Assembly (NCBI GenBank): GCA_003104975.1
Contig: PQAM01000010.1
Span: forward strand, 300,577 to 364,576
Length of the DNA stretch: 64,000 nucleotides
Source of the DNA: Candidatus Methylomirabilota bacterium
Lineage (GTDB): Bacteria; Methylomirabilota; Methylomirabilia; Methylomirabilales; Methylomirabilaceae
Reading direction: 5' to 3'
A model generated the notes under the pieces. The model ran no database searches. It was not told where the DNA came from and worked only from the letters and a program-made list of their open reading frames with translations. How positions within the stretch are numbered: the first letter of the stretch is position 1; every line of letters begins with the position of its first letter. Positions 1-64,000 of this stretch are shown piece after piece. The position numbers and the translations under genes were made by a program.

Positions 1-54
<54 letters not shown>

Positions 55-231
55 TCAATACGCTTTTTGGCGTAGGCAAAAATCTGTGGCGGCAGCGAGA
101 CCCGCCGAACGAGGTGAAAAGAACCCCCACTTGGGGCGCGACTATTCGCCGGCGCTATGTCTCAGCGATACGCTGCCGCAGTCGGGTGAGTCGAGCCCCT
201 CTCGCCCCTGGTAGACGCGCCGAGATGGAGC

Positions 232-260
232 TTGACACACGTACGGCCATAGCGTACAGT
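232..260 (+). promoter_or_regulatory. Promoter of higBA, near-leaderless
   Basis: A perfect -35 TTGACA at 232-237 is followed after 17 bases by TACAGT at 255-260 (4/6 match to TATAAT). The HigB ATG at 266 lies only 5 bases beyond the -10, so the transcript would be leaderless or almost so. The spacer carries a GTAC...GTAC dyad (241-256) that could be the autorepression site typical of HigA. Confidence 0.6.
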
Positions 261-265
261 ATGCC

Positions 266-550
266 ATGCACATCGGGACATTTCGGCACAGGGGTCTCAA
301 GCGCCTGTACGAGGATGACGACGGCAGCCTATTGCCCGCTGGGTCTGTAAGAAAACTCAAGGCGATACTCGCCGCGCTGCAGTTCGCTGACAATCTGTCG
401 CAAGTGCAAACCGTGCCGGGATGGAAATTACACCCGCTGAGAGGCGGTCGCAAAGGTCAATACAGCATCACCGTTACCGGCAACTGGCGCGTGACCTTTA
501 CATTCAAAGGTAATGTGGTCACGGACCTGAACTTTGAGGACTACCATTAG
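266..550 (+). CDS. higB: HigB-type toxin (RelE superfamily)
   Basis: This 94-residue protein has the HigB pattern: an N-terminal FRHRGLKRLYE segment, a central PGWKLHPLRG segment and a C-terminal YSITVTGNWRVTF strand pair. HigB toxins are ribosome-dependent mRNA endonucleases neutralised by HigA. The toxin gene comes first and higA follows 12 bases later, which is the usual order for this family. The start at 266 is chosen because it gives the family N-terminus; it has no separate Shine-Dalgarno site, in line with a leaderless message from the promoter just upstream. The length is typical for the family. Confidence 0.9.
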   Translation: MHIGTFRHRGLKRLYEDDDGSLLPAGSVRKLKAILAALQFADNLSQVQTVPGWKLHPLRGGRKGQYSITVTGNWRVTFTFKGNVVTDLNFEDYH

Positions 551-562
551 GAGGATTGAGTG

Positions 563-862
563 ATGGCTATGAAGAACCCGCCCCATCCCGGCGAAATCAT
601 CCGTGAGGACGTGCTGGGCGCGCTGAGCCTCTCCATCACCAAGGCAGCGGAGATCCTTGGTGTGCGCCGGGCTACGCTGTCTGATGTCGCCAATGGCAAG
701 GCGGCTGTCTCGGCTAACATGGCGCTGAGATTGGAAAAGGCGTTCGGCGTCAACATGGATTTATTGCTTAACATGCAGGCCGGATACGATGCGGCTCAGG
801 CCCGTATGCACAGCGCCCGCGTAAAGGTGAAGCGCTTTCACCCTATCGGCACGAGGGCTTGA
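563..862 (+). CDS. higA: HigA-type antitoxin, XRE-family regulator
   Basis: This roughly 99-residue protein begins with the HigA signature PPHPGEIIRED and contains one helix-turn-helix (residues about 22-60, ITKAAEILGVRRATLSDVANG) followed by ALRLEKAFGVNMDLLLNMQ. HigA antitoxins bind and inhibit HigB and repress their own promoter. An AGGAGG at 550-555 is well placed for the ATG at 563; a GTG at 560 and an ATG at 569 are alternatives. It forms a bicistronic unit with higB. Confidence 0.9.
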   Translation: MAMKNPPHPGEIIREDVLGALSLSITKAAEILGVRRATLSDVANGKAAVSANMALRLEKAFGVNMDLLLNMQAGYDAAQARMHSARVKVKRFHPIGTRA

Positions 863-976
863 TTTCATCCTCTCCGGCAGGTCGCAGGGCTACCTACTGG
901 CGTAGGGACGCAGCTTCATACGACGGCCGGCATGGTACGATCATTATGTATAATCTTTAGCGAGAAAGGTTAAACC

Positions 977-1204
977 ATGGCGACGGTGAAGATCCTGGCG
1001 AAAGGCCAGGTTGTCATTCCGGCCAAGCTCCGAAAAAAGTACCACATGACCACGGGGTCCGAATTGGAGGTCTTCGAATACGGCGGTGTCATCCATTTGA
1101 TCCCACCCGTTGCGGATCCGATCGCGGCGGCTATGGGGTGTCTGCCAAAAACGCCGTCGCTCGCCAAGCGGCTCTTGCAGGAGCGAAAAAAGGACCTTGT
1201 GTGA
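977..1204 (+). CDS. AbrB/MazE-fold antitoxin-like DNA-binding protein
   Basis: This 75-residue protein has an N-terminal SpoVT-AbrB swapped-hairpin domain (MATVKILAKGQVVIPAKLRKK, residues 1-20) and a basic tail. Such proteins are usually the antitoxin half of VapBC- or MazEF-type modules and autoregulate. A good -10 (TATAAT, 949-954) lies upstream with no clear -35, and GAGAAAGG at 961-968 serves as ribosome-binding site. The stop overlaps a downstream GTG in the GTGA manner of toxin-antitoxin operons, but that second frame closes after 17 codons, so the antitoxin is now an orphan. Confidence 0.75.
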   Translation: MATVKILAKGQVVIPAKLRKKYHMTTGSELEVFEYGGVIHLIPPVADPIAAAMGCLPKTPSLAKRLLQERKKDLV

Positions 1205-1254
1205 CCGGTGGCCTCAGCAAGGTCAACCACCTCGCCCGCATCCAATGGATTTGA
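1201..1254 (+). pseudogene. Possible stump of the AbrB partner (toxin) gene
   Basis: A GTG overlapping the antitoxin stop opens a 17-codon frame, VTGGLSKVNHLARIQWI, then TGA. The GTGA overlap and the first eight residues resemble the start of PIN-type toxins, which normally run on into a VFLDTN motif. That motif is absent. I read this as a toxin gene reduced to a stump by deletion, but the frame is short enough to be chance. Confidence 0.3.
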
Positions 1255-1278
1255 ACCGAGCCGCTGTCCGCTACGCGT

Positions 1279-1302
1279 GTCATTGCGAGAGCGGAGCAAT
1301 GA
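1279..1302. repeat. Fragment of TCATTGCGAG repeat
   Basis: TCATTGCGAG followed by an AGCGGAGCAAT stretch matches the arm of the palindromic element seen in full at 29513-29687. Here only one arm is present, in the gap between the AbrB remnant and the Crp/Fnr gene. Confidence 0.45.
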
Positions 1303-1378
1303 TTGACCTGTGCTGTGTGTCCTCCTACAATAAGACCGAGGATCCGAAACATCCCCCGTTTCGTTATATCAGGTGACC

Positions 1379-2044
1379 ATGTCATCGGAGCAGTTGAAAG
1401 CGATTCCCTATTTCCAGGACCTTGATGCGCGGGCGTTGGAGGGTATCCGCGCCAACGCCTTCGAGGTGCAGTTAGAGAAAGGGCAGGTGCTGTTTACGGA
1501 GGGGGAGCCGGCTCAGGCGATGTACGTGGTTCGTTCCGGCAAGGTGAAGATCTTCAAGCTTTCGCCTGATGGGCGCGAGCAGGTCCTTCGGATTGCGGAG
1601 GCCGGGGATTGCTTCAACGAGGTCCCGATCTTCGACGATGGACCGAACCCCGCCAATGCCCAGGCGGTGGAGCCGACGGCCCTCTGGGGTATCCGGCGCG
1701 AGGGGATGCGGCGGCTGGTCGAGGCGCACCCGGCGATCGCGATCGGTTTTCTGAAGGCGTTTGCCGGGAAACTCCGCTACTTTACCCGCAAGGTGGAGGA
1801 TCTTTCGTTTCGCAGCGTAACCAGCCGCGTGGCCAAGCATCTGCTGGAGATGGCCGAGGATGACGGCAAAGGCGGTCTGCGTCTGAAGCAGCAGTCCACG
1901 CAACAGGAGATGGCGTCGGTTGTGGGAACGGCCCGCGAGATGATCGGCCGGGCCTTTAAGGCCCTGGAAAAGGAGGGCGCCATTACGTTTGATCGCCACG
2001 GGGTTGTGATCGTGAGCCGGGCTGCCCTGATCCGTATGCTCTGA
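1379..2044 (+). CDS. Crp/Fnr-family transcriptional regulator
   Basis: This is a 221-residue regulator with an N-terminal cyclic-nucleotide-type beta-barrel (about 10-125, with FTEGEPAQAMYVVRSGKVKIF) and a C-terminal winged helix (about 150-220, TQQEMASVVGTAREMIGRAF). The only cysteine visible is in AGDCFNEVP, so an FNR-type iron-sulfur cluster is unlikely. A Dnr/NnrR-like (heme/NO) or cAMP-type sensor is more plausible. It leads a plus-strand block of DUF2249, oxidase-like and hemerythrin genes that it probably regulates. The ATG at 1379 was preferred over the in-frame GTG at 1373. Confidence 0.85.
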   Translation: MSSEQLKAIPYFQDLDARALEGIRANAFEVQLEKGQVLFTEGEPAQAMYVVRSGKVKIFKLSPDGREQVLRIAEAGDCFNEVPIFDDGPNPANAQAVEPTALWGIRREGMRRLVEAHPAIAIGFLKAFAGKLRYFTRKVEDLSFRSVTSRVAKHLLEMAEDDGKGGLRLKQQSTQQEMASVVGTAREMIGRAFKALEKEGAITFDRHGVVIVSRAALIRML

Positions 2045-2150
2045 TCTTGCCTTATTCTTCCCATAGGCTACAGGCTATAGGCTGTAGACTGTGAGACTAA
2101 AGTCGCAGACATCCCAGAATCTCTCCCCTATACTACACTCGACGCTGAGT

Positions 2151-2262
2151 AGTGCTTCATTGCGAAAGTTAGCGCACATATACCGTCATACCCGCGAAAG
2201 CGGGTATCCAGTAAAAACATGGATTCCCGCTGAAGGACTGCGGGAATGACGTCATGGGTATA
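2151..2262. repeat. Interspersed repeat, copy A
   Basis: The block starts AGTGCTTCATTGCGAAAGTT, runs through CCCGCGAAAGCGGGTATCCA (a small hairpin), and ends in ATGGATTCCCGC...GCGGGAATGACG. An inverted, slightly longer copy is at 9019-9153. Both lie between genes. A just-upstream run at 2058-2092 is a degenerate tandem of GGCTATAGGCTGTAG-like units. Confidence 0.75.
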
Positions 2263-2305
2263 TTGCAATCAAGTGGCAGGTAACCCGAGAAAAAGGAGGT
2301 AATCG

Positions 2306-2872
2306 ATGATGAACGAGAGCAGTTGTCACGGCGAGGGTGCGTCGATGCCGGAGGCGATTCGAAACGTACCCGATGATCGCCGCGTGACCCTGGATGTGCG
2401 CGATCAGGTACGGGCGGGACAAGAGCCGTTTCAACGGATCATGCAGACCGTTATGTCGCTTCGAGATGACCAGGTCTTTACGCTGTACAATATCTTTGAG
2501 CCGATCCCGCTGTATGGTGTCATGGCGCAGCGGGGCTTCGCCCACTGGACGCAGAAACGCGGTCCGGAAGACTGGTGCATCACGTTCTATCGGACGGATG
2601 CCTGTTCGGCAGCCGCGCCGGCGCCTGCTGCCGCGTCAAGACCCGCACCGCCGACCGGGGATGCCATCGTCGTCGACGCCCGCGGTCTGGAGCCGCCGCA
2701 GCCGATGGCGAAGATCTTGGAGAATCTCCCGCGGATTACCGCGGGCGGGCAGATCCTGGCGATGACCGACCGACGGCCGATGCTGCTCTATCCGAAGCTT
2801 GAGGAGCGGGGTTTCAGCTTCTCCACCGAAGAGACGACGAATGGTTGGTTCGAGACCCGTATCTGGAAGTAG
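2306..2872 (+). CDS. Tandem DUF2249 protein
   Basis: The 188-residue protein contains two copies of the DUF2249 (TusA-like alpha/beta) fold: about 28-95 (VTLDVRD..., then FTLYNIFEPIPLYGVMAQRGF) and about 120-188 (IVVDARGLEPPQPMAKILE, then PMLLYPKLEERGF). An alanine/proline linker joins them. DUF2249 domains occur next to hemerythrins and NO/nitrite-responsive genes; their biochemical role is not established. AAGGAGGT at 2293-2300 is a strong ribosome-binding site. The gene overlaps the next membrane protein gene, so the two are probably translated together. Confidence 0.75.
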   Translation: MMNESSCHGEGASMPEAIRNVPDDRRVTLDVRDQVRAGQEPFQRIMQTVMSLRDDQVFTLYNIFEPIPLYGVMAQRGFAHWTQKRGPEDWCITFYRTDACSAAAPAPAAASRPAPPTGDAIVVDARGLEPPQPMAKILENLPRITAGGQILAMTDRRPMLLYPKLEERGFSFSTEETTNGWFETRIWK

Positions 2873-4169
2873 CGCCGCCCCGGCCCGCCAGCCGTCCCTC
2901 TGGGTGCCGCTGCGTTACTTCGTGACGGCGCAGGCGGCCTTTGTGGGCGCCCTGCTGTGGGCGCCGTGGCAGGTCGACAACCTGCTGGACTTCTACTATC
3001 AGGGCAATGTCCTGGCCCTCACCCATCTGCTGACGCTCGGGTGGATCACGATGACGATCATGGGGGCGTCGTTCCAACTGGTCCCGGTGGCCCTGGAGAC
3101 CACGCTGTGGAGCGAGCGTCTGGCCTGCTGGCAGTATTGGATCATGCTGATCGGCGTCACGCTGATGGTCAGCCATTTCTGGATGGGCCACCATCACGGC
3201 GTCGCGATCGGCGCGGGCCTGGTGCTGATTGCTGTCACACTCTTTGTGATCAATATGGGGCGGACAATGTGGCAGCTCCCACGCTGGGACATCATCGGGC
3301 GACATGTGGCGGCCGCGCTGGTCTACCTGGCCTCGACCGTGATCATGGGAAATCTGATGGCGCTCGACAAGATGTTCGATTTCCTGGGAGGCCAGGTTCT
3401 GCGGACCATTCACGCCCACGCCCACTTGGCCGGCATCGGGTGGGCCAGCATGATGATCTTCGGGGCGGGGTATAAACTGATCCCCATGTTCAGCCTGAGC
3501 GAGCTGCGCGATGAGCGCCTGCCGTCCCTGCAGTTCTGGCTGTTGAACGTCGGTCTGGTGGGCCTGTATCTGACGCTGCTGCTGCACAGTTCGTTGGCCG
3601 TGCTCTTCGCTATTCTGATCGCCGCTGCGGTCGGGCTGTTTCTGCAGACGATGCGCGAGGTCCTGCGGACGCGCCGACGTCCCCGGCTGGATTGGGGGCT
3701 GCGGCATTCCCTGAGCGCGTTGGGCACGCTGGTCATGGTGACGGTCCTGGGGGTGTGGCTGAGTACCGGTTGGGTGTCGAGCGACGAGTTCGGCGCGAGG
3801 CTGACCTTCGGCTATGGGGCCTTGGCGCTTCTCGGCTGGATTTCGGTCATGATCATTGGTATGATGTACAAGATTATTCCATTCCTGGTCTGGCACCACC
3901 GTTATAGCGACCTGGTCGGACTGCGGCCGGTTCCGGCTGCCACCCAGCTCCTGGGCGAGTCGACGCCGCGGACGGAGTTTTGGTTGCTGTGTGCGGGCAT
4001 CGTGATGACCGTGGCCGGGGTGATCTTTACATCCTGGCTGCTCCTGCAGGTGGGTACAGTCACATTGGCTATGGCGGGTCTGGCGTTCGCCGTGGCCGTA
4101 TGTCGGATCTATCGCCACCTGGTCCCTCGCCTGACGCCGCTTCCGGAGGCGCAGACTGTAGGGGCATAA
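2841..4169 (+). CDS. Heme-copper-oxidase subunit I-like/NnrS-like membrane protein
   Basis: This polytopic protein (about 12 hydrophobic helices, about 442 residues) carries conserved histidines: LALTHLLTLGW (about 55), HAHAHLAGIGW (about 187-197) and FLVWHHRYSD (about 350). The pattern resembles stand-alone cytochrome oxidase subunit I-like or NnrS-like proteins found beside denitrification genes. No partner oxidase subunits are adjacent, so a catalytic oxidase is not demonstrated. The frame is open from 2799, but the ATG at 2841 gives a shorter overlap with the DUF2249 gene and a sensible cytosolic N-terminus. Confidence 0.7.
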   Translation: MVGSRPVSGSSAAPARQPSLWVPLRYFVTAQAAFVGALLWAPWQVDNLLDFYYQGNVLALTHLLTLGWITMTIMGASFQLVPVALETTLWSERLACWQYWIMLIGVTLMVSHFWMGHHHGVAIGAGLVLIAVTLFVINMGRTMWQLPRWDIIGRHVAAALVYLASTVIMGNLMALDKMFDFLGGQVLRTIHAHAHLAGIGWASMMIFGAGYKLIPMFSLSELRDERLPSLQFWLLNVGLVGLYLTLLLHSSLAVLFAILIAAAVGLFLQTMREVLRTRRRPRLDWGLRHSLSALGTLVMVTVLGVWLSTGWVSSDEFGARLTFGYGALALLGWISVMIIGMMYKIIPFLVWHHRYSDLVGLRPVPAATQLLGESTPRTEFWLLCAGIVMTVAGVIFTSWLLLQVGTVTLAMAGLAFAVAVCRIYRHLVPRLTPLPEAQTVGA

Positions 4170-4228
4170 GCAGGGTCGCGGTTCAAAGGCCGGGAGGTCC
4201 AAGCCGTAATGGTTCAGCAAAAGGAGGT

Positions 4229-4573
4229 ATGATGACGCAACCGGGAACATCACCGATAACGGAAGAGCAGATCTACACCACGCTCCGGAGGCTGATTGAT
4301 CCGGAGTTGGGCGTGAATATTGTCGATCTGGGTCTGATCTACGACGTTCAGATGCAAGGGGGCGATATAGGGATCCGGATGACCCTGACCACGCGCGGCT
4401 GTCCCATGCACGCCAGCTTCGTCCAGGCGGTCGACCGCGCCCTCCGGGAGATACCGGGTGTCACCGGTGTGACTGTCGAGATCGTCTGGGAACCGGCCTG
4501 GAATCCGGACATGATCTCGCCCGAGGGGAAGCGGGCGCTGGCGAACGCCGGACGGGGGGCGCCCGCATGGTAA
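4229..4573 (+). CDS. DUF59/MIP18-family iron-sulfur assembly protein
   Basis: This protein of about 114 residues has the DUF59 signature DPELGVNIVDLGLIYDV (about 25-42) and the conserved TTRGCPMHAS cysteine segment (about 60). It ends in a VEIVWEPAWNPDMISPEGK motif seen in PaaD/SufT-type proteins. These proteins help maturation of Fe-S proteins. AAGGAGGT lies directly before the ATG pair at 4229/4232. The stop overlaps the start of the Mrp gene, which implies a joint role in cluster delivery. Confidence 0.85.
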   Translation: MMTQPGTSPITEEQIYTTLRRLIDPELGVNIVDLGLIYDVQMQGGDIGIRMTLTTRGCPMHASFVQAVDRALREIPGVTGVTVEIVWEPAWNPDMISPEGKRALANAGRGAPAW

Positions 4574-5658
4574 CGCCTCGGTTAACCGAAGATACGATCA
4601 TCTCAGCGCTTCGGGAGGTCAAGTACCCGGGGATGAGCCGCGACCTCGTCTCCTTCGGCATGATCAAGAATACGCGGGTCGAGGGCGCGGATGTCTACCT
4701 CGATCTTCAGATTCCGACCGAGGATACGCAGGTCATCGCTAAGGTGGAGGCCTCGGTCCGTGAAGCACTCGGTCGCATCCCTGGGATCGGTACGCTGTAT
4801 ATCCAGACCGTCCGACGCCAGGCACCCCAGGAGTCGGCACCAGGACCGGCCCCGCTGCCAGGGGTTCGGCGTATCATCGCCGTGGCGTCCGGGAAGGGTG
4901 GTGTCGGCAAGAGTACGGTATCCGTCAATCTCGCCCTGGCCCTCGCCCAATCAGGGGCGGTGGTGGGTCTTTTGGACGCCGATATCTACGGACCGAATGT
5001 ACCGAGGATGCTGGGCGAGGTGGGTCGTCCCAAGGCGCATGAAGGCAAAATTGTCCCGCTCGTACGGTACGGCCTCAACGTGATATCGGTCGGCTATCTG
5101 CTGGGCGACCAGTCGCCGATCATCTGGCGCGGTCCCTTGGTGGCCCAGGCCCTGAAACAGCTCCTGCACGAGGTTCACTGGGGTGGGTTGGACGACCGCG
5201 CGCTGGACTATCTGATCGTCGATCTGCCCCCTGGAACCGGGGATACCCAGTTAACCCTCGTCCAGTCGGTGCCGTTGACCGGCGGGGTCATCGTAACCAC
5301 CCCGTCAGTCGTAGCCTTGATGGATGCCGAGAGGGGTCTCAGGATGTTTCGGGAGGCCCGCGTCCCGATCCTGGGGATCGTGGAGAATATGAGCTACTTC
5401 ATCTGCCCCCACTGTCAGGGCGAAACCGATATCTTCAGCCGCGGCGGCGGACGACAGGTCAGCGAGTCGCTCGGGGTCCCATTCCTGGGGGAGATCCCCT
5501 TGAACCCGGCAATCCGGGAGGGCGGGGATCATGGCGCCCCCATCGTCGTGGCGATGCCGGAGTCGGCTGAGGCGCAGATCTTCCGCGCTGTCGCGGAGAA
5601 GGTGCGTCTGGCGGCCGAGACGGCCGCCGAGGCGATGCCTCAGATGACCATCCGCTAA
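4567..5658 (+). CDS. mrp: Mrp/NBP35-type P-loop iron-sulfur carrier ATPase
   Basis: This 363-residue protein has an N-terminal DUF59 domain (about 1-90), then a deviant Walker A SGKGGVGKSTVSVNLALAL (about 108-126), a DADIYGPNVPRMLG motif, a Walker-B-like DYLIVDLPPGTGD and a C-terminal CPHC pair (ICPHCQGETDIF, about 280). Mrp proteins bind and transfer Fe-S clusters, with the CPxC cysteines bridging a dimer. It overlaps the DUF59 gene by 7 bases and sits among genes for NO/O2-reactive iron proteins. Confidence 0.93.
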   Translation: MVTPRLTEDTIISALREVKYPGMSRDLVSFGMIKNTRVEGADVYLDLQIPTEDTQVIAKVEASVREALGRIPGIGTLYIQTVRRQAPQESAPGPAPLPGVRRIIAVASGKGGVGKSTVSVNLALALAQSGAVVGLLDADIYGPNVPRMLGEVGRPKAHEGKIVPLVRYGLNVISVGYLLGDQSPIIWRGPLVAQALKQLLHEVHWGGLDDRALDYLIVDLPPGTGDTQLTLVQSVPLTGGVIVTTPSVVALMDAERGLRMFREARVPILGIVENMSYFICPHCQGETDIFSRGGGRQVSESLGVPFLGEIPLNPAIREGGDHGAPIVVAMPESAEAQIFRAVAEKVRLAAETAAEAMPQMTIR

Positions 5659-5698
5659 CAACCAACAACGCTCTGTTTCATTGAAGGAGGAAGTCACT

Positions 5699-6607
5699 AT
5701 GTCGGGGAACTATGCCGCAACCGTCGATGCCCGCGTCCTGCCGATTCCGCAGAAGCATCCGACCATCTTTCGCGTGTTTGACGAACTGGCGGTCGGGGAT
5801 ACGATGCTCCTGGTCAACGACCACGATCCGAAGCCGCTGTACTACACCTTTGCCGCCGAACGGACCGGAGAGTTCGAGTGGCGCTATCTGGAGGCCGGTC
5901 CGGACGTATGGCAGGTGGCCATCCGCCGGGTAGCCGCCGCTGCCGGTACGCATGCACCAGCCGAGGGAATGGGCTGCGGCGGGCACCATATGCACGAGCA
6001 TCATGCACACCATGGACACGAACATCACGGACACCAGCATGCCCATACCGGCTCGCCGACCCAGACCCTCAAGGACGAACATACCCTGATCCTCCAGGCA
6101 TTGGATGGATTGGAGCGAAAGCTGATTGCGCTGGAGGCCGGCGCGGCGCCGGATCGGACCTACTTCGAGAAGGCGGTCAAGTTTATCCGGACGTTCGCCG
6201 ATGCGTGCCATCACGGCAAGGAGGAAGACCTGCTGTTCAAGACTATGGTGAACCGCGGCTTTCCGTTGCAGGGCGGACCGATTGCGGTGATGCTGTCGGA
6301 GCACGAGGCGGGGCGCACCTACATCCGTGACATGGCCGATGCCGCCGCGGCGCTTGGGACCGATCCGGCTGCCGCACAGAAGGTGATCCGGAACGGGCGG
6401 GCCTATATCCAGATGCTGCGGCCCCACATCGATAAAGAGAACATGATCCTGTACGCCATGGCGGACAATATGCTGAGCGCGGATGACCAGGCGCACTTGA
6501 GTGAGGAGTTTGAGCGCTTTGAGAACGAGAAGATCGGCGCGGATGTCCACAACTCCATGATGGCGTTACTGGACGAGTTGAAGCCGGGCGGCCACTCCTG
6601 CATGTAG
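5699..6607 (+). CDS. DUF2249-hemerythrin fusion protein
   Basis: This protein of about 302 residues has an N-terminal DUF2249 domain (about 8-85) and a histidine-rich linker (about 95-125, dense in HHMHEHHAHHG). A C-terminal hemerythrin-like helical bundle follows (about 128-290), with helices holding LKDEHTLILQALD, DACHHGKEEDLLF, LSEHEAGRTY and PHIDKENMILY. This is the H...H-x3-E...H...H-x4-D/E diiron set. A role in sensing or scavenging O2 or NO is likely. The His-rich linker may bind metal ions. AAGGAGGA precedes the ATG at 5699. It closes the operon ahead of a strong terminator. Confidence 0.88.
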   Translation: MSGNYAATVDARVLPIPQKHPTIFRVFDELAVGDTMLLVNDHDPKPLYYTFAAERTGEFEWRYLEAGPDVWQVAIRRVAAAAGTHAPAEGMGCGGHHMHEHHAHHGHEHHGHQHAHTGSPTQTLKDEHTLILQALDGLERKLIALEAGAAPDRTYFEKAVKFIRTFADACHHGKEEDLLFKTMVNRGFPLQGGPIAVMLSEHEAGRTYIRDMADAAAALGTDPAAAQKVIRNGRAYIQMLRPHIDKENMILYAMADNMLSADDQAHLSEEFERFENEKIGADVHNSMMALLDELKPGGHSCM

Positions 6608-6684
6608 GCGGCTAGCGATCCCCCCACGGCAGACGCCGTCGCTCTCTATCAACGCCTGCTGTAGAACTCAGAAACCTCCGAAAG

Positions 6685-6730
6685 GCGACGCGGGTCACAT
6701 CGTCTCGTGACCCGCGTCGCGATCGTTTTC
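6685..6730 (+). terminator. Strong hairpin terminator after hemerythrin gene
   Basis: GCGACGCGGGTCAC (6685-6698) pairs perfectly over 14 bp with GTGACCCGCGTCGC (6707-6720), with an 8-base loop, and is followed by GATCGTTTTC. The core CGCGGGTCAC/GTGACCCGCG recurs in the hairpin at 36642-36673. Confidence 0.85.
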
Positions 6731-7053
6731 TCACCTTCAACTTCCTTGTGAACTACTCGACGCCTTCTGTAAGCACGTCCTGCCGTACCCGCACAAGTTC
6801 CGGGAGAGCCCCGTCGTAAAGCCTGGTCGAATCACCTCGCCTGCCTGAAATGGTGTAAGTATGTCACCACTGCCACTCATGGGCGCTATACGGTCTATCG
6901 GGATTGCTGATAAGCGGGTGAAGCGCATCCTCCAGCGTTCGCGTGAGATGGCGACCAAGAACGCTGAGCACCTCTAGGCCTGCACGCGCATCCCTGAAAC
7001 TCCGGGGTCTTGGGATGCTATCAACAGGGAACGGTCGGTGGTAAGATGAGAGG
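6731..7053. other. Intergenic leader of the selenoprotein operon
   Basis: There is no convincing coding frame on either strand and no clear -35/-10 pair, though this stretch must carry the promoter for the genes starting at 7068. The apparent long minus-strand frame here is an antisense shadow of the selenoprotein genes. Confidence 0.4.
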
Positions 7054-7067
7054 CGAGGAGGAACAAT

Positions 7068-7307
7068 ATGATGGGTAAGCAGATCACTGTCTACAGTCAA
7101 GCTGGGTGAGGGTCCTGTCACCAGGAGAAAGAGTTTCTTTCTCATAACGGTATCGCCTTCGTGGATAAGAATATTCAGGAAGACCCGGCAGCGCTGGAGG
7201 AGTTGCTGAAGCTCGGCTATCGGGCGACACCCGTCACGGTGATCGATGGCGAAGTCGTTGTCGGTTTCGACCGCGGGAAGCTCGAACGGCTGCTCGGGCT
7301 TAGTTAA
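7068..7307 (+). CDS. Selenocysteine glutaredoxin-like protein (UxxC)
   Basis: Read through one UGA (7107-7109), the frame gives 79 residues of glutaredoxin type: [28 protein letters not shown], then [18 protein letters not shown] and KLERLL. The UGA falls on the first cysteine of the CxxC redox motif (U14-G-S-C17). The cis-proline ATPVTV motif is intact. The ribosome-binding site GAGGAGG is at 7055-7061, with ATGs at 7068 and 7071. A perfect 8-bp hairpin starts 15 nt after the UGA. A simple stop is unlikely because homology continues for 65 codons beyond it. It leads the operon with the zinc-ribbon, MerT- and MerP-like genes and probably reduces metal- or Se-linked disulfides. Confidence 0.88.
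7125..7143 (+). promoter_or_regulatory. Candidate bacterial SECIS hairpin, glutaredoxin-like gene
   Basis: GAGAAAGA (7125-7132) pairs perfectly with TCTTTCTC (7136-7143) around a GTT loop. The loop lies 24 nt after the UGA, inside the window used by bacterial SECIS elements, and carries the G-U bases seen in the E. coli fdhF loop. Confidence 0.65.
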
Positions 7308-7336
7308 GGCTATTGCGGTACGGTCTCGGAGGTGGA

Positions 7337-7621
7337 ATGGTCGAGGTTCATTGTAGCGGATGCGGGCAGGAGATCGAGCTTCCGCCGCAGACGCGCTCAA
7401 GCGACATCATCGCCTGTCCTAACTGAGCGGGCCTCTCGCTCCGGGTGAGCGAGCACAGGGGCAAGTGGTCAGCCGTGGTGCTCAAGACGGCGAGTTGTGC
7501 CGTGGGAGATGAATTGCTTGTGCTTCCCGATGACGTGCAGCCTGGTGACACCATCGAGTGCCACGGGATCACGCAACGGGTGACCTATGCCTACGGCGCT
7601 TATGCGCTGGAGAAGATATGA
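7337..7621 (+). CDS. Zinc-ribbon selenoprotein (fourth ligand Sec)
   Basis: With UGA at 7424-7426 read as Sec this is a 94-residue protein. The N-terminus HCSGCGQEIELP supplies a CxxC knuckle (residues 6 and 9) and IIACPN-U-AG supplies the second knuckle as C27-x2-U30. A beta-rich C-terminal half follows (CAVGDELLVLPDDVQPGDTIECHG). The UGA therefore replaces the last cysteine of a four-ligand zinc ribbon. I do not know a named family for the C-terminal half. GGAGG at 7329-7333 lies close to the ATG at 7337. It sits between the Sec-glutaredoxin and MerT-like genes with small gaps, so it is likely part of the same metal system. Confidence 0.8.
7434..7454 (+). promoter_or_regulatory. Candidate SECIS hairpin, zinc-ribbon gene
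   Basis: CTCGCTC (7435-7441) pairs with GAGCGAG (7447-7453) over 7 bp, leaving the loop CGGGT. The loop begins 16 nt after the UGA. The stem is perfect and lies inside the coding frame. Confidence 0.6.
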
Positions 7622-7624
7622 GGT

Positions 7625-8065
7625 GTGAAAGACATGCGGGTATCGGATGTGAAGTCCGGCTTTTTTGGAATGGCGTCTGCGACGATCGCCTCGCTCTGCT
7701 GTCTCCTGCCGCTTGCGGTTATTGTCCTGGGGCTGGGGAGCGGCGCCTTCATGATGACCACCATGCGGTACCGGGCCATCTTTATCCCAGCGGGGATCAT
7801 CGGGGTGGCCATCGGCTGGACCTTTTACCTTCGTGAGCGCAAGCGCTGCAATGCGCTGAGTTGCAGGATGTCAGGTGGACGATTGAACCTGGCGCTCCTC
7901 CTGCTTGCAACCGTTATTGTAGCCGGAGCCGTTGCACTGGATCAACTCCCGAACTTCACCGCCGACCTGTTGATGCGCGCCACATCCGGCACCTCAGATA
8001 CGACGCCAGCGTCTGTTTCCACCGCCGATCACCCGGTCATGGGACACGAAGGAGATATGAAATGA
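7625..8065 (+). CDS. MerT/MerF-like metal-transport membrane protein
   Basis: This 146-residue integral membrane protein has two N-terminal hydrophobic helices: the first carries ASLCCLLPLAV (about 25), the paired-cysteine feature of MerT/MerF, and the second is FIPAGIIGVAIGWTFYL. A cytoplasmic loop CNALSC (about 75-80) then matches the MerT loop cysteine pair, followed by a third helix and a polar tail. MerT-type proteins take Hg(II) or similar ions from periplasmic MerP into the cell. Start GTG at 7625. The stop overlaps the ATG of the MerP-like selenoprotein (8062), which fits a transporter/binding-protein pair. Its cysteines are ordinary TGC/TGT, unlike its partner's. Confidence 0.8.
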   Translation: MKDMRVSDVKSGFFGMASATIASLCCLLPLAVIVLGLGSGAFMMTTMRYRAIFIPAGIIGVAIGWTFYLRERKRCNALSCRMSGGRLNLALLLLATVIVAGAVALDQLPNFTADLLMRATSGTSDTTPASVSTADHPVMGHEGDMK

Positions 8066-8370
8066 GCACACTGCTTCCGTGTAATCGCCGATCTTTCCTC
8101 GTCTGGGGGCTTGGCGTATCGTTCCTCCTCGTTTTGAGGCAAGGACTGGCCGCAGAAACTGCCGTCGTTCACCTGCGAATTGACGGTATGACGTGAGGGG
8201 CCTGACCCCTCGTGGTCAAGAAGGCCCTGGAAGGGCTGAAGGGCGTTACACGCGCCGAGGTAAGTTTCAAGGACAAGCTCGCGCGCGTGACGTATGAACA
8301 GGGCGCCGTGACCATCGAGCAGATGATCGAGGCGGTAAAGCGCGCGGGTTTTGGGGCGACGCCCCAGTAG
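8062..8370 (+). CDS. MerP-like heavy-metal-associated protein with double Sec (UxxU)
   Basis: Reading UGA at 8194-8196 and 8203-8205 as Sec gives 102 residues. A Tat-like or Sec signal (NRRSFLVWGLGVSFLLVLRQ, about 8-27) precedes a full HMA/MerP domain: AVVHLRIDGMT-U-GA-U-PLVVKKALEGLKGV, then EVSFKDKLARVTYE and MIEAVKRAGFGA. In MerP and HMA domains the GMTCxxC cysteines bind Hg(II), Cu(I) or Zn(II); here both are selenocysteines, U45 and U48. The gene overlaps the MerT-like stop by 4 bases. A periplasmic selenol pair would bind soft metals very tightly. The double exact substitution makes chance stop codons very unlikely. Confidence 0.9.
8203..8237 (+). promoter_or_regulatory. Candidate SECIS hairpins, MerP-like gene
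   Basis: For the first UGA, TGACC (8203-8207) pairs with GGTCA (8214-8218) with loop CCTCGT, 11 nt downstream. For the second, GGCCC (8223-8227, one GU pair) faces GGGCT (8233-8237) with loop TGGAA, 22 nt downstream. Both stems are short (5 bp), so they are weaker than those of the neighbouring genes. Confidence 0.4.
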
Positions 8371-8585
8371 ATCCACCTACATCAGGCCAGCTCAAGAAGG
8401 GAGCTGACCAGAGCTCCGACTGCAAGGTCACCGCTTCTGCACGCGGTTTCCCACCCCTGGCCTGATGGAACACCTTGACAACTCGTTGGAGCAGCGGGAG
8501 AATCACTCTACTTCTTGGACGTTTTACGACCCCGCTTTGCAAAGTAGGAAAAGCGATACCCTACAGGTATGGGGAGGACGATACG

Positions 8586-8786
8586 GTGAAGATCGAGATC
8601 GAGCGTGAGAACGACGGTCGCTGGATCGCCGAGGTGCCCGATCTGCCGGGGGTCATGGTCTATGCGGAAACGCGTGAAGATGCGCTCGTTAAAGTTCAAT
8701 CCCTTGCCCTCCGAGTGATCGCTGATCGACTTGACCACGGCGAAACCATTCCGGAACTCCATGAACTCTTCGCGGTCCCTGCATGA
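8586..8786 (+). CDS. hicB: HicB-type antitoxin
   Basis: This 66-residue protein has the HicB fold signature: IEIERENDGRWIAEVPDLPGVMVYAETREDALVKVQSLALRVIADRL. HicB proteins neutralise the HicA RNase and often autorepress. GTG at 8586 is chosen because GGGGAGG at 8571-8577 precedes it; a longer frame upstream lacks homology. The stop overlaps hicA by 4 bases. Gene order (antitoxin first) is one of the two known arrangements. There is no C-terminal DNA-binding domain, so this is the short HicB form. Confidence 0.85.
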   Translation: MKIEIERENDGRWIAEVPDLPGVMVYAETREDALVKVQSLALRVIADRLDHGETIPELHELFAVPA

Positions 8787-8998
8787 CCGAGTGGCCTTCA
8801 GCCAAAGCCCGGCAGGTACTCTCCGCCCTCTTGCGGCTCGGTTGGACCATGAAGCGTGAGGCCAAAGGCTCCCACCACGTGCTCTCTCGCCCAGGCTGGC
8901 CAGATTTTGTCTTCGCATTCCACGATCGGGACGAAATCGGACCGCGCATGCTCAGCCGAATCGCCAAGCGAACCGGATTGAAGCCGGAAGATCTATAG
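8783..8998 (+). CDS. hicA: HicA-type mRNA interferase toxin
   Basis: This 71-residue dsRNA-binding-fold toxin has the HicA motif set: ARQVLSALLRLGWTMKREAKGSHHVLSRPG (about 9-38) containing the GSHH catalytic histidine, then KRTGLKPEDL at the end. HicA cleaves mRNA independently of a ribosome-stalling partner. It is translationally coupled to the upstream hicB-like gene (ATGA-type overlap). It lies between the MerP-like selenoprotein and an interspersed repeat, a typical accessory position. Confidence 0.88.
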   Translation: MTEWPSAKARQVLSALLRLGWTMKREAKGSHHVLSRPGWPDFVFAFHDRDEIGPRMLSRIAKRTGLKPEDL

Positions 8999-9018
8999 AT
9001 CAATAACTGTAATAATAC

Positions 9019-9153
9019 CCGTACCGTCATTCCCGCGGTCCTTAAGCGGGAATCCATTGATTTTACTGGATACCCGCTCCCCGCTTCAAGCCTGCGGGGA
9101 CAAGCTTCGCGGGCATGACGGCTTATATGCGCTAACTTTCGCAATGAAGCACT
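9019..9153. repeat. Interspersed repeat, copy B (inverted relative to copy A)
   Basis: Read on the minus strand it begins AGTGCTTCATTGCGAAAGTT, has CCCGCGAAGC and GGGTATCCAGTAAAA, and ends GGATTCCCGCTTAAGGACC...GCGGGAATGACGG, matching 2151-2262. It carries an extra segment of about 28 bases (GTCCCCGCAGGCTTGAAGC) inside. It separates hicA from the convergent barrel gene. Confidence 0.75.
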
Positions 9154-9170
9154 AGCTTACCGTAACCCTC

Positions 9171-10070
9171 TTAGAACACCCCCCGGAACCCCCAGATCAC
9201 GATCACGTCAGGCTTGAGGCCGAAGGACCGGTCGAGGCCTCGGCTGATGGGGACCTCCACCGCCGCCTCGACCACCCACTGTGGACCAAGAAAATACTGG
9301 AAGCCCGGCGCCAGGAAGAACTCGGTCCCACCGGACTCCGACACGGTAGCACCCCTGACCGCATCCTTCGTCGCCGTAGTCCCCACCAGCTCCAGGCTTA
9401 GGTTAAACTGGGAGAGGTCCCGAATCGGCCAGTCCGGAAAGAGCTGATATTGGACGGCGAGGTTGTAAGAGACCGTATCCCCCGCCTGAAACCCTTGCGC
9501 CTCGCTATTTACCTTGCCCAACGCCCCGAGGTACAGTCCCCACCGCCGGCTAATCGAACCCAGATTGAGCCCCACCAGGCCATCGACCGAGCCTGACCCC
9601 GGCTGCAAGGCAGGCGGAAGCCGCCCCTGGCTATCGCGCCGCCCGCTGTCGCCGGTCGGAAGCTTCAGACCGCCCAACAGCGTGGCCTCGAAGATTCCAT
9701 GAGGCCGGTCCTGCCGGAAGAACCGGTAGAGGCCGAAGAGCCGCATATCCCCGGCTCCCTCAGCGCCACGCCGGCGGCCATCCTCCAGCGTGAGATGTTT
9801 TGAGACATACGGGAAACTCAGCGCCACGTTGAGATCGCGTCGAGGGGAATAGAGCGCCAAGACCGGGGCCTCCCAGATGGTGAGGTGGTTACCTCCTTCA
9901 CTCAGACGGGTGTACACCCCGAGCCCACGCACGGCTGTCCCAAGGGAAAACAGCGTGGTAGGCCCGACACCGACAATCGGATCGGCCAAGCTCGGGTCCG
10001 GCCCTAACACCCAGCACGCAGCAACCAATCCGAGAACGCTGAACCACCGCCCTCTGGTATGGTGCAGCAT
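9171..10070 (-). CDS. Outer-membrane beta-barrel protein (transporter/MetA-phenol-type)
   Basis: This 299-residue exported protein has an N-terminal signal (WFSVLGLVAACWVLG, about 9-23) followed by alternating amphipathic strands ending in aromatic residues and a terminal phenylalanine (VIWGFRGVF), the outer-membrane barrel sorting signal. The pattern (GGLKLPTGDSG, ELVGT, FFLAPGFQYFLGPQWVVEAAVEVPI) matches transporter-family/phenol-MetA-type barrels found next to metal genes. It follows the UxxU protein and P1B ATPase on the same strand and may supply an outer-membrane path. Confidence 0.7.
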   Translation of the reverse strand: MLHHTRGRWFSVLGLVAACWVLGPDPSLADPIVGVGPTTLFSLGTAVRGLGVYTRLSEGGNHLTIWEAPVLALYSPRRDLNVALSFPYVSKHLTLEDGRRRGAEGAGDMRLFGLYRFFRQDRPHGIFEATLLGGLKLPTGDSGRRDSQGRLPPALQPGSGSVDGLVGLNLGSISRRWGLYLGALGKVNSEAQGFQAGDTVSYNLAVQYQLFPDWPIRDLSQFNLSLELVGTTATKDAVRGATVSESGGTEFFLAPGFQYFLGPQWVVEAAVEVPISRGLDRSFGLKPDVIVIWGFRGVF

Positions 10071-10114
10071 TTGAACCCCTTACCTCTCTTTCCGTTTTCC
10101 GTTTGCCGTTTCTG

Positions 10115-10624
10115 CTATGGGACCTCAAACCGCTCAACCTGGGCCCTGTTCTTCTCCTGCGGGATCATCCCGACGATAGCTACGCGCTTGCCGTCCTGCC
10201 CAGTGGCCTTCCGCAGCGCCTCGAGCTGCTCATCGGCCACAAGCGCGATAAGCTGATCCGTTCCCTCGACCTTGAAGAAGGAAGTGCCGTCTCTGGTGGT
10301 GAGCCGGCCTATTGCCTCGAACCGGATCCAGGTCGGTGTAAACCCTGCATCCACAACGAGCTGCCTGAGCCTCTCCACCTCGACTGGCTGGCCTTCCTTC
10401 AGCTTCATTTCTGCCTGCGCCAACTTCAGGCTGACCTTTACCGTGTCCACGCCATCCAGGCGTGTGAGGGCCTTTCGGACCCCATAGGCTCAGGTGGCTC
10501 AGACCATCCCGTCGACACCCATCTGAACCTGCCTGATCTCGGCCAAGGCCAACGCGGGACACGCTAAGGCCAGGACCACAGCCAATCCGATCACAGCGGA
10601 GACCTGCGTTATTCGCTTTCCCAT
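10115..10624 (-). CDS. Periplasmic heavy-metal-associated protein with double Sec (UxxU) and extra C-terminal domain
   Basis: With UGA at 10499-10501 and 10490-10492 read as Sec this is 169 residues. The signal peptide ends in LALACPALALAE. The HMA domain is QVQMGVDGMV-U-AT-U-AYGVRKALTRLDGV (U42, U45), then KVSLKLAQAEMKLKEGQ and LVVDAGFTP. A second region (about 100-169, IRFEAIGRLTTRDGTSFFKVEG... KRVAIVGMIPQEKNRAQVERFEV) looks like a small beta-barrel. It differs from the MerP-like protein at 8062, so UxxU arose or spread more than once. The ribosome-binding site AAGGAGGAG precedes ATG 10624. It is in the merR-P1B ATPase operon and could hand metal to or from the ATPase. Confidence 0.88.
10468..10483 (-). 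promoter_or_regulatory. Candidate SECIS hairpin, UxxU/OB-type gene
   Basis: On the minus strand GGG-(bulged U)-CC pairs with GG-CCC around a GAAA loop. The loop begins 14 nt after the second UGA. A bulged U in the upper stem is also a feature of the E. coli formate dehydrogenase element. The stem is only 5 bp. Confidence 0.4.
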
Positions 10625-10639
10625 ACCGCTCCTCCTTTC

Positions 10640-13093
10640 TTAAGCCTCTACGCTGGAAGACATCTGCGAGTGCTGCCCGACCCCCTTGATGGCCTCGAAG
10701 AAGTAGGCGCCGCGGCCCCACAGGGAATTGATGAAGATCGACGTCACGCTGGCCGCCATGGCCACCATGCCCCAGATGGGGTAGATCAATCCTGTCGCGG
10801 CGGCCGGAATCCCGACACCGTTGAACAGGAAGGCCAGGCAGACGTTTTGCACCATCTTTCGGTAGCTGTACCGGCTGACCTCGTAGGCGTCGAGCACAGC
10901 GCCCAGCCGCTGGTTGAGGATGATCACATCGGCGGATTCGATGGCGATGTCCGCTCCGCTGCCGAAGGCGATGCCGACCTCGGCCTGCATGAGCGCCGGT
11001 GCATCGTTGATGCCGTCGCCCACCATGGCCGTACGACCGCCCTCCTGAAGCGTGCGGATCATCGCCGCCTTCTCGGCCGGTAGCACCCGCGCATGCACGT
11101 CGGCGATGCCGGCGGCGCGGGCGAAATAACGCGCCGCCTCCTCGTTGTCGCCGGTGATCAAGCTTGTTCCGATGCCGAGCGCATGCAGGCGGCGCACCGT
11201 CTCCACTGCGTCGGGCCGCAGACCGTCGCCGAGCGCCAGCAGGCCCGGCAGTTCGTCTCCCCGCGCCACGCCGATCACGGTCAGGCCTTGCGCTTCGATT
11301 GCCTTGATGCGCCGTTCCTGTGGCTGGAGATTGACGGCTTGGCTCGCGAGAAAACCAGGGCTGCCGACCAGCACCCGCGAATGGTTAAGACGCGCCCGGA
11401 CGCCTTGACCCGCCACGGCTTCAAATTCCTGTACCTCCGGTAGCGCGATATGCCGTTTGGTTGCCTCGTCCACCACGGCGCGGGCGAGCGGATGTTCAGA
11501 CCCGACCTCGACGGCTCCAGCCAGCGCCAGCAGTTCGTCTTCCGGGCAGGCCAGTGGAACGATCGTCCGTAACGCAGGACGACCCTCGGTCAGCGTACCC
11601 GTCTTATCGAAGACTACGCGCTGCACGCGTCGCAGGGCTTGAAATGCCTCACCGGTGCGCATCAGCACACCGCGTTCGGCCGCCTGGCCTGCGCCTCGCA
11701 CGATCGACAGCGGCGCCGAGATCCCCACCGCGCAGGGATAGCCCATGACTAGCACACTCAGGCCGGCGAACATCGCCCGACGCAGATCGGGCGCGGCCCC
11801 GACGACCAGCGGGCCGAGCGCCCAGACGAGGGTCGCGCCGGCCGCAGTGAGCAGCACCACCGGGGTGTAGACGCGCAGCACGCGGTCCACAAGGTGCAGC
11901 AGGCCTGGTTTCAGCGCCCGCGCGTCTTCGACACTGCGGATCACCTGTCGGAGGAAACTCTCCTCACCCACAGCCGTCACCCGCACCAGTAACGTGCCGC
12001 GACCGTTGAGGGAACCGCTCACCGTCCGGTCGCCCGGGCGCTTCTCCACGGGGAGCGGCTCGCCGGTGACGAGGGATTCGTCCACATCCGATTCACCCGA
12101 CTCGACCTGACCGTCCACCGGGACCCGCCCGCCCGGCCGAATGCGGACCACGTCCCCGACGCGCACCGCTTCGAGCGGCACTTCTTGCTCCGTACCATCC
12201 TTGACGATAGAGGCCACGTCAGGCTCCAGGTCCAGCAGCTTCTTGACCGCCTGCGAACTGCGGGTTTTCACGATCAGCGATAGCCATTCTGAGAAGATGT
12301 GATAGGCCAGAACCATCACTGCCACTGAGAAAAACGCGGTCGTCGGATAATCCGGCAGGTCGAAGGCCAAGCCGACTACACCGCCGGTCAGTCCTGCGAA
12401 TGCCCCGGCCTCGACGAGCACGTGCTGGTTCAGGATGCCGCGCCGCAGCGCCATGAGGCCCATGTGCGCAATATGCCCGCCCACGCCGAAGATGACGCTC
12501 AGGGCGAGCGCGCCGGCAAGCCACGGCGTGGCGCCGCCGAACGCGCCGCGCAACTGCAGAGCGTACGTACCTGCCCCAAACGCGGCGAGCAAGACCGAGC
12601 CGGCCAGCGCCCACCACGCGCCGTAGCTCCGCAGGACTACGAAGGAAAAGGCCACCATGCTTGCGATGGAAAACGCGCAGAGCGCAAACCACGGGCTGTC
12701 GAGCGGGTACCCGGCCAACCCCATCGCGGTGATGCTCATGGCCAGCGCGGCGAGGAACCGCTCGCGCTCGCGCACCAGCGCCCGCTCTTCTTCCTCAAAC
12801 GCACGCAGCTTGCGCGGATCGGAGATGGTGTAGCCGATCTCCTTAAGCGTCTGCAGCAGCTCCTCGGCCCGCGCACGCGCGGGGTCGTACTCGATCAGTG
12901 CTTGTTCATGGGTCAGGCTCACCGCGACCTTGTCCACGCCGGTCTGCTTGCCCAGTGCCCGCTCGATGGTGCCGGTACACAACGAACAGTGCAGCCCGCC
13001 AATGTGGGCGCGGATTCGCCGCCGGCCTGGTCGTTTCGAAGGCTCGTCGCTCCAAAAGCGCTCGGTAGATTCAATGGTCGTTTCCATGCTCAT
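10640..13093 (-). CDS. P1B-type heavy-metal-transporting ATPase with YPC motif
   Basis: This ATPase of about 817 residues has an N-terminal HMA domain with a normal CxxC (GGLHCSLC, C36/C39) and paired membrane helices. The A-domain carries [10 protein letters not shown]. The phosphorylation site DKTGTLTEG (D496), [10 protein letters not shown] and the hinge [12 protein letters not shown] follow. The intramembrane metal motif, usually CPC or SPC, reads [11 protein letters not shown] (Y452-P-C), so one canonical cysteine is replaced by tyrosine (TAT, not UGA). The substrate is therefore uncertain. GGAGG precedes ATG 13093. It follows merR by 11 bases and is probably induced through that regulator. 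Confidence 0.9.
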
Positions 13094-13104
13094 GTGTGCC
13101 TCCC

Positions 13105-13518
13105 TTACGTATTTCTCCCCTCCGATGCGAGGGCCTCCAGGATCGGGCACTCGCTGGTGGGGCCGCGTCCGCGACAGGCGGCAGCCAACTTCATCAGCGC
13201 CGTCTTCATCTGTTCCAGGTCGCGAACTTTCGCGTCGATATCGGCGACTTTGGCCTCTGCCCGTCTTTTGATGTCCGCGCTCGTTGTCTCGGGTTCGATG
13301 CGCAGAGCGAGCAGATCGCCTATCTCCTTCAACGAGAAGCCCAACTCCTGGGCGCGCCTGATGAACCGGATCCGCTCGACGGCCTCGAGGGGATATTCAC
13401 GATATCCGGATTCGCGTCGGGGCGGTTCGGTCATGAGCCCTCGCCGCTCGTAGTAGCGAATCGTCTCAACATTCACGTGGGCTTGCTTCGCCAACTGCCC
13501 GATCGTCAATGTCTGCAT
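13105..13518 (-). CDS. MerR-family metal-responsive regulator
   Basis: This 137-residue protein has the MerR winged helix (about 3-70: [24 protein letters not shown]), a long coiled-coil dimerisation helix, and a C-terminal metal loop [10 protein letters not shown] followed by PILEAL. The C-x8-C spacing matches Cys117/Cys126 of mercury-type MerR. However, the position of Cys82 (usually GTHCEE) reads ETTSAD, so the third thiolate is missing, which argues against the classical trigonal Hg(II) site. It is transcribed from an operator-promoter of mer type (13541-13572) and leads the operon with the P1B ATPase. Confidence 0.9.
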
Positions 13519-13540
13519 CTTCTCACCTTAACTCACTTAT

Positions 13541-13572
13541 AACATAGACCCTGTACCTAGGTACGGAGTCAA
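13541..13572 (-). promoter_or_regulatory. MerR-type promoter with palindromic operator
   Basis: On the minus strand TTGACT (13572-13567) is followed after 20 bases by TATGTT (13546-13541). The over-long spacer contains the perfect palindrome GTACCTAGGTAC (13553-13564) inside CCGTACCTAGGTACAGG, closely like the mer operator CCGTACATGAGTACGG. MerR proteins untwist such 19-20 bp spacers. It sits 23 bases before merR, so the operon is autoregulated. Confidence 0.85.
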
Positions 13573-13656
13573 GGGGTGCGGAGAACTTTTTATGGATCTC
13601 CGATTTGCACTGAACTCAGAAAGACTATTAACCAGGCAGGAATGTGCCCTAGGACC

Positions 13657-14766
13657 TTACGGTTGGAAGTGCGAAGGGAGGTGTGGTGAAGCACGCCAGA
13701 GACGGGTCTGCGAATAGAAGCCTTTCCACGCAAACCAGAAGGCCCTGGTGGCCGGAAGCTGACGCAGCCGACTGCCGGTGAGCTGGCCCTTGATGGCCGT
13801 ACCGGTGAGCACCTGCCACGTCGAACCGGTCTGCCGGTCTTCCATCACCAGGTCGCCATCCGCCTCGCGCAGATTCGCAAACTCCAGGACCCGCTCCCCC
13901 ACCCGCCTCGAGAAGGCCACTGCCGTCGCCTCTTTTGCCGAGAAGGCCACCAGGATCGGTTCGCCGTTCACCATATCCTGCACGAGTGGCTGGCGGTTCA
14001 GATCGCGATAGGGATAGGCGACTCGCGTGTCGCCCAGACTCAATCCCAGGACGAACTCCTTTCCAGGAAGCACAGCGTCCGGATTCCTGGTTCCGAAGAT
14101 CCCCAGCTTCTCCTGGTCTTCGAAGTAGCGCCTGTAGGCATTATGGGTTCCCTCGACCCCGAAGGCGCTCTGCTTCGAGAGGACGAGGGTATCAGGATGG
14201 AGTCGTCTCCACTGCTTCCAGGTGGTGTGGGAGGCCGGATAGGGTGTCAAGGTCTGCCCTTTCAGCGGCCCGACAATGGCACCTCCTGTGACGTGGCTCC
14301 AGAGGCTGCCGGTCTCGCGATCATACATGACCAAGGCGTCCCTCCAGAGCTGTCCGCTGACCCCGAAGATGATCGGCGCGCCCTGGTGCGTCGGCCGGAC
14401 ATACACGATGCCCGTAAAGCAGAGGGGTCACCAGGTCACGGCAATCGGCAGGCTCCCGAGCTGGTCGTTCACAATCTCATGGTGGTTGAGTTGCCAGAGT
14501 GAGTAGGCCTTGGCGACCTTCCCATCGGTCACAGCCAGAATCGGCTCTTCCGGCTGCATGACCCGATCGCCCTCGGTAGCGGAGACGAACGTGGGATGAT
14601 CGATGGCGGGGATCGCGTCTTTCGGCAGGACGGTCATGATGGGTGCGCCGTCCACGGTCCCAGTAAAAGGCCCCGCCCTCTCCGCCAGGGCCGAATCTGA
14701 ACCCCACATCGAGGTCGCGAAGGCCACTAAGCCCACGAAAAGCCAATACCACGTTCTCCTCAACAT
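13657..14766 (-). CDS. DUF3179 selenoprotein
   Basis: Reading UGA at 14428-14430 as Sec joins two frames into 369 residues. An N-terminal signal anchor (WYWLFVGLVAFATSMWG) leads into the DUF3179 domain: DHPTFVSATEGDRVMQPEEPILAV, NHHEIVNDQLG, then SLPIAVTW-U-PLCFTGIVY, GVSGQLWRDALVMYDRETGSLWSHVTGGAIVGPLKG and HPDTLVLSK. Family members carry a CPLC pair at this point, so the Sec (U113) replaces the first cysteine. The biochemical role of DUF3179 is unknown; the paired thiols suggest redox or metal binding in the periplasm. A 7-bp hairpin lies 13 nt downstream of the UGA. Downstream neighbours are the metal operon genes. Confidence 0.88.
14396..14414 (-). promoter_or_regulatory. Candidate SECIS hairpin, DUF3179 gene
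   Basis: On the minus strand CGGGCAT pairs with ATGTCCG (one GU pair) around the loop CGTGT. The loop starts 21 nt after the UGA at 14430-14428. The position and loop G-U bases match the other candidates in the island. Confidence 0.6.
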
Positions 14767-14805
14767 CTCATCCTCCCACCCGATGGGCCGTTTCCATATC
14801 CATTC

Positions 14806-16224
14806 TCAGCCAAGACGCATAAGCAATTGAAGGAACCCCTTGAGCGGCCCGCTGGAGAGCTTTTCCCGGTAGTACTGATCAGCCGCCCGGCGCACGCCCT
14901 CGACGAGGGTAGGGTAGGCATGGATGGTCTGTGCAAGTGCGCCGACCGGGAGCCCCTTCCGCATCGCGAGGATTACCTCCTGAATGAGATCACCGGCCTG
15001 AGGGCCCAAGATATGGGCTCCCACGATCTTGCCTTTCGGCGTACACACGAGCTTGGTCAAGCCCATCGCCTCGCCATCACAGAGGGCCCGGTCCAGGTCG
15101 CCAAAGCGATAACGATAGACCTTCACATTTCCGAACTGCTCCCTGGCTTCGGCCTCGGTCAAGCCCACCCTGGCCACCTCGGGATCGGTGAAGGTGCACC
15201 AGGGGACGGCCGAGTAGTCCGCCCTGCTTTTGAAGGGGAACAGCGCATTGCGGACGACCAGACGGGCCTGGTACTCGGCTACATGAGTAAAGAGGAGCTT
15301 CCCCGTGATGTCGCCACAGGCCCAGATGTTCCGAGCGCGGGTCCGTAACGTCTCGTCCACCATGATCCCCTTACTGTTATAGCTCACCCCTGCCGCCTCG
15401 AGGTTCAGTTCCTCCACATTCGGCCGCCTGCCAGTCGCCAGGAAGATCTCCTCGGCCCTGAAGGTCACTGATGCACCTGTGCATTCTCCATGGACTAGTT
15501 TCTCGGTCCCGGATTGCTCCACTCGAAAGGCCTTGGTGCAGGTGTGGATGTCGATCCCCTCGGCCCGCAGGATCGCCTCCAGCGCCTGGGCGACCTCTTG
15601 ATCTTCTCGGGGCAGGATCTGCCCCACCACCTCTAAGACTGTTACCCGGACGCCGAAGCGGGCGAAGAGCTGGGCGAACTCGATCCCGATAGGCCCTGCC
15701 CCCAGGATGACGACCGATCGAGGGAGATGCGAAAGCGTCAATGCGCCGACGTGGTCGAGGAAGCCCACCTCCGCCAGGCCCTCAATCGGAGGCACAGCGG
15801 TCCTTGAGCCGGTGGCGATGACCACCTTCTTGGCGGCAATCGGCTCCCCGCCAACCTTGAGCTCTGTAGGGGAGAGGAAGCTCGCTTGGTCGGAAAAGAG
15901 CGTGACGCCGAGCCCCTTAAATCGCTCCGGGGAGTCGTGCTTTCCTACCTGCGCTTGCACCTGTCGCATCCGGTCCATCACTTTTACAAAATCGAAAGAG
16001 ACCTCGGGCGGATTCAGACCAAAATCGGCTGCCCGGCGCATCAGGTGCAGGACTTTCGCGGAGCGGATCAGGGCCTTGGAGGGGACACAGCCCGTGTGCA
16101 GGCACTCTCCCCCAAGCCGGTCGCGCTCGATGAGGGCGACCTTGGCGCCGAGGGACGCAGCGCCGGCAGACGTCACAAGCCCCGCCGTGCCGCCGCCGAT
16201 CACGGCGAGATCGAAGGTGTCCAT
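14806..16224 (-). CDS. FAD-dependent pyridine nucleotide-disulfide oxidoreductase (MerA-like core)
   Basis: This 472-residue flavoprotein has the N-terminal FAD site VIGGGTAGLVTSAGA (8-22) and the redox-active disulfide GGECLHTGCVPSKAL (C41/C46). An NAD(P) site VVILGAGPIGIEFAQ (about 170-185) and a C-terminal dimerisation domain with IHAYPTLVEG (catalytic histidine region) complete it. It lacks both the N-terminal HMA domain and the C-terminal vicinal cysteines of mercuric reductase, so mercuric reduction is not established; a dihydrolipoamide- or selenide-type disulfide reductase is possible. It overlaps the glycosyltransferase gene (ATGA) and lies near a TVP38 protein, a pairing common in genomes. 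Confidence 0.85.
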   Translation of the reverse strand: MDTFDLAVIGGGTAGLVTSAGAASLGAKVALIERDRLGGECLHTGCVPSKALIRSAKVLHLMRRAADFGLNPPEVSFDFVKVMDRMRQVQAQVGKHDSPERFKGLGVTLFSDQASFLSPTELKVGGEPIAAKKVVIATGSRTAVPPIEGLAEVGFLDHVGALTLSHLPRSVVILGAGPIGIEFAQLFARFGVRVTVLEVVGQILPREDQEVAQALEAILRAEGIDIHTCTKAFRVEQSGTEKLVHGECTGASVTFRAEEIFLATGRRPNVEELNLEAAGVSYNSKGIMVDETLRTRARNIWACGDITGKLLFTHVAEYQARLVVRNALFPFKSRADYSAVPWCTFTDPEVARVGLTEAEAREQFGNVKVYRYRFGDLDRALCDGEAMGLTKLVCTPKGKIVGAHILGPQAGDLIQEVILAMRKGLPVGALAQTIHAYPTLVEGVRRAADQYYREKLSSGPLKGFLQLLMRLG

Positions 16225-16949
16225 CAGCTCCTCCTCACGCTCGAAGCGGACTGTTTAATATCGGATGAAGGCTCGTGGCCGTAATAAAGCCGGTGGAGCC
16301 GATCGGGGCTCACACCAACGAAATAGAGGAAGCGGAGCGCCCACATCAACAGGATGGTCCAAAGGATCCCGTCCCGCTCCCACTTCCGCGCCGATGCCGT
16401 GACCTTCAAGCGAAGGCATGCCATCCCCCCCACCCCTTTCAGCCGCTTCGTCAGCTCCACATCCTCCATCAGGGGGATGTCGGGATACCCTCCGAGCTCT
16501 TCGAATGTTTGCCGTCTCACAAAGAGGGCCTGATCACCGGTGCAGATCTTCGTGAGGCGTGAGCGGAGGTTGATAAAAAAGGCGATGACCGTGAAGATCG
16601 GACGGAGATTGTCGAACCGGACATCGAAGCGTCCCGCCACGATCTCGGGGTCGCGAAAGGCCTCCGCAATCGCTGCTTCAGCCTCGGTTGGCAAGAGGAT
16701 GTCAGCATGGAGGAAAAGGAGCACTCCACCGTTTGCCACCTTCGCGCCTGCGTTCATTTGCCTGGCCCTCCCCCGCTCATTCGAGAGGCATCTTACCCAT
16801 GGAAACCGACGCAGAACGGCGCTGCTCCCATCCTCACTGCCGCCATCCACGACAATCACTTCGGCTTCCGGACAGATCACCCGAAGATGGGGTAGGAGCC
16901 GCTCCAGATTTTTCGCCTCATTGAGCGCTGGAATGATAATGCTCAGCAA
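16224..16949 (-). CDS. Family 2 glycosyltransferase (TIGR04283-like)
   Basis: The protein of about 241 residues begins at a nucleotide-sugar-binding strand, LLSIIIPALNEAKNLERLLPHL, followed by EVIVVDGGSEDGS, LLFLHADILLP (metal-binding DxD-like) and GGYPDIPLMEDVELTKRLK. This matches the 'rSAM/selenodomain-associated transferase 2' group, known to cluster with radical SAM and selenium-linked genes. TTG at 16949 is preferred because GGAGGGAGGAG lies just before it and homology starts there; the frame is open to 17006. The acceptor is unknown. It is coupled to the flavoprotein gene. Confidence 0.78.
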   Translation of the reverse strand: MLSIIIPALNEAKNLERLLPHLRVICPEAEVIVVDGGSEDGSSAVLRRFPWVRCLSNERGRARQMNAGAKVANGGVLLFLHADILLPTEAEAAIAEAFRDPEIVAGRFDVRFDNLRPIFTVIAFFINLRSRLTKICTGDQALFVRRQTFEELGGYPDIPLMEDVELTKRLKGVGGMACLRLKVTASARKWERDGILWTILLMWALRFLYFVGVSPDRLHRLYYGHEPSSDIKQSASSVRRS

Positions 16950-16962
16950 GCTCTCCTCCCTC

Positions 16963-17724
16963 CTAGCGGTCGCCGCTATCCACCGACTGGAGCACGATGT
17001 CGCCATAGTACGCCACTGCGTCCTCGCCGGTGTTGTCGGTATCGGTCATGAGGGCGATGCCGGCGATTCGTGGAGGTGCTTTGCCGAAGAGACGCGTATA
17101 ATCGTCGTAAAGGTTCCGCTCCTCGCGCACCCACCGCCCCACGTGTTCCGCCCCACTCTCCACCGCGATCATCTTCGCCCGATCAGTGTAGGCGCTATCG
17201 ATGGCTGTCCCCTTGGGCAGTCGGCTGTCCCAGATGTAGTTAATGACGTTTTTTGGCGGGTACTCGCCGTAGATGAGCTTGTAGGCTCCATAGCTGGTCT
17301 TCTCCCAGAGTGTGGCGTTGCGAGCGTCGTACTGGAAGGCCACATAGAGACGGGCTGGATAGTCGTCGCCTTCTTTGCGGCGGGCATCCCCTTTCGCGAG
17401 GATATTCTCCACCTTCCATCGCCAGGAGATAACCCGGTAGACCTTTGGATCGAGGTCCAGCGCCTTGTACAGGCCGGAAGCCGACGCATGGCTTTCCGCT
17501 TTCACGACGTAATGCTCCCCCTCTCGAATCATCGTGTAACGGGTTTGCGAGGGGATCTTCCGGAATGTCAGAGGCTTCCAGCCGTTGGGAAACCCCTCCG
17601 GACTAGTTGAAGGACCGAACCGGCCCACGACCTGGATGTCTCCGCTCAGGGCTTGAACGACTGCGTGGAGCGAGAGCGCTACACCGAGAGCGAAGGAGAC
17701 GAGCCATCGAACTCTTCTTGCCAT
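16963..17724 (-). CDS. DUF3047 secreted protein
   Basis: This 253-residue exported protein has a signal peptide (WLVSFALGVALSLHAVVQAL, about 7-26). The DUF3047 pattern follows: WKPLTFRKIPSQTRYTMIREGEHYVVKAES, SGLYKALDLDPKVYRVISWRWKVE, DDYPARLYVAFQYD, INYIWDSRLPKGTAIDSAYTDRAKMIAVESG and GIALMTDTDNTGEDAVAYYGDI. The family looks like a beta-sandwich carbohydrate- or ligand-binding domain; no function is proven. It lies 4 bases after the TVP38 gene and 13 before the glycosyltransferase start, so it is in the same operon. Confidence 0.8.
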   Translation of the reverse strand: MARRVRWLVSFALGVALSLHAVVQALSGDIQVVGRFGPSTSPEGFPNGWKPLTFRKIPSQTRYTMIREGEHYVVKAESHASASGLYKALDLDPKVYRVISWRWKVENILAKGDARRKEGDDYPARLYVAFQYDARNATLWEKTSYGAYKLIYGEYPPKNVINYIWDSRLPKGTAIDSAYTDRAKMIAVESGAEHVGRWVREERNLYDDYTRLFGKAPPRIAGIALMTDTDNTGEDAVAYYGDIVLQSVDSGDR

Positions 17725-17728
17725 CAGT

Positions 17729-18445
17729 TCACCTCAGCTTTACCAAATCGTCCGCCACTGAGCTGGTTCGCTTGAGCCATCTCGGAACCAGGGAGAGCAG
17801 GACCAGCAGAACAGCGGCAATCCCCAGATACGTCAGGGTCCGCTGGACATCCCCACCTCCTTCAGCGAGGGCGCCACCCGCGAAGGTGTAGGCAACCGTC
17901 GCCGGGAGCATGCAGGCCCAAGAGATGAAGAGGTACCGCCCAAACTCGATCCTGGTCAGGCCATAGGCATAGTTTTGGAGATTGAAAGGAAACAGAGGGA
18001 CCAGACGGGTGATCATGACGATTCGCCACCCGTATCGCGCGATTGCCTGGTCGATCTTCGCAAGCCTTGGGTTCTCCGAGACCCACCGGGCTACCATCCC
18101 CCTCGCGCCATAGCGAGCGATGTGGAAGGTAAGCGCCACCCCGATGGTGGAGGCGATAGACACATAGGCCGTTCCCCAGAGCGGGCCGAAGACTACGCCG
18201 CCCAGGATCGTAATCGGGAGACCAGGGACGAAGAAGAGTTCGGCTAAGATGTAGCCGGTGATGTAGACCAGCGGAGCGACTGGCCCGAAACTGTCGATCC
18301 ATACCTTTAGATGGGCAAGGTTTTTCAGGCCGAAGATCTCCTGGAGCCCAAACATCCTGGCCAAAAACACCCCTCCCAGGATGAGCCCGCCGAACACGAG
18401 CAGGCGCACCCATCGTGTCGATGACTTTTGAGCGACCTCACTCAA
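17729..18445 (-). CDS. TVP38/TMEM64-family membrane protein
   Basis: This 238-residue polytopic protein has the SNARE-associated/VTT domain: VYITGYILAELFFVPGLPITILGGVVFGPLWGT, then a GARGMVARWVSENPR cytoplasmic segment and MITRLVPLFPFNLQNYAYGLTRIEFGRYLFISW. The family moves lipids or ions across membranes in ways still unclear, and is often encoded next to or fused with FAD disulfide oxidoreductases like the one downstream. Its ATG at 18445 overlaps the end of the GrdB-like selenoprotein gene by 8 bases, implying coupled translation. Confidence 0.88.
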   Translation of the reverse strand: MSEVAQKSSTRWVRLLVFGGLILGGVFLARMFGLQEIFGLKNLAHLKVWIDSFGPVAPLVYITGYILAELFFVPGLPITILGGVVFGPLWGTAYVSIASTIGVALTFHIARYGARGMVARWVSENPRLAKIDQAIARYGWRIVMITRLVPLFPFNLQNYAYGLTRIEFGRYLFISWACMLPATVAYTFAGGALAEGGGDVQRTLTYLGIAAVLLVLLSLVPRWLKRTSSVADDLVKLR

Positions 18446-19235
18446 AGCGATGCCTCCTCCACCGATACCCAGGCTCCAGGATGGTCCCGGGTGCGGTTAT
18501 GGTCTCCAACGCCTTCAATACATCGAGCAGGATCGTCCGCTGTTGCTTCACGGCAAAAGCTTCACCGAGAGGATGACCAAAGGGGTAACGGAGATAGAGC
18601 GCACGGGGCGGTTTCACCTTTTTTGTTACCTCTTCCTGCAGCGTGATTCCAATTGTCGGAATCCCTTCCACTTCGATGGCACGCTGGAGCAGGCCCACGG
18701 CCTGATTGCACAACCCTCAGGCCGGGGTGAGGACGACAGCCTCTGCCCCGTCGCGCCGCAGGCGACGCGCTACCTCCGGTGCGGTCTGCTGTACCAGCGT
18801 CTTTACGTGCGGGCCGTCGATATGCCCCATGAAGCCATAGACAAAGGGGGCGATCCCTCCAATAATCCCTTCGGCCTTGAGCTCCTTGAGCCGGTCTACG
18901 GGCAGGACCACGTTGAGATCCTGGTCTGCCGCCGAGTGGTCATAGTATTTGTGGGTGATCGTCAGCTCTTGTGGCTTTATGTCCGCCGAAATGACCCGAA
19001 AGCTAGGATCGCCGTTCGGATCGTCCATGTCAAAAGGAGGTTGAGTCTTCAGGTGGACCCCCGCCGTGGTCACGAGGGCGATCACCGACTCTCGAACCGG
19101 CTTCTTCAAGGATGCCCAAGGGATCCCTTCCGTCTCCATGAAACGATGGCGCTTGGCCCACCGCTCGGAAAGCCATGGCACGTGTTTGTAGAGCTGCACC
19201 ACAAGCGCATTGGTCAGATTGTGAAGGCGTCCCAT
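18438..19235 (-). CDS. GrdB/PrdB-family selenoprotein (UxxC)
   Basis: With UGA at 18717-18719 read as Sec the frame is 265 residues. Conserved segments are DPNGDPSFRVISADIKPQELTITH, YYDHSAADQDLNVVLPVDRLKELKAEGIIG, APFVYGFMGHIDG and GAEAVVLTPA-U-GLCNQAVGLLQRAIEVEGIPTIGI, with U173-G-L-C176. This is the active-site pattern of the glycine/sarcosine/betaine reductase selenoprotein B and D-proline reductase family. The protein is shorter than clostridial GrdB and no GrdA, GrdC or GrdD lies nearby, so classical Stickland glycine reduction is unlikely. The ATG at 19235 has GGGAG 8 bases upstream. Neighbours concern phosphate, arsenic and selenium-linked genes. Confidence 0.88.
18690..18704 (-). promoter_or_regulatory. 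Candidate SECIS hairpin, GrdB-like gene
   Basis: On the minus strand CAGGCC pairs perfectly with GGCCTG around a GTG loop. The loop lies 19-21 nt after the UGA (18719-18717). The tight GC stem and G-U loop bases resemble the other hairpins of the island. Confidence 0.6.
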
Positions 19236-19254
19236 CAGCGAGCTCCCATTTGCA

Positions 19255-20388
19255 TCATGAGGCGATCCGTTGCACCAGCGCGTAGATCCCCGCCGCCAGC
19301 GATGCCGCAACCGGGAGCGTGATGACCCAGGCCAGCACGATATTCCGGATCACGTCCCATTGGCCTTTGCCATTGCTGGCGCCAATCCCGAACAGGGCTC
19401 CACATGCAACGTGCGTGGTCGAGACAGGCAGACCCCACCTGGAAGCAAAGATGACCAGAAAGCTTGTCACCAGGTTGGCGACAACACCCTGGTCAGTGTC
19501 CATCGCGGTGATGCGTTTACTCACCGTCTTAGCTACGCCCTGCGCATGAAGCAGCCCGCCTAAGGCCATGAACAGCGCGACTAGGTATACACCCCACCCG
19601 AGATTGAGTCCTCCTGCAGCCACGGAGAGGGCGACGATCTTCGGGGTATCATTGAGGCCTCTGGCAAAGCTCACAGCCCCTGCGCTCAGGTAATGACCAG
19701 CGTCAAGGACGGTCTGGACATTTACGCCGAACATCGTACCGCTATAACGCTGCCGGCAATTGCTCTCTTCATCCACGACGACACGAAGGGACTCGGTGCC
19801 CGTTGTCACGAGTCGCCCTTCAGGTGTCATGGCCACGGCCACAGGAACACGCTCTTCCCCTATACAGAGACAGGTCTCTTTTGTGAACCCGGTACAATTC
19901 GCCGCGAGTCTGAAAAGCGGGTAACCAAGCACTGCTAAACCCACTGCTATCAATGGGCTTACCATGAGCGGCCCTAAATAACTCGACCACAGGGTTGAAA
20001 AGTCCAAGTCTAAACCGACAGCCACGAGGCCGGCCCCAACAAAGGCCCCAGTCAAACTATGCGTGGTCGATATGGGCGCACCAATTTTGGTTGCGAGAAA
20101 TACCGTGAGGGCCGCGCCCAGGATCACGGCAACGGGGAAGGGTTTCGACCCGACGAGAGCATCAGGTATCAGGCCCTGCCCCCGGAACGTCTGGACGAGT
20201 GTGGTGGCCAAAAAGACTGCCGCTATCGAGCCGGCAAACGTTGTGGCCGTCGCCAACCAGAGGGCCTTTCTGTAGTTCGTTGTGCCGCTTCCAAAGAGGG
20301 TGGCCACCCCCTTGAAATTGTCATTGGCCCCGTTGGCATAGGCAACGAACATCGTCGCCACGAATAGCGTTACGTTCCAAGGCAACAT
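19255..20388 (-). CDS. pit: PiT-family inorganic phosphate (possibly arsenate) permease
   Basis: This 377-residue membrane protein has about ten helices and the PiT repeats: AYANGANDNFKGVATLFGSGT (about 17-37) and FARGLNDTPKIVALSVAAGG (about 235). The phosphate motif GAPISTTHSLTGAFVGAGL has its partner WGLPVSTTHVACGALFGIG. PiT carriers move metal-phosphate with protons or sodium. The neighbours are ArsS- and ArsM-like genes 10 bases away, so a link to arsenate/phosphate discrimination is plausible. ATG 20388 follows a GGAGCAC site. Confidence 0.9.
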   Translation of the reverse strand: MLPWNVTLFVATMFVAYANGANDNFKGVATLFGSGTTNYRKALWLATATTFAGSIAAVFLATTLVQTFRGQGLIPDALVGSKPFPVAVILGAALTVFLATKIGAPISTTHSLTGAFVGAGLVAVGLDLDFSTLWSSYLGPLMVSPLIAVGLAVLGYPLFRLAANCTGFTKETCLCIGEERVPVAVAMTPEGRLVTTGTESLRVVVDEESNCRQRYSGTMFGVNVQTVLDAGHYLSAGAVSFARGLNDTPKIVALSVAAGGLNLGWGVYLVALFMALGGLLHAQGVAKTVSKRITAMDTDQGVVANLVTSFLVIFASRWGLPVSTTHVACGALFGIGASNGKGQWDVIRNIVLAWVITLPVAASLAAGIYALVQRIAS

Positions 20389-20397
20389 GCGTGCTCC

Positions 20398-21366
20398 TTA
20401 AGCGAGTATGGCCCCACCGCAACTGCTCCCTGTCCCTGCGGTACAGGCATAGCAGTGGTTCCCAACCAGGATCTGGCGGCCCTCGACGGAATCTGCGTCC
20501 AGTTCCCAGATCTTCAGCGGCTTACCCTCTCCATCCCGAAGCGGCATCCGGAGCGCCTGATTGAAATCACAATCGTACACCGACCCTTCCCAGCCCACGC
20601 TCAACACATTCCTGCACATCACACGGTCCAAGGTTGCCGGGTTAAAGGCAGACTCCAGGAGATGCATGTACTGATCGTGCTCCCCACGCAGCTTCAGGAA
20701 CTTCTCAAAGCGTGTGATCGGCACATTGGTCAGGCAGTAGAGACGGTTGAACACAATGCCGTATTTCTCCTGGAGGACCCGTTTGTAGTCCACTTCGAGT
20801 TGCTCCTGTGGTGGCGGCAGGTACGCGCCCAACGGATTGTAAACCAAGTGAAGATCCAGTCCCGTCCCCGGCACGCCGTAACCCAGCCGGTTCAGCATCT
20901 GAAGGGCGCGGATGCTCAGCTCAAAGGTCCCGTCTCCTCGCTGACGATCCACATTCTCCTCGAGATAACAGGGAAGCGAACAGATCAGCTCAATCCGGTT
21001 CTCCCTAAAAAATTCCGGCAGGTAGTCTTGGCCAGGCTCAAAGATGACGGTGAGGTTGCACCGATTGATGACGTGACGCTCGAGCAGTACGCAGGACTTC
21101 ACAACAAGGTACTCGAAGTTCGGATTCAGCTCGGGTGCGCCACCCGTAATATCCACAATCGGAATTCCTGAAACCTCCACGAAGCGCAGGATGGCCTCGA
21201 CGGTTTCACGCCCCATGATCTCTTTGCGTCCAGGCCCGGCCTCCACGTGACAGTGCAGGCAAGCCTGGTTGCACAATCTCCCCATGTTCACCAGGAGCAC
21301 ATCGATCTGACGCTTGCGAAAGCCGTCACCACTGTCGCGCATGCGTTGAGCAAAGGGGCGACGCAT
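20398..21366 (-). CDS. ArsS-like radical SAM protein
   Basis: This radical SAM enzyme of about 322 residues has the CNQACLHCH cluster motif (CxxxCxxC, about 34-42), DITGGAPELNPNFEYLV, a family-specific middle (YKRVLQEKYGIVFNRLYCLTNVPI), and a C-terminal CYACTAGTGSSCGG cysteine cluster. It matches the arsenosugar-type radical SAM ArsS family, which adds an adenosyl group to dimethylarsenite. A GAGGTGA site precedes ATG 21366; an upstream ATG at 21414 would overlap the methyltransferase. It lies 13 bases after the ArsM-like gene, the usual arsM-arsS arrangement, followed by the phosphate permease. Confidence 0.88.
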   Translation of the reverse strand: MRRPFAQRMRDSGDGFRKRQIDVLLVNMGRLCNQACLHCHVEAGPGRKEIMGRETVEAILRFVEVSGIPIVDITGGAPELNPNFEYLVVKSCVLLERHVINRCNLTVIFEPGQDYLPEFFRENRIELICSLPCYLEENVDRQRGDGTFELSIRALQMLNRLGYGVPGTGLDLHLVYNPLGAYLPPPQEQLEVDYKRVLQEKYGIVFNRLYCLTNVPITRFEKFLKLRGEHDQYMHLLESAFNPATLDRVMCRNVLSVGWEGSVYDCDFNQALRMPLRDGEGKPLKIWELDADSVEGRQILVGNHCYACTAGTGSSCGGAILA

Positions 21367-21379
21367 TGGATACTTCACC

Positions 21380-22606
21380 TCAGGGGCAGCAGGTGCTGCC
21401 CGGACCGCAGCCATTGGAGCCGCTCCGGGTCACCGTGTAGTCCATTCCCTTGGTCTCGCGGGGATGGCGCCGCTCCGTACGCGCGCAATCAAACGTATCG
21501 GCCTGTTCCAGCGGAATCTCTTCTCTGGGTGGCAGGAGAATAAACTGATCCTGATACGGGGCCTTCGAATAGAGCTGGTAGGTCTTATCGCAGACCGCGA
21601 TCCGCACCCCGCGAGGGAGGACATGGTTATCGTCGTCCATGACCTGCTTCCACGGGCCGCGATAGATCACCGCCTGGTTTCGCTCGAGGCAGGGGCCTTC
21701 CTTCCCTTTGTTGGCGGTCAGTGTGATCGAGCGAAACTCGATTCCTTCGATCGTCTGGTACGGCTCTGTTCTCATCTCCTCGATATGTATCCCGTAAAAC
21801 TTGGCCTCCTCAAAGGCGCGGAGCAGCTCTTCCTCTTGAAAGGCCCCGGAGACGCAACCACTCCACAGCTCCGGATCGTGTGTCAGGTGATCCGGGACCG
21901 GTTCATCGCTCACGATGTCAGAGATGGCAATCCTGCCGCCTCGCTTGAGGACGCGATACATCTCGGAAAACAGCTCCCGTTTCTCCTCAGGTCGGACCAG
22001 ATTCAGGACACAGTTGGAGACAACAACATCGATCGATTCATCAGGAATCAGCGGGTGCGTCTGCGAGATTCGCTCCTCGAACTCGCGCAGCCTGGAGAGG
22101 TCGTTGACCGAGTGTACAGGGTCACGCGCCAGATGTTCCTCCACGAGATCCAGGTTGAGCTTGAGATTCTGAATCCTGCCTCGACGAAACTCCACGTTGT
22201 GGTAGCCGAGCTTTGTACCTATCGCCTCTTGATATTTCCGAGCCAGCGCCAACATCTCCTCATTGAAGTCGACGCCGATGACTTTCCCCTTCGGCCCGAC
22301 GATCTGGCAAATAATGTAACAGGCCTTGCCGCCCCCGGACCCGAGATCGAGGACCGTCTCCCCCTCCATCACGTATCGTGACGGGTCTCCACACCCGTAG
22401 TCCTTTTTGACGATCTCCTCAGGGATCACCTCCAGAAGCGATCGGTCGTAACTGACCGGGACACATAATCCCACCTCGACCTCTCGAGCGGCCTGCCCAT
22501 AGCGCTCCAGCACCGATTCTTCAACAGTGGCCCTTCGAGCATTTTCGTTGTTCGTTCCATTATTGAGCATTTGCCTCTCGTCGCCCATAAGCGTATGTCT
22601 CCTCAC
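21380..22606 (-). CDS. ArsM-like arsenite S-adenosylmethionine methyltransferase
   Basis: This 408-residue methyltransferase has motif I VLDLGSGGGKACYIICQIVG (about 90), VIGVDFNEEMLALARK, VVVSNCVLNLVRPEEK and SGCVSGAFQEEELLRAFEEAKF. Cysteines at GCGDP, SNCV and SGCVSGA correspond to the three As(III) ligands of ArsM. A C-terminal extension ends in NGCGPGSTCCP, a vicinal cysteine tail. GTG 22606 has GGGAGG 6 bases upstream; the in-frame ATG at 22588 is an alternative. It forms a pair with the radical SAM gene, implying an arsenosugar-like or selenium/arsenic methylation pathway. Confidence 0.85.
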   Translation of the reverse strand: MRRHTLMGDERQMLNNGTNNENARRATVEESVLERYGQAAREVEVGLCVPVSYDRSLLEVIPEEIVKKDYGCGDPSRYVMEGETVLDLGSGGGKACYIICQIVGPKGKVIGVDFNEEMLALARKYQEAIGTKLGYHNVEFRRGRIQNLKLNLDLVEEHLARDPVHSVNDLSRLREFEERISQTHPLIPDESIDVVVSNCVLNLVRPEEKRELFSEMYRVLKRGGRIAISDIVSDEPVPDHLTHDPELWSGCVSGAFQEEELLRAFEEAKFYGIHIEEMRTEPYQTIEGIEFRSITLTANKGKEGPCLERNQAVIYRGPWKQVMDDDNHVLPRGVRIAVCDKTYQLYSKAPYQDQFILLPPREEIPLEQADTFDCARTERRHPRETKGMDYTVTRSGSNGCGPGSTCCP

Positions 22607-22743
22607 GTGCGCCTCCCGTGAAAAACTTTCAACTTTCTCCCCTCAGCCTCCAACCGATGATTAGATGACCATAGCAATGAAAAGGATTCGCGTCTATGAA
22701 CGAATACATCGAGCGAACTTGTCCTCATGAGCAAGCAGGAGAC

Positions 22744-22949
22744 TCACGCTGCTGTGGCACAGATTGCCCCCAGGGCATCGTAGGCCAGGAAGTGGGGAAG
22801 GGCATCTTGGCGGAACCGGCCATGGGAGCCGCGAAGGTCCTGACGCCCGCCACAAAGCGGGCGAAGGCGACCGTCAGGCCTCCACCACGCCTCGCAAGGG
22901 TGCGTCGTTTTTGCCCGATCAAGGCGAGTCTCTTTTGCGTTGTCAAAAC
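22744..22949 (-). pseudogene. DedA-family remnant, frameshifted
   Basis: On the minus strand one frame reads LIGQKRRTLARRGGGLTVA then FARFVAGVRTFAAPMAGSAKMPF. This is the DedA signature (xFxRFxPGVRTF...AGxxxMPF). A frame change near 22785 continues with HFLAYDALGAICATAA and a stop, again as in DedA. The N-terminal half and the C-terminal helices are missing. It is therefore a broken fragment rather than a working gene; the plus-strand frame over it is a shadow. Confidence 0.65.
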
Positions 22950-22971
22950 GACGGCGCCGATGATGAAGACA

Positions 22972-23589
22972 TCATCTTATGTTTCCGAGCCGACACGTTA
23001 TATCGTCAACTTGTGGACTCGATTCTGGGCTGTGGCTTCCTACGCAGTCCTTCGCGCGGTACACCGCCCCAATGACGGCACCGTAGAGCAAGTGGGCCAT
23101 CAGACTCATCCCCGCCATGAGCATCGCACTCGGCGCGGTTCCCCCGTCTGGCGTCACCGCCGCACACGGGTTCGTGGCAACCACGGCGCCGCATGGATTC
23201 ATGGGGACCACCGCGCCGCATGGATTCATAGCCGGTACGGCGGCGGACCCAGCCAAGAGGGAATGCAGCACCGTCAGGGCCGGCGCCAGCGCTACCATCG
23301 CAAAGATCCAGGGAAGGATGGAGTAAAGAGCGCCCTTGAGGGGCCGTGGGCCCGGAAGCCACGTGGCGAACGCCACGGCGTAGATCATCGCCAGAACGAC
23401 CCCGTTGAACAGGTGAACCAGGCTTCCTGTGAGGTAGGTCGGCAGGCCGATGGGCAGCGCTTGCCCCAGGGCCCCGATCAGATCCATCTTGGGGAGACCC
23501 ATGAGCGGGGCCATATACATCAGGGCCGTCATCGCAAGCGTGCCCAGGAACCCCGCCATGACTGCTGAACCGATACTGAACCGTTTCAT
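22972..23589 (-). CDS. Membrane protein with NPCGAVV repeats
   Basis: This protein of about 205 residues has four or five hydrophobic helices (SAVMAGFLGTLAMTALMYMAPL; SLVHLFNGVVLAMIYAVAFATWL; ILPWIFAMVALAPALTVLHSLL; MLMAGMSLMAHLLYGAVIGAVY). A loop between helices carries three tandem units, MNPCGAVVP, MNPCGAVVA and TNPCAAVTP. I do not recognise a characterised family. The cysteine-bearing repeats could bind metal; a similar MNPCAGK ends the protein at 28716. ATG 23589 is preceded by a GGAGAAAAC site. Confidence 0.6.
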   Translation of the reverse strand: MKRFSIGSAVMAGFLGTLAMTALMYMAPLMGLPKMDLIGALGQALPIGLPTYLTGSLVHLFNGVVLAMIYAVAFATWLPGPRPLKGALYSILPWIFAMVALAPALTVLHSLLAGSAAVPAMNPCGAVVPMNPCGAVVATNPCAAVTPDGGTAPSAMLMAGMSLMAHLLYGAVIGAVYRAKDCVGSHSPESSPQVDDITCRLGNIR

Positions 23590-23851
23590 TGTTTTCTCCT
23601 TCATTGTTGTACGTACGGGTCTTCACTGACCCTGTCTTCGTTGATGTCTTCGGCAGTTCTATTGCGTTGTGATCCCACGGGCGGAGTTGCCGGCTCGCCC
23701 CTTCTCTGTCTTTTAGATGCAGGGGCAGCCCGGAGGATTCACGGCCGCGCGGAAGTATGAGCCTGAAAGGATTCGCCAGACGTTTCTTGAAGGGAGACGA
23801 CCAGCAGCGGCCTTGGCAAGTGAGACGGCTCGATTGAAAACCGGGGGGGGA

Positions 23852-24004
23852 CTACAGAGGCAGTAGCGGGAGCGGTTCTGTACTATTGTTACTCGGAACT
23901 GTCACAGAGAAATCTGTCAGCCTGAGGCATACCTGTCCACCGGTGTGACCGGCCTTCCTACAGAAAGGACAGACATGGTGTGAAGGCTGGGAGATGATGC
24001 TCAC
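23852..24004 (-). CDS. Small CxxC protein overlapping anti-sigma gene
   Basis: A GTG overlapping the anti-sigma stop (GTGA) opens a 50-codon frame: ISQPSHHVCPFCRKAGHTGG then QVCLRLTDFSVTVPSN. The CPFC knuckle with nearby histidines resembles half a zinc ribbon. The coupling to the upstream gene is the best support; no homology is claimed. It may be chance, since the frame is short and its end is low complexity. Confidence 0.35.
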   Translation of the reverse strand: MSIISQPSHHVCPFCRKAGHTGGQVCLRLTDFSVTVPSNNSTEPLPLLPL

Positions 24005-24324
24005 GGGTGATCCCCGCCTGCTCTCTCCTGGCGAATCTGCGTCTTGAGGAAGCTTGTCAATCGGGTTGTCAGCTCCTCGGGCATCGCCTCGTAGGGGAGC
24101 GTTCTGACCCAAGCCGTCGTCGCCTGATAGGTCTTGATGAAGTTGTGACAGTCCGGGCAGTCCTCAAGATGCCGCTCCAGCGCCCTGCTGGTTTCGGGGG
24201 GCAGGGTCCCATCGAGATAGTCGGCCAGCAGCTCCACCTGCTGCTGGCAGGTGAGCATCCCCGCGCGTCCCCAAAACGGCTTCCCAGTCCAGCGTGTCAG
24301 ACGCTCCCAGAAGCTCATGGTCAT
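24001..24324 (-). CDS. Anti-sigma factor with zf-HC2 domain
   Basis: This 107-residue protein has the zinc anti-sigma signature LTCQQQVELLADYLDGTLPP then ALERHLEDCPDCHNFI (H-x3-C-x2-C). It has a soluble C-terminal helix and no membrane segment, so it is a cytosolic redox- or metal-type ZAS anti-sigma factor. Its ATG overlaps the sigma-factor stop (ATGA), the classical arrangement for a sigma/anti-sigma pair. Confidence 0.85.
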   Translation of the reverse strand: MTMSFWERLTRWTGKPFWGRAGMLTCQQQVELLADYLDGTLPPETSRALERHLEDCPDCHNFIKTYQATTAWVRTLPYEAMPEELTTRLTSFLKTQIRQERAGGDHP

Positions 24325-24914
24325 CCCTTTGATCCCAATTCTGTCATGTATCGTTCCAGCCTGCCGCGAAGGACCAGACGTGCCCGGTGTAAGCGCGCCT
24401 TGACGGCCTGCAGCGACGCGCCCACCACCTCGGCCGCCTCTTCATTCGAGAGCCCCTCGAAATCCCTCAGGACGAGGACCACCTTGTAGTCAGGCGGGAG
24501 GGCGTCGATGGCCTCCCAGAGCAGGCGCTCGCGCTCATTCCGCAAGAGCCGATCCTCCGGCCCGTGCGTGAAGTCATGAACCATTTGGGCATGCCGCCCA
24601 TCCTTCGTAAACTGGGGGAGGTACGCCTCGATCGACTCCTGGATCGGCCCCCGGCTTCGGAGCTTCATCAGGGCGGCATTAACGGTGATTCGATAGAGCC
24701 AGGTGCGGAAGGCTGAGCGGCTCTCGAAGCTCTCAATCTTGCGATACACCGCGAGGAAGACATCCTGGAGGACCTCCTCGGCATCCTCCCGGTTTCTGGT
24801 CATCGACATGGCCAGTCGATAGACCCGCTCCTGATAGCGACCCAGGAGCGCGTCGAAGGCCGCCTCGTCTCCGCCTTTTATCCGCTCGACGAGGTCCTGA
24901 TCCGGAAGATCCAT
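24321..24914 (-). CDS. ECF RNA polymerase sigma factor
   Basis: This 197-residue sigma-70 family factor has region 2 FDALLGRYQERVYRLAMSMTRNREDAEEVLQDVFLAVYRKIESF (about 20-65, with the FRTWLYRITVNAALMKLR end) and region 4 ALPPDYKVVLVLRDFEGLSNEEAAEVVGASLQAVKARLHRARLVLR (about 138-185). It probably directs transcription of envelope or stress genes under control of the adjacent zinc anti-sigma factor. Its target promoter was not identified here. Confidence 0.92.
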   Translation of the reverse strand: MDLPDQDLVERIKGGDEAAFDALLGRYQERVYRLAMSMTRNREDAEEVLQDVFLAVYRKIESFESRSAFRTWLYRITVNAALMKLRSRGPIQESIEAYLPQFTKDGRHAQMVHDFTHGPEDRLLRNERERLLWEAIDALPPDYKVVLVLRDFEGLSNEEAAEVVGASLQAVKARLHRARLVLRGRLERYMTELGSKG

Positions 24915-25137
24915 CTGATCCCTCGGTACAGTATTAGATGCCTCGATATTGCGGAACGATTCGGAGCTCCCTCCCCGCCAAAAGGCACCGCGTTCAGATC
25001 ACGACACCAGCTTTGCTTCTCAGCCGACGGCGAATTATATAAAGCCCTGCCGCAAATCTCAATCGCAATCGTGAGAGGGGCATCGGCGCGCATCCCAGAT
25101 TGTTGCGCCGCCATCTAAACAGCAGAAGGAGTTAGCC

Positions 25138-25416
25138 ATGAATGCACCATTGCTCACGCACCTGCTGGATCTGCTCTTTCAGGACCCCAGCGTCCACCGG
25201 CAGGCAAAAGACCGGCTGAGCGACTGGATCCTTGATCGGCATGCCTGGGGATTACCGCTTAATGACCGGACCCTGCTGGAGTACCTGCATACCGTCCATC
25301 CCCATATCTTTGAGCGACTGAGGAGCCATCCGCGGGTCAAAGACGAGATCGACCAGCTCCTGGCTACAGAGCATCGTCTGAGCCTGCCGCACGACGCGAC
25401 GCCATCCCGTGCCTGA
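25138..25416 (+). CDS. Hypothetical small protein
   Basis: This 92-residue soluble, mostly helical protein (LLTHLLDLLFQDPSVHRQAKDRLSDWILDRHAWGLPL, then TLLEYLHTVHPHIFERLRSH) has no signal peptide or cysteine. AAGGAG at 25126-25131 gives a good start. I do not recognise the family. It stands alone between the divergent sigma-factor gene and the convergent mlaE-type gene. Confidence 0.6.
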   Translation: MNAPLLTHLLDLLFQDPSVHRQAKDRLSDWILDRHAWGLPLNDRTLLEYLHTVHPHIFERLRSHPRVKDEIDQLLATEHRLSLPHDATPSRA

Positions 25417-25427
25417 AGGTCTGCATG

Positions 25428-26615
25428 TCACCTCTTTTTGACCTCCTCCGTCCGCCTGTCTTTGCGCGCATGCCGCCCCGATTCCAGGGTACTCTGGATC
25501 ACCGAGCGGAGAAGCCGGCTTCGCTGCGTACCTTCTAAAAGCGTCGTCAAGTTCTCGTAGAGGATGGGATCGGCGAGCAATGCGCCCAGGGTCCCTTCGC
25601 CTCTGGCGATTTTCTCACTAATCTCGTTGAGGTGCCGGGAGGCTTCCGTAAGGTTTTTCACCAAATCCCTGGACTCCTGGACCAGCTTGGCGCCCTCCGG
25701 ATCGTCAATTAGAACATGGGCCAAACCCTGGCCCTCCTTAACTTCCTTGGCCAGAGCCCCCACCGCCTCAGCAGCACGGGCCATGTCCTGCACAAGTCGG
25801 CGGCTGGCCGGATCCTGAATCAGCCACGGTATGGCCCCTTCTCCGCGCTCCATCGATGCGGCGATCCGCTCCAAGGTCCTGGCCGCCCCGGCAATAGCCT
25901 CAGGTGTCTTGGACTCTTCCAGCGTTGACAGCATGGTATCGAGAGAGGCGGCGACCCGCTCCGCGTGTCCCAGGACCCGCTGCCCCTGGCCGATAAAGGC
26001 GGCAACGTCCAGCCGCTCCTCGACCTGCAGGGTTGCGCCGTCGGGGAGGCGAGGCTGCTCCGCGCTCCCGACGCTGATCTCGACGATGGTATTCCAGTAC
26101 AGCAGATGGTCGAGTCGGTATTGAAACATGGCCACCAGGAGGCCGCCGATCATCCCGACGACGTTCGCAATGCTGGTCAGAAGCGGAAAGACCACGACCC
26201 CGGCCAGGAGTCGAGGAACCACCAGGAACTTCACGTGATTCGCCCCGATGGCTCGGAGGGCATCGACCTGCTCTGTGACCATCATCGCCCCCAGCTCGGC
26301 CGTGATCCCCGCCCCGACCTTGCCCCCCACCAGGAGCGCCGTCATGACCGGAGCCGCCTCCCGAACCATGGACTGCGCCACCGTGGGTCCGATGTAGAGA
26401 ATCGCGCCGAATCGCTGCAGCTCATGCGCCCCCTGCAGCGCCACGACCATCCCGGCAAAGAGGCCCGAGACCACCGTCAGGACCAGCGACAGGACCCCCA
26501 TCGCATGAATCTGCGCCACAAAGAGGGTGAACTCGTAGGGTGGCAGGATGGCCTCGCGCAACGCCTGCAGTGCCAGCAGGAAACTGCCCCCCAGGTATGC
26601 GAAGAATCGCCTCAC
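25428..26615 (-). CDS. MlaE permease fused in frame to MlaD C-terminal region (collapsed genes)
   Basis: Residues 1-180 are the N-terminal two thirds of an MlaE/YrbE lipid permease: GLFAGMVVALQGAHELQRFGA, MVREAAPVMTALLVGGKVGAGITAELGAMMVTEQVDALRAIGAN and VVPRLLAGVVVFPLL. After VEISVGS the sequence changes to a soluble MlaD/MCE tail (about 188-395: LDVAAFIGQGQRVLGHAE, repeated IPWLIQDP / LAHVLIDDP / LGALLADP units). The last MlaE helices, the whole ATPase gene (mlaF) and the MCE domain of mlaD are missing. An in-frame deletion from mlaE into mlaD explains this best. A working transporter is unlikely. It overlaps the lipoprotein gene by 4 bases. Confidence 0.75.
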   Translation of the reverse strand: MRRFFAYLGGSFLLALQALREAILPPYEFTLFVAQIHAMGVLSLVLTVVSGLFAGMVVALQGAHELQRFGAILYIGPTVAQSMVREAAPVMTALLVGGKVGAGITAELGAMMVTEQVDALRAIGANHVKFLVVPRLLAGVVVFPLLTSIANVVGMIGGLLVAMFQYRLDHLLYWNTIVEISVGSAEQPRLPDGATLQVEERLDVAAFIGQGQRVLGHAERVAASLDTMLSTLEESKTPEAIAGAARTLERIAASMERGEGAIPWLIQDPASRRLVQDMARAAEAVGALAKEVKEGQGLAHVLIDDPEGAKLVQESRDLVKNLTEASRHLNEISEKIARGEGTLGALLADPILYENLTTLLEGTQRSRLLRSVIQSTLESGRHARKDRRTEEVKKR

Positions 26616-27181
26616 CGTTTCTCCCCTCTCGAGAGCTGAAACCGATGAATCAGGGCCTCAAACTCCTCGTTTACCCCCGAATACTTCTCAGGAGACGCGA
26701 ACAGTACAAGGTCGTAGACACAGTCAGATCCCTTGAGGGTATAACCATGGAGCAGGAGTCTCTGACCACCCAGCTCACCTCGTACAACCACCTCTACTGC
26801 CTCCCCCTGGCTCGTCGTGCGACGATCCTGCCTCAGAATCTCCTTCTCGCGGATGCCGAAAAAGAGGTGTCGCATTACGATCTCCAGCGGTCGGTTCGGT
26901 AGGGTCTCGTCACAGGTGGCATTGACCACAATCCCCGCTTGACTGCTCCGATGACGCAAGACCAGATCCGCCTCGTTATCCATCTCAACATTCCACCCGT
27001 CCGAGGGCAGCAGGGCGAGGTAGCCTTTGGCCTCATTGATGTACGTGTGGCCCCGAAGCTGACCGGCGGCACATGCCGTCAGCAAGAGCCCGAGAGCCAG
27101 AAGGCTCAAGTGAACATGTCGCACGTAAGACCGCAAGGGCGAGTCCGCATCAGTCGGGGGAGTAACCGCCAGCAGGCGCAT
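26612..27181 (-). CDS. Lipoprotein of the mla-like operon
   Basis: This 189-residue protein has hydrophobic stretch LSLLALGLLLTAC ending in a lipobox (LLTAC, about residue 37). A secreted domain follows: YINEAKGYLALLPSDGWNVEMDNEADLVLRHRSSQAGIVVNATC and PLEIVMRHLFFGIREKEIL. I know no named function. The long pre-lipobox region suggests the real start is an internal GTG at 27124; ATG 27181 is the first ATG. It is translationally coupled to the MlaE-D fusion. Confidence 0.65.
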   Translation of the reverse strand: MRLLAVTPPTDADSPLRSYVRHVHLSLLALGLLLTACAAGQLRGHTYINEAKGYLALLPSDGWNVEMDNEADLVLRHRSSQAGIVVNATCDETLPNRPLEIVMRHLFFGIREKEILRQDRRTTSQGEAVEVVVRGELGGQRLLLHGYTLKGSDCVYDLVLFASPEKYSGVNEEFEALIHRFQLSRGEKR

Positions 27182-27275
27182 AACTCATGCACCGGCCGTA
27201 GGCGTCATAGGCGTAGCAAGAGCCATAATACGGGTAGCTATACGATGGATAGGAGAAATTACTCTTTTTCGACAT
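27150..27275 (-). CDS. Tyrosine-rich small ORF
   Basis: The 41-codon frame MSKKSNFSYPSYSYPYYGSC then YAYDAYGRCMSYAPAGGYSPD is rich in Tyr, Ser and Gly with two cysteines. An AAGGA lies about 13 bases upstream. It overlaps the end of the candidate Sec peptide and the start of the lipoprotein gene. It could be a real small secreted-type peptide or chance. Confidence 0.3.
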   Translation of the reverse strand: MSKKSNFSYPSYSYPYYGSCYAYDAYGRCMSYAPAGGYSPD

Positions 27276-27405
27276 CGCGTTCAGGATCCTTCGCATCTGG
27301 CACGCCCCCCTCCGGGGGGCATGAAGTCCCTCAGGTCGAGCCGCTTGTGTTGGCAAGCCAGTACCCGATTCCGATCACGGCTAACAATCCTATAAGGCCT
27401 TCCAT
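27259..27405 (-). CDS. Candidate 48-residue membrane selenopeptide
   Basis: The frame starts with an excellent ribosome-binding site (AGAGGAG, 5 bases before ATG 27405). It gives a single membrane helix MEGLIGLLAVIGIGYWLANT, then SGST-U-GTSCPPEGGVPDAK and DPERDVEKE. UGA at 27331-27333 would be U25 in U-x3-C, followed 7 nt later by a 10-bp hairpin. If UGA is a stop, the product is a 24-residue membrane peptide. I know no matching family, so the selenocysteine reading rests on the hairpin and the Cys neighbour only. Confidence 0.4.
27301..27323 (-). promoter_or_regulatory. Strong hairpin after UGA of the small membrane peptide
   Basis: On the minus strand CATGCCCCCC pairs with GGGGGGCGTG (one GU pair) around a GGA loop; the loop is 18 nt past the UGA. 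There is no T-run behind it, so it is not a standard terminator. It could be a SECIS element or a translation-coupling structure. Confidence 0.45.
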
Positions 27406-27416
27406 CGTCTTCTCCT

Positions 27417-27539
27417 CTAAAAGTGCAGACGAGCGGGCCGCTCATCAACACTCGGTTTATAACCCAGGTCCATCACCAAGACCTTCGCCAGCTCTTTCGC
27501 ATCAGGGTCTGTCAGGTTCTTGTCTTGAGCCACCCTCAT
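27417..27539 (-). CDS. Short ORF leading the small-peptide cluster
   Basis: A 40-codon frame, MRVAQDKNLTDPDAKELAKV then LVMDLGYKPSVDERPARLHF, follows GGAGGGAAGGCAG, a good start region. It ends 11 bases before the candidate selenopeptide. The first part looks helical and soluble. I recognise no family; it may be a remnant of a larger gene. Confidence 0.35.
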   Translation of the reverse strand: MRVAQDKNLTDPDAKELAKVLVMDLGYKPSVDERPARLHF

Positions 27540-27723
27540 CTGCCTTCCCTCCATCCAGCCCACCATTCCACCCATCCTGTTCACGCTACTTCTTTCTATG
27601 GATATAGATGAGGCATAAAACGGAAAGGATGCGCGGGATGCGATGCGCCGTCTCCCCGCGCTTTTGCGTATCCGGGGGCGACCCTGCCGCATCTAATAAA
27701 CGTGAGCGTATAAGGTGTCAGCC

Positions 27724-28584
27724 ATGCAATGCCCTGCAGCCCTTCAATCACCCTTCGTCCGGCTGAAGGAGATCATGAAGCGGGCGGTCACGCGACGCCT
27801 CAACCGGGAGGTCGGCGCGTATGAGATCAAGGTCCCCAACAGCATGGGGCGACTCTATAAACATATCCGGAAGGGGGATGTGGTCCTCATCGAGGGGATG
27901 CTCAGAATCAGCCAACTCATCAAGTACACCACCCAGAGCCAGTGGAGTCACTGTGCCCTGTACGTAGGAGATGAACTGCTGCGTCGGGGAGAAGCCCTGC
28001 GCGAGCAGGCGCTGGCCCGGTTCGGCCAACTCGCCGACTGCCTGCTCATCGAGGCGCTGCCCGATCATGGGGTGGTGGCCTCGCCCCTCCCAAAGTATCA
28101 GTGGCACAACCTGCGGATCTGCAGGCCCTTCAAGATCGACCCTGCCGATCTGGATCGCGTGATCGACTCAGTCCTGGCGGACCTCGGCAAGGCGTACGAC
28201 CACCGTAATTTCCTGGATCTGACCCTGATGCTCCTCAGCCCGGTGGAGTTCGGCTTCCTGAAGCGGCGGACCATCCAGACCTGCCTGGGCAACTGCACCG
28301 AGCACCAGGTGATCTGTTCAGGGATGATCGCCCAGGCCTTCCAGCGGGTCGGCTACCCGATCCTGCCGGTGGTCGATATCGGCAATCCACCTGACGACAT
28401 GCTGCTCGAGGCCGTCCCATACGCCTACCCCTTGACGATGCGCCACTACTCGCAGATTTTGCCGCGCGACTTCGACCTGAGCCCCAACTTCCAGATCATC
28501 AAATTCAACCTCATCGAAGAGGGTGACTTCGACTACAAGCACCTGACCTGGACAACTGCGAGCAGAGAGGGCGGGTGCCAGTGA
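27724..28584 (+). CDS. YiiX/YebB-like NlpC/P60-type cysteine hydrolase
   Basis: The protein of about 286 residues has the permuted papain-like (NlpC/P60, LRAT-like) pattern: HIRKGDVVLIEGMLRISQLIKYTTQSQWSHCALYVGD, where the His/Cys pair of SHCALYVG lies near residue 75. Later come YDHRNFLDLTLMLLSP and EHQVICSGMIAQAFQRVGYPILP, with ICSG carrying the likely nucleophile. Enzymes of this fold hydrolyse amide or ester bonds in lipids or peptides. No signal peptide is seen. GTG at 27715 is the alternative start. It is monocistronic. Confidence 0.75.
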   Translation: MQCPAALQSPFVRLKEIMKRAVTRRLNREVGAYEIKVPNSMGRLYKHIRKGDVVLIEGMLRISQLIKYTTQSQWSHCALYVGDELLRRGEALREQALARFGQLADCLLIEALPDHGVVASPLPKYQWHNLRICRPFKIDPADLDRVIDSVLADLGKAYDHRNFLDLTLMLLSPVEFGFLKRRTIQTCLGNCTEHQVICSGMIAQAFQRVGYPILPVVDIGNPPDDMLLEAVPYAYPLTMRHYSQILPRDFDLSPNFQIIKFNLIEEGDFDYKHLTWTTASREGGCQ

Positions 28585-28715
28585 TCAGCATGGTGAGGGT
28601 GTGGTGGTGATGGGCAGCTCTCAGCCTGGGAATGACCGAGGATGAGCCCCAGGGGCGGCTGCTCGAAAACCACACCTGGGGCTCAGGTCGAGGAGAAGCC
28701 TGTGATAACAGTTCA

Positions 28716-29186
28716 CTACTTACCGGCGCAGGGGTTCATGGGTCCTTTCCCCGCAGACTTGCCCAGCGGCGCCCACAACGCGTCCTCCTTGTGCTCCATA
28801 TCCTGAGGGTCGCCGGTGGGATGACGGACGATCACCAGCATCTGCCATACGCCAAAGGGCTGCCGATCGAGCTTCGCCTTGAAGGTCGCGACCCCCTTCT
28901 TGTCCATCTTGAACATATACGGGGATGATCCGACGCCGGCCATCTCGTGTTTCGGCTCCATATTTACGTACCAGACGCTATATACCGATTCGGGCTTGAG
29001 GTCCTTCACGCGGAGGGTCAGGGCGCTGTCGGTCATTACCGCCTCGCCGCTGCCACGTTCGACCCCTTGGGACCGCTGAAGGGTGATCGTCGTCTGTGCC
29101 GCTTCGGAGGCGCGCCCACTTCCCAGCAACGCGATGACGACCAGCCCCCCGATCATGGTCAACGCGAGAATCCTTCGATGTTTCAT
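28716..29186 (-). CDS. Secreted protein ending in MNPCAGK
   Basis: This protein of about 156 residues has a clear signal peptide (RRILALTMIGGLVVIALLGSGRASEA, cleavage about residue 28). The beta-rich mature part (QTTITLQRSQGVERGSGEAV, LTLRVKDLKPESVYSVWYVNMEPKH, KKGVATFKAKLDRQPFGVWQMLVIVRHPTGDP) resembles an anti-sigma/CHRD-like sandwich. The C-terminus GPMNPCAGK recalls the NPC repeats of the membrane protein at 22972. The ATG at 29186 has AGGAGGAT 5 bases upstream. Function unknown. Confidence 0.65.
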   Translation of the reverse strand: MKHRRILALTMIGGLVVIALLGSGRASEAAQTTITLQRSQGVERGSGEAVMTDSALTLRVKDLKPESVYSVWYVNMEPKHEMAGVGSSPYMFKMDKKGVATFKAKLDRQPFGVWQMLVIVRHPTGDPQDMEHKEDALWAPLGKSAGKGPMNPCAGK

Positions 29187-29512
29187 CGGTATCCTCCTGT
29201 GTGTTTGTGGTTCTCTGTTGCACACCTCGACATCTTCGGCTCCCTAACCCTTGAACTCGACGCGCGCACCTCCTTTCTCCTCCTACCAGTTCTTGAGATG
29301 CAAGGAATCGTGTGGGGGATTCGCTAGACTTCTTGTCTTGAAACTTGGACGACTGACGTATTGGAAGGAGACGTCGGAGCAGACTGTAACGGCCGGAAAG
29401 GGACGCGCACCGCCTCGGGGTCTTGGCCGAATGCCCGACGCTGATCTGCTTCGATGGTGAATCGCTGACCGTCAGCATGCATCTAACCCCATGAACGAGG
29501 AGTGGCTGTCAG
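29187..29512. other. Intergenic, no gene seen
   Basis: No frame with coding character is visible on either strand. The stretch holds the leader of the minus-strand secreted protein gene and the flank of the palindromic repeat at 29513. Confidence 0.5.
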
Positions 29513-29687
29513 CCGAAGAATAGACATTAGGATGCGTCATTGCGAGCGCAGCGAAGCAATCCAACCGTTCTTCATCCGCAAGTTTCGCCATCTTACGAAA
29601 ACAGAACGGTGAGATTGCCGCGCACCCTTCGAGTGCTCGCAATGACAACCAAATGACCGAGTTGCGGCGTGAATCTCTATTCTTCGG
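29513..29687. repeat. Palindromic MITE/REP-like element, 175 bp
   Basis: Outer inverted repeats CCGAAGAATAGACA (29513-29526) and TCTCTATTCTTCGG (29674-29687) match at 13 of 14 positions. Inner inverted repeats GTCATTGCGAGCGCAGCGAA (from 29536) and ...CGAGTGCTCGCAATGAC (to 29646) are present, together with GAAGCAATC/GAGATTGC. There is no transposase. The nested symmetry suggests a miniature transposable or REP-type element. Confidence 0.7.
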
Positions 29688-29780
29688 TGTTAGAGTGTCG
29701 AGGGGCAAAGAAAATTCTGATTCCTTTTTCCAGGGGAGGCGATCACAATTGATCCAACATGCAAGATCAGGAGGTTACGA

Positions 29781-31793
29781 GTGATCGAATTCGGTGAAGC
29801 GATCTGCAGCAACCTCACGGCGGCACTCCACCGCGAGTGGCTGGAGACCAACGGGCTGGGCGGATTCGCCTCCTCCACCATCATCGGTCTCAACACGCGA
29901 CGCTATCACGGATTGCTGATCGCCGCCACCAAGCCGCCGGTGGGTCGCCTGGCACTGCTCTCAAAGCTTGAGGAAGTGTGCATCATCAACGGCCGGCGCT
30001 TCGAGCTCTCGGCCAACCAGTATCCCGGCGCCGTCCATCCACAAGGCTACCAATACCTCAGGCGGTTCCGCCTCGACCCATTCCCGATCTTCACCTACGT
30101 CATCGAAGGGATCGAGATCCAGAAATCGGTCTTCATGATCCACGGCGAAAACAGCACGATCATTCAATATGAATTGCGATCTGCCACCCGCAATCCTGGT
30201 CACTTACCACTAGTCACTGATCACTATTTTATCGAGGTACGGCCGCTCATCGCGTTCCGCGACTACCACGTTACAACCCATGAAAACGACGCGCTGAATC
30301 CTCAGGTGCAGGTGGCAGCCGATGGGGCGGTAGTGACACCTTATGATAGCTTGCCGGCGCTGCACGTCGCGTACGACGCCGACGAGCTCGACGCAACAGG
30401 GCATTGGTATCGCAACTTCGAGTATGAGGCGGAGCGCGAGCGGGGACTCGACTTTCGTGAGGACCTGTTCAGCCCGTTCGCCTTGAGGTGGGATCTGAGT
30501 CGCCGAGCGGAAGCGACCATCATCGCCTCGACGGAGCCTCACGATGTAAGAAGCGCTGCTGAGCACAGGCTGGCCCAGATCGCTCGGCGCGGCAAGCTGC
30601 TTGCCACAGTGCCATCCCGCGACGGGCTGGTTCAGACGCTGGCGGCGGCGGCCGACCACTTCATCGTCAAGCGGGGGAATGATAGGACGGTCATAGCGGG
30701 TTATCCCTGGTTTACGGATTGGGGCCGCGACACGATGATCGCGCTGCCGGGTCTCACGCTTGTGACGGGGCGGGCCGACGTGGCCAAAAGCATCCTGCTG
30801 GCCTTTGCGCGTGAGACAGATCACGGGCTGCTCCCGAATCGCTTTCCCGACGCGGGTCAGGCGCCGGAATACAACACGGTCGACGCCTCGCTGTGGCTCT
30901 TCGAGGCGGTGCGGGCGCTCCTGCACTACACCGGCGACCTCGCGTTTATCAAGCTGCATCTGTATGACCTGCTGGGTGACATCATCGCCTGGCATTTGCG
31001 CGGCACACGCTACGGTATCCGTATAGATGACGACGGCCTGCTCACCTGTGGCGAGCCTGGCGTGCAACTGACCTGGATGGATGCCAAGGCGGGCGACTTC
31101 ATGGTGACGGCCAGGCCCGGCAAGGCGGTGGAGATTCAGGCGCTCTGGTACAATGCACTGGGCGTGGTGGCGCAGCTTGCACAGGCGCTTGGCGATCCAG
31201 CCAATGCCACGCAGTGCCGCGAGATGGCGACGCTCACACGGCACAGCTTCAACCGGCTGTTCTGGAACGAGACGGCCGGGTGTCTGTACGACGTCGTTGA
31301 CAAGGACGCGAGCGACGCCGCCATCCGGCCCAACCAGATCCTCGCCGTCAGCCTGCCGCACACGATGCTCGCCGCCGACCGAGCCAAGGGGATCGTCGAT
31401 CTGGTGGAGCGAGAGCTGCTCACGCCATATGGGCTTAGGAGCCTTGCGCCGAGCGACCCGCACTATCGCGGGCGCTACGAGGGCGACCAGTACAGCCGCG
31501 ACGGCGCCTATCACCAGGGGACCGTCTGGCCATGGTTGATGGGGCCGTTCATCACCGCCTACATCAAGGTCAATGGCGGCACCAAGGAGGCCCGTGAGCA
31601 GGCGGCGGCGTGGCTTGCGCCTTTCCGCGCGCACCTGCGCGAGGCCGGGCTCGGCCAGGTCTCGGAGATCTTTGACGGCGATCCGCCTCATCGGCCGCGC
31701 GGCTGCATCGCTCAGGCCTGGAGCGTGGCGGAGCTGCTGCGCGCCGCCGTCGAGGATGTCTCCGAGCTGTGGTACACTCTTACGGGTAGCTGA
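29781..31793 (+). CDS. Glycogen debranching enzyme (amylo-alpha-1,6-glucosidase)
   Basis: This 670-residue enzyme has the bacterial GDE N-terminal domain (WLETNGLGGFASSTIIGLNTRRYHGLLIAA, about 17-46) and the C-terminal (alpha/alpha)6 GH133-like domain (about 280-660). The latter carries AGYPWFTDWGRDTMIALPGLTL, LLPNRFPDAGQAPEYNTVDASLWLFEA, LTWMDAKAG and DGAYHQGTVWPWLMGPFI. It removes alpha-1,6 branches of glycogen. GTG 29781 has AGGAGG 7 bases upstream. It precedes tal-pgi and zwf, so the block channels storage glucose into the pentose phosphate route. Confidence 0.93.
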   Translation: MIEFGEAICSNLTAALHREWLETNGLGGFASSTIIGLNTRRYHGLLIAATKPPVGRLALLSKLEEVCIINGRRFELSANQYPGAVHPQGYQYLRRFRLDPFPIFTYVIEGIEIQKSVFMIHGENSTIIQYELRSATRNPGHLPLVTDHYFIEVRPLIAFRDYHVTTHENDALNPQVQVAADGAVVTPYDSLPALHVAYDADELDATGHWYRNFEYEAERERGLDFREDLFSPFALRWDLSRRAEATIIASTEPHDVRSAAEHRLAQIARRGKLLATVPSRDGLVQTLAAAADHFIVKRGNDRTVIAGYPWFTDWGRDTMIALPGLTLVTGRADVAKSILLAFARETDHGLLPNRFPDAGQAPEYNTVDASLWLFEAVRALLHYTGDLAFIKLHLYDLLGDIIAWHLRGTRYGIRIDDDGLLTCGEPGVQLTWMDAKAGDFMVTARPGKAVEIQALWYNALGVVAQLAQALGDPANATQCREMATLTRHSFNRLFWNETAGCLYDVVDKDASDAAIRPNQILAVSLPHTMLAADRAKGIVDLVERELLTPYGLRSLAPSDPHYRGRYEGDQYSRDGAYHQGTVWPWLMGPFITAYIKVNGGTKEAREQAAAWLAPFRAHLREAGLGQVSEIFDGDPPHRPRGCIAQAWSVAELLRAAVEDVSELWYTLTGS

Positions 31794-31832
31794 AAGCTGG
31801 GAGCAGGCCGCATGATTCAAAAGGAGCAAACC

Positions 31833-34688
31833 ATGAACGTTGTGCAAGCGTTGCGTGAGCACGGACAATCGGTCTGGTTGGACTATATCCGGCGAGGTCT
31901 TATCACCAGTGGCGAGTTACAGCGCCTGGTGGATGAAGACGGGCTGCGCGGCATCACCTCCAACCCCGCCATCTTTGAGAAGGCGATCACCGGAAGCACC
32001 GACTACGCCGAGGCCCTCGCGCGCCTCCAGGGGCAGCGGGATCTGGACGCGAAGTCGCGTTACGAGCAGTTGGCCGTCCAAGACATTCAGGACGCCGCCG
32101 ATCTGCTCCGGCCTGTCTATGAGCAGACGAAAAGACGGGACGGCTTCGTCAGTCTCGAAGTCTCGCCGTACCTGGCGCGTGACACGCAGGCCACCCTTGA
32201 GGAGGTGAGGAGACTGTGGCGAATGGTGGGGCGCGACAACGTGATGATCAAGGTCCCGGGTACCCATGAAGGCATTGTCGCCGTGAGAAAGCTCATCGAG
32301 GAGGGGATCAATATCAACGTCACCCTGCTCTTCTCCCAACAGGTCTACGAGCAGGTTGCCAAGGCCTACGTGGCGGGGCTCGATGCACTGGTGGCCAGTG
32401 GCGGCGATCCGAGCCGGGTCTCCAGTGTCGCCAGCTTCTTCATCAGCCGCATTGACACGGCCATCGACGCCATGCTCAGCGCGCGGCTGAAGACCGCCAC
32501 GAGCGCCGGTGAGCAGGCGCTGCTGCGAGGTCTGCTCGGCAAGATCGCCATCGCCAACGGGAAACTCACCTACCAGCGATATAAGGCGATCTTTCACGGT
32601 GAGTGCTGGCAGGCCCTCGCGAGCAAGGGGGCGCACACCCAGCGTGTCCTATGGGCCAGCACCAGCACCAAGAATCCGAGCTACCGCGACGTGATCTACG
32701 TAGAGGAACTGATCGGCCCCGACACGGTGAACACGATGCCGTCGTCAACGCTGGAGGCGTTTCGCGATCACGGATGCCCACGGTTCAGCCTCGAAGAGGA
32801 TGTCGAGGGCGCGGAGGCAACGATGCGGACGCTTGAGCGGATCGGCATCTCGATGGACGAGGTCACCGACCGGCTGCTGGATGAGGGCGTGCGGCTGTTC
32901 GCCGAGGCATTCGATAAGCTGCTGCGAGCGGTGGAGGCGCGATGCCGGGCGGCCGTCAGTGCTCTGGCGGGTCGTCAAACCTACACACTCCCTGACGATC
33001 TCGCTGCCGCGGTCAGCGCGTCGCTCGATGCGTGGCGCGTGGACGGCAAGGTGCGAAGACTATGGGTGCGGGATGCCACCGTCTGGACAGCGACGGATGA
33101 AGGGGAGTGGCTGGGCTGGTTAGGGATTACCGAGGATCCGCAAGCGACCGAGAGTCGCTTGCGGGCCATTGCCGAAGAGATCAGGGACGCCGGGTTCTCG
33201 CATGCGGCGCTGTTGGGGATGGGGGGCTCCAGCCTCTGTCCCGAAGTGATGGCCCGAACGTTCGGCACACAGAACGGCTACCCCGATCTGCACGTCCTCG
33301 ACTCGACCGATCCTGCTCAAGTCAGGACCTTTGAGGGACAAGTGGACCTGGCCAACACGATCTTCATCGTGTCGAGCAAGTCAGGTACCACCCTGGAGCC
33401 AAACATCTTCACCCGGTATTTCTTTGAGCGCGTAAGACAGGCCGTCGGCACCGACCAGGCCGGGAGCCGGTTCATGGCCATTACCGACCCCGGGTCGGAG
33501 CTGCAACGGCTTGCCGAGTCGCTTCGCTTTCGTCACATCTGCTTTGGCCTTCCAAGTATCGGCGGCCGCTACTCGGCCCTGTCCGATTTCGGCCTGGCGC
33601 CGGCAGCGATCATGGGCCTCGACGTGCTGAAGCTGCTGGACCGTGCCGAGACGATGGCCCATGCGTGCGCCTCATGCGTCCCGGTTGAGGAGAATCCCGG
33701 CGTAGTTCTGGGCACCGTCCTGGGTGTGCTCGCCACACACGGACGCGACAAAGTGACGATCATCGCGTCGCCAGACATCCGGCACTTCGGCGCATGGCTG
33801 GAGCAGCTCCTTGCTGAATCGACCGGGAAGGAGGGGAAAGGGTTGATCCCCGTCGATCGTGAGTCGGAAGGTCCCATCGAGGTGTATGGCGCCGATCGCG
33901 TGTTCATTTACCTCCGATTGGCGTCCGATCCAGATCCCTCGCAGGATGCCGCATTGGATGCCTTGGAGGGGGCCGGCCACCCCAGTGTCCGAATTTCGAT
34001 TGCTGATCCCTATGACGTGGGCCAGGAGTTCTTCCGGTGGGAGATTGCGACCGCCGTAGCCGGATCGCTTCTCGGGATCAATCCCTTCAATCAGCCCGAC
34101 GTGGAAGCGAGTAAGACGGCTACGCGAACCTTGACGGCGGAATATGAGAAGACAGGGTCGCTACTGCTGGAGACCCCGATCCTTCAGGACAACGGTATCG
34201 TGCTGTTCAGTGACGACAAGAACGCCGCCACATTGGCCACGGCCGCAGGCCGCGACCGGTCGCTCGTCGGGTATCTCAGGGCGCACCTGAACCGACTGCA
34301 GCCCGGCGATTACTTTGCGCTCCTGGCCTATATCGAGATGAACGACGCCCATGAAAGCGCGCTTCAAAGGCTGCGTCACGCAGTCCGTGACAACAAGCGT
34401 GTGGCGACATGCCTGGGTTTTGGCCCCCGCTTCCTGCACTCGACCGGTCAGGCCTACAAGGGCGGACCGAACACGGGCGTCTTTCTGCAGATTACGTGCG
34501 ACGACGCGTTCGACCTGCCTGTGCCCGGACAGGGGTTCAGCTTTGGCGTGGTCAAAGCCGCCCAGGCGCGTGGCGACTTCCAGGTCTTGGCGGCGCGGAA
34601 TCGCCGGGCGTTACGGGTTCATCTCGGTTCCGATGTGGAGGCCGGCCTGGCATCACTACACGCGGCACTACAACAAGCATTACGCTGA
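31833..34688 (+). CDS. tal-pgi: Bifunctional transaldolase/glucose-6-phosphate isomerase
   Basis: This 951-residue fusion has an N-terminal transaldolase (about 1-370): GLRGITSNPAIFEKAI, FVSLEVSPYLARDT, VMIKVPGTHEG with the Schiff-base lysine, and LWASTSTKNPSYRD. The C-terminal phosphoglucose isomerase follows (about 400-951): GMGGSSLCPEVMARTFG, FIVSSKSGTTLEPN and STGQAYKGGPNTGVFLQIT. It links fructose-6-phosphate and the non-oxidative pentose pathway. AAGGAG precedes ATG 31833. The fused form is known from several bacterial groups and normally travels with gnd and zwf, as here. Confidence 0.95.
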   Translation: MNVVQALREHGQSVWLDYIRRGLITSGELQRLVDEDGLRGITSNPAIFEKAITGSTDYAEALARLQGQRDLDAKSRYEQLAVQDIQDAADLLRPVYEQTKRRDGFVSLEVSPYLARDTQATLEEVRRLWRMVGRDNVMIKVPGTHEGIVAVRKLIEEGININVTLLFSQQVYEQVAKAYVAGLDALVASGGDPSRVSSVASFFISRIDTAIDAMLSARLKTATSAGEQALLRGLLGKIAIANGKLTYQRYKAIFHGECWQALASKGAHTQRVLWASTSTKNPSYRDVIYVEELIGPDTVNTMPSSTLEAFRDHGCPRFSLEEDVEGAEATMRTLERIGISMDEVTDRLLDEGVRLFAEAFDKLLRAVEARCRAAVSALAGRQTYTLPDDLAAAVSASLDAWRVDGKVRRLWVRDATVWTATDEGEWLGWLGITEDPQATESRLRAIAEEIRDAGFSHAALLGMGGSSLCPEVMARTFGTQNGYPDLHVLDSTDPAQVRTFEGQVDLANTIFIVSSKSGTTLEPNIFTRYFFERVRQAVGTDQAGSRFMAITDPGSELQRLAESLRFRHICFGLPSIGGRYSALSDFGLAPAAIMGLDVLKLLDRAETMAHACASCVPVEENPGVVLGTVLGVLATHGRDKVTIIASPDIRHFGAWLEQLLAESTGKEGKGLIPVDRESEGPIEVYGADRVFIYLRLASDPDPSQDAALDALEGAGHPSVRISIADPYDVGQEFFRWEIATAVAGSLLGINPFNQPDVEASKTATRTLTAEYEKTGSLLLETPILQDNGIVLFSDDKNAATLATAAGRDRSLVGYLRAHLNRLQPGDYFALLAYIEMNDAHESALQRLRHAVRDNKRVATCLGFGPRFLHSTGQAYKGGPNTGVFLQITCDDAFDLPVPGQGFSFGVVKAAQARGDFQVLAARNRRALRVHLGSDVEAGLASLHAALQQALR

Positions 34689-34725
34689 GAGCTGACCGCT
34701 GCGTTTCCTATAAGGAGCAGACACG

Positions 34726-34821
34726 ATGCAACTCGGGATGATCGGTCTGGGGAGAATGGGCGCCAACCTGGTGCGCCGCTTGCTGCGTGGCGGGCATGCC
34801 GAGCCCCCTTCCGGAGGTTAG
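34726..34821 (+). pseudogene. gnd: 6-phosphogluconate dehydrogenase stump
   Basis: A 31-codon frame [20 protein letters not shown] then [11 protein letters not shown] carries the perfect N-terminal NADP-binding GxGxxG start of gnd and then ends where the gene should continue for 270 or more residues. TAAGGAGCAG precedes it. The stop lies 5 bases before the zwf ATG, and its last codons double as the zwf ribosome-binding site. The middle and end of gnd appear to have been deleted. Confidence 0.8.
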
Positions 34822-34826
34822 CGAAG

Positions 34827-36413
34827 ATGCGGCTCTTGACTGAGGCGAACGCTCAACCTTCCCGTTATCAGGTGCCGGACGCGTGTGCGCTCGTCATCTT
34901 TGGCGCGTCCGGCGATCTGACGCGGCGCAAGCTCCTGCCGGCCCTCTACGCGCTCATGCACGACGACTTGCTCCCTGACCGGTTCGCGGTAATCGGGTTT
35001 GCGAGACGGGAGAAGGACCATCAGGCCTTTCGCGACGAGATGGGCAAGGCGGTGGAGCAGTATGCCCGCCTGCGTCCGGTGAAACCGGAGGTGTGGGACC
35101 GCCTGGCGCGCGGCCTCTACTATGTCGCGGCCGCATTCGAGGAGCCTGCCGGCTACGAGCGGCTCCGGACGCTTCTCGCCGACGTAGATCACCGACACGG
35201 AACCGGCGGCTATCGGCTCTACTACCTGGCCACACCCCCCTCGGCCTATGCGGAGATTGTGGCGCGCCTGGGGGCCGCCGGACTGGTGAGCGAGACGGGG
35301 GAGGCGCCGTACGACACGACCCCTGCCCCGAAGACTCGCGGCTGCTGCCGGATTATCGTCGAAAAGCCGTTCGGGCATGACTTGGCCACGGCCACAGCCC
35401 TGAACACCCACATCCATCGCGTCTTCCGCGAGCCGCAGGTTTACCGGATCGACCACTACCTGGGCAAGGAGACCGTCCAGAACATCCTCACCTTCCGCTT
35501 CGGCAACAGCATCTTTGAACCGTTATGGAATCGGCGGTATGTGGACCACGTGCAACTCCTGGTGGCCGAGGACCTGGGTGTGGAGGATCGCGGCGGCTAC
35601 TACGACAGCGCGGGCGCTCTGCGGGATATCGTGCAAAACCACATGCTGCAGCTCCTGTCGCTGGTGGCCATGGAGCCGCCCGCTACCTTTGAGCCGGATG
35701 CGGTCCGCGACGAGAAGGTCAAGGTCCTGCGGGCGATCCGTCCCGTCCCGGTCGAGCGGATCGAGGACGCAACCGTTCGGGCGCAGTACATCAGCGGGAC
35801 ACTGAAAGGAAACAAGATCGTGGCCTACGCCGACGAGCCCAGGGTCGCGACGGAGACAGCCACGGAAACTTTTGTGGCGCTGCGCCTGGAGATCGACAAC
35901 TGGCGCTGGGCGGGGGTGCCGTTTTACGTGCGGACCGGCAAGGCGCTGCCGAAGCGGGTCACCGAGGTCACGATCCAGTATAAGCGGCCGCCACTGCTGC
36001 TGTTTCAGCACACGGCCCACGCCGGCCACGAGAGTCGGGACATCGTGGAGCCGAATCGCCTCACGCTCCGCATCCAGCCGGACGAAGGGATCTCATTACG
36101 AGTAGGGCTCAAGCCGCCTGGACCGTACATCAGCCTGGTGCCGGCTCGACTGGGCTTCTCATACCGGGAGGCCTTCGGGGTCGATCCTGCAGAGGCCTAC
36201 GAGCGACTGCTGCTGGACTGCATGCTCGGGGATTCGACGCTATTTATCCGGCGCGATGAGGTGGAGTCCGCGTGGGCGCTGGTGACGCCTGTCCTCGAGG
36301 CCTGGGCCGCCGCAGGCCGCACCGGCCTGGCGTACTACCCCGTCGGAAGCTGGGGCCCAAAAGAGGCCGACCGCTTCATCGAGGCCAACGACCGGAAGTG
36401 GGTCAACCCATGA
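34827..36413 (+). CDS. zwf: Glucose-6-phosphate 1-dehydrogenase
   Basis: This 528-residue enzyme has the NADP site VIFGASGDLTRRKLLPALYAL (about 22-42), RIIVEKPFGHDLATA and the active-site stretch YRIDHYLGKETVQNILTFRF (about 207-226). Downstream come VDHVQLLVAEDLGVEDRGGYYD and PFYVRTGKALPKR. It oxidises glucose-6-phosphate, giving NADPH. GGAGG at 34812-34816 lies inside the gnd stump. With gnd lost here, 6-phosphogluconate must be used by another gene or route. Complete length for the family. Confidence 0.95.
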   Translation: MRLLTEANAQPSRYQVPDACALVIFGASGDLTRRKLLPALYALMHDDLLPDRFAVIGFARREKDHQAFRDEMGKAVEQYARLRPVKPEVWDRLARGLYYVAAAFEEPAGYERLRTLLADVDHRHGTGGYRLYYLATPPSAYAEIVARLGAAGLVSETGEAPYDTTPAPKTRGCCRIIVEKPFGHDLATATALNTHIHRVFREPQVYRIDHYLGKETVQNILTFRFGNSIFEPLWNRRYVDHVQLLVAEDLGVEDRGGYYDSAGALRDIVQNHMLQLLSLVAMEPPATFEPDAVRDEKVKVLRAIRPVPVERIEDATVRAQYISGTLKGNKIVAYADEPRVATETATETFVALRLEIDNWRWAGVPFYVRTGKALPKRVTEVTIQYKRPPLLLFQHTAHAGHESRDIVEPNRLTLRIQPDEGISLRVGLKPPGPYISLVPARLGFSYREAFGVDPAEAYERLLLDCMLGDSTLFIRRDEVESAWALVTPVLEAWAAAGRTGLAYYPVGSWGPKEADRFIEANDRKWVNP

Positions 36414-36641
36414 TCGCGTCGCAGGAGCGGCGGGAAAAAGGAGAGGAGCATGTCTCAATGAGGCGGCTCCCCTCATGGGTTACAGCGCCTTAAGGACTCC
36501 CTCCTGTACGTAACGCAGAAGGGTGTTCCACGCCTCTTTGGGAAGCGTGGTCCTCTCGCTACCTTCTCCAATGCGGACCGCCACAGGGCTCCCCCCGAAC
36601 CTTATCAATGCATGTCGCCGGACTGAGGAATTAGACAATAC
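36414..36641. other. Intergenic after zwf, possible lost gene start
   Basis: AAAGGAGAGGAGC at 36437-36449 directly precedes ATG TCT CAA TGA (36450-36461), a very good start signal followed by a three-codon frame. This may be the stump of a former downstream gene. No other convincing frame is seen on either strand. Confidence 0.35.
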
Positions 36642-36673
36642 ACCGCGGGTCACTTCTTTCAGTGACCCGCGGT
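36642..36673. terminator. Bidirectional hairpin between zwf and cupredoxin-like gene
   Basis: ACCGCGGGTCACT (36642-36654) pairs perfectly with AGTGACCCGCGGT (36661-36673), loop TCTTTC. It lies between convergent genes. There is no T-run on either side, so termination strength is uncertain. The core GCGGGTCAC/GTGACCCGC is the same as in the hairpin at 6685. Confidence 0.65.
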
Positions 36674-36718
36674 GCCGGAAACTTCTCAATGCGAGTTTCT
36701 AGATGAACGATTCGAGAG

Positions 36719-37075
36719 CTACCTTACCTCGATCGTCCCCTTTAAAACTAGCGGCCTCGCCCCGACATGAATATGGTACGGGTAGGTACCGACACGGGGG
36801 AACTCGATGCTCGCTTCCGTCGTAAACAGCTTGCTCCTGACCGGGGCTCCCAGCGTGCCATTTTCGAAGACCACGCGAATGGCGGGGTCGCCCGTGGCAT
36901 TGATCCAGGTGATATGATCCCCAGCGCTGACGCTCGTGACCGCCTCGTGGAGCTTGCCCGTATGGATGACCACATGGGTCGCGAGGGCTTCAGGTGGATC
37001 AAGCGCGGTCATAGCGACGCCCAAGACTGCCAATGCCATTCCAAGTCCAATCCTAGTCACGCATCTCATTTTCAC
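36719..37075 (-). CDS. Cupredoxin-like periplasmic protein without type-1 cysteine
   Basis: This 118-residue protein has a signal peptide (IGLGMALAVLGVAMTALDPP, about 9-28) and a cupredoxin beta-sandwich: HVVIHTGKLHEAVTSVSAGDHITWINATGDPAIRVVF, ending PRVGTYPYHIHVGARPLVLKGTIEVR. In plastocyanin-type proteins the GTYPYxC-xxH position provides the copper thiolate; here the stretch is YHIHVG with histidines and no Cys. Copper binding, if any, would be of a different kind. It lies upstream of the Cus-type efflux operon end and may be part of copper handling. Confidence 0.7.
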   Translation of the reverse strand: MKMRCVTRIGLGMALAVLGVAMTALDPPEALATHVVIHTGKLHEAVTSVSAGDHITWINATGDPAIRVVFENGTLGAPVRSKLFTTEASIEFPRVGTYPYHIHVGARPLVLKGTIEVR

Positions 37076-37152
37076 ACCTCCTTTGCAGTGACAACGCCAG
37101 CGATATTATTCTCTAACTCTAATATAGGTCAGAGGAGCGGGTTCGGTAGAGT

Positions 37153-40100
37153 TTATTGAGCGCCTCGTTGCAGTTGCCGGCTTCGCCAGAGGGCGTAGAT
37201 CGCCGGGATGACCAGTAAGGTGAGGATGGTGGAGGTGACCATGCCGCCGACCATGGGGGCGGCGATCCGCTTCATGACGTCGGCCCCCGTCCCGTGGCTC
37301 CACATGATGGGCAACAGGCCCGCCATAATGGCGGTCACCGTCATCATCTTAGGCCGGACCCGCTGAACCGCCCCTTCGATGATCGCTTCGTAAAGATCGC
37401 TGAGATTCCGCATCGTTCCTTCCCGAATGCGACGCTCATAGACCTCATCGAGATAGACAATCATCACCACCCCGGTTTCAGCCGCGACCCCGGCCAGGGC
37501 GATGATCCCGACCCAGACCGCCACGCTCAGGTGGTAGCCGAGCAGATATAGTAGCCAGATCCCCCCCACCAGCGAGAAGGGGATGGAGAGCAGGACAATG
37601 AGTGTCTTCGCGACCGAGTTGAAGTTCAGGAACAGGAGGACAAAGGTGATCGCGAGGGTTAGCGGAACGACAATCATCAGGCGAGCCTTGGCCCGCTCGA
37701 AGTACTGGAACTGCCCCGCCCAACTTAGGTAGTACCCCTTAGGGATCTGCACCATCTGTGCGATCATTTTTTTGGCCTCTTGGACGTACCCAACCAGGTC
37801 GCGACCGGTCACATCGATGAACACATAGCCGACCAGGGCGCCCCCCTCATCCCGAATAGATGGCGGACCTGTCGTGATGCTGAGGTCGGCCAGTTGGGCC
37901 ATAGGGACCTGTGCCCCCATTGGGGTGGGGACCAGGACCCGCTTCAGCGCCTCGACGTCGTCCCGTAACTCCCGAGGATATCGGAGCTGGATCGTGTATC
38001 GCTCCCGCCCTTCGACCGTCATCGAGATCTCCTTTCCTCCGATGGCGGTTTCGATGACCTCTTCCACGTCCTCGACCCGGAGACCGTAGCGGGCCGCCTC
38101 TTGCCGCCGGACCCTGAAGTCGATGAAATAGCCGCCTGTCGTGCGTTCCGACAGGACGCTCCGTGTTCCCGGGACCATCGCGATGGCCGCCTCGATCTGT
38201 TTTCCGATCTGGTCGATCACCTGGAGGTCTGGGCCGAAGATCTTGAGCCCAAGCACACTCCGAAAGCCCGTGGCCAGCATCTCGGTCCGGGTCTGGATCG
38301 GCATCCACCAGACGTTCGGCATTCCGGGGAAGCGCATCTTGGCATCCATGGTGTCCACCAACTCGTCGAAGGTCATCGTCCGCTCCTCGGGCCAGATGGG
38401 CTGTAGAAGCGTTTTGAGGGGGTCGGGCGCCCAACGTGAGTACCATCGCTGCTGGCGGGCTTTGCGCCACTCGGACTCCGGCTTCAGCTCGACCAGGGTC
38501 TCGACCATCATGATGGGGGCCGGATCGGTTGGAGACTCGACCCGGCCGATCTTGCCGAAGACCGATTGCACCTCGGGAAATTGACGGAGGAGCTTGTCCT
38601 GGATGTGGAGGATCTGGGCCGCCGGGGTGACGGAGAGGCCGGGAAGGGCCGAGGGCATGTAGAGGATTGTCCCTTCGTTCAGAGGCGGCATAAACTCGGA
38701 ACCGAGGCGAAGAAAGGCGGGAAGGGTCGCGACCAGGGCAGCCAACGCCAAGACGACGGTCGTCTTGCGGAACCGCAGAACGGTGTCAACAACCGGATAG
38801 TAGAGCCAGATGAGGAACCGGCTGACGGGATTCTTTGTCTCTGTAGCGATCCGCCCACGGATTAGGAGCAGCATCAGGGCCGGGGCCAGGGTGACTGAGA
38901 GGAGCGAGGCGAAGAACATGGCGAAGGTCTTGGTATAGGCCAGGGGCTTGAAAAGCCGCCCTTCCTGGGCCTCCAGGGTAAAGACCGGGATGAAGGAGAC
39001 CGTGATGACCAGTAGCGAGAAGAAGAGCGGCTTGCCCACCTCCTGGGCTGCCTGAATGATGACCTCAGCGCGACTGCCCGGCCTTCCCTCGTGCTCCCAC
39101 CGCTCCAGTCGCTTGTGGGCATTCTCGATCATGACGATGGCGGCATCGACCATGGCCCCGATGGCGATGGCGATCCCTCCCAGCGACATGATATTGGACG
39201 TGAGGCGCATGTAGTACATCGGGACGAACGCGAGGAGGATGGCAATCGGGAGGATCAGGATCGCCACCAGAGCGCTTCGGAAATGGAAGAGGAAGATAAT
39301 GCAGACCAGGCTGACAATGATGCTCTCCTCGATCAATTTCTCCTTGAGCGTGGCGATGGCGCGCTGGATGAGGCTGGAGCGGTCATAGACCGGAACGATC
39401 TCTACTCCATCGGGCAGGGCCGGCCTGATCTCCTCGATCTTCGCCTTGACCCCGTTGATCACGTCCAGGGCGTTCTCGCCATAGCGCATAACGATGACGC
39501 CCCCGACGGCCTCACCCTCGCCGTTGTAGTCGGTGATCCCGCGCCGCATGTCGGCGCCGATCCAGACCTTCGCGATGTCGCGCAGCAGGATCGGCGTACC
39601 CTGGTCGTTTGTTCCAAGCGGCACGTTTTCGATGTCGGCGACTGACCGGATATACCCTCGGCCCCGCACCATGTACTCCGTGCCGGAGGCCTCAATGGCC
39701 CGGCCGCCAACGTCGTTGTTGCTGCGGCGGATGGCCTCGATGACCTCATTGAGCGGGAGGTGATAGGCGAGCAGCGCATTCGGATTGACAGTGACCTGAT
39801 ACTGCTTGACGAAGCCGCCCACGCCGGCCACTTCGGCGACGCCAGGAACGGCGGCGAGCGCATACCGAAGCTGCCAGTCCTGAAGGCTGCGGAGGAAGGC
39901 CAGGTCATACCGGCCGCTCCGGTCGATCAGGGCGTACTGGTAGACCCACCCCACACCGGTGGCGTCGGGCCCGAGGGTTGGCACTACGCCCGGCGGCAGC
40001 CTGCCGGCTACGCCCTGCATGTACTCCAGGACCCGGCTGCGCGCCCAATAGATGTCGGTCCCGTCTGCAAAGATGACATAGACGAATGAGAGGCCGAAGA

Positions 40101-40359
40101 ACGACTGGCCCCTGACGAACTTGACCTTGGGCGCAGAGACAAGTTTGGTGATGATGGGGTAGGTGATCTGGTCTTCAACCAGATCCGGGCTTCGGCCGGG
40201 CCAGTCAGTGAAGATGATGACCTGGACATCGGACAGATCCGGGATCGCGTCAAGGGGGAGACCCCGCAGGGCGTAGACCCCCCAGAGCGAGCAAAAGATC
40301 ACAGCGAGAAATACCAGGAAGCGATTCCGTGCGCTCCAGGCAATCAGGCGCTCGATCAT
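37153..40359 (-). CDS. CusA/CzcA-type heavy-metal RND efflux pump
   Basis: This 1068-residue inner-membrane pump has twelve helices in the RND pattern with two large periplasmic loops. Visible motifs are VQVIIFTDWPGRSPDLVEDQITYPI, SLGGIAIAIGAMVDAAIVMIENAHKRLE (helix 4 region with the conserved proton-relay aspartate), LNEGTILYMPSALPGLSV, WWMPIQTRTEMLATG and GVAAETGVVMIVYLDE. It exports monovalent or divalent metals with proton exchange. The stop side ends an operon of adaptor, outer-membrane channel and pump; the start overlaps the adaptor stop by 4 bases. Confidence 0.93.
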   Translation of the reverse strand: MIERLIAWSARNRFLVFLAVIFCSLWGVYALRGLPLDAIPDLSDVQVIIFTDWPGRSPDLVEDQITYPIITKLVSAPKVKFVRGQSFFGLSFVYVIFADGTDIYWARSRVLEYMQGVAGRLPPGVVPTLGPDATGVGWVYQYALIDRSGRYDLAFLRSLQDWQLRYALAAVPGVAEVAGVGGFVKQYQVTVNPNALLAYHLPLNEVIEAIRRSNNDVGGRAIEASGTEYMVRGRGYIRSVADIENVPLGTNDQGTPILLRDIAKVWIGADMRRGITDYNGEGEAVGGVIVMRYGENALDVINGVKAKIEEIRPALPDGVEIVPVYDRSSLIQRAIATLKEKLIEESIIVSLVCIIFLFHFRSALVAILILPIAILLAFVPMYYMRLTSNIMSLGGIAIAIGAMVDAAIVMIENAHKRLERWEHEGRPGSRAEVIIQAAQEVGKPLFFSLLVITVSFIPVFTLEAQEGRLFKPLAYTKTFAMFFASLLSVTLAPALMLLLIRGRIATETKNPVSRFLIWLYYPVVDTVLRFRKTTVVLALAALVATLPAFLRLGSEFMPPLNEGTILYMPSALPGLSVTPAAQILHIQDKLLRQFPEVQSVFGKIGRVESPTDPAPIMMVETLVELKPESEWRKARQQRWYSRWAPDPLKTLLQPIWPEERTMTFDELVDTMDAKMRFPGMPNVWWMPIQTRTEMLATGFRSVLGLKIFGPDLQVIDQIGKQIEAAIAMVPGTRSVLSERTTGGYFIDFRVRRQEAARYGLRVEDVEEVIETAIGGKEISMTVEGRERYTIQLRYPRELRDDVEALKRVLVPTPMGAQVPMAQLADLSITTGPPSIRDEGGALVGYVFIDVTGRDLVGYVQEAKKMIAQMVQIPKGYYLSWAGQFQYFERAKARLMIVVPLTLAITFVLLFLNFNSVAKTLIVLLSIPFSLVGGIWLLYLLGYHLSVAVWVGIIALAGVAAETGVVMIVYLDEVYERRIREGTMRNLSDLYEAIIEGAVQRVRPKMMTVTAIMAGLLPIMWSHGTGADVMKRIAAPMVGGMVTSTILTLLVIPAIYALWRSRQLQRGAQ

Positions 40360-41648
40360 TGGCGTCCTCCCATTCCCTCCATCCCTTGCATTTTATCCAT
40401 CCGCATCCGCTCCATGCCGGCCATCCCGGCCATGGCGCCCATCGACTCCCGGAGCTTGCTCTCCGAATCGAGGAAGAAATTGGCGCTGGCTACCACTCGG
40501 GTTCCGGGCTTGAGTCCGGCAAGGATCTCATGGCGGTCATCGACCCTGAGACCCAGCGTGACCTCCTTCGGTTCGAAACGGCCTTCACCGCTCTCGACAA
40601 ACACAATCTGCCGCGTTCCTGAATCAAGGATCGCCTCGTGAGGAACCGCCAACCGCTTCCCTAGGGCCACCTTCAGCTCCACATCGGCGAACATCCCCGG
40701 CTTGAGTTGCGAGGCGCTCGGATTCGGGAGCTCCAGTCGGACCTTAGCTGTCCTGGTCTTACTGTCCAGATAGGGATAGAGGTAGATCACCCGTCCCCGG
40801 AAGGTCCGGCCGGGATAGTAGGAGAGCCGGACCATAGCCTCCTGCCCTACCTTGACGAGGGGTAGCTCATACTCATAGATGTCGGTGTAGACCCAGACGG
40901 TGGAAAGATCAGCGATCTTGTACAGGACCATCGAGGGATCCACCCGCATCCCTTCGAGGGCCATCTTTTCGATGACAAAGCCGTCGATGGGGGAGATCAG
41001 GGTGAGCGTCTTGGTTGGCGTGCCGCTCCGTTCCAGCTCAGCGATCTGCTCCGGAGTGATGTCCCAGAGGAGCAGACGCCGCCGGGCCGCTTCGAGCAGA
41101 GAGCGTCCCGAAGCAGCCACCCGCTCGAAGGGGCTGGAGCCGATCCGGGTTTTTGCTTGCAGGGCGAGGAGGTACTCCTCCTGGGCCGAGACCAACTCCG
41201 GGCTGTAGATGCTGAACAGCGGGCCGCCTCGTTTCACGAATGTTCCCGTAAAATCGACGTAGAGGCGCTCGATCCAGCCCTCGATCTTGGTCTGGATCTG
41301 CTTCAGCTTTCGCTCGTCGTAATCGATCCTCCCTACGGTCCGGATGGTTTTCTCTAAAGGCTGGTAGGTCGCTTCGACGATCCGCAGGCCCATAAGCTGC
41401 TGCTTGGCGGGATCCACCATGATCCCATCTGAGGGCATCGCCATGCCCGGCATTCCCTTCATCTGACTACCCATCTCCATTCCTGGCATCCCCTGCATCT
41501 GCTCAGCGGCCATGGGCTTCCCTGTTTGCATCGACTCCTGCCTCTGCTGAGTAGCTTGGCCACTCGGGGCATTGCCTTGACTGCAGCCGGCGCTCAGCAG
41601 AACGGCCGAGACGACTGCGAGGGCATATCTTCTGTTCTTCGTCATCAA
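40356..41648 (-). CDS. CusB/CzcB-type periplasmic adaptor of the RND pump
   Basis: This 430-residue membrane-fusion protein has a lipoprotein signal (VVSAVLLSAGCSQG). An unusual Met-rich segment follows (about 45-80, with MQGMPGMEMGSQMKGMPGMAMP), likely a soft-metal scavenging arm. The hairpin and beta-barrel follow: TIRTVGRIDYDERKLKQIQTKIEGWIERLYVD, LISPIDGFVIEKMALEGMRVD, VWVYTDIYEYELPLVKVGQEAMVRLSYYPGRTFRGRVIYLYP. The C-terminus is again Met-rich (MAGMAGMERMRMDKMQGMEGMGG). It joins CusA-type pump and TolC-type channel. Confidence 0.9.
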   Translation of the reverse strand: MMTKNRRYALAVVSAVLLSAGCSQGNAPSGQATQQRQESMQTGKPMAAEQMQGMPGMEMGSQMKGMPGMAMPSDGIMVDPAKQQLMGLRIVEATYQPLEKTIRTVGRIDYDERKLKQIQTKIEGWIERLYVDFTGTFVKRGGPLFSIYSPELVSAQEEYLLALQAKTRIGSSPFERVAASGRSLLEAARRRLLLWDITPEQIAELERSGTPTKTLTLISPIDGFVIEKMALEGMRVDPSMVLYKIADLSTVWVYTDIYEYELPLVKVGQEAMVRLSYYPGRTFRGRVIYLYPYLDSKTRTAKVRLELPNPSASQLKPGMFADVELKVALGKRLAVPHEAILDSGTRQIVFVESGEGRFEPKEVTLGLRVDDRHEILAGLKPGTRVVASANFFLDSESKLRESMGAMAGMAGMERMRMDKMQGMEGMGGRQ

Positions 41649-41696
41649 TCTGCTCCTTCCACGCTATTGTCATGCGGTGTACGACGTCACCGCCCA

Positions 41697-41736
41697 TAGT
41701 CACCAGTCACTAGCCACTGACCACTGATCACTGCTT
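41697..41736. repeat. Degenerate CACTNNNCACTGATCA repeat
   Basis: The stretch holds GTCACCAGTCACTAGCCACT and GACCACTGATCACTGCTTAC between adaptor and channel genes. Similar wording recurs inside the debranching gene (30196-30226, CACTAGTCACTGATCACTA) and as the complement at 49627-49660 (GGTGATGAGTGATGAGTGG). Confidence 0.5.
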
Positions 41737-43020
41737 ACCAAGAATGTCTCGGCCAATCGCCCGCTCGAGATCGGCCAGGCTCTGTTCGAGCGCGACTAAC
41801 GCGCGATAGTAGCCAAGGCGGACCTCGCGAAGCGCCCGCTCGGCTTCCAGCAAGCCGGTGAACTCAAGACGGCCGGTCTTGTAGGCTGCCTCGGCAGCTT
41901 CCAATGACAACTCGGCTTGGGGGAGCAGTCCGGTCCGATACAAGGTCACCGATTTCCTGGCGGCATTCGATTTGAGCAAGTTATCCCGGATCTCGAGAAA
42001 CGCCAGGTTCTTCACGGCCCGATGGCTTGCCTCCGCCCGCGCGATCTGGGCTGACGCCTCTTCAACTTCTTTGTCGTGCCTGGCCTTCGTCCAGAAAAAC
42101 GGAATGGTGAAGGTCAGCATCGCGGAATAGGTGTGCTGGAAATCCGCTTGAGGGGCATACCAGTAGCCCAGGCCAAGCATGAAGTCGGGATATCGCTGAT
42201 TCCTGACGGCGAGCTCGTGGGCGCGCTCTGCTTGCGTGATGCCAGAGGCGGCTTCCTGGAGTTGGGGACTGGAATCCAGTGTCAGTTTGTAGAGGTCTGC
42301 TTGTTCAAAAGGCATGGAGGACGGCTCATGTTCTGCCGTTCGGCCGATGGGGAAATCAGCCGGGCGGTTCAGGAGCGTATTCAGCTTTGCCTCTGCCGAT
42401 TGCCGCGCCTGCTCTGCGAGAATGAGGCGATTCAGTAGGTCGCTCTGTTCTACCTGCGCCTTGATCACATCCTGTTGTGCCACCTTCCCCACCGCGTATC
42501 TGACTTCGGCTGTCTTGAGGATCCGCTCAAGGAGATCGAGCTGCTCTTGAGTAATCTGGAGATCGCGATCGGCCATGAACAGATCGGCGTAGCCTTTCTT
42601 GACGTCGGCGATGATCTCCCGCTCTTTGGCTCGATAGCGGGCTGTTGCCATGGCCTGCTCCTGGGTTGCCACTTCCCCCTTCAGGCGAAGCTTGCCGGGG
42701 AAGGGGAGCCGCTGGCGAAGGTTCACCATATGGGTGTTGGCCTTATTCATGTTGGTGGGCTGATTGAGCGGGATCATCCAGCTCTCGATGTTCAGCTCCG
42801 GATCATCAAGGGAGCGGGCTTGGATGATCCGCGCCTGCGCCGCCTCCACCGCTTTGCGAGCCGCCAGGATTTCCGGATTCGACTTGAGCGCTTCCGCCAG
42901 CAGTTCGCCGAGATCGGCGCCCGCTTCCAGCGTCAAGGCGAGCGACGGCTCAGCGGCACAGGGCGTTGCCGACAACAGCACGAACATGACTGCAATCGTA
43001 AGATGTCTTCTGTTGCGCAT
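41728..43020 (-). CDS. TolC/CusC-type outer-membrane efflux protein
   Basis: This 430-residue exported channel has a signal peptide (LTIAVMFVLLSATPCAAEP) and two TolC-type helical repeats: LGELLAEALKSNPEILAARKAVEAAQARIIQARSLDDPELNIESW and RQRLPFPGKLRLKGEVATQEQAMATARYRAKEREII. The second is LYKLTLDSSPQLQEAASGITQAERAHELAVRNQRYPDFMLGLGYWY. It ends LVALEQSLADLERAIG. It completes the tripartite metal efflux system with the next two genes downstream on the same strand. Confidence 0.9.
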   Translation of the reverse strand: MRNRRHLTIAVMFVLLSATPCAAEPSLALTLEAGADLGELLAEALKSNPEILAARKAVEAAQARIIQARSLDDPELNIESWMIPLNQPTNMNKANTHMVNLRQRLPFPGKLRLKGEVATQEQAMATARYRAKEREIIADVKKGYADLFMADRDLQITQEQLDLLERILKTAEVRYAVGKVAQQDVIKAQVEQSDLLNRLILAEQARQSAEAKLNTLLNRPADFPIGRTAEHEPSSMPFEQADLYKLTLDSSPQLQEAASGITQAERAHELAVRNQRYPDFMLGLGYWYAPQADFQHTYSAMLTFTIPFFWTKARHDKEVEEASAQIARAEASHRAVKNLAFLEIRDNLLKSNAARKSVTLYRTGLLPQAELSLEAAEAAYKTGRLEFTGLLEAERALREVRLGYYRALVALEQSLADLERAIGRDILGKQ

Positions 43021-43102
43021 CGCTTCCCCTTTCGAGTTTCGGGTGTGGCGTGGGCGGTGGTGTGCGACCCATCGTCGACGACAGACGAAGCACGGACCGC
43101 AT

Positions 43103-43160
43103 AGCCTACGTAGGGGCGCAATTTATTGCGCCCGCGTCGAGCCGTACAGGGACGTACGAC
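43103..43160. repeat. Palindromic GGGCGCAA/TTGCGCCC element
   Basis: GGGGCGCAATTTATTGCGCC (43111-43131) folds into an 8-bp stem with a TTTA loop and follows CCTACGTAGG (palindrome). It belongs to the same class of interspersed palindromes as 48764-48812. No gene overlaps it. Confidence 0.6.
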
Positions 43161-43269
43161 GAGATGAAGCGGAGCACACCACCGCTCACGCCATCAGCCA
43201 TGGCTTGGCGCCGAGCGCCCGGAACGAGCGTGTTAATGAAAGAGTTCGTTTAGGTAGAGTTGGAAGTCG

Positions 43270-43569
43270 TCAGGCGAGCGTAGGGGGATGGAAGATGGGC
43301 CGAACTGCTGCAGCAAGTGTCAGGATAGGGTTAACCACGGGCAGGCCCTGGACCAACCCGTTCGATTCAACACCGACAGCGTACGGGGGAACGCCACAAG
43401 GCACCGGACACATCCCTTCGGTTTGTTGTGTGTCCGTGTCATGACCCATCATTGTGGTCATCTGGGCATTCGCCATCGGCCAAAAAGGACAGACGCAGAC
43501 TACGGCAGCCATAGTCACAACCACTGCTACTACCAGGATCGTCGCTTTTGGCTTGGTGAATTGTCGCAT
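43270..43569 (-). CDS. Small exported protein of the Cus-like region
   Basis: This 99-residue protein has one N-terminal hydrophobic segment (ATILVVAVVVTMAAVVCVCPFWPMANA), then a polar part with MTTMMGHDTDTQQTEGMCPVPCGVP (Met, His and Cys residues that could bind copper) and a second weak helix. I do not recognise the family. It lies upstream on the same strand as the efflux operon, about 250 bases away, and may belong to copper handling. Coding status is supported by composition only. Confidence 0.5.
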   Translation of the reverse strand: MRQFTKPKATILVVAVVVTMAAVVCVCPFWPMANAQMTTMMGHDTDTQQTEGMCPVPCGVPPYAVGVESNGLVQGLPVVNPILTLAAAVRPIFHPPTLA

Positions 43570-43807
43570 CTCACGGGGTCCCAGGGGCCTATGGTATCTA
43601 TCATAACACTAGTCCCAGAATTGCAGCGTGTCAAGGTAGAGAGCGGTGAGCTTCGATCCTGAGCTCTGTGATGATCTGATGCTCTTGCATGTTGCAGGCA
43701 ACCGGTGATGTCGGCAAGCCGGTCGGAAGGCACGGTATTCGGCTTTCGCGTGCGCTGGCGCCGTGGCGGGAGGCCGGCGCCAGCGGCACACGCTTTACGG
43801 AAGAGGT

Positions 43808-44314
43808 CTAAGACGTAACAAACTCATGCTCGAATTGTCGAACAGTGAGGACCGGACACGGGGCTCCGCGAACGACCCGCTCGGCGACACTGCCTATCGG
43901 CGGATTCCATGGGAACGTCTGGCCGATATTGGGCCCTGGGGTGCTTCGACCGTGGGTCCCCATTACAATGAGATCGACCCCCTGATCCTGTGCGTACTGA
44001 AGAATCTCCTGAACCGGATGGCCCACCTTCGTCGCAAACCGAACATCAAGTTGCACCCGTTCGGCCTCCGAGAGCAGGTTCTTCAACTGCTCGTTTGCCA
44101 TCTGTTCCCACCGCTTCGTCCGCTCGGCGGCGGGGAGCCCCATGATCTCGGTGTCAACCCCAAACGCCCAAGGCTGGATCGAGGCATCCGGCAACACGTG
44201 CAGCAGATGTACCGATCCGTGGTACGCTGAGGCAAGCTCCCGTGCGTACTTGATCGCCACCTTCGATGTTTCGCTAAAGTCCGTCGGCACAAGAACATTC
44301 TTCAGTGTGATCAT
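43808..44314 (-). CDS. Universal stress protein (UspA family)
   Basis: This 168-residue protein has the Usp alpha/beta fold: MITLKNVLVPTDFSETSKVAIKYARELASAY at the start and the ATP motif DLIVMGTHGRSTPGPNIGQTFPWNPPIGSVAERVVRGAPCPVLTVR. The glycine motif G-x2-G-x9-G(S/T) is modified by an insertion (PGPNIGQTFPWNPP), longer than usual, so nucleotide binding may differ. GGAGGTT lies before ATG 44314. Monocistronic. Confidence 0.85.
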   Translation of the reverse strand: MITLKNVLVPTDFSETSKVAIKYARELASAYHGSVHLLHVLPDASIQPWAFGVDTEIMGLPAAERTKRWEQMANEQLKNLLSEAERVQLDVRFATKVGHPVQEILQYAQDQGVDLIVMGTHGRSTPGPNIGQTFPWNPPIGSVAERVVRGAPCPVLTVRQFEHEFVTS

Positions 44315-44560
44315 AGGGAACCTCCTTTGGCCACCCGCCAACGGCGGGAAAGAGTAGGGTAGAACCAACTCCCAATCTGGCTTGGCGAGGAAACCTCCCT
44401 TCGTTCAGCTCCGCTGTCCAGAGTTCAACACAAGCTTACAAAACTAATGTAGTGTATTGCGTGTCGTAGTCAATGCCGGAGTGCAGACAATAGACAGAGC
44501 AGGGTCAAGCGAATTGACGACAGATGTCGGCGAGAATCGTCCCGATTGCTAAAGGAGTGG

Positions 44561-44833
44561 TCAACCTGTGATGCGGAACTCTTTGATAATTCGGTGGTTA
44601 TGAATTTTGTAGGCAAGCGGTCGCGGCGGGATGCCCAGGCGACCGGCCGCCCTCGCCTGGACACCACGGTTCTTTTGTAGTGCCCGCATGACCAGTTTCC
44701 GTCCAAGCTGCCGAAGCCCGTGACCGAGGTTGATCTGATCGCTCAGGATCTGGGACGCTTCGTAGAGTGCGCTAAACCCGGTAGTCCTGGGGTCGTCGCG
44801 TTCCTTTTCTGCCTGTATTGTCATACTGGCCAT
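44561..44833 (-). pseudogene. NifA/NtrC-type regulator with central domain deleted
   Basis: A 90-codon frame joins FSALYEASQILSDQINLGHGLRQL, the start of a NifA-type GAF domain, to GRKLVMRALQKNRGVQARAAGRLGIPPRPLAYKIHNHRI, the Fis-type C-terminal helix-turn-helix of sigma-54 activators. The AAA+ domain of about 240 residues (GAFTGA, Walker A) is absent. The gene ends 18 bp in front of the ammonium-transporter gene's end region on the same strand. It reads as an in-frame internal deletion of a nitrogen-regulation activator; residual DNA binding is conceivable. Start uncertain (ATG 44833 or 44824). Confidence 0.65.
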
Positions 44834-44874
44834 AATATACAAAATCGGTGCCAACACACGGTGTAGTTGATGGC

Positions 44875-46248
44875 TCAGAAGCCGTAGGCGTTCTCTTCGT
44901 GCTGGCTCAGGTCGAGGCCGATCTGTTCCTCTTCACCGCTGATCCGCAGGCCGACCAGGGCGTCGATGAGCTTTAACAGAATCACCGTACCGACGAACGC
45001 CAGGAGCATACAGGCCAACGTCGCGATGACCTGCACCACGAACTGATGAGGATTGCCGAAAAATAATCCATCGGCAGCATCGGGATTCACTGCCTTCGAG
45101 GCAAACAGGCCGGTCGCCAGTGCGCCCCACGTCCCGCCGACACCGTGGACACCCACGACATCCAACGAATCGTCATAGCCCAGCCGTCCCTTCAGCATAC
45201 AGGCCGTGTAGCAGAGCATCCCTCCGCCTGCCCCGATGAAGAGCGCCGACATCGGGCCGACATAGCCGGATGCCGGGGTAATGGCGACGAGACCGGCGAC
45301 GGCGCCGCTGGCTGCCCCCAGGACGGTTGGTTTGCCCCTGGACCCCCACTCGACGACCATCCAGGCCAGTGCGGCCGCCGCTGTCGCAAGATGGGTCACG
45401 ACAAAGGCATTAGTGGCCAGCTTGTTGGCGGCGGTGGCGCTCCCCGCGTTAAAGCCGAACCAACCGAACCAGAGCAGGGCCGCACCCGTCACGGTCATGG
45501 TGAGGTTGTGGGGAGGCATCGGCTCTCCCGGATGGCCGCGACGTCGCCCTACGACCAGGGCTGCAGCGAGGGCTGAGATGCCGGAACTGATGTGGACGGC
45601 AGTACCGCCGGCAAAGTCGAGCGCCCCCATCTTACGCAGCCATCCGCCTACCCCCCAGACCCAGTGCGCGAGCGGATCGTAAATCAAGGTGGCCCAAAGG
45701 ATCGTAAAGAGCAGGAACGCGCTGAACTTCATCCGCTCGGCGATCGCCCCTGTGATGAGGGCCGGTGTGATGGCTGCAAACATCATCTGGTACACCATAA
45801 AGGCTTGGTGTGGGATGGTGGCCGCGTAGTCTGGGTTCGGCTCCAGCCCCACACCGCGCAGTCCCACCCAGGCGAGGCTGCCGATCACGCCGCCCGTATC
45901 GGGGCCGAAGGCCAGGGAGTAGCCGATCAGGGCCCACTGGATGCTGATCAGCGCCAGGGTGATGAAGCTCTGCATGATCGTCCCCAGCGCATTCTTCCGC
46001 CGAACCAGGCCGGCATAAAACAGGGCGAGACCGGGGGCGGTCATCAGCAATACCAAGGCTGAAGAGGTGAGCATCCATGCCGTATCCCCGGAGTCTATCT
46101 TAGGAGGCGCCGGTGGGGTAGGTGCGGGGGCCTGGACCGCAGGTTGGTCGGGAGGGGCCTGTTGGGCGAAGGAGACGACCGGGGTATACAGCATCAGGCT
46201 GATGAGGATCAGCAGGACAACAGCAGTCACGCGACGTCGTTGTGGCAT
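44875..46248 (-). CDS. amt: Ammonium transporter, Amt family
   Basis: This 457-residue membrane protein has a cleavable signal ([21 protein letters not shown]), a proline-rich linker and eleven helices: [70 protein letters not shown] and [21 protein letters not shown], holding the twin-histidine channel residues. It takes up ammonium. No GlnK/PII gene adjoins it, unusual for bacterial amt. The collapsed NifA-like gene lies just downstream. Confidence 0.93.
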
Positions 46249-46554
46249 GGCGGCTCCTTATTGGGATGTAGGAAATGTGGGAAACTTCCAATTGCGTCAA
46301 ACGCGACGGTTTTGCCGCGACGCGCCGGAGGCGAGATTGAGCAGTTTCCGTGCCAACGACGATGAGTGATGAGCGTGAGGGGAAATGCTTGGAAGTGGCG
46401 AGAAATCCTGCTTGGCCGGCATCAAGGTGGCCGATCCAAGGCTTTGGCCGATGATTTGCGCTGGCGCGTACGTGACTATGAAATGGGCAGCGCGACACCG
46501 TAATGGTTATAACGTGGGCAGACGTCTTCCAGCGGAGGAGGCGCACAATATAGT
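46249..46554. other. Intergenic, no gene seen
   Basis: The stretch separates the divergent amt and vapBC genes. Both strands have only short frames without coding character. A GATGAGTGATGAGCGTGAGG stretch at 46360 is another weak copy of the degenerate CACT repeat. Confidence 0.5.
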
Positions 46555-46583
46555 TTGACAGGTCGATATCTGTCATGATACAT
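46555..46583 (+). promoter_or_regulatory. Promoter and operator of vapBC
   Basis: A perfect TTGACA at 46555-46560 is followed 17 bases later by ATACAT (46578-46583, weak -10), 8 bases before the VapB ATG. The dyad TGACAG...CTGTCA (46556-46561/46570-46575) covers the spacer and is a probable VapBC autorepression site. Confidence 0.55.
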
Positions 46584-46591
46584 AAAGCTGT

Positions 46592-46837
46592 ATGAAAACA
46601 ACCGTAGAGATTCCGAATTCGCTCTTATTGGAAGTCCGCAAGTTAGCTTCCAGGGAGCGTACGACCGTTCGAGCCTTGGTCGAGCAAGGGTTGAGACGCA
46701 TCCTCGCTGAAAGCCAACAACGTGGCGCATTCAAGCTTCGCAAGGCATCTTTTAAGGGGAAAGGACTCCAGCCGGGTGTTGCCCATGCGTCCTGGGAACG
46801 AATCAGAGAGATGGCGTATGAGGGGCGGGGCGGGTGA
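46592..46837 (+). CDS. vapB: VapB-type antitoxin
   Basis: This 81-residue protein has the ribbon-helix-helix N-terminus MKTTVEIPNSLLLEVRKLAS then RERTTVRALVEQGLRRIL, as in DUF2191/VapB antitoxins, followed by a disordered toxin-binding tail. Its stop overlaps the toxin start (GTGA). It neutralises the downstream PIN toxin and represses the promoter upstream. Confidence 0.85.
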   Translation: MKTTVEIPNSLLLEVRKLASRERTTVRALVEQGLRRILAESQQRGAFKLRKASFKGKGLQPGVAHASWERIREMAYEGRGG

Positions 46838-47268
46838 TTGCGGTCGACGCGAATCTTCTCGTCTATGCCCACAGAGAAGATTCTCCGTGGTATGAGAGCG
46901 CGTCCCGGTCGATCAATGGACTGGCCGAAGGCCGCGCGGCATGGGCTATTCCGTGGCCGTGTATTCACGAGTTCCTCGCCATCGTGACCCACCCGCGAAT
47001 TTACACTCCACCGACGCCTCTCGCATCAGCCATAGACCAAGTGGAGGCTTGGTTGGAGTCGCCCAGCCTGGTGCTCCTGGCGGAATCCGAGGGCTACTGG
47101 CAACACCTACAAGTCGTCCTCACACAGGGGCGCATCAATGGACCGCAGGTCCATGATGCCCGCGTGGCGGCGATCTGTCTACTGCACGGCGTGCAGGAGC
47201 TGTGGACCGTCGATCGCGACTTCGGGCGCTTTCCCGCGCTCACAGTCCGCAATCCACTCGTAGGCTGA
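46834..47268 (+). CDS. vapC: VapC-type PIN-domain toxin
   Basis: This 144-residue PIN RNase has the acidic residues of the fold: AVDANLLVYAHREDSP (D at about 5), IPWPCIHEFLAIVTHPRI (E), VHDARVAAICLLHGVQELWTVDRDFGRFP (D pair). VapC toxins cut tRNA or rRNA. GTG start overlapping vapB. Complete at the family's usual length. Confidence 0.88.
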   Translation: MIAVDANLLVYAHREDSPWYESASRSINGLAEGRAAWAIPWPCIHEFLAIVTHPRIYTPPTPLASAIDQVEAWLESPSLVLLAESEGYWQHLQVVLTQGRINGPQVHDARVAAICLLHGVQELWTVDRDFGRFPALTVRNPLVG

Positions 47269-47585
47269 CCTGCCCCGCGTTGCGGGTACCTACCCTGAGC
47301 TCGAACAGTACAGCTGACTGTGTACAGTCGCCACCGTTCGTCCGCAATCTCCCGAGGGTCGTTCAGCGGTGGCGCGTCCGACGCCCGGGATCGTCTGCAG
47401 CAAGGCTACTGCCACCCCAAAAAAGCACGGGTAGAGCTCCTTGGGGAGGATGGTATTGCTGGGCGGTTGGACGCCCTGTGAAGCTCTCGCCGCAACGCCG
47501 GCAGGCAGGTGAAGACGAGGCTGCCGGCGGAATCAGCATGGCGTCCCGGGATTCCGAAATTCGGGAACTTGAGAGTCTTGACCCC
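47269..47585. other. Intergenic, no gene seen
   Basis: Several overlapping short frames exist on both strands but none has a ribosome-binding site or recognisable homology. It probably only separates vapC from the convergent hypothetical gene. Confidence 0.45.
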
Positions 47586-47993
47586 CTAGCTGGGGACAAC
47601 GTCGATGCAAGAATAGCTCGTTGTGTTCGATAAATCTTTAGCCAAGGTAACGGTAAGGCGATAAGATCTAACGGGAAAAGGTCCCACCATTGGCTGCATG
47701 AGGCTGCCTTCAGCACGGGCCGCCAATGGCCGCTCCAGGTAATCCTCGGGGTTCCCGTCCTGCTCACTATGGTAAACAATCGGATGATCCTGATCATCCG
47801 ATCCCGGACAGCCCTCTGGAATCTCCGTGATGACTAAGAGGTCAGTAAAAGGGGGACTGTCTATCTCGAGCCCCAGGCGGCGAAGTCGCGGCGCTCCGAT
47901 GGCTACCACCAGGGCGGCGACGGTTTCCCGCCGCTCGCGCGGATCGTGCAGACCCGTTTCGATCAGATCCTCACCTGGCAACGCTGCGTTCAT
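47586..47993 (-). CDS. Hypothetical soluble protein
   Basis: The 135-codon frame begins MNAALPGEDLIETGLHDPRERRETVAALVVAIGAPRLRRLGLEID, with a coherent helix-strand pattern, then LLVITEIPEGCPGSDDQDHP. The first half looks like a real, conserved domain of a small bacterial protein I cannot name; the C-terminal part is less regular, so a frameshift or decay near the end is possible. ATG 47993 preferred; the frame is open to 48026. Confidence 0.45.
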   Translation of the reverse strand: MNAALPGEDLIETGLHDPRERRETVAALVVAIGAPRLRRLGLEIDSPPFTDLLVITEIPEGCPGSDDQDHPIVYHSEQDGNPEDYLERPLAARAEGSLMQPMVGPFPVRSYRLTVTLAKDLSNTTSYSCIDVVPS

Positions 47994-48113
47994 AATGACG
48001 CTCCATTGTACAACACCGTAGAACACCGAGAGGCATCCGGCAAGTGTTTCATGGTCAATGTCTTGTTCGGGGAATCCGCCGATCGCTGTCCCTATTCGTG
48101 TGTACGGTTATAT

Positions 48114-48159
48114 AAGGTGCCTTTTTCACCTTGACAGGTATGGGGTGCTATACTATGTA
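48114..48159 (+). promoter_or_regulatory. Promoter region of the Rieske/cytochrome b operon
   Basis: TTGACA at 48131-48136 is followed at 17 bases by TATGTA (48154-48159, weak -10). An inverted repeat AAGGTG...CACCTT (about 48114-48132) abuts the -35 and could be an operator. The first gene starts at 48202. Confidence 0.45.
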
Positions 48160-48201
48160 TGCTGCGTGCGAACGTGAAGAAGACGATATCAGAGGCGGGC
48201 C

Positions 48202-48762
48202 ATGGCCGATCAGGGTACCACCGGAGAAAATCGAGAAGAGCCTGTGATCGCGACACCGGAGGAGAGCAATGCGACCCTCTGGTCGAGGCGCGATTTTTTT
48301 TGTCTCGCAGGGTGGTGCGGAATCGGGGCGGGGCTCGGGATCGGCGGCGTGGCGTTCGGACGCTTCATGTTCCCGCGTGTCCTCTTCGAGCCGGAGGCGG
48401 TCTTCAAGGCCGGCCAGCCGGAGGAATATCCGGTCGGCACCGTCAGCGAACGGTGGAAACAGGAGGAGGGTGTGTGGATCGTCCACGAGCCCGAAGGCTT
48501 TTATGCGCTTTTGGCCGTCTGCACCCATCTCGGCTGCACCCCGAACTGGCTGAATACCGAGAATAAGTTCAAATGTCCCTGCCACGGCAGCGGCTTCCGC
48601 CGAGACGGGATCAACTTTGAGGGTCCCGCCCCGAGGCCGCTGGAGCGGGTCAAGATCGACGTGGCCGAAGATGGGCAGCTTGTGATCGACAAGAGCGTCC
48701 AGTTCCGGTACGAGCGAGGCGACTGGACCAAGCCCGGGGCATTTCTCAAGCTCAAGGTGTAG
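48202..48762 (+). CDS. Rieske 2Fe-2S protein of a cytochrome bc-type complex
   Basis: This 186-residue protein has a Tat-type N-terminal anchor (SRRDFFCLAGWCGIGAGLGIGG, about 28-50). The Rieske cluster motifs are CTHLGCTPNW (about 112-121) and CPCHGSGF (about 130-137), with EGPAPRPLERVKI at the end. It carries electrons from quinol to cytochrome c. It is followed in order by two cytochrome b pieces and an octaheme cytochrome, as one operon, so this is a modified bc complex. Confidence 0.93.
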   Translation: MADQGTTGENREEPVIATPEESNATLWSRRDFFCLAGWCGIGAGLGIGGVAFGRFMFPRVLFEPEAVFKAGQPEEYPVGTVSERWKQEEGVWIVHEPEGFYALLAVCTHLGCTPNWLNTENKFKCPCHGSGFRRDGINFEGPAPRPLERVKIDVAEDGQLVIDKSVQFRYERGDWTKPGAFLKLKV

Positions 48763-48763
48763 G

Positions 48764-48812
48764 GGCAGGGCTTGCCCTGCCCATGGAAGGGCGCAGCAAG
48801 CGGCGCCCCTAC
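48764..48812. repeat. Double-palindrome intergenic repeat
   Basis: GGGCAGGGC-TT-GCCCTGCCC (9-bp perfect stem) is followed by GGGCGC...GCGCCC (6 bp). It lies between the Rieske and cytochrome b genes and resembles a widespread REP-like family; a relative is at 43103-43160. Confidence 0.65.
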
Positions 48813-48848
48813 AAGTTCACGGTCTGGCTGGGGAGGGTACGATCCTGA

Positions 48849-49619
48849 ATGCCCAATCTGGAGGAGCTGAAAAAACGGATCGTCGAGTCGCAGCTCTGGC
48901 GCTCGATTTTTCGTCATGAGTACGCGGATACCCCGCGCAATCGGGTGCTCCAGATCATGGCGAACGTGTTTCTTCATCTGCACCCGCCCAAGATCCGTCG
49001 TCACGCCATCAAGGTCCGCTTTACCTGGTGCATGGGCGGTGTCACCTTTCTGATGTTCCTGGTAACCGTTGTGACCGGCGTCATCCTGATGTTCTACTAT
49101 CGCCCGGTAGCCGAGTATGCCTATGCCGATATGAAATACCTGCAGTACGATGTCCCGTTCGGGATGATCATGCGCAACATGCACCGATGGGCGGCCCATG
49201 GCATGGTCATCACCGTCTGGCTGCACATGTTCCGTGTCTTTATGACCGGCTCATACAAGCCCCCCAGGGAGTTCAACTGGGTCGTGGGGGTCATTCTGCT
49301 GACCATTACACTGCTTCTGAGTTTCACCGGCTACCTGCTGCCGTGGGATCAACTGTCGATCTGGGCGGTGACGGTCGGGACCAACATGGCCAGGGCCACC
49401 CCCTTCGTGGGGAGCGAGGGTCCATTCGGTGAGGTGGTCGGCGTGACCCCGCGGTACGATGCCAGGGCCTTCTTGCTGGGCGGCACCCTTGTGGGACCGC
49501 CCGCGCTCCTCAGATTCTACGTGCTGCACTGCATCTTCCTGCCGATTCTGATCAGCCTTCTCATGATCGTCCATTTCTGGAGGATCAGGAAGGACGGGGG
49601 GATCTCGGGGCCGTTATAG
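48849..49619 (+). CDS. Cytochrome b, N-terminal (b6-like) subunit
   Basis: This 256-residue protein has four helices carrying the heme-b histidines in [25 protein letters not shown] (two of four) and an earlier segment; [53 protein letters not shown] and [27 protein letters not shown] follow. This is the b6-like half of cytochrome b; the remaining helices are in the next gene. It forms the quinol-oxidising core. Confidence 0.93.
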
Positions 49620-49624
49620 GGGCC

Positions 49625-49665
49625 AGTGGCTGGTGATGAGTGATGAGTGGTTAGTGAAGAGCAAA
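49625..49665. repeat. Degenerate GATGAGTGATGAGTGG repeat
   Basis: GTGGCTGGTGATGAGTGATG followed by AGTGGTTAGTGAAGAG is the complement of the CACT repeat at 41697-41736. It lies in the gap between the cytochrome b genes. Confidence 0.45.
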
Positions 49666-49702
49666 TGACCCACAACGAGCGGTGCGAGCGGCGAGCGAGG
49701 GG

Positions 49703-50524
49703 ATGGCTGAGATAACAGAGCAAGCGAAAGAGCCGACGATACCGAAACCGGTTGCGCAGCCGAGCGGCGCAAAAGAACCTGTGGTGGCCGATCGGGTCCA
49801 CGTCTGGCCTTACCTCGTCCGCAATGAGTTTATTTGTTCGATTATCGTGATGGTGATCCTGACCGTCTGGGCGATTCTGATCGATGCGCCCCTGGAAGAG
49901 CCGGCCAACCCTACACGAACCCCCAATCCGAGCAAGGCGCCATGGTATTTTCTCGGACTGCAGGAGATGCTGGTCTATTTCGACCCGTGGTTTGCCGGCG
50001 TGGTCCTGCCCAGCCTGATCATCGTCGGGTTGATGATCATCCCGTACATCGATGTGAATCCCAAGGGGAACGGCTATTACACCTTCAGAGAGCGCCCCTT
50101 TGCGATTACGACGTTTCTGTTCGGCTTTTTCTTTCTCTGGATCTCACTGATTATCACGGGCGTCTTCTTCAGGGGCCCAGGCTGGAACCTGTTCTGGCCG
50201 TGGGAGACCTGGGATCCCCATATGGTGATTGCGCTCACCAATGTCGATCTGCCCGCGTGGGGTCCGTTCAAGTGGCTGGGTAACCCCAAGATCTTCGGGG
50301 TTGAACTGATCGGACTGGTCCTGATCGCGCTCTACTTCGGTACGGCGGTCCTCTTCTACTACGCAAAACGGGATGCGAGCGACACGATCCGCCAGTTAGG
50401 CCCTGTACGGTACGGGATTGTCGCCTTCCTCTTTTTAACGATGATGAGCCTTCCCATTAAGGCGTTCCTCCGCCTGGCATTCAATGTCAAGTATGTCTGG
50501 GTGACGCCTTGGTTCAATATTTGA
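49703..50524 (+). CDS. Cytochrome b C-terminal (subunit IV-like) subunit
   Basis: This protein of about 273 residues has an N-terminal soluble stretch rich in Pro and Glu, then four or more helices with the PEWY-type region replaced by PSKAPWYFLGLQEMLVYFDPWFAGVVLPSLIIVGLMIIPYID. Further helices are AITTFLFGFFFLWISLIITGVFF, IFGVELIGLVLIALYFGTAVLFY and VAFLFLTMMSLPIKAFLRLAF. It completes the split cytochrome b. ATG 49703 is chosen over GTG 49682 because homology starts there. Confidence 0.88.
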   Translation: MAEITEQAKEPTIPKPVAQPSGAKEPVVADRVHVWPYLVRNEFICSIIVMVILTVWAILIDAPLEEPANPTRTPNPSKAPWYFLGLQEMLVYFDPWFAGVVLPSLIIVGLMIIPYIDVNPKGNGYYTFRERPFAITTFLFGFFFLWISLIITGVFFRGPGWNLFWPWETWDPHMVIALTNVDLPAWGPFKWLGNPKIFGVELIGLVLIALYFGTAVLFYYAKRDASDTIRQLGPVRYGIVAFLFLTMMSLPIKAFLRLAFNVKYVWVTPWFNI

Positions 50525-50545
50525 TACCACAGTCGAGGATGCCTG

Positions 50546-53251
50546 GTGCAATCGTGGAGAGGGTGGCGCACGCATAAACCGGCAGAGCAGCGATCCCTGC
50601 GAGTCCTGTTCTTTATCTCGAGCATGCTCTTCATGCTGGTCGCCGTCTGGGCCGTGTGGAATGAGACGAAGAGCAGGCGTCCCTGGAAGGCGTATCAGCA
50701 AGAGTTCAATGGGCTGGAGTCCGAGCAGGTTGCTCGAGAGCTGGCTGCGCAGCGATTGAAGCTGAATGCCCCGGAGGGGCGGGCCGCCCTCGCCAGGCTG
50801 CAGGATGACCTCAAGACGGCGCAGGCGAGACTGGCCGGACCTGAGGCGGTAAAGGCGCAGCAGTTGCTGGCGCAACGCGAGGCCGAGTATGCCGAGCTCA
50901 ATATGAAGGCCCAGTTCGTCAAGAGCGAACTGGATGAGGCGCTCTACTGGGTCGAGCACGCTATTTACGAAAAGAAGGATCCCACAAAGCCACGAGCCAA
51001 AGTGGCGGAGTTGGAAACGCAGTTGCGAGAGCTGACTGCGCAGGGTGATCGTCTGAACGCGCGCGTAGAGGAGACTCGAGGGGCGGTTCAACGGTTTCAG
51101 ACTGATATTGATACCATTCAGGGGAGGATTGACGAGTTCAACGCCCCGGTGATCACACTGCAACGACGCCTGGAGGCGATTCAGGCTCGATCGCCGGAGG
51201 TCAAGCAGATCGTGGTGGAGGGGCTGGCGACTAACGAGTTCAAGGTGCCGATCCTGACTGTGGATCGCTGTACAACCTGCCATCTTGGAATCGATCGGGC
51301 CGGTTTTGAACAGGTTGAGCAGCCCTTTCGGACGCACCCGTACCGGGAGGTCCTGTTCGGCAATCATCAGATCGCCCGCTTCGGGTGTACGGCGTGCCAT
51401 CAGGGTCAGGGGCCGACCCTTGAGGTCGAGGCAGCGCACGGCGAGGTCTCCCACTGGGATCGTCCGTTACTGCGTGGCGACTTCGTCCAGACGAGTTGCC
51501 GGAAGTGTCACGCCGACAAAAAGCAGTTTGCGCTGGCGCCGGTCTACTCGCACGGTCGACAGATGGTGGAGGATCTCGGCTGTTTCGGCTGTCATACGAT
51601 TGCCGGGTTTGAGAAGGCTCAGAAGGTAGGGCCGGATCTGACGCGGATCGCCGACAAGGTCGATCCAGGCTGGCTGGTTCGGTGGATCAAAAAGCCGACA
51701 GCGTATCTGCCGAAGACGCGAATGCCGCATTTTGGGCTCTCCGACGACGATGCCTTGAATATTGCGGCCTATCTGCTCCGCGCGTCCCAGCCGATGCCGG
51801 GATTGCACGGTGCGTACAAGGCTGCCGCAACGGTTGAACGCGGACGGGAGATTGTGAGCACGGTCGGGTGCCTCGGCTGTCACCGGATTCCTGGGATCGA
51901 GCCGAAGGGCCAGCCTGCCGACACGGTATCCGCCGTCCCACCGTCGGCCGACGAACAGGACACACCGGTGATCGCCGCCAAGACCGCGCCGGGACCGAAA
52001 CCGGCAAGGGCCCGGCTGATCGCACCTCCGCCCGCGTCGGAGGATCAGGATTTCGCGCCGGATCTTTCACGGATTGCCGGGAAGGTCAATGCGGACTGGC
52101 TGTTCGCCTGGGTCAAGAATCCGAAGCAGTTTCGGCCGACGACCCGGATGCCCAATCTGCGCCTTTCCGACGACGAGGCCCAGGCAGTAACCGCCTTTCT
52201 CATGACGCTGGGCCGGAAGCAGACCGATGCGGGGATAGAGCGGCAGGTCAGACGGGCCGAACGGATTGCGGCGGGCGAGCGTCTGATCCGTAAGCGGGGC
52301 TGTTTCGGCTGCCACGACATCAAGGGCTTTGAGACATCCGAAAAGATCGCGCCGGATCTCAGCAATTTCGGCCAGAAACGATTGCTGGAGCTGTTCTTCG
52401 GTGAAGCGGTCCAGGTGAAGCAGACCTGGCAGGACTACACCTTCTGGAAGCTGAAGAATCCTCAGATCTATGCGACCAAACGGGTAGAGCAGTTGATGCC
52501 AAGCTTCAACTTTACCGACGACGAGGCGAAGACGTTGCGGGTCTATCTCAAGAGCCTCGGTACCGAGCGGGTTCAGCCTCAGTTTCAGCGCGGCCTCTCC
52601 GATGAAGAGCTGACGATTCAGAACGGGCGGACCCTTGTCAAACGCTACAACTGTAACGGTTGTCATGTGATCGAGGGACAGGGCGGCGTCATTGCGGCCT
52701 TTTACGCTAACGAGACCAGGATTCCGCCTCCTCTCGAGGTGGGGATGATGCATGAGGGGGAGAAGGTCCAGGCGACCTGGCTGTATCAATTCCTCGGGAG
52801 GCCAACCCCCATCAGACCGTGGCTTGATGTTCGGATGCCGACCTTCGGCCTCAGCATCGAGGAGGCAACCGACCTGACGAAGTATTTCGCGGTAATGGGG
52901 AAGCAGCAGGTTCCCTATGAGTATGTCTCGGCAACGGAACCGTCCCCCGAGCTATTGAAGGCCGGTCGAGTGCTCATGTCGAAGGACTATTTCGACTGCT
53001 TCACCTGTCACCAGCAGGGCGAGAAGAAGCCCGAGGGGCCGCCGGAGAACTGGGCGCCCGATTTGAGTCTGGCCAAACGCCGGTTGCGGCCGGTCTGGAT
53101 CGGCAAGTGGCTGAAGGATCCGCAGAAGATCCAGCCGGGGACAAAGATGCCCAGTTATTTTCCTGGCGGTCCGGACGACATCCTTAAAGGCAACGAGGAT
53201 CGACAGATCCAGGCGATCACCGAATATCTGATGCACCTTGGTGAAGACTGA
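50546..53251 (+). CDS. Octaheme c-type cytochrome with N-terminal anchor and coiled coil
   Basis: This 901-residue periplasmic cytochrome is anchored by one helix (FFISSMLFMLVAVWAVW, about 27-44). A long coiled coil follows (about 55-225, e.g. LAAQRLKLNAPEGRAALARLQDDLKTAQARL and VAELETQLRELTAQGDRLNARVEETRG). Eight CxxCH hemes follow near residues 242, 281, 318, 346, 442, 586, 703 and 818, several with a DDE-AxxVxxYL cytochrome c distal Met domain (MPHFGLSDDDALNIAAYLL; MPNLRLSDDEAQAVTAFLM). It replaces cytochrome c1 for the bc complex and likely forms a wire to oxidases. GTG start. Confidence 0.9.
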   Translation: MQSWRGWRTHKPAEQRSLRVLFFISSMLFMLVAVWAVWNETKSRRPWKAYQQEFNGLESEQVARELAAQRLKLNAPEGRAALARLQDDLKTAQARLAGPEAVKAQQLLAQREAEYAELNMKAQFVKSELDEALYWVEHAIYEKKDPTKPRAKVAELETQLRELTAQGDRLNARVEETRGAVQRFQTDIDTIQGRIDEFNAPVITLQRRLEAIQARSPEVKQIVVEGLATNEFKVPILTVDRCTTCHLGIDRAGFEQVEQPFRTHPYREVLFGNHQIARFGCTACHQGQGPTLEVEAAHGEVSHWDRPLLRGDFVQTSCRKCHADKKQFALAPVYSHGRQMVEDLGCFGCHTIAGFEKAQKVGPDLTRIADKVDPGWLVRWIKKPTAYLPKTRMPHFGLSDDDALNIAAYLLRASQPMPGLHGAYKAAATVERGREIVSTVGCLGCHRIPGIEPKGQPADTVSAVPPSADEQDTPVIAAKTAPGPKPARARLIAPPPASEDQDFAPDLSRIAGKVNADWLFAWVKNPKQFRPTTRMPNLRLSDDEAQAVTAFLMTLGRKQTDAGIERQVRRAERIAAGERLIRKRGCFGCHDIKGFETSEKIAPDLSNFGQKRLLELFFGEAVQVKQTWQDYTFWKLKNPQIYATKRVEQLMPSFNFTDDEAKTLRVYLKSLGTERVQPQFQRGLSDEELTIQNGRTLVKRYNCNGCHVIEGQGGVIAAFYANETRIPPPLEVGMMHEGEKVQATWLYQFLGRPTPIRPWLDVRMPTFGLSIEEATDLTKYFAVMGKQQVPYEYVSATEPSPELLKAGRVLMSKDYFDCFTCHQQGEKKPEGPPENWAPDLSLAKRRLRPVWIGKWLKDPQKIQPGTKMPSYFPGGPDDILKGNEDRQIQAITEYLMHLGED

Positions 53252-53324
53252 TGTATAGTGTCGGTACGACGCGAGGCGTCCGACGAAACCGCAATGACAC
53301 ACCGACAGAAGGAGGCGATATTTC

Positions 53325-54047
53325 ATGAGCACGATCCGGGAGATAGTTGCGATGACCGTAGCGGCAGGTATCTGCCTTGGGAGCGCTGGTCAAGCGTCGG
53401 CCTATGAGGGCGGCGAGGTCAAAGACGGCGGGACCATCACCGGCGCCATCAAGTTCGCCGGGACCGCACCGACGCGAAAGGAACTCCAGGTTACGAAGGA
53501 TAAAGAGGTCTGCGGGAAGAAACAGCACCTCAGCTATGATCTCATTGTCGGTCCCAATAAAGGGATTGAGAATGCCGTAGTCCGCTTGGTCGACGTGAAA
53601 AAGGGGGAAAAGTGGACGATCACGAAGGCCACGCTGGATCAGAATGTCTGTGTCTACGAGCCTCATGTGGTCAAACTTCCCGCGGGCGGAGCATTGGACG
53701 TCCTGAACAGTGATGGGATCCTCCACAACATTCACACCTACAGTAAGGCAAACCCATCAATCAATAAAGCGCAGCCGAAATTTAAGAAGGTACTGACCGA
53801 GAAGTTTGCGAAACCGGAGATCATTAAGGTCACCTGTGACGCCCATAGTTGGATGCTTGGCTGGATCGTTGTCTCGGACCATCCGTATGTCGCGGTGACC
53901 AACGACAAGGGCGAATTCACCCTCAATAATGTGCCGCCCGGCACCTATAAACTGGAGGTGTGGCAGGAGACGCTGGGTAAGAAGGTCCAGGATGTTGTCG
54001 TCAAGGCCAAGCAGGAGACCAAGGTCAACGTCGAGCTCGCAAAGTAG
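53325..54047 (+). CDS. Periplasmic protein with cupredoxin-like copper site and carboxypeptidase-regulatory domain
   Basis: This 240-residue exported protein (signal IVAMTVAAGICLGSAGQASA) has DGGTITGAIKFAGTAPTRK, an ILHNIHTYSK histidine segment (about 130), then VTCDAHSWMLGWIVVSDHPY holding Cys, His and Met in the order of a type-1 copper site (C-x2-H-x2-M). The C-terminal GEFTLNNVPPGTYKLEVWQETLG is a carboxypeptidase-regulatory-like fold. It follows the octaheme cytochrome by 73 bases and could be its electron partner. A paralogue is at 60750. Confidence 0.78.
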   Translation: MSTIREIVAMTVAAGICLGSAGQASAYEGGEVKDGGTITGAIKFAGTAPTRKELQVTKDKEVCGKKQHLSYDLIVGPNKGIENAVVRLVDVKKGEKWTITKATLDQNVCVYEPHVVKLPAGGALDVLNSDGILHNIHTYSKANPSINKAQPKFKKVLTEKFAKPEIIKVTCDAHSWMLGWIVVSDHPYVAVTNDKGEFTLNNVPPGTYKLEVWQETLGKKVQDVVVKAKQETKVNVELAK

Positions 54048-54087
54048 CAGTCGCTACCAACTTAAGCATTCACCGTTTCGTAAATCC

Positions 54088-54134
54088 CCCCCACCCGTCC
54101 CCTCCCCCTCGAGGGGGGAGGTTCGGGGAGGGGG
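54088..54134. repeat. CCCCTCGAGGGGG palindromic repeat
   Basis: CCCACCCGTCCCCTCCCCCT followed by CGAGGGGGGAGGTTCGGGGA forms a CTCCCCC-TCGA-GGGGGAG hairpin with extended GC arms. It lies between the copper-site protein and pyruvate phosphate dikinase genes and may also act as a terminator. Confidence 0.55.
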
Positions 54135-54187
54135 TGTTGCTTTCGTGTGTTCCATCTGGGGTTATAGTTCAACTCATGGGGGAGAAA

Positions 54188-56851
54188 ATGGGGATCGCCA
54201 GGAAATACACCTACTTCTTCGGAAAGGGTCGGGCGGAAGGCAGGGCGGAGCAGAAGAATCTTTTGGGAGGCAAGGGGGCAAACCTTCATGAGATGACCGC
54301 CCTGAAGATTCCGGTACCGCCCGGCTTTACCATCTCAACCGATACCTGTATCGAGTACTTCAAGCAAGGCAGACGCTTCCCGCGCGGGCTCTGGTCGGAG
54401 GTCGAGGCGCAGGTCGCCAAGCTGGAGCGCGCCATGGGGAAGCGATTCGGCGATTCAAAGGATCCCCTTTTGGTCTCTGTCCGCTCCGGCGCCCGGATCT
54501 CAATGCCGGGGATGATGGATACCGTGTTGAACCTGGGGCTGAACGATCAGACGGTCCAGGGTCTCATCCGACGCTCTCAGAACCCGCGCTTCGCCTACGA
54601 CAGCTACCGGCGACTGCTCCAGATGTTCGGAGATGTGGTGCTGGGCATCAAAAAGATTGCGTTCGAGGGGCTTCTCAGCGACATGAAGCGACAGAAGCGG
54701 GTGACGGCCGATACGGAGTTGACGGCCGAGGACCTCATGGAGTTGGTAGAAAAATTTAAGGAAGTCGTCCGCCGTGAGGCGGGACGAGAGTTTCCCCAGG
54801 ATCCCAAGGAACAGCTTCGCATGGCGATCAGCGCCGTATTCGAGTCCTGGCACAACAAACGGGCGATCGAGTATCGTCGGATCTACAAGGTGCCCGACGA
54901 CTGGGGGACCGCCGTCAACGTGCAGGCGATGGTCTTCGGCAATCTGGGCGAGGACTCCGGCACGGGGGTCGCGTTCACCCGCGATCCATCGATGGGGGAG
55001 AGGCGGATCTATGGAGAATTTCTCCAGAACGCCCAGGGCGAAGACGTGGTGGCCGGCATCCGGACGCCTCGCCCCATCTCCGAGTTGAAGGAGTCGTGGC
55101 CCCGTATCTATCGGGAGTTTGAGCGGATCTGTCGAACGCTGGAGCGCCATTACCGCGACATGATGGACATCGAGTTTACCATCGAGAATGGGAAGCTCTA
55201 TATGTTGCAGTGTCGCGTCGGCAAACGGACGGCCCCCGCCGCCATCAAGATCGCCGTGGATATGGCGAAGGAGCGCCTGATCGATCGCAAGGTAGCCGTC
55301 CTGCGGGTCGAGCCGTGGCAGCTCGAACAACTGCTGCATCCGCGGATCGATCCAAAGCTGAAGGTCCGTAAGCTCACCAAGGGCCTGCCGGCCTCACCCG
55401 GGGCCGCCGTCGGCAAGGCGGTTTTCAGTGCGGAGGAGGCGGTAGAGGCGGCAGAGCAGAAGCAGAAGGTTATCCTGGTCAGGCCTGAGACCTCTCCCGA
55501 GGATATCGCGGGGATGGTGGCGGCGCAGGGGATCCTGACGGCTCGAGGCGGACTCACCAGCCATGCGGCGGTGGTGGCGCGTGGGATGGGGAAGGCCTGC
55601 GTGGCCGGCTGCACCGACATCGTCGTCAACGAGGAGGGCGGCTACTTCCAGATCGCCGATCTGACCGTCCGGCGAGGGGACTCGATCACCATCGACGGCA
55701 CCACGGGTGATGTCATCATCGGCGAGGTGGAGTTGGTTCAGCCCGAGGAGCTGACCGGGGAATTCGGCGCCTTGATTGCGTGGGCGGACAGCTTCCGGAC
55801 GATCGGCATCCGAACCAACGCCGATACGCCGACCGACGCGCGGGTTACGCGACAGTTCGGGGCCGAGGGGATCGGGCTGTGTCGGACCGAACATATGTTC
55901 TTTGAGGGTGATCGAATCGTCGCCGTACGCGAGATGATCCTGGCGAAGGACGCCGACGAGCGACGGAAGGCGCTGGCCAAGCTGCTACCGATGCAGAAAC
56001 AGGACTTTAAGGCGATCTTCGAGCTGATGGACGGCCTGCCGGTTATCATCAGGACGCTCGACCCCCCGCTGCATGAGTTCCTGCCGAGAAAGGACGAGGA
56101 GATCCGAAAGGTGACGGAGAGCATGGGTGTATCGGAGGAGGCGCTGAAGGACAAGGTCCGCTACCTCCAGGAGTTCAATCCGATGCTGGGCCATCGCGGC
56201 TGCCGCTTGGGGATCAGCCACCCGGAGATCACCGAGATGCAGGCGCGGGCGATCTTTGAGGCGGCCTGCGAGCTGAAGCGGGAAGGGAAGCGCCCGTTCC
56301 CGGAGATCATGATCCCGCTTGTCGGCCACGTCAAGGAGTTACAGCTTCAGCGGGAGATCGTCGATCGGGTGGCGCGTGAGGTGATGAAGGAGTACGGTGT
56401 GAAGGTCCGTTATCTGGTAGGGACGATGATCGAGCTCCCCAGGGCGGCGTTGGTGGCCGATCAGATCGCCGAAGCGGCCGATTTCTTCTCGTTCGGGACC
56501 AACGATCTGACTCAGACTACCTTCGGCTTTTCACGCGACGACGCCGGTCGGTTCCTCCCCCTCTATCTGGAAAAGGGGATCCTGCCATCCGATCCCTTCG
56601 CCACCCTCGACGAGCAGGGGGTGGGTGCGCTGATGCGGATCGGGATCGAAAAGGGGCGTCGGACCAAGCCGCAGTTGGAGGTCGGTATCTGCGGTGAGCA
56701 TGGCGGCGAACCGAACTCCGTCGAGCTCTGCCACCGCTTGGGCCTGGACTATGTGAGCTGCTCGCCGTACCGGGTTCCTATCGCCAAGCTGGCCGCGGCC
56801 CACGCCGTTCTGAAGACGAAGGTCAAGGTCAAGGAGATGGGGGAGAAATAG
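54188..56851 (+). CDS. ppdK: Pyruvate, phosphate dikinase
   Basis: This 887-residue enzyme begins with YTYFFGKGRAEGRAEQKNLLGGKGANLHEMT (ATP-grasp start) and carries GARISMPGMMDTVLNLGLND. The phosphohistidine site is GILTARGGLTSHAAVVARGMGKACVAG (about 445-470). The PEP/pyruvate TIM barrel holds GIGLCRTEHMFFEGDRI, LMLGHRGCRLGISHPEI and ADFFSFGTNDLTQTTFGFSRDD, ending ICGEHGGEP with the catalytic cysteine. It interconverts pyruvate and PEP. GGGGGAG precedes ATG 54188; ATG 54176 is possible. Confidence 0.95.
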   Translation: MGIARKYTYFFGKGRAEGRAEQKNLLGGKGANLHEMTALKIPVPPGFTISTDTCIEYFKQGRRFPRGLWSEVEAQVAKLERAMGKRFGDSKDPLLVSVRSGARISMPGMMDTVLNLGLNDQTVQGLIRRSQNPRFAYDSYRRLLQMFGDVVLGIKKIAFEGLLSDMKRQKRVTADTELTAEDLMELVEKFKEVVRREAGREFPQDPKEQLRMAISAVFESWHNKRAIEYRRIYKVPDDWGTAVNVQAMVFGNLGEDSGTGVAFTRDPSMGERRIYGEFLQNAQGEDVVAGIRTPRPISELKESWPRIYREFERICRTLERHYRDMMDIEFTIENGKLYMLQCRVGKRTAPAAIKIAVDMAKERLIDRKVAVLRVEPWQLEQLLHPRIDPKLKVRKLTKGLPASPGAAVGKAVFSAEEAVEAAEQKQKVILVRPETSPEDIAGMVAAQGILTARGGLTSHAAVVARGMGKACVAGCTDIVVNEEGGYFQIADLTVRRGDSITIDGTTGDVIIGEVELVQPEELTGEFGALIAWADSFRTIGIRTNADTPTDARVTRQFGAEGIGLCRTEHMFFEGDRIVAVREMILAKDADERRKALAKLLPMQKQDFKAIFELMDGLPVIIRTLDPPLHEFLPRKDEEIRKVTESMGVSEEALKDKVRYLQEFNPMLGHRGCRLGISHPEITEMQARAIFEAACELKREGKRPFPEIMIPLVGHVKELQLQREIVDRVAREVMKEYGVKVRYLVGTMIELPRAALVADQIAEAADFFSFGTNDLTQTTFGFSRDDAGRFLPLYLEKGILPSDPFATLDEQGVGALMRIGIEKGRRTKPQLEVGICGEHGGEPNSVELCHRLGLDYVSCSPYRVPIAKLAAAHAVLKTKVKVKEMGEK

Positions 56852-56863
56852 ATCAAAGAAAAG

Positions 56864-56945
56864 CAGGCGGATAGACTGAAGACTGAAGGGACCAGGGGTT
56901 ACACCTGACAGCCTTCAGTCTAAACTGCTAACCGCCGACATCTGA
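56864..56945. terminator. Inverted repeat between convergent ppdK and MauG genes
   Basis: AGACTGAAGG (about 56872-56892 region) pairs with CCTTCAGTCT (about 56917-56926) with outer GGCGG/CCGCC flanks. The AGACTGAAG motif is partly duplicated. It probably terminates both convergent transcripts. Confidence 0.45.
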
Positions 56946-56963
56946 GTGCTTTCTCTGAGGACC

Positions 56964-58040
56964 TTATTTGGGCAACGCCGGAACGGCTACCTGCAGTTCG
57001 GGACAGCTCAGCGACTTCAGGAATGCGACGAGATCGCCCTGTTCCGGGACCGTCAGCAATAGTCGCTTGATTTCGTTCGACAGGTTCGGGTTCTTGATGC
57101 CGCCCTTATCGTAGAACTCGACGACGTCCTCGAGGGTCTTGGCGCTGCCGTCGTGGAAGTAGGGGGCGCTGGCGGCAATGTTACGCAGGGTCGGCGTCTT
57201 GAAGGCTCCCTTATCCGATTCTTTCTTGGTCACGTTATACCGTCCCAAATCGGGGTTCGGCTTGTCGAATCCTACGCCGATGTTGTGGTAGCGTTCATCG
57301 GTAAAGGCGAACCCGGTATGGCATCGTACGCAATTCCCCTTCTCGCGGAACAGTTCAAGCCCCCGCTGCTCACTCTCTGAAAGCGCGTTGTCGTCGCCAT
57401 CCTCATATCGGTCGAACGCCGAATTGCCGCATACGAGGCTACGCTCGAATGCGGCGATGGCCTTCGCCACACCTGTAGCGTTGACCGTGGTCCCGAATAC
57501 CTGTTTGAACTGTTTACGGTAGCCTTTAATCGCCGACAGGGTCGAGACCATGTGGTCCAGGGTATTGCCCATCTCGATCGGGTTTTCGATCGGCTTAAGG
57601 GCTTGGTCTTCGAGTGAGGCGGAACGACCATCCCAGAACTGCTCTTGACTGAAGAGCCGATTGAACGTCACGGGCGCATTCCGTTCGCCCACCTGTCCTT
57701 TGATCCCTATAGAGGTAGGACGGCCATCGGAGAACCCCTGGTCGGATGCGTGGCAGGTGGCACAGGACACGGTTCCGTCTGCCGAGAGACGGCCGTCAAA
57801 GTAAAGCTGCCGTCCCAGTTCGATCTTCTCCGGTGTCAACGGATTATCAGGCGGAATGTACGCGGCCTCTTCCTGGAGACCCAGGGGGAGTGTCAGTTTA
57901 TACGGAGCCTCTGCCTCGCTCCGATTGAGAAGGCTGCCTACGACAAGTATCGCGACAATAACCGAACGCCAGGAAATATCCGGAACGCTGGATTCCGGCT
58001 TTCGCCGGAATGACGATAGAGAGAACGCTGACCTCTTCAT
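56964..58040 (-). CDS. MauG/cytochrome c peroxidase-type diheme protein
   Basis: This 358-residue exported diheme protein has a signal region containing SFRRKPESSVPD, a translated REP element. Domains are LGRQLYFDGRLSADGTVSCATCHASDQGFSDGRP (heme 1, about 100), APVTFNRLFSQEQFWDGRSASLEDQALKPIENPIEMG and GNCVRCHTGFAFTDERYHNIGVG (heme 2, about 225). FKTPTLRNIAASAPYFHDGSAKTLEDVVEFYDKGG follows. MauG relatives perform high-valent iron oxidation of proteins or peroxide reduction. It lies next to a SoxYZ-like carrier; a paralogue sits at 61688. Confidence 0.88.
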   Translation of the reverse strand: MKRSAFSLSSFRRKPESSVPDISWRSVIVAILVVGSLLNRSEAEAPYKLTLPLGLQEEAAYIPPDNPLTPEKIELGRQLYFDGRLSADGTVSCATCHASDQGFSDGRPTSIGIKGQVGERNAPVTFNRLFSQEQFWDGRSASLEDQALKPIENPIEMGNTLDHMVSTLSAIKGYRKQFKQVFGTTVNATGVAKAIAAFERSLVCGNSAFDRYEDGDDNALSESEQRGLELFREKGNCVRCHTGFAFTDERYHNIGVGFDKPNPDLGRYNVTKKESDKGAFKTPTLRNIAASAPYFHDGSAKTLEDVVEFYDKGGIKNPNLSNEIKRLLLTVPEQGDLVAFLKSLSCPELQVAVPALPK

Positions 58041-58065
58041 CGAACTCTCAACTCAGAACACTGGA

Positions 58066-58944
58066 TCACGCGAACCCGATCGCTTGTGTGGCCTCAAACT
58101 GTTGCCCGCGACTGTTGGTCGCGACAATCCGAATGGTCGATTCTTTCGATGCCCTCACGGTAAAGGTAATGAACGGATTGTCGCTGATAGCTGGGGTCAT
58201 CTCGTAACGGCTCACCGGGCGATTTCCATACAAGACCGTCATCTCTTTCAGGTAAAAGGGATCGGCCTCTTGAACAAATCGTGTGCCGTGATGGACTAAG
58301 CCGGTCCGGCTCGGATGTTTGACGTTGATCTGCACCCGGACGATGTCGCCTCGTCTGATCTGTCCGCGCTCGACCAGCTCGGGGATGCGGATGACCGGCG
58401 GGCCGATCGTGTCGTCCGATTCGTCGGCGCTTGCACATCCGCCTGCTCCCTCAGGAATCGTAATCGATCGGCTTGTCGTCCAACGCCCGTGGCGGGTGCA
58501 TTCGGCAATGGCCAGAACCGTAGAGGTGCCGCTGTTCATGCGAGCTTGCACAGAGAGATAGGCCAGGCCGTTGGCGGGGCTTAAGTGAAAGATCCCTTTT
58601 GACGGGATCGGATCGGTTTCGTTCAGGATCTGGAGACTCTTAATATAGTGGTCCGTCTCCATCGGGTGATGCATCTCGACAACGAGTGGAACATTCGCCC
58701 CATTGCGTGTGAAGGGTGGCGCCGTGAGGACGAGCGGGTACGCCTGTTGAAGGGGGGTCAGACCGCCCGAATCTGCTGGGCCTTGCAACTCGGGAGTCGC
58801 GGCGATGGCCGACCCGCCGCCCTCCAGTTTGGCGACCCACACGGTGAGCAGCGTTGACGCGAGACGGAGAAAGGTTCGCCTCGACACCGTCGGTGCCGCC
58901 GACCACGCGGACCGCCCACATCCGTTCGTATCGACCTCTGTCAT
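58066..58944 (-). CDS. SoxYZ-like fused carrier protein (quinoprotein-associated type)
   Basis: The protein of about 292 residues joins a Tat signal (SRRTFLRLASTLLTVWVAKLEGGG), a SoxY-like half (about 60-165: PLVLTAPPFTRNGANVPLVVEMHHPMETDHYIKSLQILNE) and a SoxZ-like half (about 180-290: PPVIRIPELVERGQIRRGDIVRVQINVKHPSRTGL). In SoxY the carrier cysteine sits in a C-terminal GGCGG; here the linker reads GAGGCASADESDD, keeping a cysteine in a GGC context. This matches the TIGR04557-type carriers found beside PQQ-dependent dehydrogenases, though no such dehydrogenase is adjacent. CAGGAG precedes ATG 58944. Confidence 0.75.
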   Translation of the reverse strand: MTEVDTNGCGRSAWSAAPTVSRRTFLRLASTLLTVWVAKLEGGGSAIAATPELQGPADSGGLTPLQQAYPLVLTAPPFTRNGANVPLVVEMHHPMETDHYIKSLQILNETDPIPSKGIFHLSPANGLAYLSVQARMNSGTSTVLAIAECTRHGRWTTSRSITIPEGAGGCASADESDDTIGPPVIRIPELVERGQIRRGDIVRVQINVKHPSRTGLVHHGTRFVQEADPFYLKEMTVLYGNRPVSRYEMTPAISDNPFITFTVRASKESTIRIVATNSRGQQFEATQAIGFA

Positions 58945-58973
58945 CCATGGCTCCTGCATTCAGCCGTTGTGAC

Positions 58974-59435
58974 TTAGTGCCGTCCGGGTTCGAGCCTTGA
59001 ACCCCGGGTGGACCAGTAGATGTACGCCTCCAGCGCCTTCATTGCGTCTGAGTCGTCTTCGATCCTTTCACCTTCGGCCGGTTTTTCGATGCACCAGTTG
59101 ATCATATCCCGCAGCGTTGAAAACTTGTTGACCTGTTCCTGGAATTTGGGAAATGTATACGGGTGGGTGTCCGACGCAAAGGGGTGACACATCGCGCATG
59201 CCATCCCGGTATTGGACAGGGTCACGCCCAGCCGTTTCTGTGTAGCCTCGTCACCGTGGAAGAGCAGGTCACCCACCTTCACCTGCTCCATAAAGACCTG
59301 TTCGAACGCCTTGAGTTGCTCAGGCGTATGCTTGGCCTTGTGTGCGAGAGCCGGGTTGCCGTAGACGACGCCGACGAGCAGACCCAGGAGAGAGGCGCCC
59401 AGTACGGTTCTTCCATAATGATATTGGCGTTTCAT
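58974..59435 (-). CDS. Monoheme c-type cytochrome
   Basis: This 153-residue exported protein has a signal peptide (TVLGASLLGLLVGVVYGNPALAH), one heme motif GMACAMCHPFASDTHPY (CAMCH, about 79) and a helical end VNKFSTLRDMINWCIEKPAEGERIEDDSDAMKALEAYIYWST. This resembles the diheme-class SoxX/peroxidase-associated cytochromes. It lies directly upstream of the SoxYZ-like gene on the same strand and likely carries electrons for it. Confidence 0.83.
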   Translation of the reverse strand: MKRQYHYGRTVLGASLLGLLVGVVYGNPALAHKAKHTPEQLKAFEQVFMEQVKVGDLLFHGDEATQKRLGVTLSNTGMACAMCHPFASDTHPYTFPKFQEQVNKFSTLRDMINWCIEKPAEGERIEDDSDAMKALEAYIYWSTRGSRLEPGRH

Positions 59436-59471
59436 CGCGGTCCTCCTCTTGGATATGCGACCGGTCGGTGG

Positions 59472-60704
59472 TTACTTGTACGCGCCGTAGTAGGGCCACT
59501 CGCGGTCGGCTATTCGCGGGCTTAGGATCTGATTGTTGTTATCCGCGCATCCTGAGTCCCACGGTGCCTCTCCGAGAATATCCTTTCGCCACATGACGTA
59601 TTCATTTTCGATCTTCTCGGCGGCGCTCATCGTCAATTTCGACCACCCGACCCCGTCAAAGGGATCGCCGGGATCGACGCGAACCTTGCACCTGGTCAAC
59701 GCCGGCACCCCCTCAGGCGCATACGGCCAGGTCCAGGACGTGGCCAGCATCCCGATCGAGCGCACCTTTCCGATCTCGTTGTATAACACCTGATGGGTGT
59801 GGCCGTGGATATTGGTGACGTTCGTATACGGCCTCAGCACCTCATGAACCTCGCGCCAGTCCCGCACCCAGAAATTCCACGGCGGGTAGTATTCATATAG
59901 CGGGTTGTGGCTGAAGATGACGACCGGCTTGTTCTTAGGCCAGTCTGACAGCGTGCGGGCAAGCCATTCGAGCTGGTCGCGGCCGACACCGGCCCACGCG
60001 CCGGCCACACTCCCATCGAGGGTGGCCATGTGGCCCATCCGCTCCTTAGGGGTCATCCTCTTCGCTGTCCAGTAGTCGGGACCGCGACTGACCGTATCGA
60101 GTCCGATAAAGCGGACCCCCTTGTGATCGAAGGTCCAGGTGGGCTTACCGAAGAGCTGTTGCCACCTCGCTCCCATATCGAGGTACCAGTCATGTTCGCC
60201 TGGGATAAACACTTTCTTGATGGTGATCTCTTTCAGAATATCAGCCCCAAGCTCCAGCTCGACCGGATCGCCGAGTTGCGCCAGATCGCCGCCATAGATC
60301 AGGAAATCGGCGGGTGGGGACATGGTCTGGAGATCTTTCACCGCCCGGGTGACCTTGTCGACGAAGCGGGTGTTGACGGTCTTTGGGTAGAGGTGGGAGT
60401 CGGAGATCCAGGCGAACTTGAAGGCTTCAGCGCCAAACGCCAGATCGAGCGTATTCATCCATGGCAGCCATCCGGCGGACGCCGCCCCGGCGGCCGCGCC
60501 GGCCAGCAGCGACTTGTGGATGAACACCCGCCGGGTGATTTCCATGCTCGTATCCGGTCGCTCGCCGGGTTGCTTCAATGTGTGGTCCATCTCACGGCGT
60601 TGGTTCGCAACCTCTGCGGACGCGCCGACCTTTCGCCACCACACACGTCTTGCCTGTGCTCTCAGGAGCCGTAGTCGGTCACGATCGCGGCCATAGTCAT
60701 CCAT
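59472..60704 (-). CDS. Tat-exported metallophosphoesterase
   Basis: This 410-residue protein has a Tat motif TRRVFIHKSLLAGAAAGAASAGWLPWM (about 55-82) after an unusually long basic N-terminal stretch. The calcineurin-like phosphoesterase core is FAWISDSHLYPKTVNTRFVDK, LIYGGDLAQLG, VFIPGEHDWYL, VVIFSHNPLYEYYPPW and NIHGHTHQVLYNEIG (GD, GNH-like and GHTH metal ligands). A strong site AAGGAGG precedes ATG 60704; a shorter start at 60548 would remove the basic arm. Substrate unknown; it belongs to the same strand block as the cytochrome and SoxYZ-like genes. Confidence 0.83.
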   Translation of the reverse strand: MDDYGRDRDRLRLLRAQARRVWWRKVGASAEVANQRREMDHTLKQPGERPDTSMEITRRVFIHKSLLAGAAAGAASAGWLPWMNTLDLAFGAEAFKFAWISDSHLYPKTVNTRFVDKVTRAVKDLQTMSPPADFLIYGGDLAQLGDPVELELGADILKEITIKKVFIPGEHDWYLDMGARWQQLFGKPTWTFDHKGVRFIGLDTVSRGPDYWTAKRMTPKERMGHMATLDGSVAGAWAGVGRDQLEWLARTLSDWPKNKPVVIFSHNPLYEYYPPWNFWVRDWREVHEVLRPYTNVTNIHGHTHQVLYNEIGKVRSIGMLATSWTWPYAPEGVPALTRCKVRVDPGDPFDGVGWSKLTMSAAEKIENEYVMWRKDILGEAPWDSGCADNNNQILSPRIADREWPYYGAYK

Positions 60705-60749
60705 CGTACGAACCTCCTTTACGCCGATCCGCGCGGGTTCCCACGTCGC

Positions 60750-61475
60750 TCACTTATTCAAGTCGACCTGAACCGATACCGCTTCATTCGCCTTCACAAC
60801 AACCGGGACCTCTACAGTCCCGACGTACTCTTGCCAGGTCACAAGGGTATAGGCGCCGGCCGGAACGCCGGTGATCGTGAAGCTGCCGTCGTTGACGGTT
60901 ACAGCGAAGTAGGGATTGTCGGCGACATAGATCCACCCCAGCATCCAACCGTGTGCGTCGCACTCAACCCGGACCATCCCGGTCTTCTTGAGCGGTCGGA
61001 CGACGCGGTCGCCCTTATTCGGCAATGTCACGCTGAAGACGGTTCGTTTTCCCAGAAACCCGTGCGTGGCATGCAGCACCGGATCGACGGTGTTGATTTC
61101 AAGGTCGGACTCGACCGGGACGACCTGGACGTGGGGTACAAAATCACAGTTCTTATTGGTGAGCGTGGGTGTCTTCGCATGCCGATCCCAGGGTTTGCCG
61201 CTTCCAACCGCTTTCAGGAATACGACGGCATCCTGAACACCCCGGTCCTCACTGAGGATCACCTGGGGTTCCTCGCGGATTCCACCGCAGACCTCTTGGT
61301 CTTTTGTGGGGATGATCATCTTCAGCGGAGGCGGCGAACCATGAAAGATCACTTTTCCGGTGATGGTTCCGCCGTCGGTAACGGGGGTTTCTTGACAGGA
61401 ATAGGCGATAGGAGTACGGGTAGTCAGAGCAACCGTAAGAGCAACGACGCTGAACAACATTCTCGAAGGTCTCAT
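60750..61475 (-). CDS. Cupredoxin/carboxypeptidase-regulatory-like periplasmic protein, paralogue
   Basis: This 241-residue exported protein (signal LFSVVALTVALTTRTPIA) parallels the protein at 53325: DGGTITGKVIFHGSPPPLK, VVFLKAVGSGKPWDR, VLHATHGFLGK and RVECDAHGWMLGWIYVADNPYFAVTVNDGSFTITGVPAGAYTLVTWQEYVG. The C-x2-H-x2-M arrangement of a blue-copper-like site is kept. It lies 45 bases upstream of the phosphoesterase gene on the same strand, so both may belong to one electron-transfer and oxidation unit. Confidence 0.78.
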   Translation of the reverse strand: MRPSRMLFSVVALTVALTTRTPIAYSCQETPVTDGGTITGKVIFHGSPPPLKMIIPTKDQEVCGGIREEPQVILSEDRGVQDAVVFLKAVGSGKPWDRHAKTPTLTNKNCDFVPHVQVVPVESDLEINTVDPVLHATHGFLGKRTVFSVTLPNKGDRVVRPLKKTGMVRVECDAHGWMLGWIYVADNPYFAVTVNDGSFTITGVPAGAYTLVTWQEYVGTVEVPVVVKANEAVSVQVDLNK

Positions 61476-61687
61476 GGCTCAGCCTCCTCGGTTAAATCAC
61501 AAGCTACGGTCTACAACGGTGTTTGTCAAGAATTTTCTCGATGTTTTTTTGGGGATTGTCGGAGAATGAGCGCATGGTGGATGGTAAGGTTCTGTCGCCG
61601 TCGGCCGCCTGGTGATGGCCTATCATGAGCGGAGGAGGGAAGGCCGTGAAAGTGGAGGAGGGCGGAAGACCCCCCCTCCACTTCTAC

Positions 61688-62722
61688 CTACTTTGGAAGC
61701 GCAGGCGCGGCTACCTTGAGATCGGGACAGCTCAGCGACTTCATAAACGCCGTCAGATCTCCCTTTTCCCGGGCCGTTAGCTTGAGCGGCTTGATCTCTT
61801 TTGAAAGATTCGGATTGGTGATGCCGCCTTTATCGTAGAAATCAATCACCGCCTCCAATGTCTTCTCGCTGCCATCATGCATATAGGGGGCGCTGGCGGC
61901 GATATTGCGCAGGGTCGGAGTCTTGAAGGCGCCCGTGTCGGACTCCTTCTTGGTAACCTTGAAGCGGCCGAGATCCGGGTCCTTTTTGCCCATCCCTACG
62001 CCGAGGTTGTGATAACTTTCATCGGTGAAGTTGAAGCCGGTATGACACGCAACACAATTAGCCTTTTTCCCTTGAAAGAGGGTGAGCCCCCGCTGGGCGC
62101 TTGGCGAGAGGGCCTTCTTATCGCCGGCCTCAAACCTATCGAAGGCAGAGTTGCCGCAAACGAGCGTCCGCTCGAAGGATGCGATAGCCTTGGCGACACC
62201 CTCCTTTGTGACCCCCGTCCCGAAGGCCTTTTTAAATTGCTCCTTATACCCCTGCATCTTATCCAGTGTCGCCACCATGGCGGGCAGGGTGTGGCCCATT
62301 TCGATCGGGTTCTGAACCGGACCCAGTGCCTGGTCTTCCAACGAGGGGGACCGGCCGTCCCAGAACTGATCCTGGCTGAAGAGCCGATTGATCGTCACTG
62401 GGGCATTGCGTCCTCCCACCTGTCCTTTGATCCCGGTCGAGGTAGGGCGGCCGTCGGAGAACCCTTTATCCGGCGCATGGCAGGTGGCGCAGGCGACGGT
62501 CCCATCGGCTGAGAGCCGCGGATCAAAATAGAGCTGCTTGCCGAGGTTGATCTTGTCGGCTGTTAACGGATTGTCCGGCGGGATATACGCCGCGTCCTCT
62601 TGCAGGCCCAACGGCAACTTGAGCTTGTATGTCCCTTCCGCACCGCTTTCTGTGGCAGAAAGACTCACTGCGATGGAGAAGAGTGTGCCAACCATGAGTA
62701 CCTGTCTTGCCCGTCGTTGCAT
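61688..62722 (-). CDS. Second MauG/cytochrome c peroxidase-type diheme protein
   Basis: This protein of about 344 residues has a signal peptide (RRARQVLMVGTLFSIAVSLSATES), heme 1 SADGTVACATCHAPDKGF, heme 2 KANCVACHTGFNFTDESYHNLGVGMG, and PTLRNIAASAPYMHDGSEKTLEAVIDFYDKGG. It is closely similar to the protein at 56964 over its whole length, i.e. a recent duplication around the phosphoesterase block. ATG 62722 has GGGAGG 8 bases upstream; the frame is open to 62842. Confidence 0.88.
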   Translation of the reverse strand: MQRRARQVLMVGTLFSIAVSLSATESGAEGTYKLKLPLGLQEDAAYIPPDNPLTADKINLGKQLYFDPRLSADGTVACATCHAPDKGFSDGRPTSTGIKGQVGGRNAPVTINRLFSQDQFWDGRSPSLEDQALGPVQNPIEMGHTLPAMVATLDKMQGYKEQFKKAFGTGVTKEGVAKAIASFERTLVCGNSAFDRFEAGDKKALSPSAQRGLTLFQGKKANCVACHTGFNFTDESYHNLGVGMGKKDPDLGRFKVTKKESDTGAFKTPTLRNIAASAPYMHDGSEKTLEAVIDFYDKGGITNPNLSKEIKPLKLTAREKGDLTAFMKSLSCPDLKVAAPALPK

Positions 62723-62967
62723 CCTGTCCCTCCCGGTCTGTGTGAGACCGCCATGTATGCTACCAGGTTCGGATCGGATTACCTGCATCCGTTCAACAAC
62801 TGCATCGATCATTTCGGCGTTCCTATATAGCACATCCAACAAGGCAACACAATTGCGCCCCGGAAATTTGTGGTGGGCGTTAAGGCGCGTGCGATCGGAT
62901 ACTGCACAAACAGAGATTCCGGTTTTTCATTGACTTCACTGTGCGGCTCGGATAGAAAACAGAGGTG

Positions 62968-63939
62968 ATGACAGATCATGACGAAAGATCACTCGGCCAC
63001 ATACGGACGCACCGCGCCAGCCCCTGGCCTAACCGCGTTGCGCTATCGACCGCGGCGGCTACCTTGGTGCTGATTTTTGTCGGCGGCCTGGTCACAAACA
63101 CCGGTGCGGGCCTGGCGGTGCCGGACTGGCCGACGACATTCGGGCACAACATGTTCCTCTACCCGTGGTCGCAGATGGTAGGCGGGATCTTCTACGAGCA
63201 CAGTCATCGACTGATCGGATCGCTGGTGGGCCTGCTCACCGTCGTAATGGCTCTTGTGCTCTGGTGGAAAGAACCGAAGGGATCGGCTCGACGACTGGCA
63301 ATGATCGCCGTCGGCGCCGTCATCGTTCAAGGGGTACTGGGCGGTCTGCGAGTGATCCTGACGCCGACCGGGAGCGAACTTGCGCTCATCCATGGCCTGC
63401 TGGCGCACGCCTTCTTTGCCCTCATCGTCAGCGTGACGGTCTTGACCTCTGCCGAGTGGAAACAGAGGCCGAGGATACCAATGATGGCCGATGATAAAGC
63501 AGTTCCGCGTCTCTGTCTTTTGACCACCGGTGTGATCTGCCTCCAGATCTTGTTTGGGGGGATGTTGACCCATATCGGCGACTGGATCTGGGCGCACCTG
63601 GTGTGTGCTGCTCTTGTCGCTGTCGCGGTCTGCTATCTGGCACGACATATTCTGAGGGGTCATTCGAATCAGGCGCAGTTCGCTCGTCCCGTGACGTTAC
63701 TCCTCGGTCTGTTAGGGCTGCAGCTTCTATTGGGGCTCGGGTCGTATGTGAACCGCTTTACCTCCCTCGAAATCCCCTTTGCGATCGTGGTACGATTGGC
63801 GCTTCCGACTGTCCACAGGATCACGGGCGCGCTGATGCTGGCTGCCTGTGTCGTGCTGACGCTGCGGGCCTGTCGAATACCGGCAACACGGCGAATCGGC
63901 GGCGATCGGGAATTGATTGCGGACCGGGTGCATGTATGA
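62968..63939 (+). CDS. ctaA: Heme A synthase (CtaA/COX15)
   Basis: This protein of about 323 residues has eight helices with paired histidines: YEHSHRLIGSLVGLLTVVMALVL (about 78), IHGLLAHAFFALIVSVTV (about 143), HLVCAALVAVAVCYLARHIL and TVHRITGALMLAACVVLTLRAC. VTNTGAGLAVPDWPTTFGHNM near the start is the CtaA signature. It oxidises heme O to heme A for aa3-type oxidases. ATG 62968 follows an in-frame GTG at 62965. The stop overlaps the next gene start. Confidence 0.9.
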   Translation: MTDHDERSLGHIRTHRASPWPNRVALSTAAATLVLIFVGGLVTNTGAGLAVPDWPTTFGHNMFLYPWSQMVGGIFYEHSHRLIGSLVGLLTVVMALVLWWKEPKGSARRLAMIAVGAVIVQGVLGGLRVILTPTGSELALIHGLLAHAFFALIVSVTVLTSAEWKQRPRIPMMADDKAVPRLCLLTTGVICLQILFGGMLTHIGDWIWAHLVCAALVAVAVCYLARHILRGHSNQAQFARPVTLLLGLLGLQLLLGLGSYVNRFTSLEIPFAIVVRLALPTVHRITGALMLAACVVLTLRACRIPATRRIGGDRELIADRVHV

Positions 63940-64000
63940 TGTCCATCGCGCATACATTGGGAGTCGAATTTACGCGCGCATCCAGGCGAGCGGCGGATTT
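63936..64000 (+). CDS. ctaB: Probable protoheme IX farnesyltransferase, 5' end only
   Basis: An ATG overlapping the ctaA stop opens a frame MMSIAHTLGVEFTRASRRAA cut by the window end. The 4-base overlap with ctaA and the usual gene order make ctaB (heme O synthase) the likely identity. Only 21 codons are visible, too few for a sure call. Confidence 0.5.
   Translation, partial: MMSIAHTLGVEFTRASRRAAD

Follow-up and report, generated by a model that had tools for sequence, protein, structure and literature searches.

A MerP-like metal-binding protein with a predicted selenocysteine pair, encoded last in a conserved four-gene cassette of Methylomirabilota

Small metal-binding proteins in which selenocysteine (Sec, U) replaces cysteine are already on record. 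The NCBIfam family NF041115 (UxxU_metal_bind) has an HMA fold with two Sec at the CxxC positions. A 2026 review (PMC13188914) enters the family as "metal-binding protein (putative mercuric reductase)", with the motif UxxU and two Sec, and traces it to Zhang and Gladyshev 2007 and an Olavius symbiont. A "putative mercuric reductase" with UxxU also appears in PMC9312934, and a Sec-containing MerP is listed from ocean metagenomes in PMC2398784. MerP itself (TIGR02052; structures 1afi and 1osd) is a small exported HMA protein whose metal site reads GMTxxxx, and its gene is adjacent to that of MerT. Two further systems are comparable: NF045683, a MerT/CopZ fusion-like heavy metal transport selenoprotein that unites MerT and an HMA domain, and the SAO (Sec-assisted organometallic) and Tso operons, each of which holds several selenoproteins. 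Metal or organometal chemistry has been proposed for SAO (PMC13188914).

The gene described here lies in a 64-kb window, the whole stretch of DNA that was analysed (64,000 nucleotides). Its product has the fold and the two Sec of NF041115, which is its best NCBIfam match (1.4e-26; 92.4 bits, with the cut-off at 95; U written as C). As the best match, this makes the kinship clear, while formal assignment is just missed, by 2.6 bits. The same model matches all 17 aligned orthologues, with L018, L020, L022, L033 and L069 scoring 78-92 bits. The window protein differs from the family in being stand-alone, exported and encoded behind MerT. It shares size, export, metal site and gene neighbour with MerP, but scores 67.3 bits against a cut-off of 92.55, carries Sec at both ligand positions and a Tat-like signal, and comes from a genome without MerA over the cut-off. 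Like NF045683, the locus combines MerT with a selenium-bearing HMA domain; however, these are separate genes here, and the score is 37.8 bits versus 375. The cassette resembles the SAO and Tso operons in its several selenoproteins, but its genes are different: a glutaredoxin-like protein with U, a zinc-ribbon protein with U, MerT and MerP(UxxU). Thus, the protein is a well-supported further member of a selenoprotein type catalogued since 2007, not a new discovery. The original prediction had called two Sec three residues apart rarely reported, which does not hold in view of the named family and the two-Sec listing in the review. We did not find earlier descriptions of the shared SECIS element, the cassette, the CPNU zinc-ribbon protein or the Tat-like signal, which is weak evidence of novelty.

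The reading frame was read directly (Table 1). It starts at ATG 8062, in an ATGA overlap with the MerT stop codon (8063-8065), and ends at TAG 8368-8370. The GMTCxxC motif reads GMT-UGA-GA-UGA-P, with the UGAs exactly at both cysteine positions, and the translation is MSTLLPCNRRSFLVWG...LRIDGMTUGAUPLVVKKALEGLKGV.... The Pfam HMA match is 6.9e-14 (U written as C), and PDB matches include the MerP structures 1osd and 1afi; the HMA fold and the relationship to MerP are clear. The original prediction that both thiolates of the motif are UGA while the HMA domain and the signal peptide are intact is borne out. An RRxFL motif is present in the signal peptides of the window gene and eight other UxxU rows of the alignment, all Methylomirabilis-type; the remaining rows are without it, as are most of the Rokubacteria-type forms. 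The motif suggests that the Methylomirabilis forms are exported already folded by the Tat pathway.

Table 1. Features of the MerP-like gene and its surroundings (window coordinates).
Feature	Position	Strand	Details
Glutaredoxin-like selenoprotein	7071-7308	+	GUGSC; UGA 7107-7109
LysW-like double zinc-ribbon protein	7337-7621	+	UGA 7424-7426 in CPNU
MerT-like membrane protein	7625-8065	+	CC in first helix; PF02411 4.9e-06, below gathering score
MerP-like HMA selenoprotein (UxxU)	8062-8370	+	102 aa
Twin-arginine-like motif RRSFL, signal peptide	8086-8100	+	residues 9-13
UGA1 (Sec45)	8194-8196	+	invariant in UxxU alignment
UGA2 (Sec48)	8203-8205	+	invariant in UxxU rows; TGC in L067
Predicted bSECIS hairpin	8223-8237	+	GGCCCU-GGA-AGGGCU; loop 8229-8231
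Second exported HMA protein (UxxU)	10115-10624	-	UGAs 10499-10501 and 10490-10492
Heavy-metal P1B-type ATPase	10640-13150	-	N-terminal HMA (GLHCSLC); TIGR01525 543 bits
MerR-family metal regulator	13105-13518	-	TIGR02051 (MerR) 145.4 bits, cut-off 150.85
MerA-like FAD disulfide oxidoreductase	14806-16224	-	TIGR02053 405.6 bits, cut-off 454.45

The MerP-like gene is the last of a four-gene cassette on one strand, preceded by the glutaredoxin-like selenoprotein (UxxC), the zinc-ribbon protein and MerT. This arrangement is conserved, and MerT directly adjoins the MerP-like gene in the cassettes examined. A second copy occurs in the host genome at C6:1-1159 (L140), where its start is cut by the contig end. 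The CPNU position of the zinc-ribbon protein is U in Methylomirabilis-type genes and in the deltaproteobacterial record L076, and C in Rokubacteria-type genes. This protein apparently represents an uncatalogued selenoprotein family: PMC13188914 names no LysW or zinc-ribbon selenoprotein, and no paper on the CPNU protein was found, again weak evidence of novelty. Annotation that takes UGA as a stop would truncate or miss the selenoprotein genes of the cassette, which places several selenoproteins of unassigned role beside a mercury-type transporter.

We favour, with a probability of roughly three in four, the reading that the protein is an exported MerP-type metallochaperone in which both metal ligands are Sec. 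That it is a double selenoprotein, with Sec in place of both metal-site cysteines, is almost certain from the sequence comparisons below. SelB acting on a single hairpin would decode UGA1 and then UGA2. MerP(UxxU) would be exported, folded in the forms with the Tat-like signal, and its Sec pair would bind a soft metal, for which Hg(II) is the likeliest candidate. The metal would then be handed to MerT for import, and from MerT to cytosolic partners such as the glutaredoxin-like UxxC selenoprotein and the zinc-ribbon CPNU protein. A broader proposal, in which one SECIS hairpin programmes both Sec and MerP(UxxU) forms the outermost part of a conserved, selenium-rich relay through MerT, the glutaredoxin-like protein and the zinc ribbon, is speculative and would need to be viewed with some doubt. 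The MerP(UxxU) genes offer a compact natural test of how ribosomes decode two close Sec codons with one SECIS element, as well as of the benefit of selenium in a metal-binding versus a catalytic site.

Capture of a metal is the likely role of the protein; the identity of the metal is less certain. Selenolates bind Hg(II) more tightly than thiolates. Besides Hg(II), the metals bound by HMA domains include Cu(I), Cd(II) and Zn(II). The suggestion in the original prediction that a UxxU site would bind Hg(II) or Cu(I) more tightly and could act as a redox diselenide is reasonable chemistry. Within about 8 kb of the MerP-like gene, on the opposite strand, are a MerR-family regulator, a metal ATPase, a second UxxU HMA protein and a MerA-like flavoprotein. 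Mercury is plausible as the substrate because of MerT, the MerR-type regulator and a MerB-like selenoprotein elsewhere in the genome, but its specific assignment must be considered tentative, at slightly less than even odds. No MerA over the cut-off was found in the host genome. The MerA-like protein of the window ends ...LQLLMRLG and has no C-terminal Cys pair; among the MerA-like proteins, the C-termini read, those of L052, L053 and L055, all end without one. The absence of an above-cut-off MerA and these C-termini argue against a classic mer operon.

A Sec-based metallochaperone for a different soft metal or metalloid, such as Cu(I), Cd(II) or an organometal, is the most serious alternative, although a less probable one than mercury. 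On this protein, CopZ models come close to MerP in score, and the window also holds an ArsM-like gene besides the ATPase and a regulator on which the CueR and ZntR models score well; the lack of a full MerA among the genome matches is consistent with this alternative as well. On the other hand, MerT is next door in the cassettes examined, the MerR model gives the regulator its highest score, and a gene of the MerB family in the genome carries an in-frame UGA. This gene (L151; G000:C7:30-428) has one such codon (AHUPSTNFFC), perhaps at a catalytic Cys position, and an adjacent ArsR-like gene.

It is improbable that the Sec pair serves mainly as a redox site, that is, that this HMA-fold protein is a diselenide/selenol oxidoreductase of the periplasm and no metal carrier. 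UxxU and UxxC motifs are usual among selenoprotein oxidoreductases (PMC13188914), and the cassette itself includes a UxxC glutaredoxin-like protein. However, the fold is HMA rather than thioredoxin, MerT is a constant direct neighbour, and the GMT motif and the HMA core are conserved across the aligned orthologues, all of which favour the metallochaperone.

The same two UGAs occupy the same positions in about 20 further Methylomirabilota/Rokubacteria genomes, as well as in four records from Deltaproteobacteria (L069, L076, L081, L120), a recurrence that rules out chance and sequencing error. Orthologues that cease to match beyond a UGA, which the original prediction had named as evidence against it, were not encountered: the match continues past both codons, with 55-94% identity to the window protein beyond the UGAs in 17 aligned rows. 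The dN/dS ratio against same-genus orthologues is ∼0.11-0.15 (0.034/0.31, 0.098/0.70, 0.163/1.06), evidence of purifying selection past both UGAs. The proposed comparison with CxxC and UxxC orthologues could also be made, since both types exist, UxxC only once (L067; QHVJ01000423.1). L067 keeps UGA1 and the downstream hairpin and has TGC at the second site. A tree of 65 columns does not decide between one and several origins of UxxU, but in it the UxxU genes cluster and L067 sits among them, which suggests a Sec-to-Cys change in this gene.

Some records show individual peculiarities. L067 is filed under Acidobacteria, yet groups with Rokubacteria-type genes; the MAG may be mislabelled or the gene transferred. 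In L019/L061 (Ca. Methylomirabilis isolate NC_groundwater_663), an in-frame 6-nt gap in GMTUGAU removes the first UGA, which is either a real loss or an assembly error. The L039/L082 orthologue reads GMTUPVAUP, with one extra residue between the UGAs.

A candidate bacterial SECIS element (bSECIS) is found downstream of UGA2. The bSECIS model in PMC13188914 calls for an upper stem of 4-16 bp; the loop, of 3-9 nt, should have G as its first or second nucleotide and lie 16-37 nt from the UGA. The predicted hairpin has a 6-bp stem and a 3-nt GGA loop, with G first, whose start lies 23 nt downstream of UGA2 and 32 nt downstream of UGA1, the UGAs being 9 nt apart in nearly all genes; it thus agrees with the model in stem, loop G and both distances. 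Its core, GCCCU-GGA-RGGGC, is present in 21 of the 22 aligned genes and in none of 104 distinct CxxC HMA stretches, being conserved only in UxxU/UxxC genes. Since the stretch encodes ALEGL, conservation of the peptide could be a sufficient explanation; codon choice, the CxxC controls and variation among the pairs argue otherwise. The stem codons are nearly fixed (Ala GCC 18/19, Leu CTG 18/19, Gly GGG 19/19), compared to 49%, 44% and 34% in the remainder of these genes. The same ALEGL peptide occurs in the CxxC protein L070, where it is encoded by GCT CTG GAA GGG TTA, which breaks the core. In the stem alignment, 94% of cells pair, and at most 71% do once it is slid. The outer pairs vary, with GC, CG or AU at one and GU or AU at another. 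Covariation is modest: both sides change in a single pair, the outermost, which is missing in 8 of 22 rows, and the related genomes are not independent. The folding energy of the hairpin is no better than that of shuffled sequences (z -0.62).

A single bSECIS element probably serves both UGAs. The simplest reading, given that both distances from the loop lie within the 16-37 nt range, is that the two Sec codons share one hairpin, and L067 agrees with this. Another hairpin, around UGA2 (GAGGGGCCUGACCCCUC), was considered as the SECIS element of UGA1; it folds in the window and in L018 but is lost in most other orthologues, and was rejected. Rfam gave no match at gathering scores in the window, and at a lax threshold its matches in the cassette were no better than chance. 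Bacterial SECIS elements are too variable for Rfam detection.

The host genome (3.0 Mb, 99.99% complete, 0.42% contamination), which among named genomes is most closely related to Candidatus Methylomirabilota/Methylomirabilis MAGs, encodes complete Sec machinery: SelA (591 bits), SelB (380 bits), SelD (412 bits) and a tRNA-Sec with anticodon UCA. SelD (L048; G000:C15:56022-56948) itself contains one in-frame UGA. PMC13188914 also notes 63 predicted selenoproteins in one Methylomirabilota MAG. Decoding of the UGAs as a different amino acid, through a code change or a tRNA-Cys with a UCA anticodon, would suit positions at which the CxxC homologues call for Cys, but is very unlikely, since the recognised UCA tRNA is tRNA-Sec, SelA, SelB and SelD are present, UGA also ends normal genes, and the hairpin is restricted to UxxU/UxxC genes. 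Termination at UGA in a decayed CxxC MerP gene, or UGAs created by sequencing errors, can be dismissed with near certainty: although UGA does end the neighbouring MerT (8063-8065) and zinc-ribbon (7619-7621) genes, the pair recurs in about 20 genomes, with purifying selection beyond it and the Sec machinery complete.

When every UGA of the 64-kb window was scanned for codon bias, only the MerP-like gene and the second UxxU HMA gene were flagged. The product of the latter reads GMVUATUAYG and has a C-terminal extension; UxxU is also found in L140 and L141, and the downstream hairpin is CACGCC-UGGAW-GGCGUG.
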